Assembly (NCBI RefSeq): GCF_002224675.1
Contig: NZ_NMPZ01000011.1
Location: 1 to 64,000, forward strand
Direction: 5' to 3'
Length of the DNA: 64,000 nucleotides
Origin: Segatella copri
GTDB taxonomy: Bacteria > Bacteroidota > Bacteroidia > Bacteroidales > Bacteroidaceae
The notes beneath the pieces were generated by a model. That model had not been told where the DNA came from, made no database searches, and saw only the letters and a program-made list of their open reading frames with translations. A program made the translations under genes and the position numbers. Below, piece by piece: positions 1-64,000 of this stretch. Position 1 is the stretch's first letter; each line of letters opens with the position of its first letter.

Positions 1-1413
1 AAAGGAAACATACTGATTAGAAGGTTGGTGGTCTTAGTTGACTTCATCATCCTCAACTGCTTACTATTGGGCTTTATCAACATCGAATTCATTCATGTTC
101 CCGACTACCTAGATCTGAAAACAAAGATTACATTCTTTATAGCAAACGTTGCTCTCGCCATCGGCGAATACAACTACTGTACTATCATTCATGTAAGACG
201 AATCGGTTTGCAGCAAGTACTCAAACGTACTTTCTTCCTGGCACTTTGTACTACCTTCTGTTTCATGGTCTTCCTGAAATTCTTCAGTCATGGTGGAGAA
301 ATATTTACGTTCGGATTCTACTTCGGCATCTCTTACTATCTTGCTCTGATCATCAGTCGATTCATCGAGCTCAAGGTTCTGAAATATCACCGTGCCAGAG
401 GTAGAAACAGTCGTACCGTGATCTTCGTGGGTAGCGATCCTGCCGTAAGAGAAATGTACATTACCATGACAGAAGATCCTTCTGCGGGTTATATCGTAAA
501 GGGTTATTATGCCGATGACGACATCGCCGGAGCGCCACAGGAACTGAAAAAACTGGGTACCATGCAGGATCTTAACAAAATTTTAGAGTCCAAGATGAAC
601 GATACCATCAACGGTTCATGTTATGGTCTGGATGAGATTTTCTGCAGCTTGTCGCATAAGGAATCTGACCAGATTGTGAAGATCATGCGTTTCTGTGACA
701 AGAACGTGGTACACTTCTATTATCTGCCTCGTCTGTTCGGCGAATATAAGTTGCATCTGGATTCCAAGAACTTTATGGGTAAGACGGTTTACACGAACCA
801 TCGTGAGCCGCTGTCTTCTATCTCAAACCGTATTCTCAAGCGTGCTTTCGATATCGCCGTGAGTGGTGTAATCTGTCTCTGTTTCTTGCCTTTCATTCCA
901 ATCATTGCGCTGATTATCAAGATTCAGAGTCCGGGTCCTATCTTCTTCCGTCAGGCTAGAACGGGTCTGAATGGTGATACATTCATGTGTCTGAAGTTCC
1001 GTTCGATGCATGTGAACAAGGATTCTGACAAGGCTCAGGCTACGAAGAATGACCCAAGAAAGTTTGCGTTCGGCAACTTCATGAGAAAGACGAATATTGA
1101 TGAGTTCCCTCAATTTATTAATGTATTGAAGGGCGACATGAGTATCGTGGGTCCTAGACCTCACATGTTGTATCACACTGAGGTTTATGGCAGTTTGATT
1201 GATAAGTATATGGTTCGCCACTTCTCGAAACCTGGAATTACCGGTTGGGCCCAGGTAACGGGTTTCCGTGGTGAGACGAAGGAGCTCTGGCAGATGGAGG
1301 AGCGCATCAAGCGTGATATCTGGTATATCGAGAACTGGTCGTTCTGGCTTGACATCCGTATTATCCTCCTGACAGCCAAGAGTATTATCTGCCCGGATAA
1401 AAACGCTTATTAA
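1..1413 (+). CDS. Undecaprenyl-phosphate sugar-phosphate transferase (WcaJ-like), 5' truncated by window edge
   Basis: Membrane enzyme that starts exopolysaccharide or capsule repeat-unit synthesis by moving a hexose-1-phosphate from a nucleotide sugar onto undecaprenyl phosphate. The frame is open to base 1, with coding sequence before the first in-frame TTG at 25, so the true start lies outside the window. Hydrophobic N-terminal segments are followed by a CoA-binding-3-like region (about residues 130-250), another membrane segment near 275-295, then the bacterial sugar transferase domain. That domain shows KFRSMH, the DEFPQ motif, GDMSIVGPRP and PGITGWAQV, all typical of the family. The C-terminus is complete and stops 2 nt from the convergent rmuC stop. 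The sugar cannot be read from sequence; glucose-1-phosphate is the commonest substrate for this architecture. Confidence 0.9.
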   Translation, partial: KGNILIRRLVVLVDFIILNCLLLGFINIEFIHVPDYLDLKTKITFFIANVALAIGEYNYCTIIHVRRIGLQQVLKRTFFLALCTTFCFMVFLKFFSHGGEIFTFGFYFGISYYLALIISRFIELKVLKYHRARGRNSRTVIFVGSDPAVREMYITMTEDPSAGYIVKGYYADDDIAGAPQELKKLGTMQDLNKILESKMNDTINGSCYGLDEIFCSLSHKESDQIVKIMRFCDKNVVHFYYLPRLFGEYKLHLDSKNFMGKTVYTNHREPLSSISNRILKRAFDIAVSGVICLCFLPFIPIIALIIKIQSPGPIFFRQARTGLNGDTFMCLKFRSMHVNKDSDKAQATKNDPRKFAFGNFMRKTNIDEFPQFINVLKGDMSIVGPRPHMLYHTEVYGSLIDKYMVRHFSKPGITGWAQVTGFRGETKELWQMEERIKRDIWYIENWSFWLDIRIILLTAKSIICPDKNAY

Positions 1414-1415
1414 AA

Positions 1416-2795
1416 TTACTCCTCTAATGCCTTGATCTGCTTTTTGGGAGTTACACCCAGATTCTTCAGGCTCTCTACCCTTCTCATTACATTGCCGGTA
1501 CCATCATAAAGCTGCTTTTTCGCTTTATCATAGGTACCGGAGAGGCGGGTGAGGAGATCGCCTATGCTCGTGAAGGTGTCCTCAAAACCTACGACCTTGT
1601 CGTAAAGATCGGCTGCCGTCTTCACTATTTTCTCTACATTCTTGTTCTGACGGTCATACTGCCAGAGATTATACGCTAACTGCAACGCCATCAGGAGATT
1701 GCTAGGAGATATGATGATGATCTTCTTCTGATAGGCATAACGACTCAAATCCGGCTGCTGCTTCATCGCTGCGATATAACTCGTTTCGTTAGGGATGAAC
1801 ATCAGGACGAAGCCGATGGCATCATCCACCAGTTTGGAGTAATCCTTCTCGGCAAGTTCATCGATATGCTTGCGCACACTCAGGGCATGCGACTTCATCA
1901 GCCTCTCCCGCTCCTCATCGGTCTCTGCCGCCAAGGCATCGGTATAGGCGGTGAGAGATACCTTGCTATCTATCACCACGCTCCTGCCTTCCGGGAAGCG
2001 CACGATGACATCGGGACGGAAGTTCTTGCCGTTCTCATCCTTGGTGTTCTCCTGGATAAAGAACTCCTCGTCCTTGCGCAAACCGCTGTTCTCCAGGATG
2101 GTTTCCAATACCATCTCGCCCCAGTCGCCCTGCATCTTGCTGTCGCCCTTCAATGCCTTGGTAAGGTTGGCGGCATCGGAACCAATCTTCGAGGTCTGCT
2201 CCTTCAGACTTGTTACAGCCTGCTGCTGTTCCTGCTGGAAGAGTTTCATCGTAGCCTCGAAGGTACTCTGCAGTTCCTTCTTATTCACCTCGTTCTGGGT
2301 CTTGCTCTCTTCTACCGATTTCTTGAAATCGGCAAACTGCTCCTTGATAGGTTTCAGGAGTTCATCCATCTGGAGTCGGTTGTTTTCCTGGAGGGCAGAC
2401 TGCTTGGCAGCGAGCTGTTCGGCAGCAGCCTTCTGCTGTTCGATGGTCATGCGATGCATCTCCTGCTTCAGGCTTTCGAGTTTCTGCGCCCACTGCTGGT
2501 CGCTTTCTGCACGGAGCTTTTCGGCAAACAGCCGTTCGTTCTCCATCTGGGCTTTCAAGCCCTGGATCTCTGAGATATGGGATTCCTTTAAGCCCTGGAT
2601 TTCTGAAGCATAAGATTGTTTCAATGATTGAACCTCAGCAGCATGATGCAGATTACTCTGTTCGATGTTAGCCTGCAGCACCTGAGCCTTCGCAATGAGC
2701 TGCGTTTTCTCTTCTCCCGCCTTTTTTCCTTCCATCAGCTTGCCCACGAAGAATCCGATGGCAAGACCTATAACGATTCCTATTACTATTTCCAT
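1416..2795 (-). CDS. rmuC: RmuC-family DNA recombination protein
   Basis: RmuC proteins limit inversions at short inverted repeats and are thought to be nuclease-like; the exact activity is unsettled. The 459-residue product has an N-terminal membrane anchor (about residues 3-20, glycine-rich, ending FFVGKLMEGKK). A long charged coiled coil follows (about 30-190) and contains a short repeat of the SEIQGLK type. The conserved RmuC domain (about 200-430) includes GDWGEMVLETILENSG, RPDVIVRFPEGRSVVIDSKVS and FVLMFIPNE. Length is normal for the family. A canonical minus-strand promoter lies just upstream at 2843-2875. It is transcribed alone and converges on the sugar transferase. Confidence 0.93.
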   Translation of the reverse strand: MEIVIGIVIGLAIGFFVGKLMEGKKAGEEKTQLIAKAQVLQANIEQSNLHHAAEVQSLKQSYASEIQGLKESHISEIQGLKAQMENERLFAEKLRAESDQQWAQKLESLKQEMHRMTIEQQKAAAEQLAAKQSALQENNRLQMDELLKPIKEQFADFKKSVEESKTQNEVNKKELQSTFEATMKLFQQEQQQAVTSLKEQTSKIGSDAANLTKALKGDSKMQGDWGEMVLETILENSGLRKDEEFFIQENTKDENGKNFRPDVIVRFPEGRSVVIDSKVSLTAYTDALAAETDEERERLMKSHALSVRKHIDELAEKDYSKLVDDAIGFVLMFIPNETSYIAAMKQQPDLSRYAYQKKIIIISPSNLLMALQLAYNLWQYDRQNKNVEKIVKTAADLYDKVVGFEDTFTSIGDLLTRLSGTYDKAKKQLYDGTGNVMRRVESLKNLGVTPKKQIKALEE

Positions 2796-2842
2796 TTATC
2801 TTTGTTTTAAATGATTCTGTATATCTGCCAAAATTATGAAGT

Positions 2843-2875
2843 GCAAAATTAATACTTTCAAAACATAACACCAAA
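2843..2875 (-). promoter_or_regulatory. Bacteroidota-type promoter of rmuC
   Basis: On the minus strand, TTTG (2872-2875) is followed after 20 nt by TAATTTTGC (2843-2851). This matches the -33/-7 pattern of the Bacteroidota primary sigma factor. It sits about 48 nt upstream of the rmuC ATG. Confidence 0.7.
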
Positions 2876-2955
2876 CATCATGGGGGATTCTTGTAGATAT
2901 TTAACTATTATGGAAAAAACAAGTAGAAATATGAGATTAAATGAAAATTTTGCAT

Positions 2956-2964
2956 TATCTTTGC
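2956..2964 (+). promoter_or_regulatory. -7 element for the M18 aminopeptidase gene
   Basis: TATCTTTGC lies 28 nt upstream of the ATG. No clear TTTG -33 element is present at the usual distance, so only the -7 half is supported. Confidence 0.5.
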
Positions 2965-2992
2965 AGCATAATTAATATATAAGATATAGACT

Positions 2993-4279
2993 ATGATCAA
3001 AAGATTATTATCCTTTTTAGACGCTTCGCCAGTGAACTTCCTGGCTGTGAAGAATATCTCCGAGGAATTGGAGAAAAATGGGTTCAGACGACTGAACCCT
3101 CAGGAGCCGCTGGGCAAGGTAGAGGCTGGTGACAAGTTCTTCGTTACCAAGAACGACTCTTCTATCTATGCTTTCCAAATCGGAAAGAAGGCGCTGGCGG
3201 ATGCCGGCTTCCACATGATCTGCGCTCACTGCGACTCCCCTACCTTCCGCATCAAGCCTAACGCTGAGATGACTTGCGAGGGCGGTATCGTGAAACTGAA
3301 TACCGAGGTTTATGGCGGTCCGATTATGTCAACCTGGTTCGACCGTCCACTTACTCTGGCGGGTAGAGTGATCGTAAAGGGTGAGGATGCGATGCATCCG
3401 AAGACTCTCCTACTCCATATCCAGCGACCTCTGCTGCAGATCAGTAATCTCGCTATCCACTTCAACCGTCAGGTGAACGATGGCGTGAAGCTGAGCAAGC
3501 AGAAGGATGTGCTTCCTATCCTCGGCATCATCCATGATGAACTGGAGAAGGGTAATCTGCTGATGAACGTGATTACCGGCGAACTGAATATCCAGAAGGA
3601 GGATATCCTCGACTTCGATCTCTACCTGGCTGATGCCACTCCTGCCTGCACCTTCGGTGTGCACGATGAGTTTATCTCTTCGGGAAGACTCGATGATTTG
3701 TCGATGTGCTGGGCGGGCGTAGAGGCTCTGACGGCGGCTGATGCCCAGGATACTACTCAGGTGCTGGCGATTTTCGACAATGAGGAGACGGGGTCGCAGA
3801 CTAAGCAGGGTGCGGGAAGTCCTTTTCTCTCTTATATGCTACAGCGCATCGCTCTTGCACAGAGCGGAACGGAGGAGGCGTATTATCAGGCAGTGGAGCG
3901 TGCTTTCATGATTTCAGCGGACAATGCGCATGCCTGGCATCCTAACTACAGCGAGAAGTTTGACCCAACGAATCATCCGATGCTGGGGGGCGGTCCGGTC
4001 ATCAAGTTCAATGCGGCACAGAAGTATGCGAGTGATGCGGTATCTGCTGCCATCTTTGCGAATATCTGTGAGGCAGCGGGTGTGCCTTGTCAGCGTTTCG
4101 TGAACCACAGTGATGTGGCTGGCGGAAGCACTTTGGGCAATATCCTCGCCTCTTCCATCCCATTGAAGGGCGTGGACATGGGTAATGCCATCCTCGCCAT
4201 GCACAGTTGCCGCGAAACCGGCAGCGTGATTGATCACGAATACTGCGTGAAGGCTTTCACGAAATTCTATCAGTTATAA
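2993..4279 (+). CDS. M18-family aminopeptidase (aspartyl aminopeptidase type)
   Basis: Cytosolic dinuclear-zinc aminopeptidase that removes N-terminal, preferably acidic, residues from peptides. The 428-residue length is normal for bacterial M18 enzymes. Visible metal and catalytic motifs are the N-terminal HCDSP (zinc His and Asp), DNEETGS (catalytic and metal Glu), and HSDVAGGSTLG followed by MHSCRETG near the C-terminus (zinc His). No signal peptide is seen. The gene is monocistronic: it has its own -7 element upstream and a strong hairpin directly after the stop. The precise substrate preference within M18 is inferred from the family. Confidence 0.93.
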   Translation: MIKRLLSFLDASPVNFLAVKNISEELEKNGFRRLNPQEPLGKVEAGDKFFVTKNDSSIYAFQIGKKALADAGFHMICAHCDSPTFRIKPNAEMTCEGGIVKLNTEVYGGPIMSTWFDRPLTLAGRVIVKGEDAMHPKTLLLHIQRPLLQISNLAIHFNRQVNDGVKLSKQKDVLPILGIIHDELEKGNLLMNVITGELNIQKEDILDFDLYLADATPACTFGVHDEFISSGRLDDLSMCWAGVEALTAADAQDTTQVLAIFDNEETGSQTKQGAGSPFLSYMLQRIALAQSGTEEAYYQAVERAFMISADNAHAWHPNYSEKFDPTNHPMLGGGPVIKFNAAQKYASDAVSAAIFANICEAAGVPCQRFVNHSDVAGGSTLGNILASSIPLKGVDMGNAILAMHSCRETGSVIDHEYCVKAFTKFYQL

Positions 4280-4313
4280 GGGAGTTAGGGGAGTTAACTC
4301 CTTTAACTCCCTT
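4278..4313. terminator. Bidirectional terminator hairpin between aminopeptidase and SusD-like gene
   Basis: AAGGGAGTTA (4278-4287) pairs with TAACTCCCTT (4304-4313). The loop contains a nested GGAGTTAACTCC palindrome. It lies between two convergent genes. Confidence 0.65.
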
Positions 4314-4318
4314 AACTT

Positions 4319-5389
4319 TCATCTCTTTTCATACCCCTTATTCTGCACGAGCTTGGGATTCAGGTCGAGGCATTTCTGAGGAATCGGGAAAAGAATACTG
4401 GCTTTATCACCCTTGCAGACCTTTGCCTTCTCCTTCATCAACAATACATCGAGATAACAGAAACGGAAGAGCGGCTTGAGATGCTCCGTTTCTACCAGAT
4501 GGGAACCGCCATTCTCACGAAGCAACCTTGCATAAGTGGAACTATCGAATATCTCATTCTCCTCCAAGCCATACCCTTCTGCGGCCAATTTATCACAATA
4601 GAAGATACAGGTTTCCCAGGCATTCAATTCCTTGCTGCGATTCTCACCAGCCGTTCCACCATTGAGCAGAGAAGCACCATCGGCCGTCTGAACCACAAAG
4701 TGGATTTTCTTACCTTTAGGACGTTTCTTATATCCTCTGGTCCAATCATCAAACGTATAGATCTCAGCATTGAAAGCCAACTTTGCCAACAGGAAGTTGA
4801 TTACCGGTTGCGTGATTCTTCCCTCATAAACTCCAGCATTGGCGCTATGCTCATTCGGAAGGTAAGGCAACGCCTGCTGCAACTCACTGAAGATAAAGCG
4901 GAACACCTCGCTCCTTTCGCTTTGCGCACAGAGGTTGACGTCGGTAAGCGAAGCCACGGCAATGCCTGAAGCCGCCTCATAGATGGCCGCCTCGCCAGAA
5001 GACAGAATCACGGGAATCCTGCCAAAAAGCTCCATCGCCTCGTAATACATCATAGCTCTGATGGCACGCACCTCAGCCTTAAACTGGTCTTTTTGATTCA
5101 CAGAGAGCAAATCAGACTTGTAATCGATGATATCAAGCGACTGATTCGCCTTTCCTATCACCTGATAGAGATGACTCCACACTGCATAGAGCGAGTCATC
5201 CTCCTCGCTATGCTCTACAAAGTCTATGTCCTGATAGAGAGAAGATACGGTATGGTTGTAGATTTCAGACGCAGAACCATACATGGCATTCCCGTCGAGC
5301 TGCTCCTTAGGATGCTCATTCGCACAAGAAGAGAATACCATGACAGTCCCCAGCATGAGGACCCAAATGCAAATACGTGAAATCTTCAT
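4319..5389 (-). CDS. Orphan, short SusD/RagB-like outer-membrane lipoprotein
   Basis: SusD-type lipoproteins cap TonB-dependent SusC porins and bind glycans at the cell surface. The start is set at the ATG opening MKISRICIW, since this gives a lipoprotein signal with lipobox FSSC; ATG 5395 is an alternative. Family features are the TPR-like N-terminal half (QVIGKANQSLDIIDY, RAIRAMMYYEAMELFGRIPV) and the conserved C-terminal end FPIPQKCLDLNPKLVQNKGY. At about 356 residues it is much shorter than the usual 500-600; most of the missing part lies between the TPR half and the C-terminal tail, where ligand-binding loops normally sit. No SusC gene is adjacent. A minimal or decayed SusD is the main alternative to a functional one. 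Confidence 0.78.
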   Translation of the reverse strand: MKISRICIWVLMLGTVMVFSSCANEHPKEQLDGNAMYGSASEIYNHTVSSLYQDIDFVEHSEEDDSLYAVWSHLYQVIGKANQSLDIIDYKSDLLSVNQKDQFKAEVRAIRAMMYYEAMELFGRIPVILSSGEAAIYEAASGIAVASLTDVNLCAQSERSEVFRFIFSELQQALPYLPNEHSANAGVYEGRITQPVINFLLAKLAFNAEIYTFDDWTRGYKKRPKGKKIHFVVQTADGASLLNGGTAGENRSKELNAWETCIFYCDKLAAEGYGLEENEIFDSSTYARLLRENGGSHLVETEHLKPLFRFCYLDVLLMKEKAKVCKGDKASILFPIPQKCLDLNPKLVQNKGYEKR

Positions 5390-5480
5390 AACCATATCTA
5401 CAGTAATTGGGGTAAAACATAATCCGACTGCAAATATACAAAAAAAGAAAGATAGAAGATGTAAAAAAGACAGAAAACTT

Positions 5481-5495
5481 ACGCAAAATTTGCGT
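5481..5495. promoter_or_regulatory. Perfect 15-nt palindrome upstream of orphan SusD-like gene
   Basis: ACGCAAAATTTGCGT is a perfect dyad about 90 nt upstream of the SusD-like start. A -7-like TATATTTGC lies at 5430-5438 on the minus strand. Position and symmetry suit an operator, but no regulator is known. Confidence 0.35.
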
Positions 5496-5513
5496 ATAGG
5501 CTGAAAGAAATGG

Positions 5514-5558
5514 AAAAAGGAAGCCAAGACAAATACAAACTTGTCCGACTTCCTTTTG
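5514..5558 (-). terminator. dnaA terminator
   Basis: AAAAAGGAAG (5514-5523) pairs with CTTCCTTTT (5549-5557), and an inner GACAA/TTGTC pair extends the stem. On the minus strand it follows the dnaA stop and runs into a short T-rich tail. Confidence 0.65.
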
Positions 5559-5614
5559 TTTCATTTATATAAACGAGAACCACTATACCAAGGTTCCGTG
5601 CTTATCTATGTTAA

Positions 5615-7042
5615 TTATCTCTTCACTCTCAATCCATTCTCGATGCTAGAAAGTTCATCGAAGAACTCGGCATCAATCTTCAGTCGCTCCTCTACCTTGG
5701 CGCAACTGTGGATAACCGTGCTATGATCGCGATTACCAATGAGTTTGCCCACTCTGGAAGCAGGCATCTTGATGAGTTTCTGAGCCATGAACATCGCCAC
5801 CTGACGCGCCTCCACGTACTCACGCTTGCGGCTCTTGCTGTTGACTGCAGCCACCGTTACCTTGTAATGATTGCAGACCGCCTCCACGATTTCATCGAGA
5901 GTGAGCACCTTGTTGCTCTCCTCAACCTTGACGGCACGCTTGATGACACGCTCAGCCAATCGGATATCGATGCTGCTGTTATATACGATACTGTAAGCCA
6001 GCAAACCATTGATAGCACCCTGGAGATCACGCACACTGCCGTTGCAGGTCTGTGCGATGAAGGAAACCACATCCTTCGGAATCTTCAGTCCGTCCTTGCG
6101 CACCTTGTTGCTCACGATATCGACGCAGAGTTCCACATTCGGCTTCTCCAACTCCGCCACCAGTCCACAAGAGAAACGGGTGATGAGTCGGTCTGGCATA
6201 TCCTTGAGTTCTACCGGAGGTCGATCGCTCGCCAGAATGATACGCTTTCCGTTGCGGAAGAGGTGATTGAAGATGTGGAAGAAGGTATTCAAGGTCTTCG
6301 CCTTGCCTGCCCAATCCTGCACATCATCCACGATGAGCACATCGATAGACTGGTAGAAATTGATGAAATCATTGCTCGCATTATGCAGCACCGCATCGGT
6401 ATATTGTGTCTGGAAGAGGCGGGCACTGACATAGAGCACACGCTTCTGCGGATACATCTGCTTGGTTTTCAGACCGATGGCATTCACCAGGTGAGTTTTT
6501 CCGCTACCAGAAGGACCATAGATGAACATCGGGTTGAACTGCGTGGTATTCGGATGCTCAGCGATAGACAATCCCACCGAACGTGGCAGCTTGTTGCTGT
6601 CACCCTCCATATAATTATTGAAGGTGAGTTTCGGATCAAGTTGGGTGTCAATGTCTTCAGGCTGCTGTGGTTCTGCCGGGGTAGTTTGTGTCTGTGGCTG
6701 CTGTGCCAATCTCTTGCGCTCAGCCTCATCAATATCAGCCGGATCAGCTTCCACATCCTGGGTCAACCTGTGTTCCTTATCCGTTACCACACGATAAGTG
6801 AGCCGGATGCCATCGCCGAAATTGCGATGAAGGACCTTGCTCAACAAGCCAACATAGTTCTGTTCCAAGTATTCATATACAAATGGACTTGGAACTTGAA
6901 CCAACAGAGTCTTGGTCGAAGGCTTGTACGACTCAAAGACTATCGGTCGAAACCATGTATTATATTGCTGCTCTGACACATTATCCTTTATAAGCAAAAG
7001 ACTATTGTCCCAAAGCGCTTTTGGACTTGCTAACATTGACAC
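5615..7042 (-). CDS. dnaA: Chromosomal replication initiator protein DnaA
   Basis: Binds DnaA boxes and melts the origin in an ATP-dependent way. Domain I (about 1-80) is followed by a Gln/Pro-rich linker (about 95-135). The AAA+ core has Walker A GPSGSGKTH, Walker B VLIVDDVQ, a sensor region (RIILASDRPP) and the box VII arginine area RLITRFSCGL. Domain IV ends with the DNA-binding signature GNRDHSTVIHS near residue 440. At 475 residues the length is normal. The frame opens with GTG at 7042 only two codons after a stop; the ATG at 7036 is an equally good start. A canonical promoter lies at 7115-7147 and a DnaA box at 7213-7221, suggesting autoregulation. dnaN is not adjacent. Confidence 0.97.
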   Translation of the reverse strand: MSMLASPKALWDNSLLLIKDNVSEQQYNTWFRPIVFESYKPSTKTLLVQVPSPFVYEYLEQNYVGLLSKVLHRNFGDGIRLTYRVVTDKEHRLTQDVEADPADIDEAERKRLAQQPQTQTTPAEPQQPEDIDTQLDPKLTFNNYMEGDSNKLPRSVGLSIAEHPNTTQFNPMFIYGPSGSGKTHLVNAIGLKTKQMYPQKRVLYVSARLFQTQYTDAVLHNASNDFINFYQSIDVLIVDDVQDWAGKAKTLNTFFHIFNHLFRNGKRIILASDRPPVELKDMPDRLITRFSCGLVAELEKPNVELCVDIVSNKVRKDGLKIPKDVVSFIAQTCNGSVRDLQGAINGLLAYSIVYNSSIDIRLAERVIKRAVKVEESNKVLTLDEIVEAVCNHYKVTVAAVNSKSRKREYVEARQVAMFMAQKLIKMPASRVGKLIGNRDHSTVIHSCAKVEERLKIDAEFFDELSSIENGLRVKR

Positions 7043-7114
7043 TATTTACTACTTATTTAATTGATTTTTTACCTTAACACTACATCAGATTGCACCACCT
7101 GATGCAAATCGACT

Positions 7115-7147
7115 GCAAAATTACAAAAAAAAGCCCAAAGTAGCAAA
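7115..7147 (-). promoter_or_regulatory. dnaA promoter
   Basis: On the minus strand, TTTG (7144-7147), 20 nt, then TAATTTTGC (7115-7123), about 70 nt upstream of the dnaA start. Confidence 0.7.
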
Positions 7148-7212
7148 TCAGGCTATTTATAATATTTTAAGACTCACCTGATAACTATCTAATAATCAAG
7201 CATCTAAGAAAG

Positions 7213-7221
7213 TTATCCACA
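7213..7221 (+). promoter_or_regulatory. Consensus DnaA box upstream of dnaA
   Basis: TTATCCACA, an exact match to the high-affinity DnaA box. It is about 65 nt upstream of the dnaA -33 element. No second perfect box was seen in this 344-nt intergenic stretch, so autoregulation is better supported than an origin. Confidence 0.6.
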
Positions 7222-7257
7222 ATTGCGTTTTAGGGGCGGTGAAACAATTTTGAAACA

Positions 7258-7302
7258 CCCCGAAATAGCTAAAAAACAACAAGTTCTGTAGCTATTCCGG
7301 GG
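7258..7302. repeat. Inverted repeat in the mlaD-dnaA intergenic region
   Basis: CCCCGAAATAGCT (7258-7270) pairs with AGCTATTCCGGGG (7290-7302), 12 of 13 positions. It is flanked by related GGGGCG-GTGAAAC tracts at about 7233 and 7300. It could terminate mlaD transcription, but on the minus strand there is no clean T tract after it. The rest of 7043-7386 shows only the promoter and the DnaA box. Confidence 0.45.
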
Positions 7303-7386
7303 CGTGAAACATTGCCTTTGTTATTTAGACAAAATTTATTTTGGCATTTTCTTCAAAGAAGCCTTTAAAACGGCATATCCGAGTCT

Positions 7387-8286
7387 CTACTTGTCTTTCT
7401 TTCCAAAAATTGAGAAGTGAACATAGCGCTTTGGATGCGCCTTGAGATCGATGACCAGAGAGTCGGCATGCGACATGGTTGAGTTCAGATTCTCATAGAG
7501 GCGGGTATCGTTCATGAGGAGACCGAGGCTACCCTTTCCGCTGTTCAACTGCTCGGTGAACTTCTGTGCACCATCTAGGGTGGCATTCACACGGTCGAGT
7601 GTGCCCTGCACATCGAGGCTCGCCAGATTAGAGGTGAGTCGGTTGGTATTGTCGAGAACGCCATTCGCCTTCTTCATCATACCCGGAACCTGGTTGTTCA
7701 ATCCAGCCATCAGGGTATTCAGCTCACGGGTGGAAACGGTGAGGTTGCTGGTGATGGTCTCCACATTGTGGAGGGAAGCAGCCAGGGCAGGATCAGCCAG
7801 GAGTGCATTCACACTGGTGAGGATGGAATCCAGCTTAGGCAGCATCTTCTCAACTACCGGAATCATTTCGGCAGCCTTGCCCATCATACCGGAATTCACC
7901 ATACCAGGGATGATGCCGCCCGGTTCGATACGCTCACGAGGATTGTTGGCAAGCAGGAGACTAACCTGGAGATTGCCCATGATATCCTTAGAAATCTCTG
8001 CGGTACTACCTGCAGGGATTCTCAGATCCTTGTTGATATCCACCTTGACCTTGATGGGACCCTTTCCGGAATAGTCGAAATCCAGCTGATCCACGGTACC
8101 CACCTTGTAGCCATCGGCATAGATAGGGGTAGAAGCACCCATACCCTGGATGTCATCAAACGTCATATAGTAGGTGTTATTGGTAGAGAACAAGTTGATG
8201 CCCTTCAGAAAGTTGATTCCGAAGTACATCACCAAGATACCTACAATAGCGACCAACGCTATCCTAATTTCCTTTGTCAGTTTCAT
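7387..8286 (-). CDS. mlaD: MlaD/MCE-domain lipid-transport protein
   Basis: MCE proteins bind phospholipids in the periplasm and help maintain outer-membrane lipid asymmetry together with an ABC transporter. The N-terminal membrane anchor (about 8-28) precedes the MCE domain (about 38-120), where TPIYADGYKVGTVDQLDF is characteristic. A helical tail (about 140-290) is rich in Asn and Leu repeats. There is no MlaEF ABC transporter in the window, so it must use components encoded elsewhere. It follows the amidase gene by 75 nt on the same strand and is probably co-transcribed. Confidence 0.88.
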   Translation of the reverse strand: MKLTKEIRIALVAIVGILVMYFGINFLKGINLFSTNNTYYMTFDDIQGMGASTPIYADGYKVGTVDQLDFDYSGKGPIKVKVDINKDLRIPAGSTAEISKDIMGNLQVSLLLANNPRERIEPGGIIPGMVNSGMMGKAAEMIPVVEKMLPKLDSILTSVNALLADPALAASLHNVETITSNLTVSTRELNTLMAGLNNQVPGMMKKANGVLDNTNRLTSNLASLDVQGTLDRVNATLDGAQKFTEQLNSGKGSLGLLMNDTRLYENLNSTMSHADSLVIDLKAHPKRYVHFSIFGKKDK

Positions 8287-8361
8287 ATTTATCTATTTTT
8301 GTTCTTTTTATTATACCTATTTATATAGAGCGAATCACAGGCTGCCCGAGAAGTGGAGGAA

Positions 8362-9585
8362 CTACCGGCTGCGGTTCTGCTTGAACTCTCGGATAGCCTG
8401 GTTCACGTCATATTTCTGTCCGTTCTTGAAGGCGATGATGAAAGCCTCCGGAAACTTATCCAGCTTTTCCTTGCGCAGGCGATAGATCTCGTTGTAATTG
8501 GTGGATGCACCCAGGGTGTATTTCACCAGATTGCCTTCCTGGAAACTATCGTAATCGGTTTCGCCCTTGAAATGAGCATCGCCCTTGCGAAGGTTTCTAC
8601 TACCTACAAAAATCTGAAGCTTGAAGACCGGCGCATCGGCTACCTCAGCCTTCTTCACTTTCTTCTCCACCCGCTTTGGCTGTTCAGGCGTTGCCTCTTC
8701 ACGCTTCGGCTGCTTTCCCCTCGTTACGACACGAGTCTTAGGCGCAGGTTCCTGATCCGGAACAATCTTCGGGATATTCACTTCTTCGGAATCCTTGGCA
8801 CGATAAGGAACGGAAACCGATCTGTCGTACTTATTCTTGTATTTTGCGAAAGCCTCGTAGATGCCACGGGCGATATCATCCACTCTGCTGTCATTGTTGA
8901 GCAGGCGCTCTTCATCAGGAGTTGTGATGAATCCCAACTCAATGAGGCAGCCCGGCATGGAAGTCTCTCTCAAGACCAGGAATCCCGCCTGATGCACGCC
9001 CTTGTCGGGACGGTTGGCACCATCGCAGACACCTCGCTGAATCATTCGAGCCAGATCTACGCTGCGCTCCATGTTCTTGCCCTGGATGAACTCGAAGATG
9101 ATATAGCTCTCAGAAGATCGGGGATCGAAGCCCTGATATCTCTGCTGATAGTCCTTCTCCATCGAGATGACGGAGTTTTCCCGCATCGCCACATCGAGAT
9201 TATCCTTGGCACGGTGCATACCGAGGGTATAGGTCTCGAAGCCACGAGCTATCTTTCCTGCCGGCAAGGCATTGGTGTGCACGGAGATAAAGAGATCGGC
9301 ATTGGCACGGTTGGCGATATTCGCACGCTCATTGAGCGGGATGAAGACATCCGTCTTGCGGGTATAGATGACTCTTACCTCCGGGAGATTCTGCTCCACA
9401 TACTTACCGAAGCGCAAGGCAACGGCAAGATTGATATTCTTTTCCTTGGATATGGCTCCGAGTGCTCCGGCATCATGGCCACCATGACCAGCGTCGATGA
9501 CCAGCGTGAATCGCTTATTGGCAGCTAACGATGTCATTACAAACATGCACATCAAAGCCCATATCAGTGTTACTTTCTTACACAT
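8362..9585 (-). CDS. N-acetylmuramoyl-L-alanine amidase (Amidase_3, AmiC-like)
   Basis: Secreted zinc amidase that cleaves the bond between N-acetylmuramic acid and L-alanine in peptidoglycan, usually for daughter-cell separation. A signal peptide (residues 1-21, ending SLAA) is followed by the Amidase_3 domain (about 25-240). Zinc-site motifs are VIDAGHGGHDAGA, a Glu in KEKNINLAVAL, SVHTNAL and the late Glu in CLIELGFITT. A charged linker (about 255-310) leads to a C-terminal region (about 320-400) that looks like a SPOR-type fold (FKLQIFVGS, YTLGASTNYNEI). A -7-like TAATTTTGC lies at 9602-9610 on the minus strand. It heads an operon with mlaD. Confidence 0.93.
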   Translation of the reverse strand: MCKKVTLIWALMCMFVMTSLAANKRFTLVIDAGHGGHDAGALGAISKEKNINLAVALRFGKYVEQNLPEVRVIYTRKTDVFIPLNERANIANRANADLFISVHTNALPAGKIARGFETYTLGMHRAKDNLDVAMRENSVISMEKDYQQRYQGFDPRSSESYIIFEFIQGKNMERSVDLARMIQRGVCDGANRPDKGVHQAGFLVLRETSMPGCLIELGFITTPDEERLLNNDSRVDDIARGIYEAFAKYKNKYDRSVSVPYRAKDSEEVNIPKIVPDQEPAPKTRVVTRGKQPKREEATPEQPKRVEKKVKKAEVADAPVFKLQIFVGSRNLRKGDAHFKGETDYDSFQEGNLVKYTLGASTNYNEIYRLRKEKLDKFPEAFIIAFKNGQKYDVNQAIREFKQNRSR

Positions 9586-9636
9586 ACTTTCTGATGATTT
9601 TGCAAAATTACTACTTTATTATCAGAAAACCTAATT

Positions 9637-10020
9637 CTAACTATAAGTTTTATCATTTGTTAATACAACCTCTACCCCTGCGCCGTCGCTATCGGCCCCC
9701 ATCGGTGGATTCACCTTGGTGATAGAGAGTTGGAGTTTCTGGATTTCCGGGAAATCGGAAAAGAGTCTATGGGCGATTCTGCCTGCCACATGCTCCAGGA
9801 GCTTGCTGGGCACCGCCATTTCCTCTCTTACCTTCTGATAGACCTCGGCATAATTGAGGGTTCCCTGAAGATCATCGGTTTTCATGGCAGAAGAGAAGTC
9901 ATAATCCAGCACCAGGTTGACAAGATAATCGTTGCCAACGATTCCTTCCTGCGGCAATACGCCATGGAAAGCGTGGAAACGCACATTCCTGAGGTATATC
10001 TTACTGCTCATCAATTTCAT
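9637..10020 (-). CDS. folB: Dihydroneopterin aldolase
   Basis: Converts 7,8-dihydroneopterin to 6-hydroxymethyl-7,8-dihydropterin and glycolaldehyde in folate synthesis. The product is 127 residues, normal for the family. Signature parts are RFHAFHGVLPQEG near the N-terminus, a central LNYAEVY, LLEHVAGRIA, and the C-terminal active-site strand SITKVNPP containing the catalytic Lys. Its ATG at 10020 lies inside the end of the preceding gene (which stops at 10001), so translation is probably coupled; ATG 10011 is an alternative start. Other folate genes are at 43.0 and 60.1 kb. Confidence 0.93.
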   Translation of the reverse strand: MKLMSSKIYLRNVRFHAFHGVLPQEGIVGNDYLVNLVLDYDFSSAMKTDDLQGTLNYAEVYQKVREEMAVPSKLLEHVAGRIAHRLFSDFPEIQKLQLSITKVNPPMGADSDGAGVEVVLTNDKTYS

Positions 10021-10696
10021 CTTCAGTCTCCTTATAATCTATTCCGTTTTCCAAGTTATCTATTCCATTTTCTTCATAGAGGTACTTCTTCAAGGCTCTT
10101 TCCACGCCCACCCGCCAGGTGTTGAGGGTTTCGGAGGTGAGCTGCAGCTGATTGACCAGCTTGATGACGTGGGCAACCGGCATGCGATAGCGCAGAACGC
10201 CGGATATGAGCTTGGCATAGTTCCAATACTCGGGATTGAACTTCTCGCTCAATCCTTCGACGGTAATCTTGTAGCCACGCTTGTTGACAAACTGGAAATC
10301 ATATCGCTTCTGTCCTTCCGGGAGCACCGTCTTGATGATCCTGCCCTTGGTGACAGACTTGGGGAGCATGATGCCTTCATCCTCATCCTGCAAACCGGTG
10401 AATATCTCGTAGGGATGACCATTGAGCAATCCGACCAAAGCCACCCATTTCTCCTTATTGTTCTGGTATCTTACCACATCGCACTCCAATTCCTTAGGTC
10501 GAACCTCAACCACTTCCGGGCTGCCGATTGATTTCTGCGTTTCTTCGGAAACAAGTTTCGCCAATGGCTGATGGAGCTTATGCCAATCGACATTCTGAGC
10601 ATCGAAATGCCCGTGCAGCTCAGCCAATCGGGTCTTCAAATCTTTCATCAAGGCGTGGCTCGCCTCTTCGAAAGTCATATTTTCAGTATATTCCAT
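10001..10696 (-). CDS. Stand-alone protein resembling the C-terminal region of adenosylcobalamin-dependent ribonucleotide reductase
   Basis: The 231-residue product lacks signal peptide and membrane segments. The stretch from about residue 65 to 205 (RPKELECDVVRYQ, KWVALVGLLNGHPYEIFTG, GYKITVEGLSEKF, YAKLISGVLRYRMP, VERALKKYL) resembles, from memory, the tail of class II ribonucleoside-diphosphate reductases of Bacteroidota. The catalytic ten-stranded barrel and its cysteines are absent. The N-terminal 60 residues are helical and unrelated. It overlaps folB by about 20 nt, so the two form one operon. A remnant of a larger gene is unlikely: it has an intact start, a novel N-terminus and no degenerate flanks. 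Function unknown; an accessory role in nucleotide metabolism is a guess. Confidence 0.7.
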   Translation of the reverse strand: MEYTENMTFEEASHALMKDLKTRLAELHGHFDAQNVDWHKLHQPLAKLVSEETQKSIGSPEVVEVRPKELECDVVRYQNNKEKWVALVGLLNGHPYEIFTGLQDEDEGIMLPKSVTKGRIIKTVLPEGQKRYDFQFVNKRGYKITVEGLSEKFNPEYWNYAKLISGVLRYRMPVAHVIKLVNQLQLTSETLNTWRVGVERALKKYLYEENGIDNLENGIDYKETEDEIDEQ

Positions 10697-10844
10697 ATTA
10701 AACGTTTAATAATTAGCTGCAAAATTAAAACAATATTTCTAAAATATGAAACGTTTGGGCAGATATTTCATCAAAAAACGCACGAAAAGCTCATTATGAA
10801 GCGAAAAATGTAAAAGAACCGTGTTCTTTTTGGGAAACTTTCAT

Positions 10845-10853
10845 TATCTTTGC
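10845..10853 (+). promoter_or_regulatory. -7 element for nitroreductase gene
   Basis: TATCTTTGC, 34 nt upstream of the ATG. TTTG occurs at 10829-10832 but only 12 nt away, so the -33 element is not convincing. Confidence 0.5.
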
Positions 10854-10887
10854 AGAAGATAAGAGAAATATAAAAAAGAAACAAGAT

Positions 10888-11628
10888 ATGGAATCAATCA
10901 AGAAAAGAACCTCGATTCGCAAATATGCCGACAGAGAGGTAACAGATGAACTTTTGAACAGTTTGCTGGAAGAGGCGATGCGAACTCCTACCATGGGAAA
11001 CCTGCAGCTCTACAGCGTAGTGGTAACCCGCAGCGAAGAGGGAAAGAAGGCTTTGGCACCTGCCCACTTCAACCAGCCGATGGTGACAGGCGCTCCTGTG
11101 GTACTCACCATCTGCGCCGACTACCGCCGCACCACCCTCTGGGCAGAAAACCGCAAGGGAACCCCGGGATACGACAATATCCTCTCGTTTATGAATGCGG
11201 CTACCGATGCCCTGCTCTTCACGCAGACTTTTACCAATCTGGCAGAAGAGGCGGGTCTGGGAACCTGCTTCCTGGGCACCACGGTGTATATGCCGAAAAT
11301 GATCATCGACACCCTGAAGTTGCCGAAGCTGGTAATGCCAGTGGCTACCCTTACCATCGGATGGCCGGATGAGCAACCTGCCCAGAGCGACCGTCTGCCA
11401 TTGAGAAGCATCATCCACAACGAGCATTTCGAGGATTATACCCCAGAAAAGATTGATGACTTCTATGCCGAGAAGGAAGCACTGGAAGAGAACCAGGAGT
11501 TTGTACGCATCAACAACGTAGAAACATTAGCCCAGGTTTTCACCGATATCCGATATACCAAGAAGGATTGCGAAGCCATGAGCATCGGATTCCTCGATTC
11601 CCTCAAGCAGCAGGGATTCCTCAAGTAA
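10888..11628 (+). CDS. Nitroreductase-family NAD(P)H:FMN oxidoreductase
   Basis: Cytosolic flavoprotein that reduces nitro compounds, quinones or flavins with NAD(P)H. The 246-residue protein shows the N-terminal FMN-phosphate motif KKRTSIRKY, MGNLQLYSVVVT, and the flavin-site region AEEAGLGTCFLGT (about residues 112-124). It has a C-terminal extension similar in length to NfsA-type enzymes. The physiological substrate cannot be read from sequence. It is monocistronic and ends at a strong bidirectional terminator. Confidence 0.88.
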   Translation: MESIKKRTSIRKYADREVTDELLNSLLEEAMRTPTMGNLQLYSVVVTRSEEGKKALAPAHFNQPMVTGAPVVLTICADYRRTTLWAENRKGTPGYDNILSFMNAATDALLFTQTFTNLAEEAGLGTCFLGTTVYMPKMIIDTLKLPKLVMPVATLTIGWPDEQPAQSDRLPLRSIIHNEHFEDYTPEKIDDFYAEKEALEENQEFVRINNVETLAQVFTDIRYTKKDCEAMSIGFLDSLKQQGFLK

Positions 11629-11630
11629 AT

Positions 11631-11664
11631 AAAAAAGCGCATCAGAATTCTGATGCGCTTTTTT
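11631..11664. terminator. Perfect palindromic bidirectional terminator
   Basis: A 34-nt perfect palindrome: AAAAAAGCGCATCAGAA meets its exact complement, with T runs on both exits. It separates the convergent nitroreductase and GH2 genes. Confidence 0.85.
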
Positions 11665-11679
11665 ATTTTACTTTCAGTT

Positions 11680-14600
11680 TTACTTATTGAAACCTGTAAT
11701 CTCCACGTATGGAGCCTGACCTCTGCCATCCTCATCACGATAAGATACCTTGATAGTCTTGCACTCATTCGGCATCAGACTGAAATAGTTATCGCTGTAG
11801 ATAACAGGGAGAATCTGCTCACCATCACCACCCTTCAGGTTCAGGCGAACCAAGAGGGCAGGTACATTGCCGGTATTGCGGATCTCTACCTCGCCAACCC
11901 ACTCTTCGCCCTGCTGAACGAAACGCTTGCCGCTGACAGCAACATCTGCCTTTGGCAATTTAGAGAGTGCCTGGAGATTATCCTCTTCCTTACCCATTAC
12001 ATAGAAGTTGTCTGAAACCACCTGGTTGTTCTGCTCCAGAGTCAACTTGATGTAGTAAACCTCCTCATCCGGTTCGCTTACGCTAACGGCATCGAGGGTC
12101 TGGTCTTCTGCCACATTCACTTCCTTGCTCTCCTCCTTGATCAACTTTCCGTACATATCAAAGACCTGAGCCTTGGCAACCAAGCCATCCTTGGCACCAC
12201 CGGCAAAGTTGACCACCTCGGCAACCTTCTTCACCGGATTATACTGGATATGCAATGGCTCACAAGCCTTCTTCACACCAAAGTATGCTGCAGTTGGCTC
12301 GAAGTAATAATCATAGGTACACCATACCATGCTTGGCCAGCAGGCATGACTCATCCAGATAAGCAGACCGAGACGGTCCTGCTGAGAAGACTCGTACATC
12401 GCACGATAGCCATCATAGTTAAGCCACTGTGCCCACTTGGTAAACTGCTCAGCACTCTGAGGCTTGCCATAACGCTTCTCCATGATGTTGTTGAAAGACT
12501 CACCTCCCTGGGCGCCCTTCAATGTATAATCATGCTGTCCCCAAGCATCACTCTGTGGCCACAGATGCTCCGGTTCCATCATTCTGCTCAGAGACTCGAA
12601 GGTAGGCACATTCGGCATACCACGCTCAGAATGCAGCTTATGGCTCTGGTTAGCGAAGTAGAAAGATGGCGACTTCATCTGGTAAGGACCATGACCGCTC
12701 ACACCCAGGTCGGCAGAGCTAGGAATATACCCCAACTGTGGATGGATATCCTTGACCTGCCCTCTCAGCACCTTGTCGATGGATGCAGGAGGGAAGCCCT
12801 CGTTTCTACCGCAATAGATACCGATACAAGCATGGCTGCGGATGCGGGAGATGTAATCGGCAGAGTTCTCGAGGAACATCTTGTCGTCATCAGGATCCGG
12901 TCCGTCCCATGGGTTAGCCAACCAGAAGTCCTGCCAGATCATGATACCATACTTATCGCATGCCTCATACAGTTCCTCATCACCAATCTGACCTACCCAG
13001 TCGCGAATCATATTGTAGTTCATCTCCTTATGGTAGCGAACGGCAGCATCGTATTCACGTCCACGGTAGTTGAGGTTGGTCTCAGAGAATCCCCAGTTAC
13101 CACCCAATGGATTCAACCGTTTGCCATTGATGTAGATCTTGGTCTGGGTATCCAGGTCGGCATAGCTCATCTGGCGGATACCCGCCTTATAGTTGACCTC
13201 AGAGATTACCTCGCCTGAAGCCTTGTCAGATACCTTGAAACCGGCATCATATAAATAAGGAGAACCATAGCCGTTAGGCCACCAGAGATTCATGCGCTGG
13301 TTCTTGAGCTGAGGATAATCAGCTGGAGCGAAAGCCACCTCACGCTTCTCGTTTGGCTGCAGGCTAACTTCCTGCTCAAACTGGATCTTACCGATAAAAC
13401 CGGAAAGCTTCACAGTCTTAGCCACGGCATCTGCATTCTTCAGGAAGACAGATGGAGTCATGGTTGCCAATGTATCCGGCAGATTCAAAGTAGATGTTAC
13501 CAGCGGATCGGAAACGCTCACACCGTTATCGTGGGTGAGATAGACATCATTCCAGATACCGATTTCACGACCTGGGGTATTGGTAATCCAGTCCCAGCCG
13601 ATAGATGCGTGGAAGGTTGGGTTATCAGCACCCAACTCACCACCATTGAGGTCGGTATTCTGGAGATTCTTCTGCTTCACCACGCCGAAGTGGGCATTCT
13701 TGATGACATGCACCTCGAGCTTGTTGGCACCCGTCTTCAACTTCTTGGTCACGTCGATGCGAGAGCGGATAAAAGCACCATCGATTCTGCCAATCTTCTC
13801 ACCATTCAGAAGGATATCCGCCTTCCAGTTGATACCATCGAAGTTAAGATAGGTATGCTGGTTCTTGTTGGCAGATGGCTGATGGTTGATGGTAGTACGA
13901 TACCAGAAATCAGAGTTGAAGAACGACTCGGAAATCTGTCGCATATTATCATCGTAGCGGTTATCAGGCACCGCACCGATATTCATATAGCTGGTAAGCA
14001 CGGTACCAGGAACGGTAGCCTGAATCCAGGCATCACTTCCCTCACGGCGCAGCTGCCACTGGTTGAGCATCAGCTTGCCATTCTTAGAAGCCAAAGTGTT
14101 GGCTGCCTCGGCACGCAAGCCACCCTTACCCATCACCTGCATCTCAGACAAGGCATAGCGACCGGAAGCATCCGGCTGGGTTAGCAGCAATCTCACATAT
14201 CTGCCATGCCCCTTGCAAGCCACCTTCTCGGTCAAGCCCTTCTGCTTACCCAGGGTAGCAATATCACTCCAGTTTCTGGCATCACTGGAAACCTGAATCT
14301 TGCCCTGGCGAGCCTTGTTGACCCAGAAAAGATTCACCTGATCGAAATCAGCCACAGTACCCAGATCTACATAGAGCCACTGGGCATTCTTTGCCAATTC
14401 AGACTTCCATACACTGGAGAAGTGCATGGATGGACGCCATGAAGTGGTATTATCGATGAGTTTGACGCGCCACCACGCTGCACCCGGCATAGTAAATTCG
14501 ATGCGTACGTGCTCGTAGTTGCCCGGTTTCTTCAAAGGAATGGAAACATTCAGCTTGCGGAGCGGCAGGCGCACCACATCCTGGAACTTGTTTGGGTCGG

Positions 14601-15162
14601 AACTTACCTGCTGTTTGGTAGCCTCACCAGGAAGTCCGGTGCCTTTCTCTTCTCCCAGCACCTCCCATTTCGTACCATTGTGTGACCCCATCACACGAAT
14701 CACATACCCCTGAGTAGCCTTGTCCTGATAGTAAGCCAATTCACCTGTAAACTTCAGGTTTCTGAGGTTTACCTTCATGGCTTCCCAATTGAACTCAGCA
14801 AAAGCCTTCTCGCCCTTGATATACTGACTGGTGACCGTGTTGCCATCAATCATCTTCACCTTGTCACGGTTGGATAACTCGCCTTCATTCGTTCTTACAC
14901 TCAGGAAGGAAGGAGCCTTGCTGGTGATGATACCATCTGTTACCAGATGACCTGTAAGATTGAAATCGGCATTCGAGGAAGTATATACCATACGGTTCAA
15001 GGCAATGTTCCTATAGGTATCATCCTTCACCATTTGAGGAGCCGTAAACTGAGACGGGCGTCCCGGATACTGTCCGATACCCCTTGTCCCGGTCTGATCG
15101 TCGGCATAAGTCAAGCCCAGAGCCTGGCTGAGTAAAGCTATAACCACAACTGCTTTCTTCAT
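11680..15162 (-). CDS. Secreted GH2-family exo-acting glycosidase with N-terminal discoidin-like domains
   Basis: The 1160-residue protein has a signal peptide (1-20). Two F5/8 type C (discoidin)-like carbohydrate-binding regions follow (about 50-235 and 240-350; VRIEFTMPGAAWWRV and YVRLLLTQPDASGRY). GH2 sugar-binding (about 365-530), immunoglobulin-like (about 540-650) and TIM-barrel (about 660-940) domains come next, then beta-sandwich C-terminal domains. Catalytic candidates are the acid/base Glu in YCGRNEGFPP and the nucleophile Glu in HSERGMPNVPTFES. That arrangement resembles exo-beta-D-glucosaminidase and mannosidase-like GH2 members more than LacZ. No SusC/D pair is adjacent. It has a canonical promoter at 15199-15230. 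Substrate unresolved. Confidence 0.85.
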   Translation of the reverse strand: MKKAVVVIALLSQALGLTYADDQTGTRGIGQYPGRPSQFTAPQMVKDDTYRNIALNRMVYTSSNADFNLTGHLVTDGIITSKAPSFLSVRTNEGELSNRDKVKMIDGNTVTSQYIKGEKAFAEFNWEAMKVNLRNLKFTGELAYYQDKATQGYVIRVMGSHNGTKWEVLGEEKGTGLPGEATKQQVSSDPNKFQDVVRLPLRKLNVSIPLKKPGNYEHVRIEFTMPGAAWWRVKLIDNTTSWRPSMHFSSVWKSELAKNAQWLYVDLGTVADFDQVNLFWVNKARQGKIQVSSDARNWSDIATLGKQKGLTEKVACKGHGRYVRLLLTQPDASGRYALSEMQVMGKGGLRAEAANTLASKNGKLMLNQWQLRREGSDAWIQATVPGTVLTSYMNIGAVPDNRYDDNMRQISESFFNSDFWYRTTINHQPSANKNQHTYLNFDGINWKADILLNGEKIGRIDGAFIRSRIDVTKKLKTGANKLEVHVIKNAHFGVVKQKNLQNTDLNGGELGADNPTFHASIGWDWITNTPGREIGIWNDVYLTHDNGVSVSDPLVTSTLNLPDTLATMTPSVFLKNADAVAKTVKLSGFIGKIQFEQEVSLQPNEKREVAFAPADYPQLKNQRMNLWWPNGYGSPYLYDAGFKVSDKASGEVISEVNYKAGIRQMSYADLDTQTKIYINGKRLNPLGGNWGFSETNLNYRGREYDAAVRYHKEMNYNMIRDWVGQIGDEELYEACDKYGIMIWQDFWLANPWDGPDPDDDKMFLENSADYISRIRSHACIGIYCGRNEGFPPASIDKVLRGQVKDIHPQLGYIPSSADLGVSGHGPYQMKSPSFYFANQSHKLHSERGMPNVPTFESLSRMMEPEHLWPQSDAWGQHDYTLKGAQGGESFNNIMEKRYGKPQSAEQFTKWAQWLNYDGYRAMYESSQQDRLGLLIWMSHACWPSMVWCTYDYYFEPTAAYFGVKKACEPLHIQYNPVKKVAEVVNFAGGAKDGLVAKAQVFDMYGKLIKEESKEVNVAEDQTLDAVSVSEPDEEVYYIKLTLEQNNQVVSDNFYVMGKEEDNLQALSKLPKADVAVSGKRFVQQGEEWVGEVEIRNTGNVPALLVRLNLKGGDGEQILPVIYSDNYFSLMPNECKTIKVSYRDEDGRGQAPYVEITGFNK

Positions 15163-15198
15163 TATTTTTTTAAGTTTAAGTAATATACTAAGTTTTGT

Positions 15199-15230
15199 GC
15201 AAAGTTACAAAAAAAAACTATACGTGCAAA
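15199..15230 (-). promoter_or_regulatory. Promoter of the large GH2 gene
   Basis: On the minus strand, TTTG (15227-15230), 19 nt, TAACTTTGC (15199-15207), about 37 nt upstream of the ATG. Confidence 0.7.
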
Positions 15231-15306
15231 TATTTTAAACCAATTTATTTATTCTTGCGTATTTTAGGGCAAAAAAATACCCAATGCCCTATAAAAATAA
15301 AGGAAA

Positions 15307-15335
15307 AGCGCAACAGGCAAATAGTCTGTTGCGCT
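15307..15335 (-). terminator. Terminator of murF/alr
   Basis: AGCGCAACAG (15307-15316) pairs with CTGTTGCGCT (15326-15335). Reading along the minus strand, the stem is followed by a T-rich run. It lies about 40 nt past the murF/alr stop. Confidence 0.75.
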
Positions 15336-15376
15336 TCTATCATTAAATTTCAATTGAACTAGTACTCATTTCATCT

Positions 15377-17854
15377 TTAATCCTGGTAATAAACTCTCTT
15401 CACTCGGTTGCTGATGGTGGTCAGCACTTCGTAAGGAATTGTCTCCAGAATATCACTCAACACCTGAACAGGAAGATGCTCGCCGAAGATTTCCACGCTA
15501 TCACCTTCCTTGCAGTTGATGCCGGTGACATCGATCATCGCCACATCCATACAGATGTTGCCTACATAATCTGCCTTCTGACCATTGACCAGACAGTAGG
15601 CATGGCGATTGCCGAGACGGCGGTTCAAGCCATCAGCATATCCGATAGGAATGGCAGCGATGACACTATCCTTATCGAGGATGGTCTTGCGACTGTAGCC
15701 TACACTATCGCCCGCCTTCACGTTGTGCATCTGGAGAATGGTAGTCTTCAGGGTGCTCACGCAGTTGATGGTCTTGTTGTTGCGGGAGTTGATGCCATAG
15801 AGTCCGAGACCCAGGCGGCACATATCCAACTGGCGCTCCGGGAAGTGCTCGATACCTGCCGAATTGCAGATATGGCGCAGGATCTTATGATCGAAGGCAG
15901 CCTGCAACTGTCGGCTTCCCTTATCGAAGAGTTCAAACTGATGGGCAGAGAAATCATCGAAACTATCGTCATCGCTTCCCACGAAGTGAGAGAAGACAGA
16001 ACGAGGGATGATGGCATTCTGATGCTTCAGCTTACCGATAAGCTCCTCCATATCGTTTTCAGGATCGAAGCCCATGCGATGCATACCGGTATCGAGCTTG
16101 ATGTGAACAGGGAATCCGGTGACACCCTCCTTCTCTGCAGCCTTGATGAGCGCATCGAGCAATCGGAAAGAATACACCTCAGGCTCCAGGTCGTAATCGA
16201 ACATGGTCTTGAAGGCTGTCATTTCCGGGTTCATGATCATGATGTTGCTGGTGATACCGTTCTTGCGAAGGGTGACACCCTCATCGGCAACAGCCACAGC
16301 CAGATAATCTACACGATGATCCTGCAGGGTCTTGGCTATCTCCACCGCTCCGGCACCATAGCCATCCGCCTTGATCATGCAGACCAGTTTGGTTTCCGGC
16401 TTCATGAAGGCACGGTAGTAGTTGAGGTTGGCAACCACCGCATTCAGGTTGACCTCGAGGGTGGTTTCATGCACCTTCTGCACCAGCAGTTCGGTAAGCT
16501 GATCGAAACCAAACTGGCGGGCACCCTTCAGGAGGATGACCTCATCGCGGAGGGAGGCAAAGACCTCGCTATTGATAAACTCCTCCACATTCGGGAAGAA
16601 GAACTTTTCTGAAATCTGAATCGTATCATGCTGTTTGCAGAGTTCCGGACCGATACCGATGAACTTCACTACGCCACGCTTGCGGGCAAGATCGCTCACC
16701 TCTTTATATAGCGCCTCAGGAGTCTGACCGCTCTGATAGATATCGCTCAAGATCAAAGTATGGCGACGGCCACGATGATCAGGACGGCGGTTCATGAAGT
16801 CGAGGGCGATGTCAAGTGAATTGATATCGCTGTTGTAACTGTCGTTGATGAGTGTACAGCCATGCTGGCCCACCTTTACCTCCAGTCGCATCGCAACCGG
16901 TTCGAGCAGTGCCATACGCTTGTCGATATCCTCCGCAGAGAGTCCGATCTTGGAAGCGACTGCAGCACAAACGATGGAGTTCTGGATGGAAGCATCATCG
17001 ATGAAAGGAATGGAGAAGCTATCCTCTACACCTTTATATATATAGGTGATGACGCTCACGCTCTGCTGCTTCTCAATCTTCTTGACATAGAAAGGAGCCT
17101 CAGGATTCTGGAGCGACCAGAAGAGTTTTTCGCCTTTATAATCAGGATATTCAGCCACCACCTTGGTAATCACCTCATCATCGCCATCATAAACCACGGT
17201 TTCAGCATCATGGAAGAGGATGAGCTTCTCACGGCACTTCTCCTCCAGTGAAGAGAAGTTCTCCTGATGGGCTGAACCCACATTGGTAAGAACGGCGATG
17301 GTAGGCTGGATGATGTCACGGAGGGCAAGCATCTCGCCAGGCTGACTGATACCCGCCTCGAAGACACCTACCTGGGTCTGCTCGTTCATCAGCCAGACAG
17401 ACAATGGCACACCTATCTGGGAATTGTAACTGCGAGGGCTGCGGGTAACGAACATGCTTGGCGAGAGCAGCTGATAGAGCCACTCCTTGACCATCGTCTT
17501 GCCGTTGGAACCCGTAATACCCACGATAGGGATATTGAATTCATCACGATGGCGTTCAGCCAGACGCTGAAGAGCCTCCAGCGTATTGACCACCTTCAGA
17601 AAGTTAGCCTCCGGATAATCAGAAGCATAGCCCTTAGGGACATCAGTTACCACAAAGTTTTTCACACCTCTGCGATACAGTTCAGGGATGTAATTATGAC
17701 CATCATTGCGCTCAGACTTGAGTGCAAAAAACAGAGTTTCCTCCGGGAAACAAAGAGAACGACTATCGGTCAGGATAAAACCGATGTTGGTATCATTGTC
17801 TCCATAGCGACGCGCACCTATCAGTGTGGTTACCTTTTCAATAGTATATGTCAT
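15377..17854 (-). CDS. murF: Bifunctional MurF (UDP-MurNAc-tripeptide:D-Ala-D-Ala ligase) - alanine racemase fusion
   Basis: Two peptidoglycan-precursor enzymes in one 825-residue chain. The N-terminal MurF part (about 1-450) has the ATP loop GITGSNGKTMVKEW, a central Mur-ligase domain (NVGSAHQENF) and a C-terminal ligase domain (INDSYNSD). The C-terminal part (about 460-825) is a PLP-dependent alanine racemase. It has the PLP lysine in MIKADGYGAGA, a catalytic-Tyr region VGYSRKTIL, and YADGLNRRLGN. This fusion is an established Bacteroidota arrangement. It is last in the YfhO-GSCFA-murF/alr operon and ends at a clear terminator. Whether both halves are active cannot be judged here. Confidence 0.93.
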   Translation of the reverse strand: MTYTIEKVTTLIGARRYGDNDTNIGFILTDSRSLCFPEETLFFALKSERNDGHNYIPELYRRGVKNFVVTDVPKGYASDYPEANFLKVVNTLEALQRLAERHRDEFNIPIVGITGSNGKTMVKEWLYQLLSPSMFVTRSPRSYNSQIGVPLSVWLMNEQTQVGVFEAGISQPGEMLALRDIIQPTIAVLTNVGSAHQENFSSLEEKCREKLILFHDAETVVYDGDDEVITKVVAEYPDYKGEKLFWSLQNPEAPFYVKKIEKQQSVSVITYIYKGVEDSFSIPFIDDASIQNSIVCAAVASKIGLSAEDIDKRMALLEPVAMRLEVKVGQHGCTLINDSYNSDINSLDIALDFMNRRPDHRGRRHTLILSDIYQSGQTPEALYKEVSDLARKRGVVKFIGIGPELCKQHDTIQISEKFFFPNVEEFINSEVFASLRDEVILLKGARQFGFDQLTELLVQKVHETTLEVNLNAVVANLNYYRAFMKPETKLVCMIKADGYGAGAVEIAKTLQDHRVDYLAVAVADEGVTLRKNGITSNIMIMNPEMTAFKTMFDYDLEPEVYSFRLLDALIKAAEKEGVTGFPVHIKLDTGMHRMGFDPENDMEELIGKLKHQNAIIPRSVFSHFVGSDDDSFDDFSAHQFELFDKGSRQLQAAFDHKILRHICNSAGIEHFPERQLDMCRLGLGLYGINSRNNKTINCVSTLKTTILQMHNVKAGDSVGYSRKTILDKDSVIAAIPIGYADGLNRRLGNRHAYCLVNGQKADYVGNICMDVAMIDVTGINCKEGDSVEIFGEHLPVQVLSDILETIPYEVLTTISNRVKRVYYQD

Positions 17855-17896
17855 TGTCTTAATACTTTAAATGTTCTACATTATGCTTTTGGGCTT

Positions 17897-18739
17897 TCAG
17901 CCCGTCACTAACCCATACTTTTTCTCGAACCATTTTTTCCTTTCTTCCGTTCTGGCGACGAACTTCTGATGTTCCTCGCTATCGGGGTTGAAGGGCTTGT
18001 GTCCGAGGGCTTCCCGGATGGGACGCCAGTCTTCCAGGAACTGCTCGGCAGCCTTGCCGAAATAGGTTTCCCGGAATTTCTCCCAGATATATTCTACTGC
18101 CTGATCGCTCGGGTGCAGCATATCTTCCTTGTAGAATCGGTAATCACGAAGTTCATCGTTCATGATTTCGTAAGCAGGAAAATAGCTCACCACACCAGGA
18201 TTCGCCTTCACCAAGCGGTCTGCAGCCAACTGAAGCGTAGCCTTCGAAAGCTGACTTCCATGATAGCCGTATTTGGCATAACGGATGGGGCTTACGGTTA
18301 TGATTACCTTCAAGCCGGTATCGAAAGCTTCATCTTCCGATGTTTTATCTTTCAAACCTCGTTGCTTCAGCAAATCAATCGCCTTTTGCAGATACGCAGC
18401 ACATTCCTCTACACTCAGTTCCCTTTCCTCGAAAAGGCGCTGGGGGCGCTTCTGGCAGTTATCCACGATCTCGCCCGTTTCCTTCAGAATATACACGTGA
18501 TTCGTACCCAGCGTAAAGACTGCCACACGAGGATGCACCTCGGCGCATTTCTCTACCGTATGGAGAATGCTTGCCGGATTATACATCACACCGAAGGGAT
18601 TCACCGTAGCACGGAAGCGATTCTCCACGAATCGGCGACCCAGATTGTCGGCAAAGCAACTACCCACGAAGAGCATCTGCTCTGCCGGCTGTATCTCGAA
18701 GTCGGCCTTCGGAATATCAATTTCTGTTCGAAACTGCAT
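17897..18739 (-). CDS. GSCFA-domain protein
   Basis: A 280-residue protein with no signal peptide or membrane segment. The family-defining motif GSCFADNLG appears near residue 27, followed by NPFGVMYNPASI, FTLGTNHV and a C-terminal block LHPSDQAVEYIW. GSCFA proteins resemble SGNH-type esterases: the Ser in GSCF and a late Asp-x-x-His-like set (DMLHPSD) are compatible with that, but the substrate is unknown. Its start overlaps the end of the YfhO gene (18717-18739), implying translational coupling. murF/alr follows after 42 nt. Confidence 0.88.
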   Translation of the reverse strand: MQFRTEIDIPKADFEIQPAEQMLFVGSCFADNLGRRFVENRFRATVNPFGVMYNPASILHTVEKCAEVHPRVAVFTLGTNHVYILKETGEIVDNCQKRPQRLFEERELSVEECAAYLQKAIDLLKQRGLKDKTSEDEAFDTGLKVIITVSPIRYAKYGYHGSQLSKATLQLAADRLVKANPGVVSYFPAYEIMNDELRDYRFYKEDMLHPSDQAVEYIWEKFRETYFGKAAEQFLEDWRPIREALGHKPFNPDSEEHQKFVARTEERKKWFEKKYGLVTG

Positions 18740-21227
18740 CTGTCTTCTTGCGCTTTTTGATTTCCACTCCTATACCTATTATAATAAGGAGTACCAGAAC
18801 ACCATAGCCGATATAAGCTACCATCTCTGTATTCTTGAGCGACTGAGGATGGAAATCGAGCACCACCTTGTGGTTGCCCGGCTTCACGTTGATGGCACGG
18901 AGGATATAATCCACACGGCCCAGTTCTACAGGCTGACCATCTACGGTAGCAGTCCATCCAGGATAGTAAATCTCAGAGAAGACGATGACGCCACCCTTGC
19001 TCGACTTCACCTCGTAGGTGAGGTTGTTTGGCTTATACTGGATCATCTTCACCACCGAAGTGTCATCCTGCTTCACGCTCTGAACCAGCTGCTCCTTGAA
19101 CTTGGCATCAGCCACTGCCACATGACGGAGGTTGACCTTGCCCACGCCATCAATCTCCTCGTTGGCATTGTTGACATACTGCACCTCATCCACGAACCAC
19201 GCATTACCATAGGCATATGGATTCTGTACAGGAACCGTCTGACCGCCCTGCAAAGGCAGGATGAAGTATTTGGTATTGAGCATGTTCAATACAGGGAAGA
19301 TACTGTCGCCATTCACCTTGGTCATATCACCACCAGCCTCGGCCACAGCCTTCATCGTCTTCTGCATCTCAGGAGCGATATGTGCATCAATCATCTCCTG
19401 ATAGCGACGGAGCTTGGCTGGATGATAACCGCCGATGCTCTTGTGGTAATAAGAGGTCTCGTTCTCATTGAAGGTATTGGAAGCGAGATTGAGCACACGG
19501 TAATCGAGCGCCTTGTCGCGGCAGATAATCTTATCGGTCTCCGTCATCTGCTGAGGAGTATCGCGCACGTTCTTATCTACGAACATATCATCGTAGAGAT
19601 AACGCTTGTTCACCATCCACATATCTACGAGACAGAGTACGGCGATGCCGGCAATCATATACTCAGCACCCAACTTCTTCATCTTGTAAAGCAGCAGGAA
19701 GGCTGAACCGATGACGATGACCCAGAACGAGCGCCAGCAATCAGAAGTAAAGATGCTCTTGCGAATCTCGATGAGATTGCTCATGAGCGGTCCCTGGTAT
19801 TCTGCCGGCAACTGCTGCAACGCCTGAGTTTCCTGAACGGAAATGAAATCAGGGAAGAAGACACCCGGCATCAGGGCAAAGAGCAGACAGAAGCCTGCCG
19901 TCAGACCAAAGCTGGCATATACCAGTTTGATCTTACTGGTGAGAATCTCTGGCTCATCAATGATTTTCTTCAAAGCCATCATGGCAAGCAACGGAATGGT
20001 GAACTCGGCTATCACGAGGATAGAAGCCACCGTTCGGAACTTGGCATACATCGGAATGTAATCAAGGAAGAAATCGGTGAACGGCATGAAGTTTCTACCC
20101 CAGGAGAGCAGGATGCTCAGGATGGTGGCAGCCAGCAATGCCCACTTCATCGGACCCTTGACAATAAACAAACCGAGGATGAAGAGCATACATACGAATG
20201 CTCCTACATATACAGGACCGCTCGTACCAGGCTGGTTGCCCCAGTACTGTCCGAGCTGCTGATAAATCTGCACGAAGTTAGGATCCGCCTTCTCCATCGC
20301 CTGCGTATTCTGGGCGAGAGGTACGGAAGCACCACCCTTGGCATCAGGAATCAGGAGCGTCCAGGTTTCATCAATACCATAGCTCCACTGGGTGATATAG
20401 TCTCTATCCAAACCACTGCTGGTCTGGTTAGCAGTATTCTTCTTCACCAGTTCGCTCTTTCCACGCATGGTTTCCTGACCATACTGCCAGGTATGATACA
20501 GGTTGGAGAGGTTGAGCGAGATACCGATGAGGGCACCCACGACACATACCGCAGTCGCCTTGCCGAAGCGGGCGAGTTCCCCCTTCTTGATGGCATCTAC
20601 CAGAAAGGCAATCACCATGAAGAGGATGATGAAGAGATAATAATAGGTCATCTGCACGTGGTTGGCATTCACCTCGAAAGCCGAGAAGATGGCGGTGAGG
20701 AGCAGACCTTTCAGATACTTACCCCTATAAGCCAGTACCACACCCGCGATCATAGGAGGCAGATAGGCCAAAGCCCATACCTTCCAGATATGACCTGCAG
20801 CAATGATAATAAAGAAGTAGGATGAGAATGCCCAGATGATGGAACCCAGCGCCGCCAGCGATTGTCGGAAATCGAAGGCACGGAGCATGATATAAAAGCC
20901 CAGGAGATAGACAAACACATACCATACATAATCAGGCAACCACAGATGATAAGCCTTCGTTACCTGGCTGAGCACCTGGGTACTGCCGTACGAAGGCGAC
21001 ATCTGATAGGTTGGCATACCACCAAACACAGAGTTGGTCCAACGGGTTGTCTCGCCAGTCTGCTGTTGGAAAAGCTCTTTCTCATGTCCCAATCCCTTGC
21101 TCGCCGCCGAGTCGTGTCGGAACAGAATTCGTCCGTCCATGTCGGCAGGCATGAAGTACACGAAAGAGATCACTGCAAAAACAATCACTACCAGAATATC
21201 CAGTAGATACTTCTTCAATAATTTCAT
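18717..21227 (-). CDS. YfhO-family polytopic membrane protein
   Basis: YfhO proteins are multi-spanning inner-membrane proteins associated with glycosylation of cell-envelope polymers such as lipoteichoic acid in Firmicutes; the role in Bacteroidota is unproven. The 836-residue chain has about a dozen hydrophobic segments: the first at 7-27, a cluster from about 95 to 460, one near 520, and the last near 800-822. An extracytoplasmic domain (about 545-790) contains FSEIYYPGWTATVDGQPVEL, a typical YfhO end motif. It has its own promoter at 21256-21287 and heads the operon. Confidence 0.88.
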   Translation of the reverse strand: MKLLKKYLLDILVVIVFAVISFVYFMPADMDGRILFRHDSAASKGLGHEKELFQQQTGETTRWTNSVFGGMPTYQMSPSYGSTQVLSQVTKAYHLWLPDYVWYVFVYLLGFYIMLRAFDFRQSLAALGSIIWAFSSYFFIIIAAGHIWKVWALAYLPPMIAGVVLAYRGKYLKGLLLTAIFSAFEVNANHVQMTYYYLFIILFMVIAFLVDAIKKGELARFGKATAVCVVGALIGISLNLSNLYHTWQYGQETMRGKSELVKKNTANQTSSGLDRDYITQWSYGIDETWTLLIPDAKGGASVPLAQNTQAMEKADPNFVQIYQQLGQYWGNQPGTSGPVYVGAFVCMLFILGLFIVKGPMKWALLAATILSILLSWGRNFMPFTDFFLDYIPMYAKFRTVASILVIAEFTIPLLAMMALKKIIDEPEILTSKIKLVYASFGLTAGFCLLFALMPGVFFPDFISVQETQALQQLPAEYQGPLMSNLIEIRKSIFTSDCWRSFWVIVIGSAFLLLYKMKKLGAEYMIAGIAVLCLVDMWMVNKRYLYDDMFVDKNVRDTPQQMTETDKIICRDKALDYRVLNLASNTFNENETSYYHKSIGGYHPAKLRRYQEMIDAHIAPEMQKTMKAVAEAGGDMTKVNGDSIFPVLNMLNTKYFILPLQGGQTVPVQNPYAYGNAWFVDEVQYVNNANEEIDGVGKVNLRHVAVADAKFKEQLVQSVKQDDTSVVKMIQYKPNNLTYEVKSSKGGVIVFSEIYYPGWTATVDGQPVELGRVDYILRAINVKPGNHKVVLDFHPQSLKNTEMVAYIGYGVLVLLIIIGIGVEIKKRKKTDAVSNRN

Positions 21228-21255
21228 CTTTTTCTATAAACGTTTATAATTTGGT

Positions 21256-21287
21256 GCAAAGATAATGAGAAATGAAGACACTACAAA
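21256..21287 (-). promoter_or_regulatory. Promoter of the YfhO-GSCFA-murF/alr operon
   Basis: On the minus strand, TTTG (21284-21287), 19 nt, TATCTTTGC (21256-21264), 29 nt before the ATG. Confidence 0.7.
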
Positions 21288-21332
21288 ATAATAAAAGAAA
21301 CTTTTTACTTTTTTTATCGAAGAAAAGACGCA

Positions 21333-21360
21333 ATAGGGTTTTCCCCCTATCATTATAGGG
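21333..21360. repeat. Three-part competing hairpin (ATAGGG / CCCTAT / ATAGGG)
   Basis: ATAGGG at 21333-21338 and at 21355-21360 can each pair with CCCTAT at 21345-21350, so two stems exclude each other. It lies between divergent promoters. Significance unproven. Confidence 0.3.
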
Positions 21361-21391
21361 ATTCTCACGCTGCAAGATGACCGAAAATCCA

Positions 21392-21400
21392 TACCTTTGC
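21392..21400 (+). promoter_or_regulatory. -7 element for porin-like gene
   Basis: TACCTTTGC, 28 nt upstream of the ATG. No clear -33 element. Confidence 0.5.
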
Positions 21401-21428
21401 ACCAGATAATAATTAAAATCACATCAAT

Positions 21429-22106
21429 ATGAAAAGAATCGCATTTATCATGATGGCAATACTCCTGGCAGTGATTCCATCAACAGCTCAGAACTATAAG
21501 AATAGTAGATATTACAACAAGAAGACGGGACATCTCGACTACAGATACAACCACAGTTACGGTGCTCCATACTTCGGTTTCCGAATCGGTCCGGCATTCA
21601 CCTACGTGAATTCGGATGATCCCCGTCTGGATGGCGGTGACTGGCAGACGGGTCTCAACGTAGGCGTTGTTGCCGGCATTCCGCTCACGGATACAGCGCC
21701 TCTGTATCTGGAGACAGGTCTCTCCTATATAGAAAAAGGTGGCAAGAAAGATTTGGTTTCCGGCAAGAAGATGACCTACGACCTCAACTACCTGCAGATT
21801 CCTGCGGTGTTGAAATACAAGTATGATGTAGATGACCACTTCTCCATCCAGCCACAATTCGGCGGTTACTTCGCCGTGGGTGTAGGTGGCAAGATCAAGA
21901 ACTTTGCCGAGCGAGAGGCCCAGAGTTCCTTCCGCAGCGACAACTTCCGCCGTCTGGATGGCGGTCTGCGCATCGGTTGCGGCATCGGCTACGATATGTT
22001 CTATGCTGACCTCACCTACGACATCGGCCTTGCCAACATCTGCCACGACAGTTTTGACAAATCGCACAATGGAGCCCTCTTGCTCAATTTTGGAGTGAAC
22101 TTCTAA
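21429..22106 (+). CDS. Outer-membrane beta-barrel (porin-like) protein
   Basis: The 225-residue product has a signal peptide (residues 1-20, ending STAQ). The mature part has alternating hydrophobic and polar strands, many Gly and aromatic residues (YFGFRIGPAFTYV, ETGLSYIEKGGKK, LQIPAVLKYKYDV, GGYFAVGVGGKI) and ends in Phe (LLLNFGVNF), as outer-membrane barrels do. This matches the OMP_b-brl/PorT-like group, probably eight to ten strands. Cargo or function cannot be assigned. It is monocistronic, with its own -7 element and terminator. Confidence 0.82.
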   Translation: MKRIAFIMMAILLAVIPSTAQNYKNSRYYNKKTGHLDYRYNHSYGAPYFGFRIGPAFTYVNSDDPRLDGGDWQTGLNVGVVAGIPLTDTAPLYLETGLSYIEKGGKKDLVSGKKMTYDLNYLQIPAVLKYKYDVDDHFSIQPQFGGYFAVGVGGKIKNFAEREAQSSFRSDNFRRLDGGLRIGCGIGYDMFYADLTYDIGLANICHDSFDKSHNGALLLNFGVNF

Positions 22107-22146
22107 CAGAACCCTACATTTTTCGTAGTTTGCAATATCATCATGT

Positions 22147-22193
22147 AACATTTCTCTGCCTATTATAAAATATAGGTGGGGAAATGTTTTTTT
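22147..22193 (+). terminator. Terminator of porin-like gene
   Basis: AACATTTC (22147-22154) pairs with GAAATGTT (22181-22188), with an inner CCTAT/ATAGG stem, and runs into T7. Confidence 0.8.
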
Positions 22194-22208
22194 ATGGGAT
22201 TTATTTTG

Positions 22209-22217
22209 TAACTTTGC
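22209..22217 (+). promoter_or_regulatory. -7 element for mtnN-luxS operon
   Basis: TAACTTTGC, 23 nt upstream of the mtnN ATG. The -33 position lacks TTTG. Confidence 0.5.
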
Positions 22218-22240
22218 ACCCAGAATAGAAATAAATCGAT

Positions 22241-22939
22241 ATGAAAATAGGAATTATCGTTGCAATGGACAAGGAGTTCACGCAACTCAAGACATTATTG
22301 ACAGAATCGCAGACTGAGCGAAAGAATCATAAGGACTTCGTCATCGGAAAAATCGGCGAGAATGAAGTAGTGATGCAGCAGTGCGGCATCGGAAAGGTAA
22401 ACAGCGCCATCGGAGCTGTGGAAATGATTGATAATTACCACCCAGACCTCGTCATCTCTTCGGGTGTGGCTGGAGGCGCAGACATCAACCTCAATGTTAC
22501 CGAAGTGGTGGTAGCTACCGACTGTGTATATCACGATGCTTACTGCGGTGACGAATGCGAGTATGGACAGATTCTCGGTATGCCTGCCCTCTTCAAGACC
22601 CCTAAGGAGTATGTAGAAAAGGCACTTGCCATCAATGAACAGCCAGACAACCAGCATCCCAAGATTCATGCCGGACAGATTGTAAGCGGAGAATGGTTCG
22701 TAGATAGCAAGGAGAAGATGCGCTCTATCTTGGAGCACTTCCCTCACGCTATGGCTGTGGATATGGAAAGCTGCTCCATCGCACAGACCTGCCACATCTA
22801 CAAGACTCCTTTCATCTCCTTCCGCATCATCAGCGATGTACCTCTGAAGGATACCAAGGCACAGCAGTACTTCGACTTCTGGGCTAAAATGGCAGAAGGA
22901 TCATTCAATGTCACCAAGGCTTTTCTCGAAAGTCTGTAA
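22241..22939 (+). CDS. mtnN: 5'-methylthioadenosine/S-adenosylhomocysteine nucleosidase
   Basis: Hydrolyses S-adenosylhomocysteine to adenine and S-ribosylhomocysteine, and methylthioadenosine to adenine and methylthioribose. The 232-residue length is typical. Motifs are GIIVAMDKEF with the general-acid-region Glu, SSGVAGGAD, a central ADCVYHDA-like block (ATDCVYHDA), and VDMESCSIAQTC with the ribose-binding Met-Glu, then FRIISD. luxS starts 26 nt downstream and consumes the product, so the pair forms the detoxification branch of the activated methyl cycle. Confidence 0.95.
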   Translation: MKIGIIVAMDKEFTQLKTLLTESQTERKNHKDFVIGKIGENEVVMQQCGIGKVNSAIGAVEMIDNYHPDLVISSGVAGGADINLNVTEVVVATDCVYHDAYCGDECEYGQILGMPALFKTPKEYVEKALAINEQPDNQHPKIHAGQIVSGEWFVDSKEKMRSILEHFPHAMAVDMESCSIAQTCHIYKTPFISFRIISDVPLKDTKAQQYFDFWAKMAEGSFNVTKAFLESL

Positions 22940-22965
22940 ACTATAAATTGTAAATTATAAACTAT

Positions 22966-23451
22966 ATGAATAAGATTCCAAGTTTTACTATCAATCATAA
23001 CAAGTTGCTCCGCGGCATCTACGTAAGCCGCAAGGACGAAGTAGGCGGAGAAGTAGTCACCACCTTCGATATCCGTATGAAGGTGCCTAACCAGGAGCCT
23101 TGCCTCCACAACGGTGCCATCCATACCATCGAGCACCTGGCTGCCACCTACCTGCGTAACGACGAGGAGTGGAAAGACCGCATCATCTACTGGGGACCAA
23201 TGGGATGCCTCACCGGCAATTACCTCCTCATCAAGGGCGACCTGGAGAGCAAGGACATCGTAGAACTGATGAAGCGCACTTTCCAGTTCATCGCCGACTT
23301 CGAAGGAGAAATTCCAGGACAGGCAGCCAAGGATTGCGGTAACTATCTGCTCCACGACCTGCCTATGGCAAAGTATGAATCGAAAAAATATTTGGAAGAG
23401 GTGCTCAACTGCATCACCGAAGAAAATTTGATTTATCCTACACAAGACTAA
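22966..23451 (+). CDS. luxS: S-ribosylhomocysteine lyase LuxS
   Basis: Iron- or zinc-dependent enzyme that splits S-ribosylhomocysteine into homocysteine and 4,5-dihydroxy-2,3-pentanedione, the precursor of autoinducer-2. All key residues are visible in the 161-residue chain: the N-terminal Ser in IPSF, metal ligands in HTIEH and the later Cys in KDCGNY, the catalytic Cys in GPMGC, and the Arg in TTFDIRM. It is second in the operon with mtnN. The gene ends at a strong hairpin. Signalling use of AI-2 is not shown by the sequence; methyl-cycle recycling alone would explain the pair. Confidence 0.96.
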   Translation: MNKIPSFTINHNKLLRGIYVSRKDEVGGEVVTTFDIRMKVPNQEPCLHNGAIHTIEHLAATYLRNDEEWKDRIIYWGPMGCLTGNYLLIKGDLESKDIVELMKRTFQFIADFEGEIPGQAAKDCGNYLLHDLPMAKYESKKYLEEVLNCITEENLIYPTQD

Positions 23452-23459
23452 CCCTATAC

Positions 23460-23490
23460 AAACGCCCGCAAAGCAAAATTGCGGGCGTTT
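23460..23490 (+). terminator. Terminator of mtnN-luxS
   Basis: AAACGCCCGCAA and TTGCGGGCGTTT form a 12-bp perfect stem with a 7-nt loop, followed by an A/T-rich tail, 9 nt past the luxS stop. Confidence 0.85.
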
Positions 23491-23512
23491 ATATTTAATT
23501 AACCAGAAAAGT

Positions 23513-23544
23513 TTTGTTACTATTTATAAAACTCCTATCTTTGC
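23513..23544 (+). promoter_or_regulatory. Promoter of the GH29 operon
   Basis: TTTG (23513-23516), 19 nt, TATCTTTGC (23536-23544). The transcript would start about 90 nt before the chosen ATG at 23644. Confidence 0.75.
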
Positions 23545-23643
23545 AGATGAATCATTAGTAACAATCACCAATCGCATCAATAACTATTATATACATCTAT
23601 TATTATGGTAAGATTAAAGTGTATCGATTTAAATACAACAACC

Positions 23644-25161
23644 ATGAACATCAAAAAAGTTTTTATAGGGGTGTCCCTCGTCATGACTGCCATGGCTGGC
23701 CACTCCCAGAGTGTTTTCCAAGTAAAGCAGCAGTCGTTGCCTAATCCAGACAACGAGCCAACAGCTGTGTTCCCGGTTCCTAGCGATCGCCAGATGAAAT
23801 GGCAGGAGACAGAATTCTATGCCTTCTTCCATTATGGCATGAATACCTATACCAACAGAGAATGGGGACTCGGAAGTGAAGACGTAACCCTTTTTGCACC
23901 TACCAAGAAGCCTAACCCTACTCAATGGCTCAAAGCTGTAAAGGCTGCTGGCATGAAGGGCGGTATCGCCGTAGTCAAGCATCATGACGGTTTCTGCCTC
24001 TGGCCTACATCTACTACTGACCATTCCATCGTCAATGCCGGCAATGAGAATGGCAAGACTACCAACATTCCTCGCGACTTTGCCAAGGCAGCCCGCAGTC
24101 TGGGTATGAAGTACGGCTTCTATGTTTCTCCATGGGATAGAAACAGCCAATACTATGGTACTGAGAAATATGTAAACGATGTTTTCCTGCGCCAGTGCGC
24201 GGAGTTGGCACAGTATGGCAAAGACCAGTTTGAAATGTGGTTTGATGGTGCCAACGGTGGCGACGGATACTACGGCGGACGCAATACGACCGTAAACGTA
24301 GACCGTTCTACCTATTATGATATTCCTAACCTCAGAGACTCTATCCACAAGGTTTGTCCAGACATCATCCTCTGGGGTGTGGGTGCTGAGGCAAGATGGA
24401 TCGGCAACGAGGCAGGATGGGCTGGCGAAACCAACTGGCTCACCGACGAAAGAGGCTATGCACCAGAAAGCAACGGAATGTATGGTACAGAGGACGGCTG
24501 GCAGTGGGACCCAGGTGAGAGCGATGCCAAGCTCACCGACAAGGGATGGTTCTGGCACGAGGGCGAGAAGCCTCTCTCTGTAGAGCGCCTCTTCCAGATG
24601 TATCTGGAGACTGTAGGCAGAAATGCTACCTTGATTCTCAACTGCCCTCCGGACAAGAGTGGTCTGTTGCCAGAGATCGACGTTCGCGTGCTCAAGGAAA
24701 TGGGCAACATGATTCGTACCCGTCTAGGCAAGGACCTGGCACGGAAGGCAAAGGTTACTGTAAGCAACACCCGAAAGGCTGGTGCCAACCGCAACTATGC
24801 AGCCAAGAACCTGACCGATAACAACAAGAATACCTATTGGGCTACTGATGACGGCGTGAAGCAGGCTACCATCACCTTCAACTGGGACAAGCCACAGACC
24901 GTTCGCTATGTGGATATGATGGAATATATCCGCAAGGGTCAGCGAGTAAGAAAGTTCCATATCGAAATCTCAGAAGATGGAAAGACATGGAAACCTATCG
25001 CAGAGAAGTGCACTACTACCACCATCGGATACAAGCGCATCATCCCGTTGAACGGCAGCACATCCGACAGTTACGGCAAGGGTTATCAGGTGAAAGGCCT
25101 GAAGGTTGTCATCGACGACAGCAAGGCTTGCCCATTGTTACATTCCATTAAAGTATTTTAA
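23644..25161 (+). CDS. Alpha-L-fucosidase (GH29) with C-terminal F5/8 type C domain
   Basis: Secreted enzyme expected to release alpha-linked L-fucose from glycans. The start at 23644 is preferred over the upstream in-frame ATG 23605 because it gives a normal signal peptide (MNIKKVFIG to HSQS). The GH29 catalytic domain (about 30-370) shows FFHYGMNTYT, VVKHHDGFCLWP and the nucleophile Asp in MWFDGANGG. The usual Asn-Cys-Pro-Pro block LILNCPPDKSG closes the barrel. A discoidin-like domain (about 375-505) contains ATDDGVKQATITFNWDKPQ. The downstream secreted protein is co-transcribed (22-nt gap). There is no adjacent SusC/D. Confidence 0.92.
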   Translation: MNIKKVFIGVSLVMTAMAGHSQSVFQVKQQSLPNPDNEPTAVFPVPSDRQMKWQETEFYAFFHYGMNTYTNREWGLGSEDVTLFAPTKKPNPTQWLKAVKAAGMKGGIAVVKHHDGFCLWPTSTTDHSIVNAGNENGKTTNIPRDFAKAARSLGMKYGFYVSPWDRNSQYYGTEKYVNDVFLRQCAELAQYGKDQFEMWFDGANGGDGYYGGRNTTVNVDRSTYYDIPNLRDSIHKVCPDIILWGVGAEARWIGNEAGWAGETNWLTDERGYAPESNGMYGTEDGWQWDPGESDAKLTDKGWFWHEGEKPLSVERLFQMYLETVGRNATLILNCPPDKSGLLPEIDVRVLKEMGNMIRTRLGKDLARKAKVTVSNTRKAGANRNYAAKNLTDNNKNTYWATDDGVKQATITFNWDKPQTVRYVDMMEYIRKGQRVRKFHIEISEDGKTWKPIAEKCTTTTIGYKRIIPLNGSTSDSYGKGYQVKGLKVVIDDSKACPLLHSIKVF

Positions 25162-25183
25162 ACTTTGACTCTACACTACGAAT

Positions 25184-26092
25184 ATGAAGAAATTACTCAT
25201 AGCATTGTGTTTGTTACCATTGGCTGCAATGGGACAAGAAATTAAGTTCGACACCCAGGATTACAAATCCGTGGGAGTTTACGACAGATGGGAGCATTCC
25301 CCATTCCGCACAGGAGAACTGGCGGGCAACTGCGAAGTTGTGGATAATCCAGACCTCACCAACAATCCTAACAAGAAGGTGCTCGGCTTCCAGCGTTCAC
25401 GCCTGGCTTCCAACATCTTCGGTGCAAGAATAGATCTGAAGAAGCCGATTGCACTCGGTCCATCTGGAAAAGTAGTTCACGTACTGATCAACCGTCCGAT
25501 GGAAGGCAGAGTGATGCTGGTAGGTCTCGGAAAGAGAAGAGACAGAGCCGGACAATCGCAGGAAGTGGAGCAGTTCTGGATCAAGTCAACCACTCCTGTT
25601 CCTGCAGGTCAGTGGGCTGATGCCGTTTTCCCAATCAAGAGTGCAGAAGGTGTAGACATCTATAGCCTGGTAGTAGTTCCTCACGCAGAGTCTCCTCATG
25701 AGATGAAGGAGGATGCCCTGGTCTATATCGATGACATCAATATCCACCTGACCAACGCTCCTCGCATCACCTTGCTGAAGAGTGAAGGTACTGCCAAGAA
25801 AAAGGCTCACAGTGAGTTTGTTTCAGTAACCGAGGCTAACCGCAATGGTATGGTAACTGCGGCAGATGGAACAACCCTCAACAACCACAAGGTGGCATAC
25901 GGCAAGCCATTCAAGGTAAAGATGGTTCCTGCTCCAGGATTCACCTATGGTGACTTCACCATTACCCATGGTGATCAGACAGAATCGCTCAAGAAGACAG
26001 ATATCGCCAAGGATGGCACCTTCACCATTCCAGCCAAATGGATGGATGGCAACGTAACCATCGAGTGCATCTTTATTTCTACAAGCAAATAA
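25184..26092 (+). CDS. Secreted protein of unknown function encoded with the fucosidase
   Basis: I do not recognise a family with certainty. The 302-residue product has a signal peptide (residues 1-17, MKKLLIALCLLPLAAMG). The first 190 residues look like a beta-sandwich (KVVHVLINRPMEGRVMLVG, YSLVVVPHAESPH, LVYIDDINIHL), reminiscent of carbohydrate-binding jelly-roll domains. The final 85 residues (FVSVTEANRNGMVTAADG, PGFTYGDFTITHGD, DGNVTIECIF) look like a separate small beta domain of the extracellular repeat type. It immediately follows GH29, so a role in binding or processing the same glycan is inferred. Catalytic residues cannot be named. Confidence 0.75.
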   Translation: MKKLLIALCLLPLAAMGQEIKFDTQDYKSVGVYDRWEHSPFRTGELAGNCEVVDNPDLTNNPNKKVLGFQRSRLASNIFGARIDLKKPIALGPSGKVVHVLINRPMEGRVMLVGLGKRRDRAGQSQEVEQFWIKSTTPVPAGQWADAVFPIKSAEGVDIYSLVVVPHAESPHEMKEDALVYIDDINIHLTNAPRITLLKSEGTAKKKAHSEFVSVTEANRNGMVTAADGTTLNNHKVAYGKPFKVKMVPAPGFTYGDFTITHGDQTESLKKTDIAKDGTFTIPAKWMDGNVTIECIFISTSK

Positions 26093-26109
26093 AATTCTCT
26101 ATAAAAAAT

Positions 26110-26141
26110 TAGGGTGTGGCATAGATTCATGTCACACCCTA
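26110..26141. terminator. Bidirectional terminator
   Basis: TAGGGTGTGGCA pairs with TGTCACACCCTA (one mismatch), with A/T runs on both sides, between the convergent GH29 operon and BASS transporter gene. Confidence 0.8.
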
Positions 26142-26150
26142 TTTTTATTG

Positions 26151-27113
26151 CTACCACTTCAGTTTTCCATATTTCTCCTTATACCACAGTTGCCAGCCAT
26201 TCACCAGGTTCTGCCAAACCACATAGGCGCCCGGTGCTACGGCGGCAAGAGGATTCAGGAAAGTTAGGGTGAGCCAGATGCCCACAATGGTATTCTTCTG
26301 TCCCAAAGCCTGACCAGCACTGATGCTCGCATCATAATGTCTGCCCACCGCCTTACCGATGGCAAACTGGATAATACAAACAAAGAGCGGAACGATGAGC
26401 AGCAAGGCAAGAATCCATCCCGAAACCTCGGCATGTAGGATATTGCGAACCGTCTCGCCCATCAGGATAGTAAGGTTGAAGCACCACATATAGAAGCCCA
26501 GATCCTTCACGCTCTTCACCTTATCCACCCACTTAGGCAGAAACTTGCGGCTCAGCAAAGCCAGGAGCAAAGGTACCACCAGTACCGTGGTTACGTTTCT
26601 GAACACCATCGCACTCATAAAAAGAAAGGAAACATCTGCCCCCTTCTCCACCATCGGGAAAAGACTCGGAATAATCACCATCGTAAAGACATTGGCTATC
26701 ACCGTATAAGTTGTCAACGAGCCGATGCTTCCACCCAACTTCTCCGTCACCACCGCCACGGCAGCCGCCGTAGGACAGATAAAGCAGATAAAGGCTCCCT
26801 CCAGCACCAGCTTGGTTTCATAATCATCGCCGAATTCGAAAATCAGCACCACCATCGCCAATGCCAGACTGGTTCTGATCAGCTGCAATACAAAATGCCA
26901 AGCCTTCGGTTTCATCTCCTTGATTTCAATCTTACAGAAGGTAACATAGAGCAAGGCAAAGAGCACCCACGGCATCATATCAACCAGCTTCGGTCCCACC
27001 GCATCGCCCAAAGGTTCCAGGAAAGGAACATTGGCGAAGATCAGATAGCCCACGGCTCCCAATACAAGAGAACAGGGCAACGAAAACTTTCTAAAGAATG
27101 ATATTATATCCAT
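26151..27113 (-). CDS. BASS-family (bile acid:sodium symporter-like) transporter
   Basis: A 320-residue inner-membrane protein with about nine to ten hydrophobic segments across its whole length. Features fitting the BASS superfamily are CFICPTAAAVAVVTEKLGG (Pro- and Ala-rich crossover region, about 115-135) and SAGQALGQKNTIVGIW (second crossover, about 268-283). The ATG at 27113 is chosen; an in-frame GTG at 27119 is possible. The substrate is unknown, since many bacterial members carry organic anions rather than bile acids. Its promoter (27136-27166) overlaps the terminator of the upstream PUL. Confidence 0.82.
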   Translation of the reverse strand: MDIISFFRKFSLPCSLVLGAVGYLIFANVPFLEPLGDAVGPKLVDMMPWVLFALLYVTFCKIEIKEMKPKAWHFVLQLIRTSLALAMVVLIFEFGDDYETKLVLEGAFICFICPTAAAVAVVTEKLGGSIGSLTTYTVIANVFTMVIIPSLFPMVEKGADVSFLFMSAMVFRNVTTVLVVPLLLALLSRKFLPKWVDKVKSVKDLGFYMWCFNLTILMGETVRNILHAEVSGWILALLLIVPLFVCIIQFAIGKAVGRHYDASISAGQALGQKNTIVGIWLTLTFLNPLAAVAPGAYVVWQNLVNGWQLWYKEKYGKLKW

Positions 27114-27135
27114 AAACACAACTTCTAAATTGGCT

Positions 27136-27166
27136 GCAAAGTTACGTTAAAAAAAAACATCGCAAA
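27136..27166 (-). promoter_or_regulatory. Promoter of the BASS transporter gene
   Basis: On the minus strand, TTTG (27163-27166), 18 nt, TAACTTTGC (27136-27144). The -33 element lies inside the preceding terminator stem. Confidence 0.6.
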
Positions 27167-27191
27167 ATAAATTGATGTTTATTTTGCGATG
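27158..27191 (-). terminator. PUL terminator
   Basis: CATCGCAAAATAAA (27158-27171) and TTTATTTTGCGATG (27178-27191) form a perfect 14-bp stem with a 6-nt loop. On the minus strand it is followed by T9, a textbook intrinsic terminator after susD. Confidence 0.88.
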
Positions 27192-27218
27192 TGCAATCTT
27201 ATTTGGATATAATCCCCA

Positions 27219-28997
27219 TTAATAATCAGGGTTTTGTATTAAATTAGCATTTTTCTGCATTTCATCAAGAGAAATAGGAAGCAGATAGTTTTTATTGTTC
27301 CATGAACGAGTCTGCACTTCCTTTATACTATATATAGGAGTATCACTTCCCTTTGGGTAACGGATATCAATACCTTGCGCATTCTTGATAACATCTGGAG
27401 CAATCATCCATCGACGAATATCAAAGAAACGATTCTGTTCATATGCCAGCTCTATATTTCGTTCGTTACGATAACGATCACGCAGTTCATTACCAGTTAT
27501 CGATTCATCTAAATCAGGCATATTAGCACGTTTGCGAATGATATTAATATATTTACGAGCCTCAGCATACTCACCTAATTCAATGCAACACTCAGCATAG
27601 TTAAGCAATATTTCTGCATAGCGAATCTGCCGATAAGGGTACTTTTGATATTCATACTGTTGGTCCATATTAGGATCTATACCTTTATGCATATAATAGC
27701 CTGTATAAGTACCATTCCAATCATCAATAGGACTATTACGCGTATCAAGACCTGGGGTGTAGAAACCATTTTCCTGCTCATAATATCCCGTCTGAATCTT
27801 TCCTATCGGATCAGAAGCATATACATCATCTGGACGTTTCTTCCATAAAGCCCCATCATAAAGTACAGTAGCATAAAAACGAGGATCACGATTCAAATAA
27901 GGATGCTTAGCCTGATCGGGATTACTCCAACTGAATCTAGTACCATCTGCCATCTCATAAGAATCAATCATCTGTTGGGTTGGCACATTTCCTCCCCAAC
28001 CATGATAACCATTCGGGCTGTTAAATTTACCAAAACTAGGACATTGGAAATCGCTAGTACTATGATTGACATTATCATAATATGTAAGCATGATATCCTC
28101 TGAATTACCATGATTGATAAACAACTGCTCATAATTACTAATTGCCTCCTCCGGTGTAGAGAACCCACCTTCACCCACAAGCTTATAAACACCTAAGTCA
28201 ATAACAGCCTTTGCAGCCTCCTTGGCTTTCAGCCAACGCTCCTTTCGATTATCATCGGTATAGCTCACCAACTCAGGATTTGCATAGCCAGAAGTCCAAG
28301 AAGCATGAGAATTAAACAAATCACTTGCTGCATAAAGCAGAACTCTTGACTTTAATGCCAAAGCAGCTCCCTTACTAGCTCTAGCCTTATCTGTAGAGAT
28401 AGGTAAAACTTGAGCTGCGGAATCAAGATCCGAAATGATATAATCAACTGTTTCTTTTAAAGTATTTCTTTTAACAAGCATATCATCCTCAGCTTCATAA
28501 GCTTTGGGTAAAATAGGAACACCCCCATAAAAGCTTAACAACCAGGAATAATAATAAGCTCTTAAATAATGAACTTCTCCCTTTAGCTGGTCTATATCAG
28601 AACCATTCAGCCCATTATCTGCAACACGCTGGAAGAAAAGATTGCAATTGCGAATATTCTTATAAAGACTATTCCAACTGACATTATGGAATGCAATAAT
28701 CCAAAAATCTGGCGCTAAAATACCTAGATAGCTAGGACTTATCGCATTGTTAACTACAGGCTGACTTTCCCATGACCAAACTTCCATTGCCTGATCGTCA
28801 ATCGCAGAGAACATAACCGAATGCAAGCCATAATACTGTCCTTCGTAAATATTATTCACGAAAGCATTTGCCAAGGAATTATCTTTCCATACAGTTGCAT
28901 CAGAATAGCGATCTTTAGGCGTTACATTTAAGAATTCATCACTACATGCAGAAAATAGCAAAGCGACTATTGCTAAGAAAAACAATATCTTTTTCAT
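27219..28997 (-). CDS. SusD/RagB-family surface glycan-binding lipoprotein
   Basis: The 592-residue product has a lipoprotein signal (lipobox LFSAC at about 14-18) and the usual SusD layout. The TPR-like helices include LKGEVHYLRAYYYSWLLSFYGGVPIL (key part LRAYYYSWL), and a large central loop region may bind glycan. The C-terminal region has RYAEILLNYAECCIELGEY, NIIRKRANMP and RNIELAYEQNRFFDIRRW, ending LIQNPDY. It pairs with the SusC gene 21 nt upstream and would form the lid over that porin. Last gene of the PUL. The bound glycan is unknown. Confidence 0.95.
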   Translation of the reverse strand: MKKILFFLAIVALLFSACSDEFLNVTPKDRYSDATVWKDNSLANAFVNNIYEGQYYGLHSVMFSAIDDQAMEVWSWESQPVVNNAISPSYLGILAPDFWIIAFHNVSWNSLYKNIRNCNLFFQRVADNGLNGSDIDQLKGEVHYLRAYYYSWLLSFYGGVPILPKAYEAEDDMLVKRNTLKETVDYIISDLDSAAQVLPISTDKARASKGAALALKSRVLLYAASDLFNSHASWTSGYANPELVSYTDDNRKERWLKAKEAAKAVIDLGVYKLVGEGGFSTPEEAISNYEQLFINHGNSEDIMLTYYDNVNHSTSDFQCPSFGKFNSPNGYHGWGGNVPTQQMIDSYEMADGTRFSWSNPDQAKHPYLNRDPRFYATVLYDGALWKKRPDDVYASDPIGKIQTGYYEQENGFYTPGLDTRNSPIDDWNGTYTGYYMHKGIDPNMDQQYEYQKYPYRQIRYAEILLNYAECCIELGEYAEARKYINIIRKRANMPDLDESITGNELRDRYRNERNIELAYEQNRFFDIRRWMIAPDVIKNAQGIDIRYPKGSDTPIYSIKEVQTRSWNNKNYLLPISLDEMQKNANLIQNPDY

Positions 28998-29018
28998 ATT
29001 TATATATCATTAGAATAA

Positions 29019-32000
29019 TTAGAATGTAATTGACGCACCGAAATTAATAATCTTACTCAATGGATAGTTATATCCTCTACCGCTGGTATTCTCAGGATCA
29101 TAGTCCTTCATACAAGGTGCAATAGTAAGCAGATTGTAACCATTTATATAAAAACGCAAACGCTCTATTTTGATTTTACTTGTCAACACATTAGGTAATG
29201 TGTAGCCCACCTCTACGTTTTTTAAACGGATATAATCACTACTGTGAATCCAGAAGGTATTACTTTGATTAACCCAATATTCATTTGAGCGATTGTATGT
29301 GCGTGGATAGGATGTACTATGATTTTCTTCTGTCCAACGATTATCATAGAAACTTTTCAAGAAGTTACCAAAATCACCAGACTCCGTAGATTGAAAGAAA
29401 ACACCTCCCATTGCTCCCTGTAACAATGCGGTAACATCGAATCCTTTATATTGAGCGCCTAGATTAATACCATAGGTAAAAGTTGGCACACTTGTACGAC
29501 CATATCGGATACGATCATTACCATCCAGTTTATTGTCACCATTTATATCAGCAAACTTAATATCACCAGGACGAGCACCAGGCCAATGAGCAGGATTGCT
29601 GTCAATCTCTTCTTGTGTCTGATAGATTCCAACAGCCTTGTAAACCAAACCTGCACCAATAGGCATACCTGTTGATTTTTGATAATCAGGAGCTCCAGGA
29701 GCCTCATCCCAGAACAAAATTTTATTCTTGGCATATACTCCATTCAATCCTGCATTAAACATAACATCACCAAAACGATGATGATAACTCAGATCAAAAT
29801 CAACACCCTGGTTACGCACCCTTCCCAAATTTTCATCAGGCAAAGTCATACCAGAAGTACTAGGAACAGAAGCATTTCGATGCCACAATATATCTTTACG
29901 GGTATTACGGAAATAATCGATGGTGAAAGCAAGTTCTCCTTTCAAGAATTGCAGATCCAATCCAATATTCTCCTGTGTAGCTGTCTCCCATGTAACATTC
30001 TTATTTGGCACTACATTTTCTTTCAATGCTTGATTATAAGTTGCACCAGAATTCGTTATATACATCAGATTGTTATAAGAATAAGATGCAAGATACTGAT
30101 AGGCATTAATGAGATCATTACCCGTCTGCCCCCAAGACGCACGAATCTTTGCAAAGTGGACGAAAGGCAACATCTTCTTGAAATAATCTTCTTCTGAAAT
30201 CACATAGCCTAAAGAAGCACCAGGAAAGAAGCCAAAATGATTAGACTGATCAAAGATATAAGATCCCTGATAACGCCAGACTACTTCTGCTAAATACTTC
30301 TGCTTATAAGCGTAATTCAATCGACCAAAATAATTAAGTCGAGCCTCAGTATAACTAGAACCCGTATTATTAATTTCACTTTGTCCACCAGCAAAAAGTT
30401 CATCAATAGCTGTTGAAATATAGTATCGACGATATGCCTCATAGGAATCGCCACGTCCTTTAATACGCTCTACACCCAAAGTAGCATTCAGAATATGATC
30501 CTCTCCAAAATTACGATTATAATTCAAGATAGCACTCAACTGAATATTATAATTATTCTCTGAAGACTGATTGAGACGAGCATCATCATATCCTTTCTTT
30601 CCTTTTTGAAGCAAAGGTTGTCCGTTTTCACCATAAGAAGTTCCATCCCAAGAATAGAGATACCAAGGGGTCTGCCAAATCTTTCTGAAACGGAATGTTT
30701 TGTCAAAAGAAGCACCCAACTTCAAAGATAAACCTTGAATATAAGGAATCTGAATGTTCAAACCGAAATCTCCGTTTAATACATAACGCTTGTCACGATC
30801 ATAACCTGTTTGATCTGTACAAATAACCACAGGGTTATCACCAAATTCTATATCAGGTCCGGGAGTTCCATCAGGCCAATAAGCAGGCATATTTGGTTTT
30901 GAACGCATCAACATACGGAAGATGTTCTCAGAAGAACGTGTTGGAAACTTTCGATCTTCGAGACGTCCAGACAGATTAGCTGTCAAATCTAATCCTTTAG
31001 CCAAATTTACATCAAAGTTGGAACGTAAATCATATTGCTTGTATTTAGTTGCACTATGACGATAGAATCCATCTTGCGTTTTAGCTGACATACTAAGGAA
31101 ATATCTTGTTCTCTCAGTGCCACCAGATACCGATACATTGGTATTACTCTGAGGTGACCAATCCTTTAGCGTTTCTGCAAACCAATCGGTGTTAGGATAT
31201 GACCAAGGGTCAGAACCATCCGCAAACTTTTTGATTTCGTCTGCAGTATATCTTGGCATATTGCCTGCATAAGAATCAATCTCATTCAAAAGAGTAGCAT
31301 ATTCTGCCGCATTGCACATCTCAGGTACAGTTGTAGGGCGAGACAAACCGTAATTATAAGAGAAATCAACGGTAGGCTTTCCCTGTTTGCCACGTTTGGT
31401 TGTAATAATAATAACACCATTAGCAGCTTGTGCACCATAAATTGCAGCAGAAGCATCCTTCATTACAGAAAGCGACTCTATCGTACTTGGGTCAATGCGT
31501 TCCAAAGAACGACCAGGTACTCCATCAACAACAACCAATGGCTCTGCATTACCAAAAGTATTCACACCACGAATGCGAATTGTAGATCCATCATATCCTG
31601 GCTCAGCAGTATTAGATATGGCAAAGACACCAGGTAATCTACCAGCCAATCCATTACTGACATTGGTAACAGGTGCTTTCACCAAATCTTCACCTTTCAC
31701 ACTGGTCACAGCTCCAGAAAGGGTAGCTTTCTTTTGCACTCCATATCCAACAACCACAACATCATTAAGAATTTCACTATTTTCCTCTAAAAGGACCATC
31801 AGTTTATTCTTACCTTTTACAGGCACTTGCAGATTTTTATAACCTACATAAGAAACTAACAAATTAGCATCAGGACTTACCGATATAGTAAAACTTCCAT
31901 CTAAGTCGGTTACTACACCATGACTAGTACCAGCTTCCTTAACGGTTACACCAATTAAAGGTTCGTTAGACTTTGCATCTACGATTCGTCCCTGTACATT

Positions 32001-32072
32001 CCTGGACTGTGCCATTATCGTAGTGGACATCGCACACGCTAGAAATAAAGAAAAAACTCTGTAACTCTTCAT
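29019..32072 (-). CDS. SusC/RagA-family TonB-dependent outer-membrane transporter
   Basis: Imports oligosaccharides across the outer membrane using TonB energy. The 1017-residue chain has a signal peptide (1-21, ending MAQ) and a carboxypeptidase-regulatory-like domain (about 25-100; GRIVDAKSNEPLIGVTVKEAG). The TonB plug (about 110-230) begins DVVVVGYGVQKK and contains DASAAIYGAQAANGVIIITT. The 22-strand barrel ends ...IINFGASITF. Length is typical. It is flanked by the GH2 gene (39 nt) and SusD gene (21 nt) and was probably transcribed with both. Confidence 0.96.
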   Translation of the reverse strand: MKSYRVFSLFLACAMSTTIMAQSRNVQGRIVDAKSNEPLIGVTVKEAGTSHGVVTDLDGSFTISVSPDANLLVSYVGYKNLQVPVKGKNKLMVLLEENSEILNDVVVVGYGVQKKATLSGAVTSVKGEDLVKAPVTNVSNGLAGRLPGVFAISNTAEPGYDGSTIRIRGVNTFGNAEPLVVVDGVPGRSLERIDPSTIESLSVMKDASAAIYGAQAANGVIIITTKRGKQGKPTVDFSYNYGLSRPTTVPEMCNAAEYATLLNEIDSYAGNMPRYTADEIKKFADGSDPWSYPNTDWFAETLKDWSPQSNTNVSVSGGTERTRYFLSMSAKTQDGFYRHSATKYKQYDLRSNFDVNLAKGLDLTANLSGRLEDRKFPTRSSENIFRMLMRSKPNMPAYWPDGTPGPDIEFGDNPVVICTDQTGYDRDKRYVLNGDFGLNIQIPYIQGLSLKLGASFDKTFRFRKIWQTPWYLYSWDGTSYGENGQPLLQKGKKGYDDARLNQSSENNYNIQLSAILNYNRNFGEDHILNATLGVERIKGRGDSYEAYRRYYISTAIDELFAGGQSEINNTGSSYTEARLNYFGRLNYAYKQKYLAEVVWRYQGSYIFDQSNHFGFFPGASLGYVISEEDYFKKMLPFVHFAKIRASWGQTGNDLINAYQYLASYSYNNLMYITNSGATYNQALKENVVPNKNVTWETATQENIGLDLQFLKGELAFTIDYFRNTRKDILWHRNASVPSTSGMTLPDENLGRVRNQGVDFDLSYHHRFGDVMFNAGLNGVYAKNKILFWDEAPGAPDYQKSTGMPIGAGLVYKAVGIYQTQEEIDSNPAHWPGARPGDIKFADINGDNKLDGNDRIRYGRTSVPTFTYGINLGAQYKGFDVTALLQGAMGGVFFQSTESGDFGNFLKSFYDNRWTEENHSTSYPRTYNRSNEYWVNQSNTFWIHSSDYIRLKNVEVGYTLPNVLTSKIKIERLRFYINGYNLLTIAPCMKDYDPENTSGRGYNYPLSKIINFGASITF

Positions 32073-32111
32073 AAATTTTATCGTATTAATTGTTATAGTT
32101 ATATACCTTTT

Positions 32112-34511
32112 CTATCGAGATTGTATGATTTCAGCCGAAGTTTTCAAGCCCTTTGATTTTATCGTAAGCTTTACTTTTCCTGCCTTTTTCGTACTTCGTA
32201 CAACTGCAAGAGCACGCCCTTTCCAAGACTTATGGATTTGATCCGCATAAGTGTCAGGATCTTTAATATCAGCATTTCCTAAAGCAGCCAACACTCCAGA
32301 ACCTGTAACAATAGCTTCCAACTCAACAGATGCATTAGGACATACACGACCTTCCCTATCAACAATTTCTATTTGAACAAAAGACAAGTCTGTTCCATCA
32401 GCCTTCATCTCTCGATTTTCAACCTTAGTACGAATAGCAACTGGCTCAGAGGCAGAAGACAGCATTTTAGCATCTTTAACTACTCCATTTTCAACCCCCT
32501 CGACCTTCAAAGTTCCTGGTTTAAATGGCAATGAAAAAACAGCTTTCATCTCCGTTTCACGACCGACAACTTTTTCACCAACTAATTTATCATCCAGGTA
32601 TAAACGTACTATCGGATATTTAGAATAAACCTCAACCTCAATATTTTTTCCTTCATGACCTGGCCAATTCCAACTCTCCCAGGTAGGATAAGCTGTCCAA
32701 AGTCCAGTTCTGATTTTTCCATAATAACCATCTGGCTCTCTTACTGCCATATACAGTTTCTCCGTATCATTATACAAAAGATTTCGATAATGAGAAATCG
32801 GCTTACGCCACCCCGTCAAATCGATGTCGCCACAATAGGCCGCATGCCATGGATAAAGAGGACGCTCATAATGTTCACCTGGTACATCCCCATCATACCA
32901 CCATCTTCCGATACCAGATTCACCCAAATAATCTATACCAGTCCAGATGAAATCACCTATAATATAATCAAAATCATGAACCAACGACCAATTTTGGTAG
33001 GTATCCTTGGCATAAGATTCAGTCTGCCACATAACCCTATCAGGCACACGCTGATGATCTTCCGCATGTTTATGAATCATATAGTTATAACCCGTAATAT
33101 CCAGTTCTGCAGCTAGAGGATCATAGATTTCCCAAGCACTATCCCAAGCAGCCAACGCAGAAGTGATAGGACGATTATCGTATTCACGAATCTTACTAGC
33201 CAACTTATGAGCAGTAGTAACAACTTCTATTTTTTTTCGTTCAATGACCTCATTACCAATGCTCCATGCTATAATTGATGGGTGATTTAGATCACGAAGA
33301 ACCATTCCTTCTATATCCTGCTGCCAATACTTATCAAAAAGCGAGGCATAGTCATGTGGAGTTTTAGCCTCACGCCATCCATCGAACGCCTCATCAATTA
33401 CAAGCATTCCCAAGCGATCACATGCTTCTAGGAAAGCTTCTGATGGCAAATTATGCGAAGTACGTAAAGCATTGAAACCAGCACTCTTCATCATCTGTAC
33501 TTTTCTAAATTCAGCCCTATCAAAAGCGGCTGCACCTAAAATTCCATTATCGTGATGCACACAACCACCATTTAAATCTAACTTCCTGCCATTCAAGAAA
33601 AAGCCTTTCACTGAGTAATGAATCGTTCTAATACCAAATGATTGGCTATATGTATCGATTATCTTATCATTATCCAGAATAGATATATGTGCATCATAAA
33701 GATTTGGGGCATTGATGTCCCATAATTTAGGGTGAGATACCTTCAATTTCTGTATAACTTCTTTTTTGCCTCTAGCAGGTATTATCACTGTAGAAACTGC
33801 ATCTTCTGCATCGGCAACCTTTACAGTTACTTTCACTTCCTTATCCACAGGAGTTTCATTATTCAACATAGTTTTTACCTGAACAGTTGCTTGAGATACA
33901 GAAACTTGCGGTGTATGAACGGCCACTCCCCAATTCTCTATATGAACTTTGGGTGTATGAATAAGCCATACATGACGATAAATGCCTGAACCAGAATACC
34001 AGCGGCAGTTCTTTTGCTGTGAATTATCTACTCTTACAGCCACAACATTTTTCTTACCTGGTATAATTGCAGAGGTCGCATCACAAAAGAAAGAAGTATA
34101 TCCATAAGGATGCCCACCTATTAATTGACCATTCACATATATTGAAGAGTTCATATACACCCCTTCAAAATAAAGATATACCTTCTCTTCCTTAAGAGCT
34201 GCAGGAACCATTAGCTCTTTACGATACCAGGCAATACCAGCCACCCGATATCCCCCATCATTACCAGATAGCGCCTTTTCGTCTATTGAATGTTCTATAC
34301 TCCAATCATGTGGTAAGTTCACAATACGCCACTTTGAATCATTATAGTCTGATTTAGAAGCAGCCTGTTCATCCCCCAAGAAAAATTTCCATGATGAGTC
34401 TATAAGTGTCTTTCTCGGCAATCCTGCCGCATACATAACAGCAGGAAGCAAACATCCAAATCCCATCATCAGCATAATGATAAGCACTCTTTTTTTTATT
34501 TCCTTTTTCAT
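32112..34511 (-). CDS. GH2 beta-galactosidase-like glycosidase of the PUL
   Basis: The 799-residue enzyme begins at the ATG opening MKKEIKKRV; a TTG three codons earlier is in frame but less likely. Signal or membrane segment at about 8-28. GH2 domains run in order: sugar-binding (about 30-190; SGSGIYRHVWL), immunoglobulin-like (about 195-300) and TIM barrel (about 300-590). The acid/base Glu is in WSIGNEV and the nucleophile Glu in MWQTESYA. Two C-terminal beta domains follow, DUF4982-like then bacterial Ig-like. Close relatives are beta-galactosidases and beta-glucuronidases, which sequence alone does not separate. It is the only glycosidase in this PUL and the first gene after the regulator. 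Confidence 0.9.
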   Translation of the reverse strand: MKKEIKKRVLIIMLMMGFGCLLPAVMYAAGLPRKTLIDSSWKFFLGDEQAASKSDYNDSKWRIVNLPHDWSIEHSIDEKALSGNDGGYRVAGIAWYRKELMVPAALKEEKVYLYFEGVYMNSSIYVNGQLIGGHPYGYTSFFCDATSAIIPGKKNVVAVRVDNSQQKNCRWYSGSGIYRHVWLIHTPKVHIENWGVAVHTPQVSVSQATVQVKTMLNNETPVDKEVKVTVKVADAEDAVSTVIIPARGKKEVIQKLKVSHPKLWDINAPNLYDAHISILDNDKIIDTYSQSFGIRTIHYSVKGFFLNGRKLDLNGGCVHHDNGILGAAAFDRAEFRKVQMMKSAGFNALRTSHNLPSEAFLEACDRLGMLVIDEAFDGWREAKTPHDYASLFDKYWQQDIEGMVLRDLNHPSIIAWSIGNEVIERKKIEVVTTAHKLASKIREYDNRPITSALAAWDSAWEIYDPLAAELDITGYNYMIHKHAEDHQRVPDRVMWQTESYAKDTYQNWSLVHDFDYIIGDFIWTGIDYLGESGIGRWWYDGDVPGEHYERPLYPWHAAYCGDIDLTGWRKPISHYRNLLYNDTEKLYMAVREPDGYYGKIRTGLWTAYPTWESWNWPGHEGKNIEVEVYSKYPIVRLYLDDKLVGEKVVGRETEMKAVFSLPFKPGTLKVEGVENGVVKDAKMLSSASEPVAIRTKVENREMKADGTDLSFVQIEIVDREGRVCPNASVELEAIVTGSGVLAALGNADIKDPDTYADQIHKSWKGRALAVVRSTKKAGKVKLTIKSKGLKTSAEIIQSR

Positions 34512-34545
34512 ATCAATCAAGTTTAAATGTTAAGAAATCTCGAGT

Positions 34546-34554
34546 GCAAAATAA
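34546..34554 (-). promoter_or_regulatory. Weak -7 element for the PUL structural operon
   Basis: TTATTTTGC on the minus strand, 35 nt upstream of the GH2 ATG. No TTTG lies at -33, as expected of a promoter that needs an activator. Confidence 0.4.
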
Positions 34555-34570
34555 GGAAAAAGAAAAAAGA

Positions 34571-34636
34571 AATAGGGATCCTTTTTGTATCATCGAGGGC
34601 TATTTCTAGCTCTATGACACAAAAAGAACCCCTATT
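34571..34636. promoter_or_regulatory. 66-nt palindrome between PUL regulator and GH2 gene
   Basis: Arms 34571-34597 and 34610-34636 match at 23 of 27 positions; the 12-nt centre contains GCTA-TTTC-TAGC. It abuts the -33 position of the GH2 promoter. It may be the operator of the AraC-type regulator, or its terminator, since on the minus strand it is followed by a T-rich run. Confidence 0.6.
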
Positions 34637-34656
34637 GAAGCAATTGAATACCCTAT

Positions 34657-37482
34657 TTAGTTCTGTTTTAAATATTCAGATGGTGTTTGTCCCATTTCAT
34701 CCTTAAAACATTTCGTAAAATATTTAGGATTTGTAAAACCTAAAGAGTAAGCTATTTCAGAAATAGACAGTTTATGCTGTCCCAACATTGTACATGCTTT
34801 TTTCATTTTTACGTTTCGAATAAAATCCAAAGGCGACATTCCTGATATCGCTTTAATCTTTCGATATAAAGTAGAACGAGAAAGCAACAGGTCATGTGCT
34901 AACTGTTCCTGACCATATCCAGAATCGTCAATATGCTTTTCTATCAAGTTCATCACATTCTTTACAAAAGCTTTATCTGCCTCAGACATTTCAGGCATCT
35001 GCTGCTTTAAATGACTCTCCTCTATCAACCGTTCTACTCTTGCCTGATTATGATAATGGCGCAAAGCTGAAAGACTAGCCCGGCGACGCACAAAATGGAC
35101 TATGAAATATATACCAACTAGTGCCAATAGGACATAAATGACAAAAGCCGTCGTAGTTTCATAAAAGGCTGGTCTGCGCACAAGAAGCATAATTTTTTCT
35201 GCATCGGTCCAGGAGCCATCAGCTTTCTGCCACCTCACCATAAAACGATGCTTACCAGAAGGAAGACTGCTATAAAAAACAAAACTATTTTTCATATCAA
35301 GATTCATCCAATCAGGATCTACCCCTTCCAATTTGTATTGCACATTTTCAATCCTACCAGGAGCATAAAGTAAAGATGCCACACATATTTTTATATTTCT
35401 ACTATCTGCAGGTAAATATATAATACCCTCATGGCTATCTTCGTCCGGATTATCAAACATCATACTCATATCATTTAAGAGAACATCAGATACACGGAAA
35501 CCAAAGTTATGAGGTAGTTCTTGTTTATCAGGATCATGCTTGATATGTACAAATCCATTATGTCCCCCCGCAAAGACACCTCCATTCAAATCTGGACAAA
35601 GAGCTGAACCACGAAAAGCTTTCACAGCAATATTCTCGCTATTGGCTTCATAACTCGTTTCTCTGAGAGTATGGATATCAATACTCAATAGCTTTTTATT
35701 AGTCAATATCCAAATTTTATTTCCAGAAGACTGTATAGACAAAAGAGCACCATCGGATAAATGGCTATAATTCTGACTATGAAACTTCGTTTTGGAAACA
35801 TCACTTTTAACCAATCTGCTCAAAGAAGTAGTTACCCATAATGCACCTAACTTATCTACACATAGATGTTCTGGCAATTCACCTACAGACAAAACTTTCA
35901 TATTTCCTACGGTTCTTGAAACAATACTATGACCATCGAAAGAATACCGATAGATATTATTCCCTTTTACACCCCAAACGCTACCCTTATTATCCACCGT
36001 AAACGCATCAGGACGAAGAATATCCTTGCCTGATGTATAAACAGCTGCAGCATGAGGCTTACGAACATATAAATTCGTTGAAGTAAGAATCCATAAATTG
36101 CCATTTTTATCTTCATTCATATCTACAATCTCACCAGGATTTGCCAATACAGCATTCATTTGAACATCCTCTCCCAATTGAATCGCATGAGACTTTCTTA
36201 CAGCCTTGACTAGGCGATTTTGATTACGTAGTTTCAACCACATTCCACCTGTATGAGAACGCTTCATCAAAGAAACCTCTCCCAAACCAAGAGTACTTCC
36301 GGATGTCATAGTTCCATTCTTTAAATCATAGAGCAATACCCCATAACGATCTTGTCCCATCCATAGCATATCAGCTCCATCATAACCGAGATTAACAATA
36401 TTAGCATCATGCTGAAGCGTCTCCTTCAGATTAGGTAATGTATAACTCACAGCTCCAGAATGATCAAAGTAAATTGTATATCCCATATCATATGAACCCA
36501 ACCAAAGATTTCCTTCACGATCTTTCAATATCATAGTGAACATCTTATGAGAATCTATAATTCCGGATATATCAACTGGTACCAATTTACCTTTCTGGTA
36601 TTTCATTGCGTGTAACTCATCGTAAGAAAGCATCCATAAATAGCCTAACTGATCATCCTGAGCCATACTAAAGAAAATCTTATCTTCTGCATTCGTACCG
36701 GAGATTTTTACTATCTGTCGCTGATAACATGTAGAGTCGGACGCCTTAGGATTAAAAAGCCACAATCCATCACCCCAAGTACCAATCCAATAATGTCCCT
36801 GCTTGTCCTGTAACATTGTATAGGGAGTAGCACCTTGAGGCATTGGGGGATATTTTATAAAGGAATTACGTATCTTATCATAAGCAAACAATCCACAATA
36901 GGTCATTGCCCAAAGGCGATTATCACGATCCACATACAATTGGCGGAAACCTATATCATGGGAATCTTTTTGCAAACCATAAGCAACAACCTGTTTCCCA
37001 TCTGGGGAACAACGAAAAACATGATTGCCTGCAGCTACCCAAACTTCTTCTGTAGAGGGATTGGTGACAATATCCGTAATTGCTAAATCTTTTATTTTTT
37101 TATCTAGTATCTTCGTTGTCTTCCAAGTCTGCTTATCGTATAAAGTAATTCCTACACCAGTAGCTATCCACACATAACGATCATTATCTGTAATATATAC
37201 AACACGGTTATCAGACAATAAATCTGGATGTTTATAATTAGATCTAAATGTATGTAAACGATAACCATCATACCTAGCCAAACCTGATGTCATACCAAAC
37301 CACAAGTATCCAGTTCGATCTTGATAGATATCAAAGACCTCATTAGAATACAACTGATAGAAAAAAGGAATAGGACGTGCCACCATATGCTGAGCTTTTA
37401 CATCATTATAAGTGCAAAAGCTAATACATATAAAAATACACCTTATTATATAAATAACATCTAGTTTTTTATTTTTTGCCAT
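34657..37482 (-). CDS. Membrane-spanning PUL regulator: propeller sensor plus AraC-type DNA-binding domain, no kinase
   Basis: The 941-residue protein has an N-terminal signal or membrane segment (about 9-28). Two periplasmic beta-propeller repeats of the two-component-regulator type follow (DRTGYLWFGMTSGLARYDG, DKQGHYWIGTWGDGLWLF). A Y_Y_Y domain comes next (about 690-770; YKLEGVDPDWMNLD), then one transmembrane helix (about 782-802). The C-terminal AraC-family HTH (about 840-940) shows LAHDLLLSRSTLYRKIKAIS and ISEIAYSLGFTNPKYFTKCF. Hybrid two-component PUL sensors normally have a histidine kinase and a receiver between the helix and HTH; here only about 45 residues separate them. It should sense an oligosaccharide outside and act on DNA directly. 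Confidence 0.9.
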   Translation of the reverse strand: MAKNKKLDVIYIIRCIFICISFCTYNDVKAQHMVARPIPFFYQLYSNEVFDIYQDRTGYLWFGMTSGLARYDGYRLHTFRSNYKHPDLLSDNRVVYITDNDRYVWIATGVGITLYDKQTWKTTKILDKKIKDLAITDIVTNPSTEEVWVAAGNHVFRCSPDGKQVVAYGLQKDSHDIGFRQLYVDRDNRLWAMTYCGLFAYDKIRNSFIKYPPMPQGATPYTMLQDKQGHYWIGTWGDGLWLFNPKASDSTCYQRQIVKISGTNAEDKIFFSMAQDDQLGYLWMLSYDELHAMKYQKGKLVPVDISGIIDSHKMFTMILKDREGNLWLGSYDMGYTIYFDHSGAVSYTLPNLKETLQHDANIVNLGYDGADMLWMGQDRYGVLLYDLKNGTMTSGSTLGLGEVSLMKRSHTGGMWLKLRNQNRLVKAVRKSHAIQLGEDVQMNAVLANPGEIVDMNEDKNGNLWILTSTNLYVRKPHAAAVYTSGKDILRPDAFTVDNKGSVWGVKGNNIYRYSFDGHSIVSRTVGNMKVLSVGELPEHLCVDKLGALWVTTSLSRLVKSDVSKTKFHSQNYSHLSDGALLSIQSSGNKIWILTNKKLLSIDIHTLRETSYEANSENIAVKAFRGSALCPDLNGGVFAGGHNGFVHIKHDPDKQELPHNFGFRVSDVLLNDMSMMFDNPDEDSHEGIIYLPADSRNIKICVASLLYAPGRIENVQYKLEGVDPDWMNLDMKNSFVFYSSLPSGKHRFMVRWQKADGSWTDAEKIMLLVRRPAFYETTTAFVIYVLLALVGIYFIVHFVRRRASLSALRHYHNQARVERLIEESHLKQQMPEMSEADKAFVKNVMNLIEKHIDDSGYGQEQLAHDLLLSRSTLYRKIKAISGMSPLDFIRNVKMKKACTMLGQHKLSISEIAYSLGFTNPKYFTKCFKDEMGQTPSEYLKQN

Positions 37483-37528
37483 AAGTAAGTTATTCTTTAA
37501 AATGACCGTTAATTACATTAAGACAATA

Positions 37529-37536
37529 CAAAGATA
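37529..37536 (-). promoter_or_regulatory. -7 element for the PUL regulator gene
   Basis: TATCTTTG on the minus strand, 46 nt upstream of the regulator start; no clear -33. Confidence 0.4.
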
Positions 37537-37575
37537 GACTTTCATGACCTATATCATACCCATATAGAATATAAA

Positions 37576-37623
37576 GAATCCCCTGCCAATCGAATACCTA
37601 AGTAATCGACTAGAGGGGAATTC
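37576..37623 (-). terminator. Terminator of typA
   Basis: GAATCCCCT (37576-37584) pairs with AGGGGAATTC (37614-37623), about 30 nt past the typA stop, with a T-rich minus-strand exit. Confidence 0.6.
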
Positions 37624-37653
37624 TCACGGATCCATTTATATATAAGCTATAGC

Positions 37654-39456
37654 TTAATCCTTATTACTACGCTTGCGCTCCAAGTGATCGAGAATCACCT
37701 TGCGCATACGCATACTCTTAGGAGTTACCTCTACGTACTCATCCTCGCGAATGTACTCCAGGCACTCCTCAAGGCTCATCACGGTCTTAGGAATCACGCG
37801 AGCCTTGTCGTCAGAACCAGAAGCACGGACGTTGGTCAACTGCTTTGCCTTGGTTACATTAACCACCAAGTCGTTGTCGTGAACATGCTCACCAACAACC
37901 TCGCCGCCGTAAACCTCCTCACCTGGGTCGATGAAGAACTTACCGCGATCCTGCAGCTTATCGATGGCGTAAGCATAGGCAGTACCTGTCTCCAGCGCAA
38001 TCATGCTACCGTTGGAACGGCGGATAATCTCGCCCTTGTATGGCTGATACTCCTTGAAGCGGTGAGCCATGATAGCCTCACCCTGAGAAGCAGTGAGCAC
38101 ATTGGTACGAAGACCGATGATACCACGTGAAGGAATATCGAACTCGATATCCACACGCTCGCCCATGTTCAGCATAGAAGTCATATCACCCTTACGACGG
38201 GTAACCATATCAATCATCTTAGAAGCGAACTCCTCAGGTACGTTGATGGTCAACTCCTCGATAGGCTCGCACTTCACGCCGTCAATCTCCTTGTAGATAA
38301 CCTGTGGCTGACCTACCTGAAGCTCATAGCCCTCACGACGCATGGTCTCAATGAGCACAGAGAGATGGAGCACACCACGACCAGAAACAATCCACTTATC
38401 AGTGGTATCCTCGTAAGGCTGAACACGAAGAGCGAGGTTCTTCTCCAACTCCTTGTTCAAGCGCTCCTGAATGTGGCGTGATGTACAGAACTTACCCTCC
38501 TTACCGAAGAAAGGAGAATCGTTGATGGTGAAGAGCATACTCATGGTAGGCTCATCTACAGCGATTGGAGGAAGTGGCTCTGGGTTCTCGTAGTCGCAGA
38601 TGGTATCACCAATCTCGAACTTCTCCAAACCGACAACGGCACAGATGTCGCCAGAATCCACATGGTCTGTCTTCTTATGACCCATACCCTCGAAGGTATG
38701 GAGTTCCTTGATCTTGGTCTTCTCCTGAGTTCCGTCACGATGGCAGATTGTTACGTTCATACCATCCTTCAAAGTACCACGGTGTACACGACCTACGGCG
38801 ATACGACCGGTGTAAGAGCTATAATCAAGAGATGTGATCAAGAGCTGAGGAGTACCCTCCAACTGCTTAGGAGCAGGGATAATCTCCACAATCTTGTCGA
38901 GCAGATAGTCAATGTTGTCTGTTGGCTTGTTGTAGTCCTCGCTCATCCAGCCATTCTTTGCCGAACCGTAAACCACAGTAAAGTCAAGCTGTTCCTCAGT
39001 AGCATCGAGGTCGCACATCAGGTCGAACACCATCTCGTACACCTCTTCAGGGCGACAGTTAGGCTTATCTACCTTATTAACCACAACGATAGGCTTCAGT
39101 CCGAGCTGCAAAGCCTTCTGCAGCACGAAACGAGTCTGAGGCATCGGACCCTCGAAAGCATCGACGAGGAGGAGGCATCCGTCTGCCATGTTGAGCACGC
39201 GCTCAACCTCACCACCGAAGTCAGAGTGTCCTGGAGTATCGAGAATATTAATCTTTGTACCTTTCCAATTGATAGACACATTCTTTGAAAGAATGGTTAT
39301 ACCACGCTCGCGCTCCAAGTCGTTGGAATCGAGCACTTCGCCGCTGTTATCCTGGCCGTCACGGAACAGCTTACCGGCGAGCATCATCTTGTCAACCAAG
39401 GTAGTTTTACCATGGTCAACGTGTGCAATAACTGCAATGTTTCTAATGTCTTGCAT
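37654..39456 (-). CDS. typA: Translational GTPase TypA/BipA
   Basis: Ribosome-associated GTPase that aids 50S assembly and stress adaptation. The 600-residue chain has all G motifs: G1 [10 protein letters not shown]2 RERGITI, G3 [12 protein letters not shown]4 NKVDKPN. Domain II (about 205-300), the EF-G-like domain III (about 310-385; [19 protein letters not shown]) and the BipA-specific C-terminal domain ([19 protein letters not shown]) follow in the standard order. Length is typical. It is divergent from rpsO. Confidence 0.97.
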
Positions 39457-39516
39457 TTCGTTTACCTTAAATACTTAATGAATTTGGGTGCAAAATTACA
39501 AAAAAATCCCGAAAAA

Positions 39517-39549
39517 TTTGCATAATTCACTGAAAAGTTGTACCTTTGC
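39517..39549 (+). promoter_or_regulatory. rpsO promoter
   Basis: TTTG (39517-39520), 20 nt, TACCTTTGC (39541-39549). It implies an rpsO leader of about 80 nt, long enough for S15 autoregulation, although I could not identify a defined fold. Confidence 0.75.
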
Positions 39550-39635
39550 ACCGCATTTTAATGGAAACCACCGTGAGGAAGGTCCTAATGTGCATAACAT
39601 TCATTCATAATAATTAAATTTTAAGTATCACAGCT

Positions 39636-39905
39636 ATGTATTTAGACAAAGCAAAAAAAGAAGAGATCTTTAGCAAGTACGGAAAGTCTAACTCTGATAC
39701 TGGTTCAGCTGAGAGCCAGATAGCATTGTTCTCATACCGTATTGCTCATTTGACGGAGCACGTTAAGAAGAACCGTAAAGATTATACTACAACACGTGCG
39801 TTGACACAGCTTGTAGGAAAGCGTCGTGCATTGCTCGATTACTTGTATGATCGCGACATCAATCGCTATCGTGCTATCATCAAGGCCCTCGGTCTTCGTA
39901 AGTAA
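39636..39905 (+). CDS. rpsO: 30S ribosomal protein S15
   Basis: Binds 16S rRNA helices 20-22 early in 30S assembly. The 89-residue length is exactly typical. Recognisable parts are DTGSAESQIALFSYRI, HLTEHVKKNRKDY and GKRRALLDYL. It uses codons of highly expressed genes. It is monocistronic, ending before a hairpin that recurs elsewhere in the window. Confidence 0.98.
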   Translation: MYLDKAKKEEIFSKYGKSNSDTGSAESQIALFSYRIAHLTEHVKKNRKDYTTTRALTQLVGKRRALLDYLYDRDINRYRAIIKALGLRK

Positions 39906-39938
39906 TCAGCGAAAGCAGACACATTGCTTAACAGAATT

Positions 39939-39974
39939 AAAAATCCCATCGCTCGCAAGAACGATGGGATTTTT
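39939..39974. terminator. rpsO terminator, copy 1 of a recurring hairpin
   Basis: AAAAATCCCATCG (39939-39951) and CGATGGGATTTTT (39962-39974) enclose the loop CTCGCAAGAA. The stem is perfect. It also serves the convergent gene that ends at 40005. The same stem and loop recur at 42911-42940. Confidence 0.88.
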
Positions 39975-40004
39975 CTTTTTATATCAACTTATTAAGATTG
40001 CTAC

Positions 40005-40919
40005 TTACTGCGCTGAGATTGGCAAATTGCGGAACTCTACATACTGAGGGGTCTCGCCATTAGACTTGTACTTGAACGGGATCTTGACAACGCTGAACTC
40101 GGTGGCACTGGTGCTGACATTCTTGATGACAAACGTAGCCTTCATCGGGATACCAGCGAGCAAGGTATACCAATTATAGCCTAACCATCGATTCTTGCCC
40201 AAGAGGGTTGTTTCCTGATCACACTCATAAGCATCGCCACCATCATCATATACAGTAGGAGTATCGCCATAAGCTGAAATTTCATACTCCTTGTTGCCGA
40301 TATTCTTGAATGTAGCAGTGATTACCACATTCCTGCCCTGACGAACACACTTCAAGAAATTGAACTGCAACTCAGGCAATGAGCAGGTAACCAAATCGGA
40401 ATTGGTATTCTTGACATCTGCCACTACCTGGGTAGGCAACTTAACAGCAAACTCCACATCATTAGCCTTACCCTTGACAAGAGTAGAATTAATCTGCTTA
40501 ATGGTGCGATCTACATCCTCTATCACCATAATACCCTTGACAGGAACATTAGGAGGAAGCATCTTATCAGAATAGTGACCTAACTTATCGCCACCCAAAT
40601 AGAAGTGCATCTGATGTTTGACATTCTTGCTATCAAAAGCACAAGAACCGTCATCAAATGCATTGAAGTACATTTTGAGTTCACTGGAAGTGGTATTGGT
40701 TATCACGAAGTTGATATGGACATCGTTGCCATTAGCTACGCAACTGGTATATTTTACAGTACACCCAGGGATAGAGCCAGACGCCTTGCTGGTAGTCTTC
40801 TGGTCATTAGCAAGCACGTTTTCTGCCACTTTGCCCAATTTCTTGAGCCACTTCTGTGCATGGATTTGCTGTACGCTCAACAGAGAGAGCAGCAATGCGA
40901 AAATGATGGATTTCTTCAT
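40005..40919 (-). CDS. Secreted protein with two tandem Ig-like repeats, unknown function
   Basis: I do not recognise a named family. The 304-residue product has a signal peptide (residues 1-21, ending IHAQ). It has two similar halves, about 45-165 and 175-300. Each half starts with a short Cys-containing strand (GCTVKYTSCVANGNDVHINF and QFNFLKCVRQGRNVVITA), continues with an NxT/NxG strand and an Asp-rich region, and ends with a KATFVIKNV or KGIMVIEDV strand. This suggests duplicated beta-sandwich domains similar to bacterial DUF4352-type folds. The gene is monocistronic, with a -7-like TATCTTTGC at 41023-41031 on the minus strand. Confidence 0.7.
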   Translation of the reverse strand: MKKSIIFALLLSLLSVQQIHAQKWLKKLGKVAENVLANDQKTTSKASGSIPGCTVKYTSCVANGNDVHINFVITNTTSSELKMYFNAFDDGSCAFDSKNVKHQMHFYLGGDKLGHYSDKMLPPNVPVKGIMVIEDVDRTIKQINSTLVKGKANDVEFAVKLPTQVVADVKNTNSDLVTCSLPELQFNFLKCVRQGRNVVITATFKNIGNKEYEISAYGDTPTVYDDGGDAYECDQETTLLGKNRWLGYNWYTLLAGIPMKATFVIKNVSTSATEFSVVKIPFKYKSNGETPQYVEFRNLPISAQ

Positions 40920-41178
40920 AATTGTATCGGTTTATGTTATTAATTAAATAATTGTCAGTTCGTTCCTAGAAAGAGCCTTTATCCTTAGAAAAAGAGAAAG
41001 ACGCCTTTACTAATTCTTGCTTGCAAAGATAGGGAATTAAGCAATAACTTCCAAGCTTTTTGCCTAGAAAAGTAAAGGTACCAATGCGTAAATAGGCAAT
41101 TTTATATCATTTGACGCTGATTTTTACGGAATGACACACACCACCATCTGTCTTTATCCTTAAGAAGTAGCAACCGAA

Positions 41179-41191
41179 CGATGGGATTTTT
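41179..41191. repeat. Half copy of the recurring hairpin
   Basis: CGATGGGATTTTT, the right arm plus the last loop bases (17 identical nt from 41176), with no left arm nearby. The surrounding 40920-41298 gap otherwise holds the two divergent -7 elements and no other recognisable gene. Confidence 0.55.
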
Positions 41192-41264
41192 CATTTTCTA
41201 CTCTTATTTCGGCTTTCATTTTATTTTTTCTCCGCTTTTATATCGCCATTTCATTTTTTATTGC

Positions 41265-41273
41265 TAACTTTGC
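41265..41273 (+). promoter_or_regulatory. -7 element for the AAA-ATPase gene
   Basis: TAACTTTGC, 25 nt upstream of the ATG; the transcript would start in the AT-rich leader at about 41279. Confidence 0.5.
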
Positions 41274-41298
41274 AACATATATATAATAAGGTGTAATT

Positions 41299-42879
41299 AT
41301 GACTAGAGGAAAGTTGCCATTAGGAATACAGAATTTCGAAGAACTGCGCAAGGGTGGTTACCTTTACGCAGACAAGACAGATATGGTTTGGCAAATCGCC
41401 AATGGTGACAAGTATAACTTTCTAAGTCGCCCACGACGCTTCGGTAAATCGCTTCTGGTATCCACACTCCAATGCTACTTCGAAGGCAAGAAAGAACTTT
41501 TCGAAGGACTTAAGATCATGGAACTGGAGAAAGATTGGATCAAGCGCCCTGTCATCCATTTCAGCATGAACCTTGGAGGTTCTGATGCAGAATCATTATA
41601 CCATTATCTGGATGATACATTAACCAAATATGAAGAAATCTACGGCAAACGCGCCACAGAAGCTACGCTCAGCAACCGTTTTACCGGTATCATAGAAAGA
41701 GCTTACCAACAATCGGGAGAGCAAGTTGCCGTATTGGTAGATGAATATGATGCACCCTTACAGCACTCCTATCTGACAGATAGACACGAAAAATGCCGCA
41801 ATCTCTATCGTGACTTCTTCACAGGTCTAAAAGACTACGGCTATTGCATCAAGTGTGTCTTCCTTACAGGAATCACCAAGTTTACGCAAATTAGTCTGTT
41901 CAGCGTTCTCAACACATTAAGCAATATCAGCTTTTACAACTGCTATGCTACCATCTGCGGATTAACGAAAGAAGAGATCTTGGAAAATCTGAAAGATGAA
42001 ATCCAGGTATTAGCTGTCCAAAAGAAGTGGGATATCGACCAGACCATGCATGAACTGAAAGATATGTATGATGGTTATCATTTCTCAGAAAGTCTGCAGG
42101 GTGTTTACAATCCGTTCAGTGTCATCAGTGCCTTAAAAGAACGTCGTCTGAGACCCTATTGGATTGCCAGCGGTGCTACAGAAATGCTGCCCAAAATACT
42201 CACCAACTTTGAGAAAGATGTAGAAACACTGGACGGCAGCCTCATCGACATGGATTACATCGAAACGGCAGACATCAGCAAAGACAATCCAAAGCTATTT
42301 CTTTACCAATCAGGCTATCTGACGATCAAAGGGGTGATTGGAGAAACCTACAGACTGGGATTTCCAAACAGAGAAGTAAAGAAAGCACTTCTAGAGTTGG
42401 TTGTTCCCAATATGCTCAACACCGACAAGGAAGAGACAGAGAATGCTATTCAAGACCTGAAGCAGCATTTTATCCTTGGCAATTTAGAGGAGGGCGTAAC
42501 CTGCCTGAAGCAACTCATCGCCAGCACTCCTTACAGTACTCAGAAGAAAGAACAGTTTGTCTTTGAAGAGCACTTCCGATTCATCATCAAGAACCTCTTC
42601 TACATCTGCGGTTTTAACGTTGAAGAAGAAAAGCAGGTAGCTGGTGGACGTATCGACCTCGCCATAGAGACGCCAGAAATCATCTATATCATGGAGCTGA
42701 AGATGGCGGACAATGGAGGAGCTCAAGCGGCTGTGGAGCAAATTGCATCCCGCCACTACGCTGACGCTTATGCTGCCAGCAAGAAGAAACGAATCTGCCT
42801 GGCTTTGGTATTCGACAAAGAAAACAGAGGATTGATAGATTGGCAAGAAGCAGATAAGCAAATAGCTTTGGATTGCTGA
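41299..42879 (+). CDS. AAA-ATPase-like protein with C-terminal PD-(D/E)XK nuclease domain
   Basis: The 526-residue product belongs to the group with an AAA-ATPase_like N-terminal part and a PDDEXK_9 C-terminal part, abundant and multi-copy in Bacteroidota. The P-loop is SRPRRFGKSLL (about residues 47-57) and the Walker B region is VAVLVDEYDAPL. Near the C-terminus, GGRIDLAIE followed by IYIMELKM gives the D and ExK residues of the nuclease core. Biological role is unknown; relatives are suspected to be mobile or defence-related, but nothing here proves it. It ends at a second copy of the rpsO-type hairpin and begins near a half copy. Confidence 0.85.
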   Translation: MTRGKLPLGIQNFEELRKGGYLYADKTDMVWQIANGDKYNFLSRPRRFGKSLLVSTLQCYFEGKKELFEGLKIMELEKDWIKRPVIHFSMNLGGSDAESLYHYLDDTLTKYEEIYGKRATEATLSNRFTGIIERAYQQSGEQVAVLVDEYDAPLQHSYLTDRHEKCRNLYRDFFTGLKDYGYCIKCVFLTGITKFTQISLFSVLNTLSNISFYNCYATICGLTKEEILENLKDEIQVLAVQKKWDIDQTMHELKDMYDGYHFSESLQGVYNPFSVISALKERRLRPYWIASGATEMLPKILTNFEKDVETLDGSLIDMDYIETADISKDNPKLFLYQSGYLTIKGVIGETYRLGFPNREVKKALLELVVPNMLNTDKEETENAIQDLKQHFILGNLEEGVTCLKQLIASTPYSTQKKEQFVFEEHFRFIIKNLFYICGFNVEEEKQVAGGRIDLAIETPEIIYIMELKMADNGGAQAAVEQIASRHYADAYAASKKKRICLALVFDKENRGLIDWQEADKQIALDC

Positions 42880-42902
42880 TTGACTGGTCACATAACTTAA
42901 AC

Positions 42903-42948
42903 AAAAGCAAAATCCCATCGCTCGCAAGAACGATGGGATTTTGCTTTT
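42903..42948. terminator. Bidirectional terminator, copy 2 of the recurring hairpin
   Basis: AAAAGCAAAATCCCATCG pairs perfectly with CGATGGGATTTTGCTTTT around CTCGCAAGAA, the same loop as after rpsO. It lies between the convergent ATPase gene and folK. Confidence 0.85.
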
Positions 42949-43001
42949 CCCCAATAGTTATATCTTATATCCGGTATAAAAACCTTTTTATGTGGAATCA
43001 T

Positions 43002-43406
43002 CTACAATATCTCCTTCAGAGGAGTCATCACGAAATCGCGTTCTTCCATCAGAGGATGAGGAATCTTGAAATCGGGCTCATCGATGACCAGATTATCTAT
43101 CATCAGAATGTCGATATCGATGATGCGGTCGTGATATTCTCCATTTACAGACTTCAGGGTTCTGCCCATCTCCTGCTCTATACGCTGGGTAGCCTCCAAC
43201 ACCTGGCGAGGGGCCATGGCGGTGAGAACCAGCACACAGGAATTGATGAAGTCATTGGGAGAAGAATAGCCCCAAGGCTTGGTTTCGTAAAGAGCAGACT
43301 GGCGCTCTACCACGCCAATCTGCTCTCCTATTTTATCGATAGCCTCACGAATATTACGCTTCCGGTTGCCCAAATTCGTGCCAAGGCTTAAATATACTTT
43401 ATACAT
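43002..43406 (-). CDS. folK: 2-amino-4-hydroxy-6-hydroxymethyldihydropteridine diphosphokinase
   Basis: Transfers pyrophosphate from ATP to 6-hydroxymethyl-7,8-dihydropterin, the folate step after FolB. The 134-residue chain is slightly shorter than E. coli FolK. It shows the N-terminal LSLGTNLGNR, the central ALYETKPWGY and FINSCV blocks, and the Mg-binding motif DRIIDIDIL. The second Asp pair is in that motif; PHPLMEERDFV is the usual C-terminal signature. It is last in the minus-strand ftsX-to-folK cluster, 95 nt after queA. Confidence 0.94.
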   Translation of the reverse strand: MYKVYLSLGTNLGNRKRNIREAIDKIGEQIGVVERQSALYETKPWGYSSPNDFINSCVLVLTAMAPRQVLEATQRIEQEMGRTLKSVNGEYHDRIIDIDILMIDNLVIDEPDFKIPHPLMEERDFVMTPLKEIL

Positions 43407-43408
43407 AC

Positions 43409-43439
43409 TTATTCACACTTTTACGAAAACTGTGGATAA
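43409..43439. promoter_or_regulatory. Two facing DnaA boxes between folK and queA
   Basis: TTATTCACA on the plus strand (43409-43417) and TTATCCACA on the minus strand (43431-43439) are both perfect TTATNCACA matches, 13 nt apart, followed by an A/T-rich stretch to about 43495. Confidence 0.55.
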
Positions 43440-43501
43440 CTCAGCTTATCTACTGAATATCAATTATTTCTATATGTACAAAAAACTGTTTATTCCACCA
43501 T

Positions 43502-44686
43502 TTAGTCTGGAAGTATCAACAGTGAGTCACCGTAGCAACCAAACATATAGCCATTCTTCACAGCCTTCTTGTATGCCTCATACACCAGGTCGTAACCACC
43601 AAAGGCAGCGGTACACATCATCAAGGTTGACTCTGGATGATAGAAGTTGGCAACAGCACAGTCTGCCAATCCGAAATCGTATGGAGGGAAGATAAACTTA
43701 TTGGTCCATCCATCAAACTCCTTCATCATTCCATCTGTACCTACAGCAGTTTCCGTAGCCTTCATCACGCTGGTACCGATGGCGCATACTCGATGACCTT
43801 CCAGCTTGGTCTTATTCACCAGTTCGCAAGCCTCCTTAGAGATAATCATCTGCTCAGAATCCATCTTGTGCTTGGTAAGGTCCTCAACCTCAATCTCGTG
43901 GAAGTTGCCCAATCCGCAATGCAGGGTGATGTAAGCCTCGTTGATGCCGTTGATTTCCAATCGCTTCATCAACTCACGAGAGAAATGAAGACCTGTAGCA
44001 GGAGCAGTTACGGCACCCTCCTTATCGGCGAATACACACTGGAAGTCGTCCATATCATCCTCTGTAGCGTGATGATCCTCACGGGCATCGATGATATAGC
44101 GAGGAAGCGGAGCCTCACCCAATGCAAAGAGCGAACGCTTGAAGACGTCGTGATTGCCATCCTCATCATAGAGGAAACGGAGGGTACGGCCACGGCTGGT
44201 GGTATTATCGATAACCTCGGCTACCATCTCGTTGACATCATCAAAGAACAGCTTGTTACCGATACGGATCTTGCGCGCAGGCTCTACCAGCACATCCCAA
44301 AGGCGCATCTCGGCATTCAGCTCACGGAGCAGGAACACCTCAATCTTGGCATCAGTCTTCTCCTTGGTACCATAAAGGCGCGCTGGGAATACCTTCGTAT
44401 CATTGAAGATGAAGGTATCACCCTCTTCGAAATAGTTGACGATATCCTTGAACTGCAGGAATACTGGATTGCCATCAGCATCCACCATATCCTTGCCATT
44501 CTCGTCCTTCTTATACATTTCGATGGTTTCAGACTTCTTGTGGAGCACCATGAGCCGAGACTCGTCACGACGGGTAATCTCGAAAGTACGTTCACCACTA
44601 GCAGTCTTAACCACACGCTTAGTCTTATGTGGATAAAGTGCCACCTGAGCAGCTGGCAACTTAAAGTTGAATTGTGATAGTTTCAT
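43502..44686 (-). CDS. queA: S-adenosylmethionine:tRNA ribosyltransferase-isomerase
   Basis: Adds the ribosyl part of SAM to 7-aminomethyl-deazaguanine in tRNA, forming epoxyqueuosine. The 394-residue product is about 40 longer than E. coli QueA, mainly through an insert near residues 52-78 containing KKDENGKDMVDADGNP. Core motifs are FIFNDTKVFPARL, APATGLHFS, LHCGLGNFHEIEVEDL and the C-terminal HPESTLMMCTAAFGG. An AGGAG-like sequence sits about 14 nt before the ATG, which is unusual in this genome. truB precedes it by 62 nt. Confidence 0.95.
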   Translation of the reverse strand: MKLSQFNFKLPAAQVALYPHKTKRVVKTASGERTFEITRRDESRLMVLHKKSETIEMYKKDENGKDMVDADGNPVFLQFKDIVNYFEEGDTFIFNDTKVFPARLYGTKEKTDAKIEVFLLRELNAEMRLWDVLVEPARKIRIGNKLFFDDVNEMVAEVIDNTTSRGRTLRFLYDEDGNHDVFKRSLFALGEAPLPRYIIDAREDHHATEDDMDDFQCVFADKEGAVTAPATGLHFSRELMKRLEINGINEAYITLHCGLGNFHEIEVEDLTKHKMDSEQMIISKEACELVNKTKLEGHRVCAIGTSVMKATETAVGTDGMMKEFDGWTNKFIFPPYDFGLADCAVANFYHPESTLMMCTAAFGGYDLVYEAYKKAVKNGYMFGCYGDSLLILPD

Positions 44687-44748
44687 GTGATATTATATCT
44701 CCTTTCTTAAGATGATTTACTATTAATGACATTTCTCGAAATTCGAGC

Positions 44749-45462
44749 CTAGTTATTGGCAAGGCTGTCTTCTATCTCCTGTGCATCGAGCCATTCCTGG
44801 AAATGGTCAAAGTCGATGCAGTTCTCTACCGAGAAGCTTCCTGCCTTGGTACGGCGGAGGGCTGTGAGGAAGGCACCGCTATCCAGGGCACGACCGATGT
44901 CGCGCGCCAGGGAACGGATGTAAGTACCCTTACCGCAAACCACACGGATGCTTGCCGTCTTCTCCTCATCGTTGTAATCGGTGAGTTCGATCTCATCCAC
45001 ACGCACGGTCTTAGGCTTCAGCTGCACCTCCTCGCCTGCTCTGCGCAGGGCATAAGAGCGGTCACCATTCACCTTCACGGCACTATAGGTAGGCGGGACC
45101 TGCTGAATCTCGCCAACAAACTGCTTCAGCACCTCCTCTACCAGCTCACGGGTGATGTGCTCGGTTGGGAAAGTATGGTTTACACTGTGCTCCTTATCGT
45201 AGCTTGCCGTGGTAGCACCCAACTGAAGCGTTGCCGTATATTCCTTGGTATGTGTCTGTAATTGCTCTATCTGCTTGGTACATTTACCCGTACAGAGCAC
45301 CAACACACCCGTAGCAAGGGGATCGAGCGTACCGGCATGTCCTATCTTCACCTTGAAGCCGAGTTTCTTGCTGAGCAGATAGCGAACGTGCGCCAAAGCT
45401 CCAAAGCTCGACATGCGATAAGGCTTGTCGATGGCTATAATTTCTCCTTTTCTAAAATCCAT
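44749..45462 (-). CDS. truB: tRNA pseudouridine-55 synthase
   Basis: Makes pseudouridine at position 55 in the T loop of tRNAs. The catalytic Asp lies in GHAGTLDPLATGVLVL (about residues 41-56). Further signatures are KEYTATLQLGATTASYD, VPPTYSAVKVNG and CGKGTYIRSLARDIG. At 237 residues it is the short bacterial form without a long PUA-like tail. It is 9 nt downstream of uppP, so the two are co-transcribed. Confidence 0.96.
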   Translation of the reverse strand: MDFRKGEIIAIDKPYRMSSFGALAHVRYLLSKKLGFKVKIGHAGTLDPLATGVLVLCTGKCTKQIEQLQTHTKEYTATLQLGATTASYDKEHSVNHTFPTEHITRELVEEVLKQFVGEIQQVPPTYSAVKVNGDRSYALRRAGEEVQLKPKTVRVDEIELTDYNDEEKTASIRVVCGKGTYIRSLARDIGRALDSGAFLTALRRTKAGSFSVENCIDFDHFQEWLDAQEIEDSLANN

Positions 45463-45471
45463 ATTCTTATT

Positions 45472-46317
45472 TTAGTCAACCATCTGCATATCTACACCGC
45501 AAAGGCCGCAGATGATGATGATGAGTCCTACAACGATACGATACCAGCCGAAAGCTGCGAAACCGTACTTGGTGACATAATTGATGAAAAACTTGATGGC
45601 GAGAATGGCAACGATGAATGCTACCACTGAACCCAAGAGTAAGGTTACCAGGTTGTTGCCCTGAGTGAGCAATGAACCGCCACCATGGCTAATCAGCTTA
45701 TAAACCTCCAGGCAGGTGGCACCAAACATGGTAGGCACAGCCAGGAAGAATGAGAACTCGGCAGCCGCCTTGCGGGTGAGTCGCTGAGACATACCTCCCA
45801 CAATGGTTGACATGGAACGAGACACACCCGGAATCATCGCAATACACTGGATGAAACCGATGGTCAGGGCACGCTTGTAAGTAAGCTTAGTCTGCTCGCT
45901 GCCTTTATTGAAAATCTTATCGCAGAAGAGCATGAATACACCACCAATGACCAGCATCCAGCCCACCAGCTGCACATTGCCAAGGTTTGACTCGATGAAA
46001 TCATTGAAGGCAAGACCCAATACCACGGCAGGCAGTGTACCAACCACCAGGCGGGCATAGAAATCGAACATCGCCTTCCAATAGGTCTTCTCTCCTGTCT
46101 TCACTGCATCCGGATAGAAGAATCTCTTCCAATACAGGCAGATGACAGAAAGAATGGCACCAAACTGGATGATGACAGTGAAGGCGTTGACAAACTTATC
46201 CTGGATATCTACACCCAATAAGTTTTCGGCAATAATCATGTGACCTGTACTAGACACTGGCAAGAACTCGGTCAATCCCTCTACGATAGAGATAATGATA
46301 GTCTGAATAAAATCCAT
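45472..46317 (-). CDS. uppP: Undecaprenyl-diphosphate phosphatase
   Basis: Inner-membrane enzyme that removes a phosphate from undecaprenyl diphosphate, recycling the lipid carrier for peptidoglycan and polysaccharide synthesis; it can confer bacitracin tolerance. The 281-residue chain has about eight membrane segments. Family motifs are EGLTEFLPVSSTGHM (active-site Glu and Ser) and PGVSRSMSTIVGGM (catalytic Arg). It lies between DUF3098 and truB. Confidence 0.96.
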   Translation of the reverse strand: MDFIQTIIISIVEGLTEFLPVSSTGHMIIAENLLGVDIQDKFVNAFTVIIQFGAILSVICLYWKRFFYPDAVKTGEKTYWKAMFDFYARLVVGTLPAVVLGLAFNDFIESNLGNVQLVGWMLVIGGVFMLFCDKIFNKGSEQTKLTYKRALTIGFIQCIAMIPGVSRSMSTIVGGMSQRLTRKAAAEFSFFLAVPTMFGATCLEVYKLISHGGGSLLTQGNNLVTLLLGSVVAFIVAILAIKFFINYVTKYGFAAFGWYRIVVGLIIIICGLCGVDMQMVD

Positions 46318-46349
46318 CTAATTTAAATATGTATATTAACAATAAACTC

Positions 46350-46577
46350 TTAATTGTCTTTCGGCTTGCGTATAACCGCATAGATGATAGAGAGGAAACC
46401 AATCAGGGTAACGGTTGGTGCCACTACAATACGGCGAGTACTGAAAATATCAGCATCGAAAGAGTGCTCGTTAGAGCCAGCGCCGCTCATCAGGAGGAAA
46501 CCGATGATAACAATTGCCATACCAATTGCCAACAAGATGAAGTTCATCTTGTCAAATGCTAAATTCTTCTTATCCAT
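46350..46577 (-). CDS. DUF3098 small membrane protein
   Basis: A 75-residue protein with two predicted membrane helices (about 12-31 and 51-68), joined by a short periplasmic loop (SGAGSNEHSFDADIFSTRR). It matches the Bacteroidota-specific DUF3098 group, found between ftsX and uppP. Function unknown; the constant position suggests a role in envelope assembly or division. Confidence 0.85.
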   Translation of the reverse strand: MDKKNLAFDKMNFILLAIGMAIVIIGFLLMSGAGSNEHSFDADIFSTRRIVVAPTVTLIGFLSIIYAVIRKPKDN

Positions 46578-46634
46578 TATATATAATGTTTAATGTGTAA
46601 TGTTAATGTTTACTTTACAGAAGTTTACTCCTGA

Positions 46635-47513
46635 TCAAATCTTGTAGAGGTCTCCCGCCTTCATCTTGAGGAACTTGTTCACCGAGATATTGGCACAGAG
46701 AGCCGTAATGATGATACCGAAGAGGAATACCGAACCGCCCGTGATGGCAAGCTCCTGCCAGCCGAGCACATTGACCAGTTCCGGCTCGTGAAGCGACCAG
46801 GCATAGAGGCATCCACCGAGGAAACCATCGGCAAGCAAAGCCGCAACTACACCCACCAATACAGCCCTCTTGATGAAAGGCTTGCGGATGAAGCCCCAGG
46901 ATGCACCCACCAGCTTCATGGTATGGATGGAGAATCGGCGGGCATAGATGCCCAGTCTCACCGTATTGTTGATAAGTGAGAACGAGATAAAGGTAAGCAG
47001 AGCAGCTACGATAAGAAGGCCGATGCTTATCTTGGTGAGCGAATTGTTCACCTGTTCTATCAGGTCGTGCTGATAACTTACTTCCGTCACGCGCGAGTAG
47101 CTTTTCAGCTCCTTGGCTATCCACTTCAGGGAATCATTGTTGGCATAATCAGCCTGTGTCGTGATTTCGATAGATGGCTGGAAAGGATTCACACCGGCAA
47201 ATTCGCTAGGATTGGTACCCAGATCGTGGGTAGCCTCCTGCAAAGCCTGTTCCTTGGAGATATAGGTCAGACCTTTCACGTAAGGACGTGCCTTCAGGCG
47301 CTTACACATCTGCAAGCCCTCAGGATTGGTAACATCCTGCTCCAGCATCACCTGTACCACCAGGTTCTCCTTGACATAGGAAGAGAGGTTTCTTCCCATC
47401 AATACGGAAAAGATGACCAATCCCAACAAAACAAGCACCATGGCGGTGCTGATGCATAAAGTAACGACCTGCAATCCACGATGATTGCGAGGCTTATATT
47501 GTTTCTTTCTCAT
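46635..47513 (-). CDS. ftsX: Cell-division protein FtsX (ABC transporter permease)
   Basis: Partners the ATPase FtsE to activate periplasmic cell-wall hydrolases at division. The 292-residue product has an N-terminal helix (about 17-37). An extracytoplasmic domain (about 40-160) contains VQVMLEQDVTNPEGL. Three C-terminal helices lie near 168-190, 215-240 and 255-285; between them VRLGIYARRFSIHTMKLVGA is a typical FtsX cytoplasmic stretch. ftsE is not in the window. It heads the cluster and has a canonical promoter at 47566-47597. Confidence 0.93.
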   Translation of the reverse strand: MRKKQYKPRNHRGLQVVTLCISTAMVLVLLGLVIFSVLMGRNLSSYVKENLVVQVMLEQDVTNPEGLQMCKRLKARPYVKGLTYISKEQALQEATHDLGTNPSEFAGVNPFQPSIEITTQADYANNDSLKWIAKELKSYSRVTEVSYQHDLIEQVNNSLTKISIGLLIVAALLTFISFSLINNTVRLGIYARRFSIHTMKLVGASWGFIRKPFIKRAVLVGVVAALLADGFLGGCLYAWSLHEPELVNVLGWQELAITGGSVFLFGIIITALCANISVNKFLKMKAGDLYKI

Positions 47514-47565
47514 GTTCTATTCTATTTATTTCTGACAGAAAAGGGCGTAATTACCCAAATTGTTT

Positions 47566-47597
47566 GCAAAGATACACATAAACGAAGAGATAACAAA
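47566..47597 (-). promoter_or_regulatory. Promoter of the ftsX-uppP-truB-queA cluster
   Basis: On the minus strand, TTTG (47594-47597), 19 nt, TATCTTTGC (47566-47574). Confidence 0.7.
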
Positions 47598-47652
47598 ATA
47601 AAATTGCATTTATTTGCATTTATTCAATTAATTATTAAGGGAAGAGAAGATA

Positions 47653-47696
47653 TTACTACCATTAATAGAATCTGTTACTACCATTAATAGAATTTG
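47653..47696 (+). repeat. 22-bp tandem direct repeat
   Basis: TTACTACCATTAATAGAATCTG (47653-47674, shown here only as its first and last bases TTACT...TCTG) is repeated with one change at 47675-47696. A degenerate third copy runs to about 47720 and joins the palindrome array. Confidence 0.8.
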
Positions 47697-47720
47697 TTGC
47701 CAAGCCTAATAGAAATCTTC

Positions 47721-47808
47721 GTTCACAAGTTTTGAATCTCCGTTCAAAAGTACCGAACATACATTCAAAAGTACTGAATGTGCGTTCAAAACTTATGAAC
47801 GGAGATTT
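47721..47808. repeat. Array of four 21-bp palindromic units upstream of ftsX
   Basis: Units start at 47721, 47742, 47763 and 47784; each is 17 nt of form (G/A)TTCA-N7-TGAA(C/T) or close, separated by 4-nt linkers. TTCA and TGAA half-sites alternate every 10-11 nt. The outer ends AAATCTTC/GGAGATTT are themselves nearly inverted. The 430-nt gap 47514-47943 otherwise contains the ftsX promoter and the terminator at 47826-47854. Confidence 0.8.
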
Positions 47809-47825
47809 CATACCATACACACATA

Positions 47826-47854
47826 AAAAGGGCCGACCTCACGGCCAGCCCTTT
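47826..47854 (-). terminator. Terminator of the efflux-lpxA transcript
   Basis: AAAAGGGC (47826-47833) pairs with GCCCTTT (47848-47854), with an alternative GGCCG/CGGCC inner stem. On the minus strand it is followed by T5, about 90 nt past the lpxA-like stop. Confidence 0.75.
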
Positions 47855-47943
47855 CAAGATACTGAGTAAAATTCAAATAGGTATGACTTGAATTTTAACT
47901 AAACATAATAGTAAACGAAGGGATTAAACCCTTCCAATCAAAA

Positions 47944-48726
47944 CTACATCTTAGTGATGACACCCTTCTGAGAACTCTCCAGGAACTGGATGATGTTCTG
48001 AATCTCCGGACCATCAGGCACCTGATCCTTGATCTGGTTGATGGCATCGAAGAGGGATGTCTGACCATGGAATACCAGTCGGTAGGCATTCGCAATATGC
48101 TTGCGAACCTTCTCGGTAACCTCGGCAGCCTCCATGATGATGGTGTTAGGACCTGCATACTTCACAGGCTTTCCACCGGCAATGATATAAGGAGGAATAT
48201 CCTTAGAGAAGGTGGTACCTGCCTGAATCATCGCCAGGTCGCCTACTCGGGTCTTGGCATTCTCTACTACGGATGTTGAGTAGATGATACCGTTACCAAT
48301 CACGCAGTCGCCTGCAATCTTGGTACCATAACCGAATACGCAACCGTTGCCGATTACGGTATCGTGAGAGATATGGGCACCTTCCATCAGGAAGTTGTTG
48401 TTGCCCAGAACAGTCTTGCCATCCTTGTGTGTACCACGGTTGATAACCACGTTCTCACGGATGGTATTGTTGTCGCCAATCACTACCTCACTCTCCTCAC
48501 CGGTAAAGTTGAAATCCTGTGGGAGGGCAGCGATAACGGCTGCCTGGAACACCTTATTGTTATTACCCATGCGAGTACCGTTCATGATGCTCACGAAGGG
48601 ATAGATGATACAGTTGTCGCCGATGACCACATCGTCCTCAATATAGGCGAATGGATAGATCTTGCAGTTGTCTCCAATCTTAGCCTTTGGAGAAACCTCT
48701 GCCTTTGGACTTATTATACTAGCCAT
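47944..48726 (-). CDS. lpxA: LpxA-like acyl-ACP:UDP-GlcNAc O-acyltransferase (possibly a paralogue)
   Basis: LpxA catalyses the first step of lipid A synthesis. The 260-residue protein is a left-handed beta-helix of hexapeptide repeats (about 1-185), with QDFNFTGEESEVVIGDNNTIRENVVINRG (key part NTIRENVVINRGT) and the catalytic His in EGAHISHD. After the helix, the usual IGLRRRGF-like stretch that ends the LpxA core is replaced by AGPNTIIMEAAEVTEKV, and the C-terminal helical domain follows. It sits 30 nt after the efflux outer-membrane gene instead of beside lpxD or lpxC. A divergent paralogue with a different acceptor is possible. Confidence 0.75.
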   Translation of the reverse strand: MASIISPKAEVSPKAKIGDNCKIYPFAYIEDDVVIGDNCIIYPFVSIMNGTRMGNNNKVFQAAVIAALPQDFNFTGEESEVVIGDNNTIRENVVINRGTHKDGKTVLGNNNFLMEGAHISHDTVIGNGCVFGYGTKIAGDCVIGNGIIYSTSVVENAKTRVGDLAMIQAGTTFSKDIPPYIIAGGKPVKYAGPNTIIMEAAEVTEKVRKHIANAYRLVFHGQTSLFDAINQIKDQVPDGPEIQNIIQFLESSQKGVITKM

Positions 48727-48756
48727 AACTATAAACTATTAATTATTAACTATAAA

Positions 48757-50151
48757 TTACTTAGCTCCTCCACCCAATGCATAGTAGAGATTAACTACTG
48801 CCTGCATCTTGTAGAAGTCATCAGCTACCTTTGAGAGTTGTACGTTGAGCAGTGAAGACTGTGCCTGGATTACCTCAAGGTAAGAACCGCCAGCCTCTGA
48901 CATCAACTTACGTGTATCCTCCACATTCTTCTCGAGTACGGCGATGCGCTTAGCCTCCACCTTACCCTTCTCGTCAGAATAGTTGTAGAGCACCAGGGCA
49001 TTGCTCACCTCGCTACCTGCCTTCAGCACGGTATTCTGCCAGGTGTTGTAAGCCTGCTCATACTGCATCTTAGCCACCTTCAATCCAGCAATGATTCTAC
49101 CATTCTGGAAGATAGGCTGAACCAATGAACCAACAGCAGAAAGCAACCACTTGCCTGGATTCACGATGCCTGCGCCAGCAGAGTTGGTGAATGCACCTGT
49201 ACCAGAGATAGTGATAGATGGATAGAACTTGCTGCGGGCAGTCTCAATGCCATAGAAGCACTGAGCCAGATTCATCTCGGCTGCGTGAACATCGGCACGG
49301 TTGTTGAGCAACTGGATGCCTACGCCGGTAGAGAAGGTAGCAGGAAGATTCTGATTCTCCAGCTTGCCACGGGCAATAGAATGAGCCTGGTCGCCGATGA
49401 GAAGACTCAGGGAGTTCTCTGTCTCGCGAATCTGACGCATCAGGTCGGTCTTCTGAGTCAACACTGCATAGTAGTTGCTCTCGGCTGCCTGAACAGAAGT
49501 TCCGCGATAACCAAGCTTGGTATCCTTCAGCACCTTCATCATCTCCCAGGTATTCTTGGTCAAACCTTCCATATTGTTAACCAGCTCCACCTGCTTGTCG
49601 AGCATCAACAAGGTATAATACATGTTGGCGATGTTGGCGATGAGGTTGGTCTTGACAGACACCTGATAGTCCTTCAACTGGAGCAGCGCCATCTGGGCAC
49701 TGCGCTTCTGAGAGAGCAGGTTGCCGAAGAGGTCAACCATCCAGCTGGCAGTGACAGGCATGCTGTAAGTCTTGTTGGCAGCCTGACCATCCCAAGAAGA
49801 GATAGTTCCCTGAGGAGAGAAGGTCAAAGATGGGACGAAAGCCAACTTGGCACACTTCAACTGCTCTTCAGCCATCTTCACGTTCAAAGCCGCATTGAGA
49901 AGGTTGACATTATTGTTCAATCCCTTCTCAATGATCGACTGGAGCTGAGGGTCGGTGAAGACGCTGCGCCAAGGGATGTTGGCAAAGGTAGTAGTATCCT
50001 TTACAGCCAAAGTATCTGTATCAGAAGCTACATCGCGAACGATACCGCTGGTCTTCACATCCGGACGCTCATACTTTCCGTAGAGAGTCTTGCAGCTGCT
50101 CAAAGAGAGCGCTGCGAGACCCAATATGATGATATTTAAATTCTTTTTCAT
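48757..50151 (-). CDS. Outer-membrane efflux lipoprotein (TolC/NodT family)
   Basis: The outer-membrane channel of the tripartite pump. The 464-residue chain has a lipoprotein signal (lipobox SLSSC, Cys about 20) and two OEP repeats of long amphipathic helices (about 70-260 and 270-455), with PVTASWMVDLFGNLLSQKR and FYPSITISGTGAF as typical family stretches. It follows the RND pump gene by 27 nt. Confidence 0.93.
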   Translation of the reverse strand: MKKNLNIIILGLAALSLSSCKTLYGKYERPDVKTSGIVRDVASDTDTLAVKDTTTFANIPWRSVFTDPQLQSIIEKGLNNNVNLLNAALNVKMAEEQLKCAKLAFVPSLTFSPQGTISSWDGQAANKTYSMPVTASWMVDLFGNLLSQKRSAQMALLQLKDYQVSVKTNLIANIANMYYTLLMLDKQVELVNNMEGLTKNTWEMMKVLKDTKLGYRGTSVQAAESNYYAVLTQKTDLMRQIRETENSLSLLIGDQAHSIARGKLENQNLPATFSTGVGIQLLNNRADVHAAEMNLAQCFYGIETARSKFYPSITISGTGAFTNSAGAGIVNPGKWLLSAVGSLVQPIFQNGRIIAGLKVAKMQYEQAYNTWQNTVLKAGSEVSNALVLYNYSDEKGKVEAKRIAVLEKNVEDTRKLMSEAGGSYLEVIQAQSSLLNVQLSKVADDFYKMQAVVNLYYALGGGAK

Positions 50152-50178
50152 TGTTTCCTTTGAAGTTACATTGCGTTA

Positions 50179-53100
50179 TTACTTCTTCTCGATACCCTTC
50201 TTGTGGTGAGCAGCGTTGGCATACTGCACCAACTCGGCAGCAGCCTCCTCGTTCAACTCATCCTCGAACTTCAATGGAGTCAACTTCTCCTGCAACCACT
50301 GGAAGAGTGCGAAGAGAGCAGGAACCACGAAGATCTGACAGATAGTACCAATCAACATACCACCGACTGCGGCAGCACCCAAAGTCTGGTTACCATTCTT
50401 ACCTACACCAGATGCGAACATCAGAGGCAACAGACCGATAACCATAGCCAGAGAGGTCATCAGGATAGGACGGAGACGGGCACCGGCACCCAGGATAGCA
50501 GAGTACTTGATAGCCATACCCGTACGACGACGCTCAAGGGCAAACTGTACAATCAGGATGGCGTTCTTAGCCAACAGACCGATCAACATAATCAACGAAA
50601 TCTGCATGTAGATATCGTTAGAGTGACCGAAGATATTGGTGAAGATGAACGCACCTGCCAAACCGAATGGGATAGACAATACCACAGACAGAGGCAAGAT
50701 GTAACTCTCGTACTGGGCACTCAAGATCAGGTAAACGAATACGATACAGAGTGCGAAGATCAAACCTGTAGAGTTGCTTGATTCAGCCTCAGAACGGGTC
50801 AAACCAGAGTACTCATAGCCGTAACCCTCTGGCAATGTCTCCTTGGCAACCTCAGCAATCGCCTTCATACCGTCACCGGTAGAGTAACCGCTGTTAGGAG
50901 TTACAGAAACATCCATAGAGGTAAACAGGTTGAATCGGGTGATGTTAGCAGGACCATAAATCTTCTTCAAGTTCACGAACTCGCTTACAGGAGACATGGT
51001 GCCATCAGAACAACGAACGTAAATCTTGCTCAAATCGTCTGGACGCATACGGCTCTCAGGACCAGCCTGAATCATCACGCGGTAGAGCTTACCGTAGGCA
51101 TTGAAGTTAGATGCATAGAGACCACCGAGGTAACCCTGCATGACAGACAATACTGAAGATGGAGAGATACCAGCCTGCTTGGTCTTGGCAACATCTACAT
51201 CCACCATATACTGAGGATAGTTAGGGTTGTACTGAGTCTGAGCGGTCTGAATCTCAGGACGCTTGTTCAACTCAGCCAGGAACTTCTTCACATTATCAAA
51301 GAACTTATTCAAGTCACCACCGGTCTTATCCTGCATAGTCATGGTAATACCATTCTGCATAGAGAAACCGGAAATCATAGGTGGAGCGAAGGCAAGAACC
51401 TGTGCATCCTTGATGGCAGCAGTCTGCTTGTAGATCATACCCAACACAGAAGTGTATTCCATTGGGTTGACAAACAGCGCCTCGATACCGCCACCTGTAC
51501 AAGCCTCCTTGATACGGTGGAAGAATCCACCCGGACGCTCCTCGAATGGCTTCAGCTTCACGATGATGGTACCCTGGTTAGAACCGGCACCACCGATAAA
51601 GCTATAACCCATGATGGCGTTACGGGTTGCGATGGCTGGGTTGCTAGCCAACATCTTATCTACCTGCTTAACCACCTCTGCTGTACGTTCCTGAGAAGTA
51701 CCAGGAGCTGTAGAGATACAAGCGAAGATAGTACCGGTATCCTCATCAGGCACCAGACCCGTCTTGGTAGTACCCATCAGGGCAACCAGACCTACGATAC
51801 TGACAGCTACCAAGCTACCAGCGATGATGCCATGGTTGATAACCCACTTGACACCACCCTTATACTTATTGGTAATCTTATCAAACTGATAGTTGAATCC
51901 AGCGTGGAATCGGTCCACGAAAGACATCTTCTTCTCATGACCCTCCTCGTGTGGCTTCAGCAACACGGCACAGAGTGCAGGAGACAGAGTCAACGCATTG
52001 ATAGCCGAAATAACGATAGATACCGCCATGGTTACACCGAACTCACGGTAGAAGTAACCGGAAGTACCACCGATGAATGATACAGGAACGAACACGGCAG
52101 ACATCACCAATGTAATAGAGATGATGGCGCTGGAAATTTCGTTCATCGCATCGATAGCTGCAGTAAGGGCACTCTTGTAACCCTGGTCGAGCTTGGCGTG
52201 AACCGCCTCGACCACCACAATGGCATCATCGACCACAATCGCAATCGCCAGCAGCAGGGCTGACAGCGTAAGCAGGTTGATGGAGAATCCGAAGATCCAG
52301 AGGAAGAGGAACGTACCGATCAAAGCCACAGGTACCGCAATCATAGGAATCAGCGTAGAACGGAAGTCCTGCAAGAAGATATACACTACGATGAATACCA
52401 ATACCAGGGTGATGATCAAGGTGAAGATAACCTCCTCGATAGATGCGAACAAGAACTCGGTAACATCCATCAGGATGACATTCTTCAACCCTGGAGGATA
52501 ACTCTTCTCCAATTCATCAAGCGTTTTCTTCACGTCGCTGGCAATCTGGGTAGCGTTGGAACCGGCAATCTGCTGAACCATACCCATCACGGCAGGCTGA
52601 CCATCATTGAGCAGGTTTACGTTATACTGCAAACCACCCAGCTCAACCTTGGCAATTTCGCCCAGACGGAGAGTCTGACCGGAAGTATTGCTCTTGATGA
52701 GGATGTTCTCATACTCCAATGGAGTCTTCAAACGACCCTTGTAACGCAAGGTATATTCATACTGCATATCAGAGCTTTCACCAAAGCTACCAGGGGCAGC
52801 CTCAATATTCTGCTCTGCCAAAGCCTGAGAAACATCAGAAGGAACCAGTCCGAACTCCTTCATCTTCTCTGGCTTCAACCAGATACGCATAGAGTAGTTA
52901 CGGGTAGAAGGGCTCTGCACATCACCCACACCATTGATACGCTTCAACTGAGGAATGACGTTGATCAGGGCGTAGTTAGTAACAAACTGGTCGTCGTAAC
53001 GGCCATCGTCTGTAGTCAGAGCGAACATGATGACGTTGGAACTCTGTCGCTTGGTTACAGTGACACCCACCTTGGTAACCTCGGCAGGCAACAGAGACTG

Positions 53101-53445
53101 AGCCTGAGACACACGGTTCTGTACGTTGACCGCAGCCATATCAGGGTCAGAACCCTGCTTGAAGTAAACGGTGATCTGAGCAAAACCAGAGTTAGACGCG
53201 GAAGAGGTCATATAAGTCATGTTCTCCACACCGTTGATACTCTCCTCCAGCGGAGCAACGACAGAGTTCAACACCGTCTGGGCATCTGCACCCGTATAGG
53301 TAGCAGTTACCGTGATGGTAGGCGGCGCGATATTCGGATACTGCTCGATAGGCAGCGATACCAAGCCGATAATACCCAGCAAGACGAAGAAGATGGAAAC
53401 CACCGTCGAAAGTACCGGGCGCTTTATAAAGTTTGTAAATGACAT
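50179..53445 (-). CDS. RND-family multidrug efflux pump (HAE1, AcrB-like)
   Basis: Proton-driven inner-membrane exporter of hydrophobic compounds. The 1088-residue chain has twelve membrane helices in the usual 1+5, 1+5 layout and two large periplasmic loops. Visible hallmarks are FIKRPVLSTVVSIF at the start, the proton-relay Asp pair in LLAIAIVVDDAIVVVEAV (TM4), and NAILIVQFALE near TM10-11. Substrates cannot be predicted. It is the middle gene of the adaptor-pump-channel operon. Confidence 0.96.
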   Translation of the reverse strand: MSFTNFIKRPVLSTVVSIFFVLLGIIGLVSLPIEQYPNIAPPTITVTATYTGADAQTVLNSVVAPLEESINGVENMTYMTSSASNSGFAQITVYFKQGSDPDMAAVNVQNRVSQAQSLLPAEVTKVGVTVTKRQSSNVIMFALTTDDGRYDDQFVTNYALINVIPQLKRINGVGDVQSPSTRNYSMRIWLKPEKMKEFGLVPSDVSQALAEQNIEAAPGSFGESSDMQYEYTLRYKGRLKTPLEYENILIKSNTSGQTLRLGEIAKVELGGLQYNVNLLNDGQPAVMGMVQQIAGSNATQIASDVKKTLDELEKSYPPGLKNVILMDVTEFLFASIEEVIFTLIITLVLVFIVVYIFLQDFRSTLIPMIAVPVALIGTFLFLWIFGFSINLLTLSALLLAIAIVVDDAIVVVEAVHAKLDQGYKSALTAAIDAMNEISSAIISITLVMSAVFVPVSFIGGTSGYFYREFGVTMAVSIVISAINALTLSPALCAVLLKPHEEGHEKKMSFVDRFHAGFNYQFDKITNKYKGGVKWVINHGIIAGSLVAVSIVGLVALMGTTKTGLVPDEDTGTIFACISTAPGTSQERTAEVVKQVDKMLASNPAIATRNAIMGYSFIGGAGSNQGTIIVKLKPFEERPGGFFHRIKEACTGGGIEALFVNPMEYTSVLGMIYKQTAAIKDAQVLAFAPPMISGFSMQNGITMTMQDKTGGDLNKFFDNVKKFLAELNKRPEIQTAQTQYNPNYPQYMVDVDVAKTKQAGISPSSVLSVMQGYLGGLYASNFNAYGKLYRVMIQAGPESRMRPDDLSKIYVRCSDGTMSPVSEFVNLKKIYGPANITRFNLFTSMDVSVTPNSGYSTGDGMKAIAEVAKETLPEGYGYEYSGLTRSEAESSNSTGLIFALCIVFVYLILSAQYESYILPLSVVLSIPFGLAGAFIFTNIFGHSNDIYMQISLIMLIGLLAKNAILIVQFALERRRTGMAIKYSAILGAGARLRPILMTSLAMVIGLLPLMFASGVGKNGNQTLGAAAVGGMLIGTICQIFVVPALFALFQWLQEKLTPLKFEDELNEEAAAELVQYANAAHHKKGIEKK

Positions 53446-53478
53446 AATTTACTATTTTTCTTTATACCTTATTATATA

Positions 53479-54690
53479 TTACTTCTTTCCGCCCATAGCA
53501 GTAGCGAAGGCATGAGCGTTATCCTGAGACTCAGCCAACTTGGCAGCCTCAGCAATCTTCTGATTGTAACGCTCCAGAGTGATAGGCTTAATCTGCTGAC
53601 CATCGGTCAACTTGGTGATACCCTTCAATACGATGCGGTCGCCTACATGAAGACCAGAAGTTACGATATAGTTCTTGCCATCATCCTGTGGATTTACCTT
53701 GATCTCAGAATACTTCACCTTGTTATCCTTGGTTACGATGTAAACGAAAATCTTATCCTGAATCTGAGAGCAAGCCTCCTGAGGGATGACGATAGCACTG
53801 TTATGATCGTTAGGAACCACGATAGAACCTGCACCACCACTCTTCAGCAACTTCTCTGGGTTAGCGAAGTGAGCGATGAGAGAGATAGAACCAGAAGTTG
53901 CATCGATGACACCACTCATCTTGACTACCTTACCTGGGTGATTATAGATAGAACCATCTGCCAACTGCAACTTAACTGCTGGGAACGCAGCGATAGCAGC
54001 CTGAACACTACCATTGGTCTTAGACATGCTCAAGATCTGAGACTCAGAGAGTGAGAAGAATACCTCCATGGTGCTGATGTTGGAAACGGTTGTCAGAGCC
54101 TGGCCAGAAGCGCTTACCAAAGCACCAACCTTGAAAGGAAGGCTACCTACAACACCGGCAGAAGGGCTGGTAACAGTACACCAAGCCAACTGCTCACGGG
54201 CTGAAGCCAGAGCAGCCTCTGCCTGAGCTACCTGTGCCTTAGCGGTTGCATAGCTGTTAGCTGCTGTAGAAAGTTCATATTCACCAATAATCTTGCTATC
54301 ATACAACTTCTTGTTGTTCTGGTAAGTCAACTTTGCTGTGTTAGCCTGAGCCTTGGCAGTATTGACAGCGGCAGCAGCTGAACGGACTGCAGCCTGATAG
54401 GTCTCGCTATCGATAGAGAACAAAGCCTGACCTGCTGAAACAGTCTGACCCTCATGTACAAAAACCTTTGTAATGAAGCCAGAAACCTTAGGACGAACCT
54501 CTACATCCTGAATACCCTTGATGGTAGCAGGATAGGTAGTCTGCAATGCGGCGCTAGAAGTACCGATGGTAGCCACGGCAAACTCATCATCGCCGAAGTC
54601 TGGTAAACCACCCTTCTTACTTCCACCACATGATGTCAAAGCAGCAAGAACACAAACTGCTGCAACAAACAAAACGTTTTTAATTTTCAT
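53479..54690 (-). CDS. RND efflux periplasmic adaptor (membrane-fusion lipoprotein)
   Basis: Bridges pump and outer-membrane channel. The 403-residue product has a lipoprotein signal (lipobox ALTSC, Cys about 21). An N-terminal barrel/lipoyl half includes VRPKVSGFITKVFVHEGQ. The coiled-coil hairpin (about 100-165) is rich in Ala, and the second lipoyl half contains WCTVTSPSAGVVGSLPFKVG. Beta-barrel and membrane-proximal domains end the chain. First gene of the operon. Confidence 0.94.
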   Translation of the reverse strand: MKIKNVLFVAAVCVLAALTSCGGSKKGGLPDFGDDEFAVATIGTSSAALQTTYPATIKGIQDVEVRPKVSGFITKVFVHEGQTVSAGQALFSIDSETYQAAVRSAAAAVNTAKAQANTAKLTYQNNKKLYDSKIIGEYELSTAANSYATAKAQVAQAEAALASAREQLAWCTVTSPSAGVVGSLPFKVGALVSASGQALTTVSNISTMEVFFSLSESQILSMSKTNGSVQAAIAAFPAVKLQLADGSIYNHPGKVVKMSGVIDATSGSISLIAHFANPEKLLKSGGAGSIVVPNDHNSAIVIPQEACSQIQDKIFVYIVTKDNKVKYSEIKVNPQDDGKNYIVTSGLHVGDRIVLKGITKLTDGQQIKPITLERYNQKIAEAAKLAESQDNAHAFATAMGGKK

Positions 54691-54810
54691 ACCTACTTAT
54701 ATTATAATTTATTATTTTATGTCATACCTTATTATATATACCGCCCTCTGACGGAAACTGAAACAATGCTTTTAGTTTTAAAAAGCGGTGCAAAATTACG
54801 AATAATAAAC

Positions 54811-54839
54811 GAATAACGGCTCGCAGGGAGCCGTTATTT
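54811..54839 (-). terminator. Terminator of the CCA-type nucleotidyltransferase gene
   Basis: AATAACGGCTC (54812-54822) and GAGCCGTTATT (54828-54838) form an 11-bp perfect stem with a 5-nt loop, 10 nt past the stop. On the minus strand it exits into a T-rich run. Confidence 0.8.
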
Positions 54840-54847
54840 AACAAAAA

Positions 54848-56302
54848 TTATTCTCTGTTTAAGTTTTCTGCCATATTCAGCCCCATATCCTGGGCTTTCT
54901 TCATCAGGAGTTCCATCAGCGGCTCGCGCTCGTTAGCCACCTTGTTGTCCAACACGGCATCCTTGAGATACTGCTTCAGTACGCCTACTTCGCGGCATGG
55001 CTTGAGCTGGAACATCTCCATGATTTCATTGCCGTCGATACATGGCTGGAGCAGTCGCTTGTAGTCACGTTCCTGAAGATCAACCAGTTTTTCGCGCACC
55101 ATCTTGAAGTTATCCAGGAATCGCTGCTTGCGCACCTGATTCTTGCTGGTGATATCAGCTTCGCAAAGCGTCATCAGGTCGTTGATGTCATCACCCGCAT
55201 CATTCAGCAGTCGGCGCACGGCACTGTCAGTCACCTCTTCATCCGCTATCACAATCGGACGCATGTGGAGCTCCACCAGCTTCTGCACATACTTCATCTT
55301 GGCATCCATCGGCAGTTTCATACGGCGGAAGATGTTAGGAATCATCTTGGCACCGATAATGTTATGGCTGTAGAAAGTCCATCCGATGTTGTTGTCCCAT
55401 CGCTTGCTCCTCGGCTTTCCTATATCATGGAAAAGGGCAGCCCAGCGGAGCCAGAGGTTATCAGAATGCTTGCACACATTCTCCAAAACCTCCATCGTAT
55501 GGTCGTAATTGTTCTTGTGGGCTTTTCCGTTGCGGGTCTCCACCTTATCCATCGCCACCAGTTCCGGCAGGATGAGATCGAGCAGTCCGGTATCCTTCAG
55601 ATAATAGAAGCCGCTGCTGGGATGCTTGGAGAGCATGATCTTGTTCATCTCGTCGCAGATACGCTCGCCACTGATAATCTTCAGTCGTTCGGCATTGCGC
55701 GAGAGAGCGGCATAAGTCTCATCTTCTATCTGGAAATTGAGCTGGGTAGCAAAACGTACACATCTCATCATACGGAGCGGGTCATCAGAAAAGGTGATAT
55801 CCGGATCGAGCGGAGTGGCGATGATGCCATCTTCCAGGTCATAGACACCGTCGAAAGGATCAACGAGTTCACCAAAACGGTCCTTGTTCAGGCAGACCGC
55901 CATAGCATTGATGGTGAAGTCTCGGCGGTTCTGGTCATCCTCCAGGGTTCCATCCTCTACAATCGGCTTGCGCGAATCACGGTTGTAACTTTCCTTTCGT
56001 GCACCCACGAACTCTACTTCAGTATCCTTATACTTAACCTGTGCGGTTCCGAAATTTCGGAACACCGAGAGATGTGCCTTCTTGCCCAGCTTCTTCTTGA
56101 GGGCAGAAGCCACCTCAATTCCGCTACCCACCACCACGACATCGATGTCATTGGAAGGGCGCTCCAGGAAGAGGTCGCGCACATATCCACCTACTACATA
56201 GCATTCCACAGACAGCGCATCCGCCGCCTCTGAAATCTCGTGAAAAATATCCTTATCTAGTATTTGCGCCAGTTCGGCATTGGTCAAATTTCTCATACTC
56301 AT
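54848..56302 (-). CDS. CCA tRNA nucleotidyltransferase / poly(A) polymerase family with HD domain
   Basis: Adds or repairs the 3' CCA of tRNAs. The start is set at ATG 56302 (or 56296), because the promoter at 56316-56347 lies inside the longer open frame and the family begins near MRNLTNAE. The nucleotidyltransferase head has GGYVRDLFL, RPSNDIDVV (catalytic Asp pair) and RRDFTINAMAV. A neck and body region follows (DPDITFSDDPLRMMRCVRFA). An HD domain (about 265-385) includes NYDHTMEV and LFHDIGKP. The resulting 484-residue length suits the HD-containing bacterial form. Confidence 0.92.
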   Translation of the reverse strand: MSMRNLTNAELAQILDKDIFHEISEAADALSVECYVVGGYVRDLFLERPSNDIDVVVVGSGIEVASALKKKLGKKAHLSVFRNFGTAQVKYKDTEVEFVGARKESYNRDSRKPIVEDGTLEDDQNRRDFTINAMAVCLNKDRFGELVDPFDGVYDLEDGIIATPLDPDITFSDDPLRMMRCVRFATQLNFQIEDETYAALSRNAERLKIISGERICDEMNKIMLSKHPSSGFYYLKDTGLLDLILPELVAMDKVETRNGKAHKNNYDHTMEVLENVCKHSDNLWLRWAALFHDIGKPRSKRWDNNIGWTFYSHNIIGAKMIPNIFRRMKLPMDAKMKYVQKLVELHMRPIVIADEEVTDSAVRRLLNDAGDDINDLMTLCEADITSKNQVRKQRFLDNFKMVREKLVDLQERDYKRLLQPCIDGNEIMEMFQLKPCREVGVLKQYLKDAVLDNKVANEREPLMELLMKKAQDMGLNMAENLNRE

Positions 56303-56315
56303 TTTATTTCGGGGT

Positions 56316-56347
56316 GCAAAGTTACTGCAAATCGAAGACAATACAAA
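56316..56347 (-). promoter_or_regulatory. Promoter of the CCA-type nucleotidyltransferase gene
   Basis: On the minus strand, TTTG (56344-56347), 19 nt, TAACTTTGC (56316-56324). It places the transcript start only about 7-13 nt before the chosen ATG and so argues against the upstream start at 56428. Confidence 0.7.
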
Positions 56348-56436
56348 ATAAAAAAGCACTTTTTTTATTTTTATTGTTGAGATGCAGCGTAACTTGTCTA
56401 AAGTTACTGCAAATAATGTAAAATACAAAATAAATA

Positions 56437-56469
56437 TTTGGCTATTTCACAATAAATGCGTAAATTTGC
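56437..56469 (+). promoter_or_regulatory. Promoter of the DUF1599-tpiA-folE region
   Basis: TTTG (56437-56440), 20 nt, TAAATTTGC (56461-56469). It lies inside the longer open frame from 56456, so the gene start is set at 56489. Confidence 0.75.
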
Positions 56470-56488
56470 ACCGAATTTCGAAATTATT

Positions 56489-57037
56489 ATGGCAGATTTA
56501 TTGAAAACAGAACAGCAGTTTAAAGTTGTTATGGGAGAATGTAGAACGTTATTTGAGAAGAAGCTTCACGATTATGGAGCCTCTTGGAGAATTCTGCGTC
56601 CATCTTCCTTAACCGACCAACTCTATATCAAGGCGAAGCGCATCCGCTCGCTTGAAATCAAGAAAGAATCACTCGTAGGCGAAGGCATCCGTCCGGAGTT
56701 TATCGCGCTTATTAATTATGGTATCGTAGGACTCATCCAGCTGGAAAAACCATTCGTAGATGAAGTAGATATGACACCGGAAGAGGCGATGAAGCTCTAC
56801 GACAAGCACGCCCAGGAAGCCCTGCAACTGATGCTCAAGAAGAATCACGACTACGACGAGGCCTGGCGATCGATGCGAGTGAGCAGCTATACCGACTTTA
56901 TTCTCACCAAGATACAGCGAGTAAAGGAAATCGAGGATATCGCAGGAGCCACACTCGTATCAGAAGGCATTGATGCCAACTATATGGACATCATCAACTA
57001 CGCAGTTTTCGGTGCCATCAAAATGGGAGAAAAGTAA
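56489..57037 (+). CDS. DUF1599 protein with two repeats
   Basis: A 182-residue cytosolic protein with two copies of the DUF1599 unit: KLHDYGASWRILRPSSLTDQ and IKAKRIRSLE in the first half, KNHDYDEAWRSMRVSSYTDF and TKIQRVKEIE in the second. Each repeat ends with a conserved INY(G/A)V-F/GxI stretch. Function is unknown. It precedes the DoxX-TpiA frame, a gene order that I recall as conserved in Bacteroidales. Start chosen from the promoter position. Confidence 0.88.
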   Translation: MADLLKTEQQFKVVMGECRTLFEKKLHDYGASWRILRPSSLTDQLYIKAKRIRSLEIKKESLVGEGIRPEFIALINYGIVGLIQLEKPFVDEVDMTPEEAMKLYDKHAQEALQLMLKKNHDYDEAWRSMRVSSYTDFILTKIQRVKEIEDIAGATLVSEGIDANYMDIINYAVFGAIKMGEK

Positions 57038-57094
57038 GAAGGCTCATCCTATAAAAAAGAAGGTTCATTCTATCAGGTAAAAGAGGAAAATGAT

Positions 57095-59179
57095 ATGACA
57101 GCAAAGCAGATTATAACAAAAACAGCGGTGAATATCGGGCGACTGCTCGTGGCTGTAACCTTCATCTTCTCAGGATTCGTGAAGGGAATGGATCCACTGG
57201 GCACGCAATACAAGATAACCGACTATCTGGAAGCGCTGCATATCGACTGGATGTTTCCCGACTGGAGCACCCTGGTGATGTCGGTACTGCTTGCCACTGC
57301 CGAGTTTGCCATCGGTATCTTCCTTCTCTTCGCCATCCGGCGGAGACTGACGAGCAAGATTACCCTTGCCGTGATGATCGTGATGACGCTGATTACACTC
57401 TGGATCGTCATCGCAGACCCAGTAAAGGATTGCGGATGCTTCGGTGATGCCGTAGTGCTCACCAATATGGAGACATTCATCAAGAACATCATCCTCCTGA
57501 TATTCGCCATCCTGCTCTGGAGAAAGCCGCTGGAGATGCCGAGACTCATTTCGAGACAGACACAGTGGGTGGTGATCAACTACACCTTCCTCTTCTCCAT
57601 CGTGATGAGCACCTGGAGCCTATGGTATCTGCCGCAGTTCGACTTCCGCCCTTATCACATCGGTGCCAACATAGCCAAGGGTATGGAGATTCCGAAGGGA
57701 GCCAAGCAGCCGAAGTTTGACACCACCTTCATCCTGGAGAAGAACGGCGAACGGAAGGAGTTTACGATAGACAACTATCCCGACTCTACCTGGACCTTCA
57801 TCGACAGCAAGACGGTGCAGACCGAAGAAGGCTACGTGCCTCCTATCCACGACTTCAGCATAGAAGATATGAAGACGGGCGAAGACATCACCCAGGAAGT
57901 GATTCACCGCAAGGGCTACACCTTCCTGCTCATCTCGCCACATCTCGACTTTGCCGATGACAGCAACTTCGGAAGCATCGACGAGATATACGAATATGCC
58001 ACCGACCATGGATATCCATTCCTCTGCCTCACGGCAAGTACGGAGAAAGCCATCAGGCACTGGCAAGACATCACGGGAGCGGAATACCCGTTCTACATCA
58101 CAGACGAGACGACGCTGAAGACCGTGATACGCAGCAACCCGGGACTGCTGCTGCTGAAAGACGGAACCATCATCCGGAAATGGAGCCACAACGACCTGCC
58201 TAAGATGGCAGACCTGGCAGGCAAGCCGCTGGAGAAGACCGAAATCGGCAAGATGCCGGAAGTAAGTGCCGCCAAGAAGATAGCCGGCATCATCTCCTGG
58301 TTTGTCATCCCGCTGGTACTCCTTACCATCGCCGACCGGCTTTGGGCATGGGGCGCCTGGATCAGAAAGAAAGAGAATTCAAACAGAATATTATCAACTT
58401 TTAAAAAGAAAAGAAAAATGAGAAAGAAAATTGTAGCAGGTAACTGGAAAATGAACATGAACCTGCAGGACGGTGTTGCTCTCGCTAAGGAGATCAACGA
58501 GGCATTGGTAGCTGACAAGCCAAACTGTGACGTAGTAATCTGTACTCCATTCATCCACTTGGCTTCTGTAGCTCAGGTTTTGGATTCAGAGATTGTAGGT
58601 CTCGGTGCTGAGAACTGCGCTGACAAGGCTAAGGGTGCTTTCACAGGTGAGGTTTCAGCTGAGATGGTAAAGAGCACAGGTGCTCAGTACGTTATTCTCG
58701 GTCACTCAGAGCGTCGTCAGTACTATGGCGAGACTGCAGAGATCCTGAAGGAGAAGGTAGAGTTGGCTTTGGCTAACGGTTTGAAGGTTATCTTCTGCTG
58801 CGGTGAGACTCTCGAGGAGCGTGAGGCTGAGAAGCAGAACGAGGTTGTTAAGGCTGAGTTGGAGGGTTCAGTATTCCACTTGAGCGCTGACGCTTGGAAG
58901 AACATCATCCTCGCTTACGAGCCAATCTGGGCTATCGGTACAGGTAAGACTGCTACTTCTGACCAGGCTGAGGAGATGTTGGCATACATCCGCTCAATCG
59001 TAGCAGAGAAGTATGGCAACGAGGCTGCTGAGGAGACATCTATCCTCTACGGTGGTAGCTGCAAGGCTAGCAACGCTCCTGAGCTCTTCGCTAAGCCAAA
59101 CATCGACGGTGGTTTGATCGGTGGTGCTTCTTTGAAGGCTGCTGATTTCAAGGGTATCATCGACGCTTGGAAGAAGTAA
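57095..59179 (+). CDS. Continuous frame: DoxX/MauE-like membrane protein (BT_3928-type) running into triosephosphate isomerase
   Basis: One open frame of 694 codons with two distinct parts. Residues 1-441 form a membrane protein: four N-terminal helices (about 13-150) with the DCGCFG motif of MauE/DoxX-type proteins, then helix near 165-180, a periplasmic thioredoxin-like domain (about 200-385), and a helix near 400-420. This corresponds to the BT_3928 group, a putative redox or respiratory accessory. Residues 442-694 are complete TpiA. The linker [15 protein letters not shown] looks like translated spacer. No in-frame stop separates them. Codon use shifts abruptly at the junction. It may be a true fusion or two independently translated products; a sequencing error removing a stop is also possible. 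Confidence 0.8.
58418..59179 (+). CDS. tpiA: Triosephosphate isomerase (internal start within the 57095-59179 frame)
   Basis: Interconverts dihydroxyacetone phosphate and glyceraldehyde 3-phosphate in glycolysis. Starting at the ATG at 58418, the product is 253 residues, exactly the usual length. The catalytic residues are present: Lys in GNWKMNM, His in [13 protein letters not shown], and Glu in [11 protein letters not shown]; the phosphate loop is [11 protein letters not shown] and GLIGGASL. The start follows an A-rich tract (AAGAAAAGAAAA), the kind of leader found before strongly translated Bacteroidota genes. Codons are heavily GCT/GGT/GTT biased, unlike the GCC/GGC-rich upstream half, which supports separate high-level translation. 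Confidence 0.9.
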
Positions 59180-59198
59180 TCTCACAAGGATATTTACC

Positions 59199-59233
59199 AA
59201 AGGGGATGCCTTCTTTCCTGGGGGCATCCCTTT
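59199..59233 (+). terminator. tpiA terminator
   Basis: AAAGGGGATGCC (59199-59210) pairs with GGCATCCCTTT (59223-59233), 19 nt past the stop. Confidence 0.75.
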
Positions 59234-59291
59234 CCCTATCTTTATAGGATGACAGAAGCAGATTGCTGACACATTATATATTAATAAAAGG

Positions 59292-59308
59292 TATATATAT
59301 ATATATAT
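59292..59308. repeat. (TA)8 simple repeat upstream of the SPOR gene
   Basis: Eight TA units plus a trailing T, ending 16 nt before the ATG at 59325. A perfect dinucleotide tract in a leader can vary in length by slippage. Confidence 0.7.
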
Positions 59309-59324
59309 TAAATAAGGTATAGTC

Positions 59325-60038
59325 ATGAAACAATTCGTCACATTATTGATTTTCATCCTCTGCTCATCTATCCAGATGAATGCGCAGACTTACTTGGATC
59401 ATCTCAAGCAGAAGAATCCAGGACAGGGTGTCGTGACCGTACACCAAAGCAAGGCTATCGACGAATTGGTGAACGGAAAACAGGTTCCAACCCATACGAA
59501 TCAGGTGAATCCACAGGACGATAAGACTAAGACTACCCCACAACCACAGAAGAAACCAACAGATACTCAGCATAAAGAAGTAACTCCAGCTGCCCAGCAC
59601 AAGCAGACTCCGGACTCTCACAAGCAGACTCCAGACTCGCTCAAGAAGGCCGAGCCACAGCACGAAACTGCCAAGGAGAAACAGCATGGAAACAATGCAC
59701 AGAAGGCTGAGACACATCAGGAAGAAACCGAGATGCCTGTAGTGGACATGCGCAAGAAGATAATGCGCAGAAGCTATAAGGTTACAGGATATAGAGTACA
59801 GATCTTTGCCGGAGGAAACTCACGCAACGACCGACTGAAGGCTGAACAGACGGGCAACAACATCAAGATGAAGTTCCCAGACCAGCCTGTATATGTACAC
59901 TTCTACTCGCCAAGATGGATTTGCCGCATGGGCAACTTCCGCGAACTGGGCGAGGCTAAGAAGGTGCTTGCCAAGGTGAGAGCCCTGGGATACAGACAGG
60001 CATGCCTGGTAAAGGGACAGATTACAGTACAGTATTAA
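59325..60038 (+). CDS. Secreted SPOR-domain protein
   Basis: SPOR domains bind denuded peptidoglycan at septa. The 237-residue product has a signal peptide (1-20, ending MNAQ). A long Lys/Gln/Thr/Pro-rich disordered region (about 45-145) contains the short repeat KQTPDS twice. A C-terminal SPOR domain (about 155-237) shows YRVQIFAGGNSRNDRLKAE, PVYVHFYSPRWICRMGNFR and LGYRQACLVKGQ. Upstream lies a (TA)8 tract and downstream folE after 65 nt. Confidence 0.88.
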   Translation: MKQFVTLLIFILCSSIQMNAQTYLDHLKQKNPGQGVVTVHQSKAIDELVNGKQVPTHTNQVNPQDDKTKTTPQPQKKPTDTQHKEVTPAAQHKQTPDSHKQTPDSLKKAEPQHETAKEKQHGNNAQKAETHQEETEMPVVDMRKKIMRRSYKVTGYRVQIFAGGNSRNDRLKAEQTGNNIKMKFPDQPVYVHFYSPRWICRMGNFRELGEAKKVLAKVRALGYRQACLVKGQITVQY

Positions 60039-60103
60039 AGTGAAGAGTGAAGAATTCAACAGCCTTACTATTCATAAAGTTCAAAATTCAAAGTAAATAA
60101 GAT

Positions 60104-60697
60104 ATGAATCCAGAAACAGAATTTCGCGAGGGATTGGATGAACTCGCAGGACACTATAAGGAAGTATTGAAGCTCCTGGGTGAAGACACAGAGCGCGAAG
60201 GACTTGTCAAGACTCCTATGCGCGTAGCCAAGGCGATGCAGGTATTGACCCGCGGCTACTATCAGGATGCCCACAAGGTGTTGACCGATGCCCTCTTTGA
60301 GGAGAAATACGACCAGATGGTCATTGTGAAGGACATTGATTTCTTCTCTCTCTGCGAGCATCACATGCTGCCTTTCTATGGCAAGGTACACGTGGCTTAC
60401 ATCCCTAACGGCAAGATTACCGGACTGAGCAAGATTGCCCGTGTGGTAGATATCTTCAGCCACCGTCTTCAGGTGCAGGAGCGCCTTACCCAGCAGATCA
60501 AGGACTGCATCCAGGAGACCTTGAATCCTCAGGGAGTGATGGTGGTGATAGAAGCTAAGCACATGTGCATGCAGATGCGTGGCGTGGAGAAGCAGAACTC
60601 CATCACTACTACCAGCGATTACAGCGGCGTATTCAATTCGCTGAACACCCGTCAGGAGTTCATGAGCCTGCTCAGAGGTGAGAGCAAGAGAATCTAA
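60104..60697 (+). CDS. folE: GTP cyclohydrolase I
   Basis: Converts GTP to 7,8-dihydroneopterin triphosphate, the first step of pterin and folate synthesis. The 197-residue chain has the zinc and catalytic motifs [20 protein letters not shown] (key part CEHH), [23 protein letters not shown] and [14 protein letters not shown], with the second zinc Cys in MCMQMRG. xth follows after 16 nt, so they are probably co-transcribed. Confidence 0.97.
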
Positions 60698-60713
60698 ATT
60701 AGTTCAAAGTAAT

Positions 60714-61466
60714 ATGAAGTTTATATCCTGGAACGTGAATGGCCTGCGTGCTTGCGTGGGCAAGGACTTCGAGAGCCAGTTCAAGGCGCTCGATGCCGAC
60801 TTCTTCTGCCTGCAGGAGACCAAGATGCAGGAAGGTCAGCTCGACCTGAAATTCGAGGGCTACGAAAGCTACTGGAACTATGCCGAGAAGAAGGGATATT
60901 CGGGCACAGCCATCTATACCCGCCACCAGCCACTGAGCGTGAGCTACGGTATGGGCGTGGAGGAGCACGACCACGAAGGAAGAGTCATCACCTTGGAGTA
61001 TGACAACTTCTATCTCGTAACCTGCTATACCCCGAACTCCCAGACCGAGTTGAAGCGACTGGATTACCGCATGACCTGGGAAGATGATTTCCGCAAGTTC
61101 CTGAAGGCTCTGGATGCCAAGAAGGCTGTGGTGGTCTGCGGCGATCTGAACGTGGCACATCAGGAGATAGATATCAAGAATCCGAAGACCAACCGTCGCA
61201 ATGCCGGTTTTACCGACGAGGAGCGCGAGAAGATGACCGAGCTTCTGAACGATGGTTTTACGGATACCTTCCGCTATCTGCATCCCGAAGAGGTTACCTA
61301 TTCGTGGTGGTCATACCGGTTCAAGGCACGCGAGAAGAATGCCGGCTGGCGCATCGACTACTTCCTGGTATCCGACCGCTTGAGAGAACAGATTACAGAA
61401 GCCAAGATTCATACCGACATCATGGGCAGCGACCACTGCCCGGTAGAGGTTGACCTGGCACTCTAA
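60714..61466 (+). CDS. xth: Exodeoxyribonuclease III (AP endonuclease, ExoA/Xth type)
   Basis: Mg-dependent nuclease cutting at abasic sites and removing 3' blocks in base-excision repair. The start is placed at 60714, which begins MKFISWNVNGLRA as in the family; the frame extends upstream into folE but without homology. Motifs are the metal Glu in LQETKMQ, CGDLNVAH, YTPNSQ, and GSDHCPVEV with the catalytic Asp-His. 250 residues, normal. A strong terminator follows. Confidence 0.96.
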   Translation: MKFISWNVNGLRACVGKDFESQFKALDADFFCLQETKMQEGQLDLKFEGYESYWNYAEKKGYSGTAIYTRHQPLSVSYGMGVEEHDHEGRVITLEYDNFYLVTCYTPNSQTELKRLDYRMTWEDDFRKFLKALDAKKAVVVCGDLNVAHQEIDIKNPKTNRRNAGFTDEEREKMTELLNDGFTDTFRYLHPEEVTYSWWSYRFKAREKNAGWRIDYFLVSDRLREQITEAKIHTDIMGSDHCPVEVDLAL

Positions 61467-61473
61467 ATATTGT

Positions 61474-61510
61474 AAAAAGGTCTGGCGAAATTCATCGCCA
61501 GACCTTTTTT
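61474..61510 (+). terminator. xth terminator
   Basis: AAAAAGGTCTGGCGA and TCGCCAGACCTTTTT form a perfect 15-bp stem with T6 exit. Confidence 0.9.
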
Positions 61511-61539
61511 CAGTTATGCATATATCAGAGAAAAATAAA

Positions 61540-61571
61540 GGGGATGTACCTTCCTCCCGGAAGCCATCCCC
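61540..61571 (-). terminator. Hairpin downstream of the MORN-like gene
   Basis: GGGGATG (61540-61546) and CATCCCC (61565-61571), with inner TTCC/GGAA. On the minus strand it exits into a T-rich run. Between it and the gene, 61609-61675 holds short imperfect repeats of AGAGAGATTTTCTATT and GATCTTCTA. Confidence 0.55.
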
Positions 61572-61674
61572 ATATTGGTCATATCAACATAAAATTTTAA
61601 TTTATATAAGAGAGATTTTTCTATTAATTTAAGAGAGATTTTCTATTCTAGTGATCTTCTATTCTAGAGATCTT

Positions 61675-62181
61675 CTACATCAAAGACTGAATCTCAGAGA
61701 GATTTCTCTTCTCAGTGGTACCATCCTTGTATGTTATCATGAAGTAATTGTGGATAGACTTGCCATTCTTGAACTGAACAACAGCCACGCCACCTTCACG
61801 GAGCTGGAGAGTGAAGTATCCCTCACGCTTGCCGTTAACATACTTTCCGTGCCACTTCTCCTTACCATTCTTGTAGTAAGTGGTAACCTCACCATTGAAG
61901 ATCGTATTGCGGTCGTTACCGAGATCGATGAAGCTGTATCCACCCTCGGCACGAAGATTACCATTCATATAGAAGTCCTGGAACACATCCTTCTTATTGA
62001 TGCCAGCGCCGGTAGTCATCAGCAATCTGTAATAACTAGCCTGATCTGCACTAGCCACATTACTCATATTTTCTGCATAGAAAATAGTGTCTGCTACTAC
62101 TGTTGCATTCTCTACGCGCTTGCGACCGAAAGTAGCTACGGTCATGAGAGCCATCAATGAGAATAATATAATTCGTTTCAT
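61675..62181 (-). CDS. Secreted MORN-repeat-like protein, unknown function
   Basis: The 168-residue product has a signal peptide (1-19, MKRIILFSLMALMTVATFG). The mature part contains MORN-like or toxin-antitoxin-variant repeats: DFYMNGNLRAEGGYSF, NGEVTTYYKNGKEKWHGKYV and NGKREGYFTLQLREG, each a short Tyr/Gly-rich beta hairpin. These repeats usually mediate protein-protein or membrane contact. No catalytic motif is seen. It is monocistronic, with a -7-like TATCTTTGC at 62233-62241 on the minus strand. Confidence 0.78.
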   Translation of the reverse strand: MKRIILFSLMALMTVATFGRKRVENATVVADTIFYAENMSNVASADQASYYRLLMTTGAGINKKDVFQDFYMNGNLRAEGGYSFIDLGNDRNTIFNGEVTTYYKNGKEKWHGKYVNGKREGYFTLQLREGGVAVVQFKNGKSIHNYFMITYKDGTTEKRNLSEIQSLM

Positions 62182-62294
62182 ATTCTTTATTTTTAGATTG
62201 TTACTTATTGCTTGTTGTTTCTTTTTTCTGATGCAAAGATACTACAAATTCCGGTAAGTTGTATCATTCCTTAACGCTATTTTATCTTATTTTT

Positions 62295-62376
62295 GGGGTC
62301 GGTTTTACTTTTTGAAAGAAAACGCACACAAAATTACAATTTGACATTTTAGGGGGTCGTTTTTTACACTTTGAAA
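62295..62376 (+). repeat. Direct repeat in the 62182-62565 intergenic gap
   Basis: GGGGTCG-G-TTTTAC-TTTTTGAAA at 62295-62317 recurs with small changes at 62353-62376, 58 nt apart. A perfect dyad GGTATAT-CTCA-ATATACC follows at 62379-62396. The 384-nt gap also holds the two divergent -7 elements and no gene that I can see. Confidence 0.55.
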
Positions 62377-62526
62377 TAGGTATATCTCAATATACCCCCA
62401 TAATACCCCTATCTCGTTTACATATTGATAGCAAGAGACAGAAACAGAGCACGGTTGCCCAAGCTTTTTTTTGAGATATTTCGAAAAGTTTTCGCCAGAA
62501 AACTAGCGTATATACTTTTTATTTTG

Positions 62527-62535
62527 TACTTTTGC
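62527..62535 (+). promoter_or_regulatory. -7 element for aroA
   Basis: TACTTTTGC, 30 nt upstream of the aroA ATG; no clear -33. Confidence 0.5.
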
Positions 62536-62565
62536 ACTAAAATATATATAATATAAGGTACGCGT

Positions 62566-63831
62566 ATGATAAAATATACCATCAAGGCACCAAGCCAACT
62601 GAACGCAAGTATCAACTTGCCAGCATCCAAGAGTATCAGCAACCGAGCTCTCGTAATCAGTGCGATGGCTGGAAGCCATATCCAACCCGACAACTTGAGC
62701 GACTGCGATGACACGGAAGTAATCGTTGCAGCCCTTCAGAATATGCCAGAGGTCATCAACATCAAGGCAGCCGGCACAGCCATGCGTTTCATGACCGCCT
62801 ATCTCTCTGCCACCCCTGGCGAACATACCATCACGGGCACCGAGCGCATGCAGAACCGTCCTATCGGCATCCTCGTAGATGCCCTGCGCTATCTGGGCGC
62901 CGACATCACCTACGAGAAGAAGGAAGGTTATCCCCCACTCCACATCCGAGGCAAGGCGCTGGAAGGCGGCCACCTGGAGGTAGTGGGCAATATCAGTTCG
63001 CAATACATCTCGGCGCTTCTGATGATCGGTCCGATTCTGAAGAACGGACTGGAACTGAAGTTGACAGGAGAGATTGCATCCCGCCCTTACATCGACCTTA
63101 CGCTCTGGACGATGAAGGAATATGGTGCCGATGCCGACTGGACGGATATGGACACCATCACCGTGAAGCCACAGCCTTACAAGGAGACATCTTATATGAT
63201 AGAGAACGACTGGAGTGCTTCTTCCTACTGGTATGAGATGATGGCACTGAATGGCAACATCGACTCCAGAATCCAGCTCGAAGGCTTGATGGACTGCTCG
63301 AAGCAGGGAGATTCCGTGGTGAAATACATCTTCAGTCTGCTGGGAGTGAAAAGTGAATTCGAGAACCATGATCATCTTACGGATGTTATGCTGAAGGCGA
63401 ACCGCTGTCTTCTGCCGAAATTCGAATACGATTTCTCCGGTTCTCCTGATTTGGCTCAGACCATCGTGGTAGCCTGCTGTGCCTTGGGTGTAAAGTTCAG
63501 GTTCACGGGTCTTGCCAGCTTGAAGATCAAGGAGACCGACCGCATCGAGGCACTGAAGACAGAGTTGAAGAAGGTGGGCTATGTCATCCACGATGAAAAC
63601 GACAACACTCTGTATTGGGATGGTGAAACCTGCGAGCCTTCATTTGCTCCAATCGATACCTACGAGGATCATCGTATGGCGATGGCATTCGCCCCTCTCG
63701 CCTTCAAGTTCCCTCAGATCGAGATCAACAATCCTGAGGTAGTGAGCAAATCCTATCCTCATTATTGGGAAGACCTGAAGAAAGTAGGGTTTGAGATAAG
63801 TGAAGAGTTCAAAATTCAAAGTTCGAAGTAA
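62566..63831 (+). CDS. aroA: 3-phosphoshikimate 1-carboxyvinyltransferase (EPSP synthase)
   Basis: Joins shikimate-3-phosphate and phosphoenolpyruvate in the shikimate pathway. The 421-residue chain has LPASKSISNRALV near the start, AGTAMRFMTAYL (the PEP-binding turn, a family variant of NAGTAxR), ASRPYIDLTLW, KETDRIEALKTEL and DHRMAMAFAPLAF. Length is normal. The last residues, FKIQSSK, are encoded by a sequence that matches the intercistronic spacer near 60079, so the original stop was probably slightly earlier. The next gene starts immediately after the stop. Confidence 0.96.
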   Translation: MIKYTIKAPSQLNASINLPASKSISNRALVISAMAGSHIQPDNLSDCDDTEVIVAALQNMPEVINIKAAGTAMRFMTAYLSATPGEHTITGTERMQNRPIGILVDALRYLGADITYEKKEGYPPLHIRGKALEGGHLEVVGNISSQYISALLMIGPILKNGLELKLTGEIASRPYIDLTLWTMKEYGADADWTDMDTITVKPQPYKETSYMIENDWSASSYWYEMMALNGNIDSRIQLEGLMDCSKQGDSVVKYIFSLLGVKSEFENHDHLTDVMLKANRCLLPKFEYDFSGSPDLAQTIVVACCALGVKFRFTGLASLKIKETDRIEALKTELKKVGYVIHDENDNTLYWDGETCEPSFAPIDTYEDHRMAMAFAPLAFKFPQIEINNPEVVSKSYPHYWEDLKKVGFEISEEFKIQSSK

Positions 63832-64000
63832 ATGCTATACTTGATTTTAGCCCTGGTGGCATTAGGCCTGATAAGCGCCATATTCGGAATCGTATCTCAC
63901 CGCAGGGGGGAAGACGAGGAACCTTTGCAGGAAGGCGTATCGTGCAACACCTGCAACGGTGAGAACTCGAAATGCGAGCAGGAGTGCATGATGGAAGCCG
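63832..64000 (+). CDS. Small membrane protein with Cys cluster, 3' truncated by window edge
   Basis: The ATG directly abuts the aroA stop. The first 56 codons are visible: a hydrophobic helix (residues 3-22, LILALVALGLISAIFG), a charged stretch, then four cysteines spaced C-x2-C-x6-C-x3-C (CNTCNG...KCEQEC). The spacing could hold a metal or iron-sulfur cluster, but no family was recognised. It is probably co-transcribed with aroA. Confidence 0.65.
   Translation, partial: MLYLILALVALGLISAIFGIVSHRRGEDEEPLQEGVSCNTCNGENSKCEQECMMEA

Follow-up and report, generated by a model that had tools for sequence, protein, structure and literature searches.

Organization of the locus

The window, a stretch of 64,000 nucleotides of Segatella copri DNA (contig NZ_NMPZ01000011.1), contains one open reading frame of 694 aa in which a membrane protein runs without interruption into a complete triosephosphate isomerase (TpiA). 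The original prediction, made from the letters of the DNA, held that no stop codon lies between 57095 and 59179 and that TpiA begins at an ATG at 58418 behind an A-rich tract. Both statements are confirmed, the ATG being in frame and 441 codons downstream of the start of the frame. The features of the locus are as follows.

56456–57037, forward strand: DUF1599 gene (Pfam), directly 5' of the fused frame and on the same strand
57095–59179, forward strand: membrane protein and TpiA in a single ORF, 694 codons plus stop
57095–58417, forward strand: BT_3928-family membrane-protein part, 441 codons (NF045576, 493.1 bits; model pLDDT 94.9)
57122–57517, forward strand: MauE/DoxX-like transmembrane domain with an invariant CGCFG at residues 113–117 (Pfam MauE; invariant columns in 91 sequences)
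57641–58255, forward strand: thioredoxin-fold (ResA/CcmG-like) domain, predicted to be periplasmic (VIA-align; no CxxC on reading the translation)
58268–58369, forward strand: last transmembrane helix, predicted to return to the cytoplasm (secondary structure of the models; topology by the positive-inside rule, by eye); its start is that of the predicted helix 392–440 and its end was picked by eye
58370–58417, forward strand: linker, overlapping the TpiA start region (low model confidence, residues 429–442)
58392–58417, forward strand: putative A/T-rich translation initiation region of TpiA, a TATCAAC-TTTTAAAA element followed by an A-tract
58418–59179, forward strand: complete TpiA, 253 aa, with an internal ATG start (Pfam; the sole match found in the genome)
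59200–59233, forward strand: hairpin 3' of tpiA (fold of 59180–59250, −27.2 kcal/mol, z −2.9)

The DUF1599 gene and the fused frame possibly share one transcript, and the hairpin after tpiA is a possible transcription end. In the early tpiA codons (58418–58446 and the same region of relatives), both other frames are often closed by stops (ATGA, GGTAAC).

The two parts of the fused frame

Assignment of the upstream part to the DoxX/MauE-type membrane proteins agrees with Pfam, which places MauE (PF07291; 60.1 bits, cut-off 27) at residues 10–141 and gives a weak match to DoxX (24.3, cut-off 23.6). The BT_3928 family model (NF045576), which NCBI types as 'equivalog_domain', is also passed (493.1 vs 250, residues 12–369). 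The CGCFG sequence (57431–57445) is invariant across 91 membrane-part sequences; it sits in a protein whose thioredoxin-fold domain is without CxxC. That domain (residues about 183–387) matches ResA, CcmG and SdbA with VIA-align Z scores of 10.8–11.8, and the PDB matches of the membrane part fall mainly on it, with the helices barely covered. Modelled on its own (pLDDT 94.9), the membrane part consists of membrane helices, the thioredoxin-fold domain and a long final helix. In the full-length model (pLDDT 85.9), a low-confidence linker (residues 429–442) is followed by an ordinary TIM barrel. The end of the last long helix is predicted to be cytoplasmic from its charge, read by eye, which would put the TpiA domain of a fused chain on the cytoplasmic side and thus in the right compartment. 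The only columns conserved at 90% or more that are listed for residues 370–441 are P406 and L407 (58 fused sequences).

The downstream part matches the Pfam TIM domain at residues 445–691 (PF00121; 310.3 bits vs a cut-off of 20.1) and passes TIGR00419 (197.3 vs 130.6). Residues N450, K452, H537 and E609, which we take to be the catalytic Asn, Lys, His and Glu of triosephosphate isomerase, are invariant in 58 sequences. The barrel is 73% identical to the solved TIM of B. thetaiotaomicron (PDB code 7rpn). TpiA has a single match in this genome. The score falls below the cut-off of the bifunctional PGK-TIM model (NF010569; 289 vs 883), with the TIM part alone aligned, and no PGK domain is found in the fused frame by Pfam.

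Occurrence in relatives

Relatives were compared over 298 loci, of which two (L005 and L006) have no TpiA match. The other 296 represent 287 genomes and three named records, some present twice. The upstream gene lies beside TpiA in 295 of these 296 loci; the gene pair is nearly fixed in this Bacteroidales sample, and its junction is variable. The genus is represented by 152 genomes (146 of the 151 from one search and six from the family search; 5 + 1 were left out, the five being partial matches or not retrieved); 79 of these have a fused pair, 57 have separate genes and 16 have an out-of-frame overlap. Among other genera of the family, 100 of the 135 matching genomes were analysed and 32 are fused, in seven genera; the open frame thus occurs in 8 of the 22 genera sampled in the family. 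The 25 genomes analysed for the order, taken from the nearest matches, comprise three fused and 21 separate pairs and one genome without the upstream gene, which is not in the tree. A frame of more than 600 aa is present in 5 of the 150 matching genomes of the order sample, the window's own included. Of the 117 matches in the phylum sample, the window's own genome alone has the long open frame; no tpiA frame of the 116 other matches exceeds 332 aa, and no fusion outside Bacteroidales was seen there. Ten further genomes, chosen by their match to the full fused query (nine fused, one separate), stand outside the genus count; they are retained in the tree of 286 genomes, and their nine fused members belong to the set of 123 fused genomes. 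Over the whole set of 286, 135 pairs are separate and 28 overlap out of frame.

The separate pairs are spread almost equally over the three phases (20, 19 and 18 pairs within the genus; 26, 22 and 29 beyond it), as expected of a free spacer. Among the 28 overlapping pairs, the upstream gene ends 4 nt into tpiA in 10, 26 nt in in 11, and further in the remaining seven.

Junction states were placed on one FastTree protein tree of the 286 genomes, built from the membrane part minus the linker together with TpiA and not externally rooted. The fused state requires at least 42 parsimony changes (shuffled labels require 93 on average), and several near pairs of genomes differ in junction state. A two-state model gives rates of 1.92 for loss and 0.27 for gain per tree unit, with a reconstruction of 54 losses and four gains, numbers that depend on the asymmetry of the model. 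The ancestor of the Prevotella-type clade is fused with a probability of 0.98, and the deepest root with an uncertain 0.25. For much of the Prevotella-type clade, the reconstruction thus makes separate genes the derived state, a direction that depends on the model. The window's genome sits in an all-fused clade of six; whatever the direction, its frame is common to its nearest relatives and is not a recent accident.

Codon usage

A sharp break in codon usage at the junction had been described for this DNA, and it is real. The reference set was eight genes from the same genome, namely EF-Tu plus a neighbouring gene and a block of ribosomal-protein genes, groups that themselves score 0.825 and 0.688. 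Against this set, codon adaptation is 0.316 in the membrane part and 0.846 in the TpiA part. Among mechanical ORFs of at least 300 aa, of which the window has 32, values range from 0.293 to 0.674; the TpiA part lies above all of them and the membrane part near the lowest. The best change point is 58424, two codons past the ATG, with a statistic of 12.3 vs a permutation maximum of 5.3 (n = 2000). The break is positive in 116 of 121 fused, 27 of 28 overlapping and 128 of 133 separate pairs (two fused and two separate rows, too short, being left aside) and is of similar size in all, so that the TpiA part of fused frames, too, retains the codon usage of strong expression.

Evolution of the linker

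The linker had been likened to intergenic DNA. This holds only in part: the linker is composed like a start region, but between related fused genomes its change is coding-like, with an excess at the third codon position. Across 33 fused pairs, which were selected as open and therefore hide some frameshifts and stops, substitutions at the three codon positions number 24, 27 and 50 in −36 to −1 (p = 0.0025) and 27, 32 and 77 in −48 to −13 (p = 5e-8). Some frameshifting gaps do occur in these pairs: among eight gaps in −48 to −13, two are of 1 nt, one is of 2 nt and one is of 10 nt. In 23 separate pairs, the spacers have no codon-position period and many gaps of 1–2 nt. At third codon positions, the fused pairs change at 0.09 in the last 24 nt, at 0.20 in −36 to −25 and at 0.27–0.33 further upstream. 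This gradient suggests that, close to the ATG, a constraint on bases is superimposed on the coding frame. The last 24 nt change faster in separate pairs (0.15–0.21 changes per site vs 0.05–0.09 in fused linkers), although these pairs are also somewhat more distant; a start signal alone is thus a looser constraint and does not account for the very low rate in fused linkers.

The frame also appears to break rarely. Spacer-like evolution would give about seven stops and about seven frameshifts per tree unit vs the 1.92 losses inferred; by this rough estimate, made with one tree, one alignment scheme and rough neutral rates, the frame breaks at about one-seventh of the frequency expected on that assumption. 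Calibration on four-fold sites raises the expectation to 33 stops per unit and enlarges the deficit. In the last 60 nt, frame 0 is open in 144 of 286 genomes with 51 changes on the tree vs 95 when shuffled, a count that is helped by the upstream gene, whose own coding sequence takes up some of these nucleotides. For the two remaining frames, the numbers of open genomes are 40 and 48, with 32 vs 38 and 35 vs 45 changes. These comparisons suggest that the fused linker is translated and constrained, and a fused chain probably exists and is maintained, although codon-like change in the linker could also come from selection on the tail of the membrane protein alone.

The open frame could well be a tolerated by-product of tight gene packing, with TpiA made from the internal start and the attached TpiA without function. 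Such an origin would be consistent with junction states that differ among close relatives (the tree of 286 genomes needs 42 parsimony changes), with the tolerance of out-of-frame overlaps in 28 of 286 and with the rarity of T at the end of fused linkers (8% over the final 10 nt), hence fewer stops there. It is harder to reconcile with the strong tree signal of frame 0, when the other two frames show little, and with the about sevenfold slower loss of the frame.

The start region of TpiA

TpiA begins with ATG in 296 of the 296 loci with a TpiA match, and M442 is invariant in 58 fused sequences. Ahead of this ATG, the 123 fused genomes carry A at −6 in 96%, at −13 in 85%, at −12 in 80% and at −3 in 74%. 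The mean folding energy of −30 to +18 is −1.15 kcal/mol at the TpiA ATG; for the remaining in-frame ATGs that these genomes have in the membrane part, it is −9.54 kcal/mol. Adenines at −3, −6, −12 and −13 are positive determinants of initiation in Flavobacterium johnsoniae, according to the accessible text of PMC6847099. For Prevotella bryantii, the corresponding text of PMC3155529 reports no functional Shine-Dalgarno interaction and start regions that fold less than internal methionine regions.

The relaxed form of TATCAAC-TTTTAAAA is found in 30 of the 88 fused genomes of the genus; because it occurs in part of the set only, TATCAAC-TTTTAAAA is a loose start-region pattern and not a strict motif. 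A protein-coding reason for it was rejected, as its reading register differs between genomes and as it also precedes out-of-frame or separate pairs.

One of the two readings in the original prediction, that TpiA is made mainly from the internal start and that the frame yields two products, is favoured by this comparative evidence, namely the ATG at the TpiA start of all 296 loci and the A-rich sequence with little structure that surrounds it in the 123 fused genomes. Internal initiation at ATG 58418 is the probable source of free TpiA, given the constant ATG, its A-rich, unstructured and slowly changing context, the codon jump and the absence of any match to a standard promoter upstream in fused genomes.

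The promoter search covered promoters of the usual type, with the motif as given in the accessible text of PMC7366714. The full motif is present in 0 of the 123 fused genomes within 400 nt upstream of TpiA, and its −7 box, TAnnTTTG, is not clearly enriched in their last 100 nt (5 vs 3.0 expected). Separate pairs have an excess of this box in the same interval (13 vs 4.3 expected). Three separate-gene genomes of the genus, G199 (L143), G454 (L147) and G203 (L154), have a canonical TTTG...TAnnTTTG in the gap before tpiA, and one separate-gene genome outside the genus has a canonical promoter inside the upstream gene. A new promoter may accompany the splitting of the gene pair. These four genomes and the excess of the −7 box in separate pairs lend some weight to a promoter inside the membrane-protein gene, from which free TpiA would come mainly as a separate mRNA, but such a source is unlikely with the motif missing from every fused genome; as a general source of TpiA, an internal promoter of the usual type is unsupported in fused genomes.

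It is very improbable that the 694-aa chain is the sole TpiA product, a true bifunctional fusion in which the ATG is a mere conserved methionine. The frame is indeed continuous and is called as one protein by an ORF finder, but the ATG is constant next to a variable linker, has an A-rich context without structure, coincides with a sharp codon break and, when aligned, also starts TpiA in relatives with separate genes. The other reading in the original prediction, a recent loss of a stop codon, is refuted, and an error of sequencing or assembly with it: the frame is also open in Segatella copri iA622 (L002), the nearest named relative, in G044, the nearest genome of the genus sample (92% identity over residues 3–694), and in 79 of 152 genomes of the genus and 32 of 100 from other genera of the family.

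A model for two products from one frame

On these comparisons of sequence, the frame likely encodes two proteins, a fused chain of 694 aa and a separately made TpiA. Ribosomes starting at 57095 would make a low-abundance inner-membrane protein and, meeting no stop, continue into TpiA; indeed, with no stop after the membrane part, every ribosome that finishes that part must enter TpiA. The product of this read-on would be the 694-aa chain with its TpiA domain in the cytoplasm. Most TpiA would be made separately by ribosomes that start at ATG 58418, guided there by an A-rich, unstructured region of the type used in Bacteroidota instead of a Shine-Dalgarno sequence. TIM is normally a dimer. If both proteins accumulate, tethered TpiA could pair with free TpiA and so bring part of the enzyme to the membrane, a role for the tethered form that we infer. 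A fuller version of this model is possible but tentative: the frame would be an old dual-product gene whose small, anchored dose of TpiA pairs with abundant free TpiA, the fused state being kept by selection in many lineages of Bacteroidales and repeatedly split in others. Many lineages have separate or out-of-frame overlapping genes, so the tether is dispensable there.

Internal in-frame products and TIM fusions are known kinds. In the PGK-TIM of Thermotoga maritima (NF010569), TIM likewise lies within a longer chain and two forms occur, a monomeric PGK and a 70 kDa PGK-TIM being reported in the accessible text of PMC7729029; there, however, TIM is joined to a glycolytic enzyme, and it is this partner that is reported as a separate form, whereas here TIM is joined to a membrane protein and would itself be the separate form. 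Cas11d, from the 3' end of cas10d, is also a C-terminal part made alone by internal translation, and it acts beside the long form (PMC9123187, from the text accessible). The proteins are unrelated, and the two products established in that case are inferred in ours; the internal product here would be a housekeeping enzyme and the long form membrane-anchored. TIM is fused to another protein in the TPI-GAPDH of stramenopiles as well, which has an amino-terminal mitochondrial targeting sequence, but this is a eukaryotic, mitochondrial protein of two glycolytic enzymes, and no internal start is mentioned in the accessible text (PMC3527533). The BT_3928 protein, which corresponds to the membrane part, is joined in frame to TpiA here and is not so joined in 163 of the 286 pairs. 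No description of a MauE/DoxX–TpiA fusion was found in the literature searched, from which subscription papers mostly fell outside; that literature appears to hold no account of these two kinds being combined with a membrane protein, or of the patchy retention and loss of such an arrangement among Bacteroidales.

If the model is correct, a large share of Prevotella-type gut bacteria would hold part of a central enzyme at the inner membrane and would make both forms of TpiA from one frame. Even if the tether is idle, a longest-frame call of a 'TpiA' of about 78 kDa would put the start of the main product in the wrong place, with consequences for proteomics, for the prediction of localisation and for the design of mutants. 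The fused, overlapping and split relatives form a natural series in which to follow internal initiation without Shine-Dalgarno sequences and the keeping or loss of a fusion.
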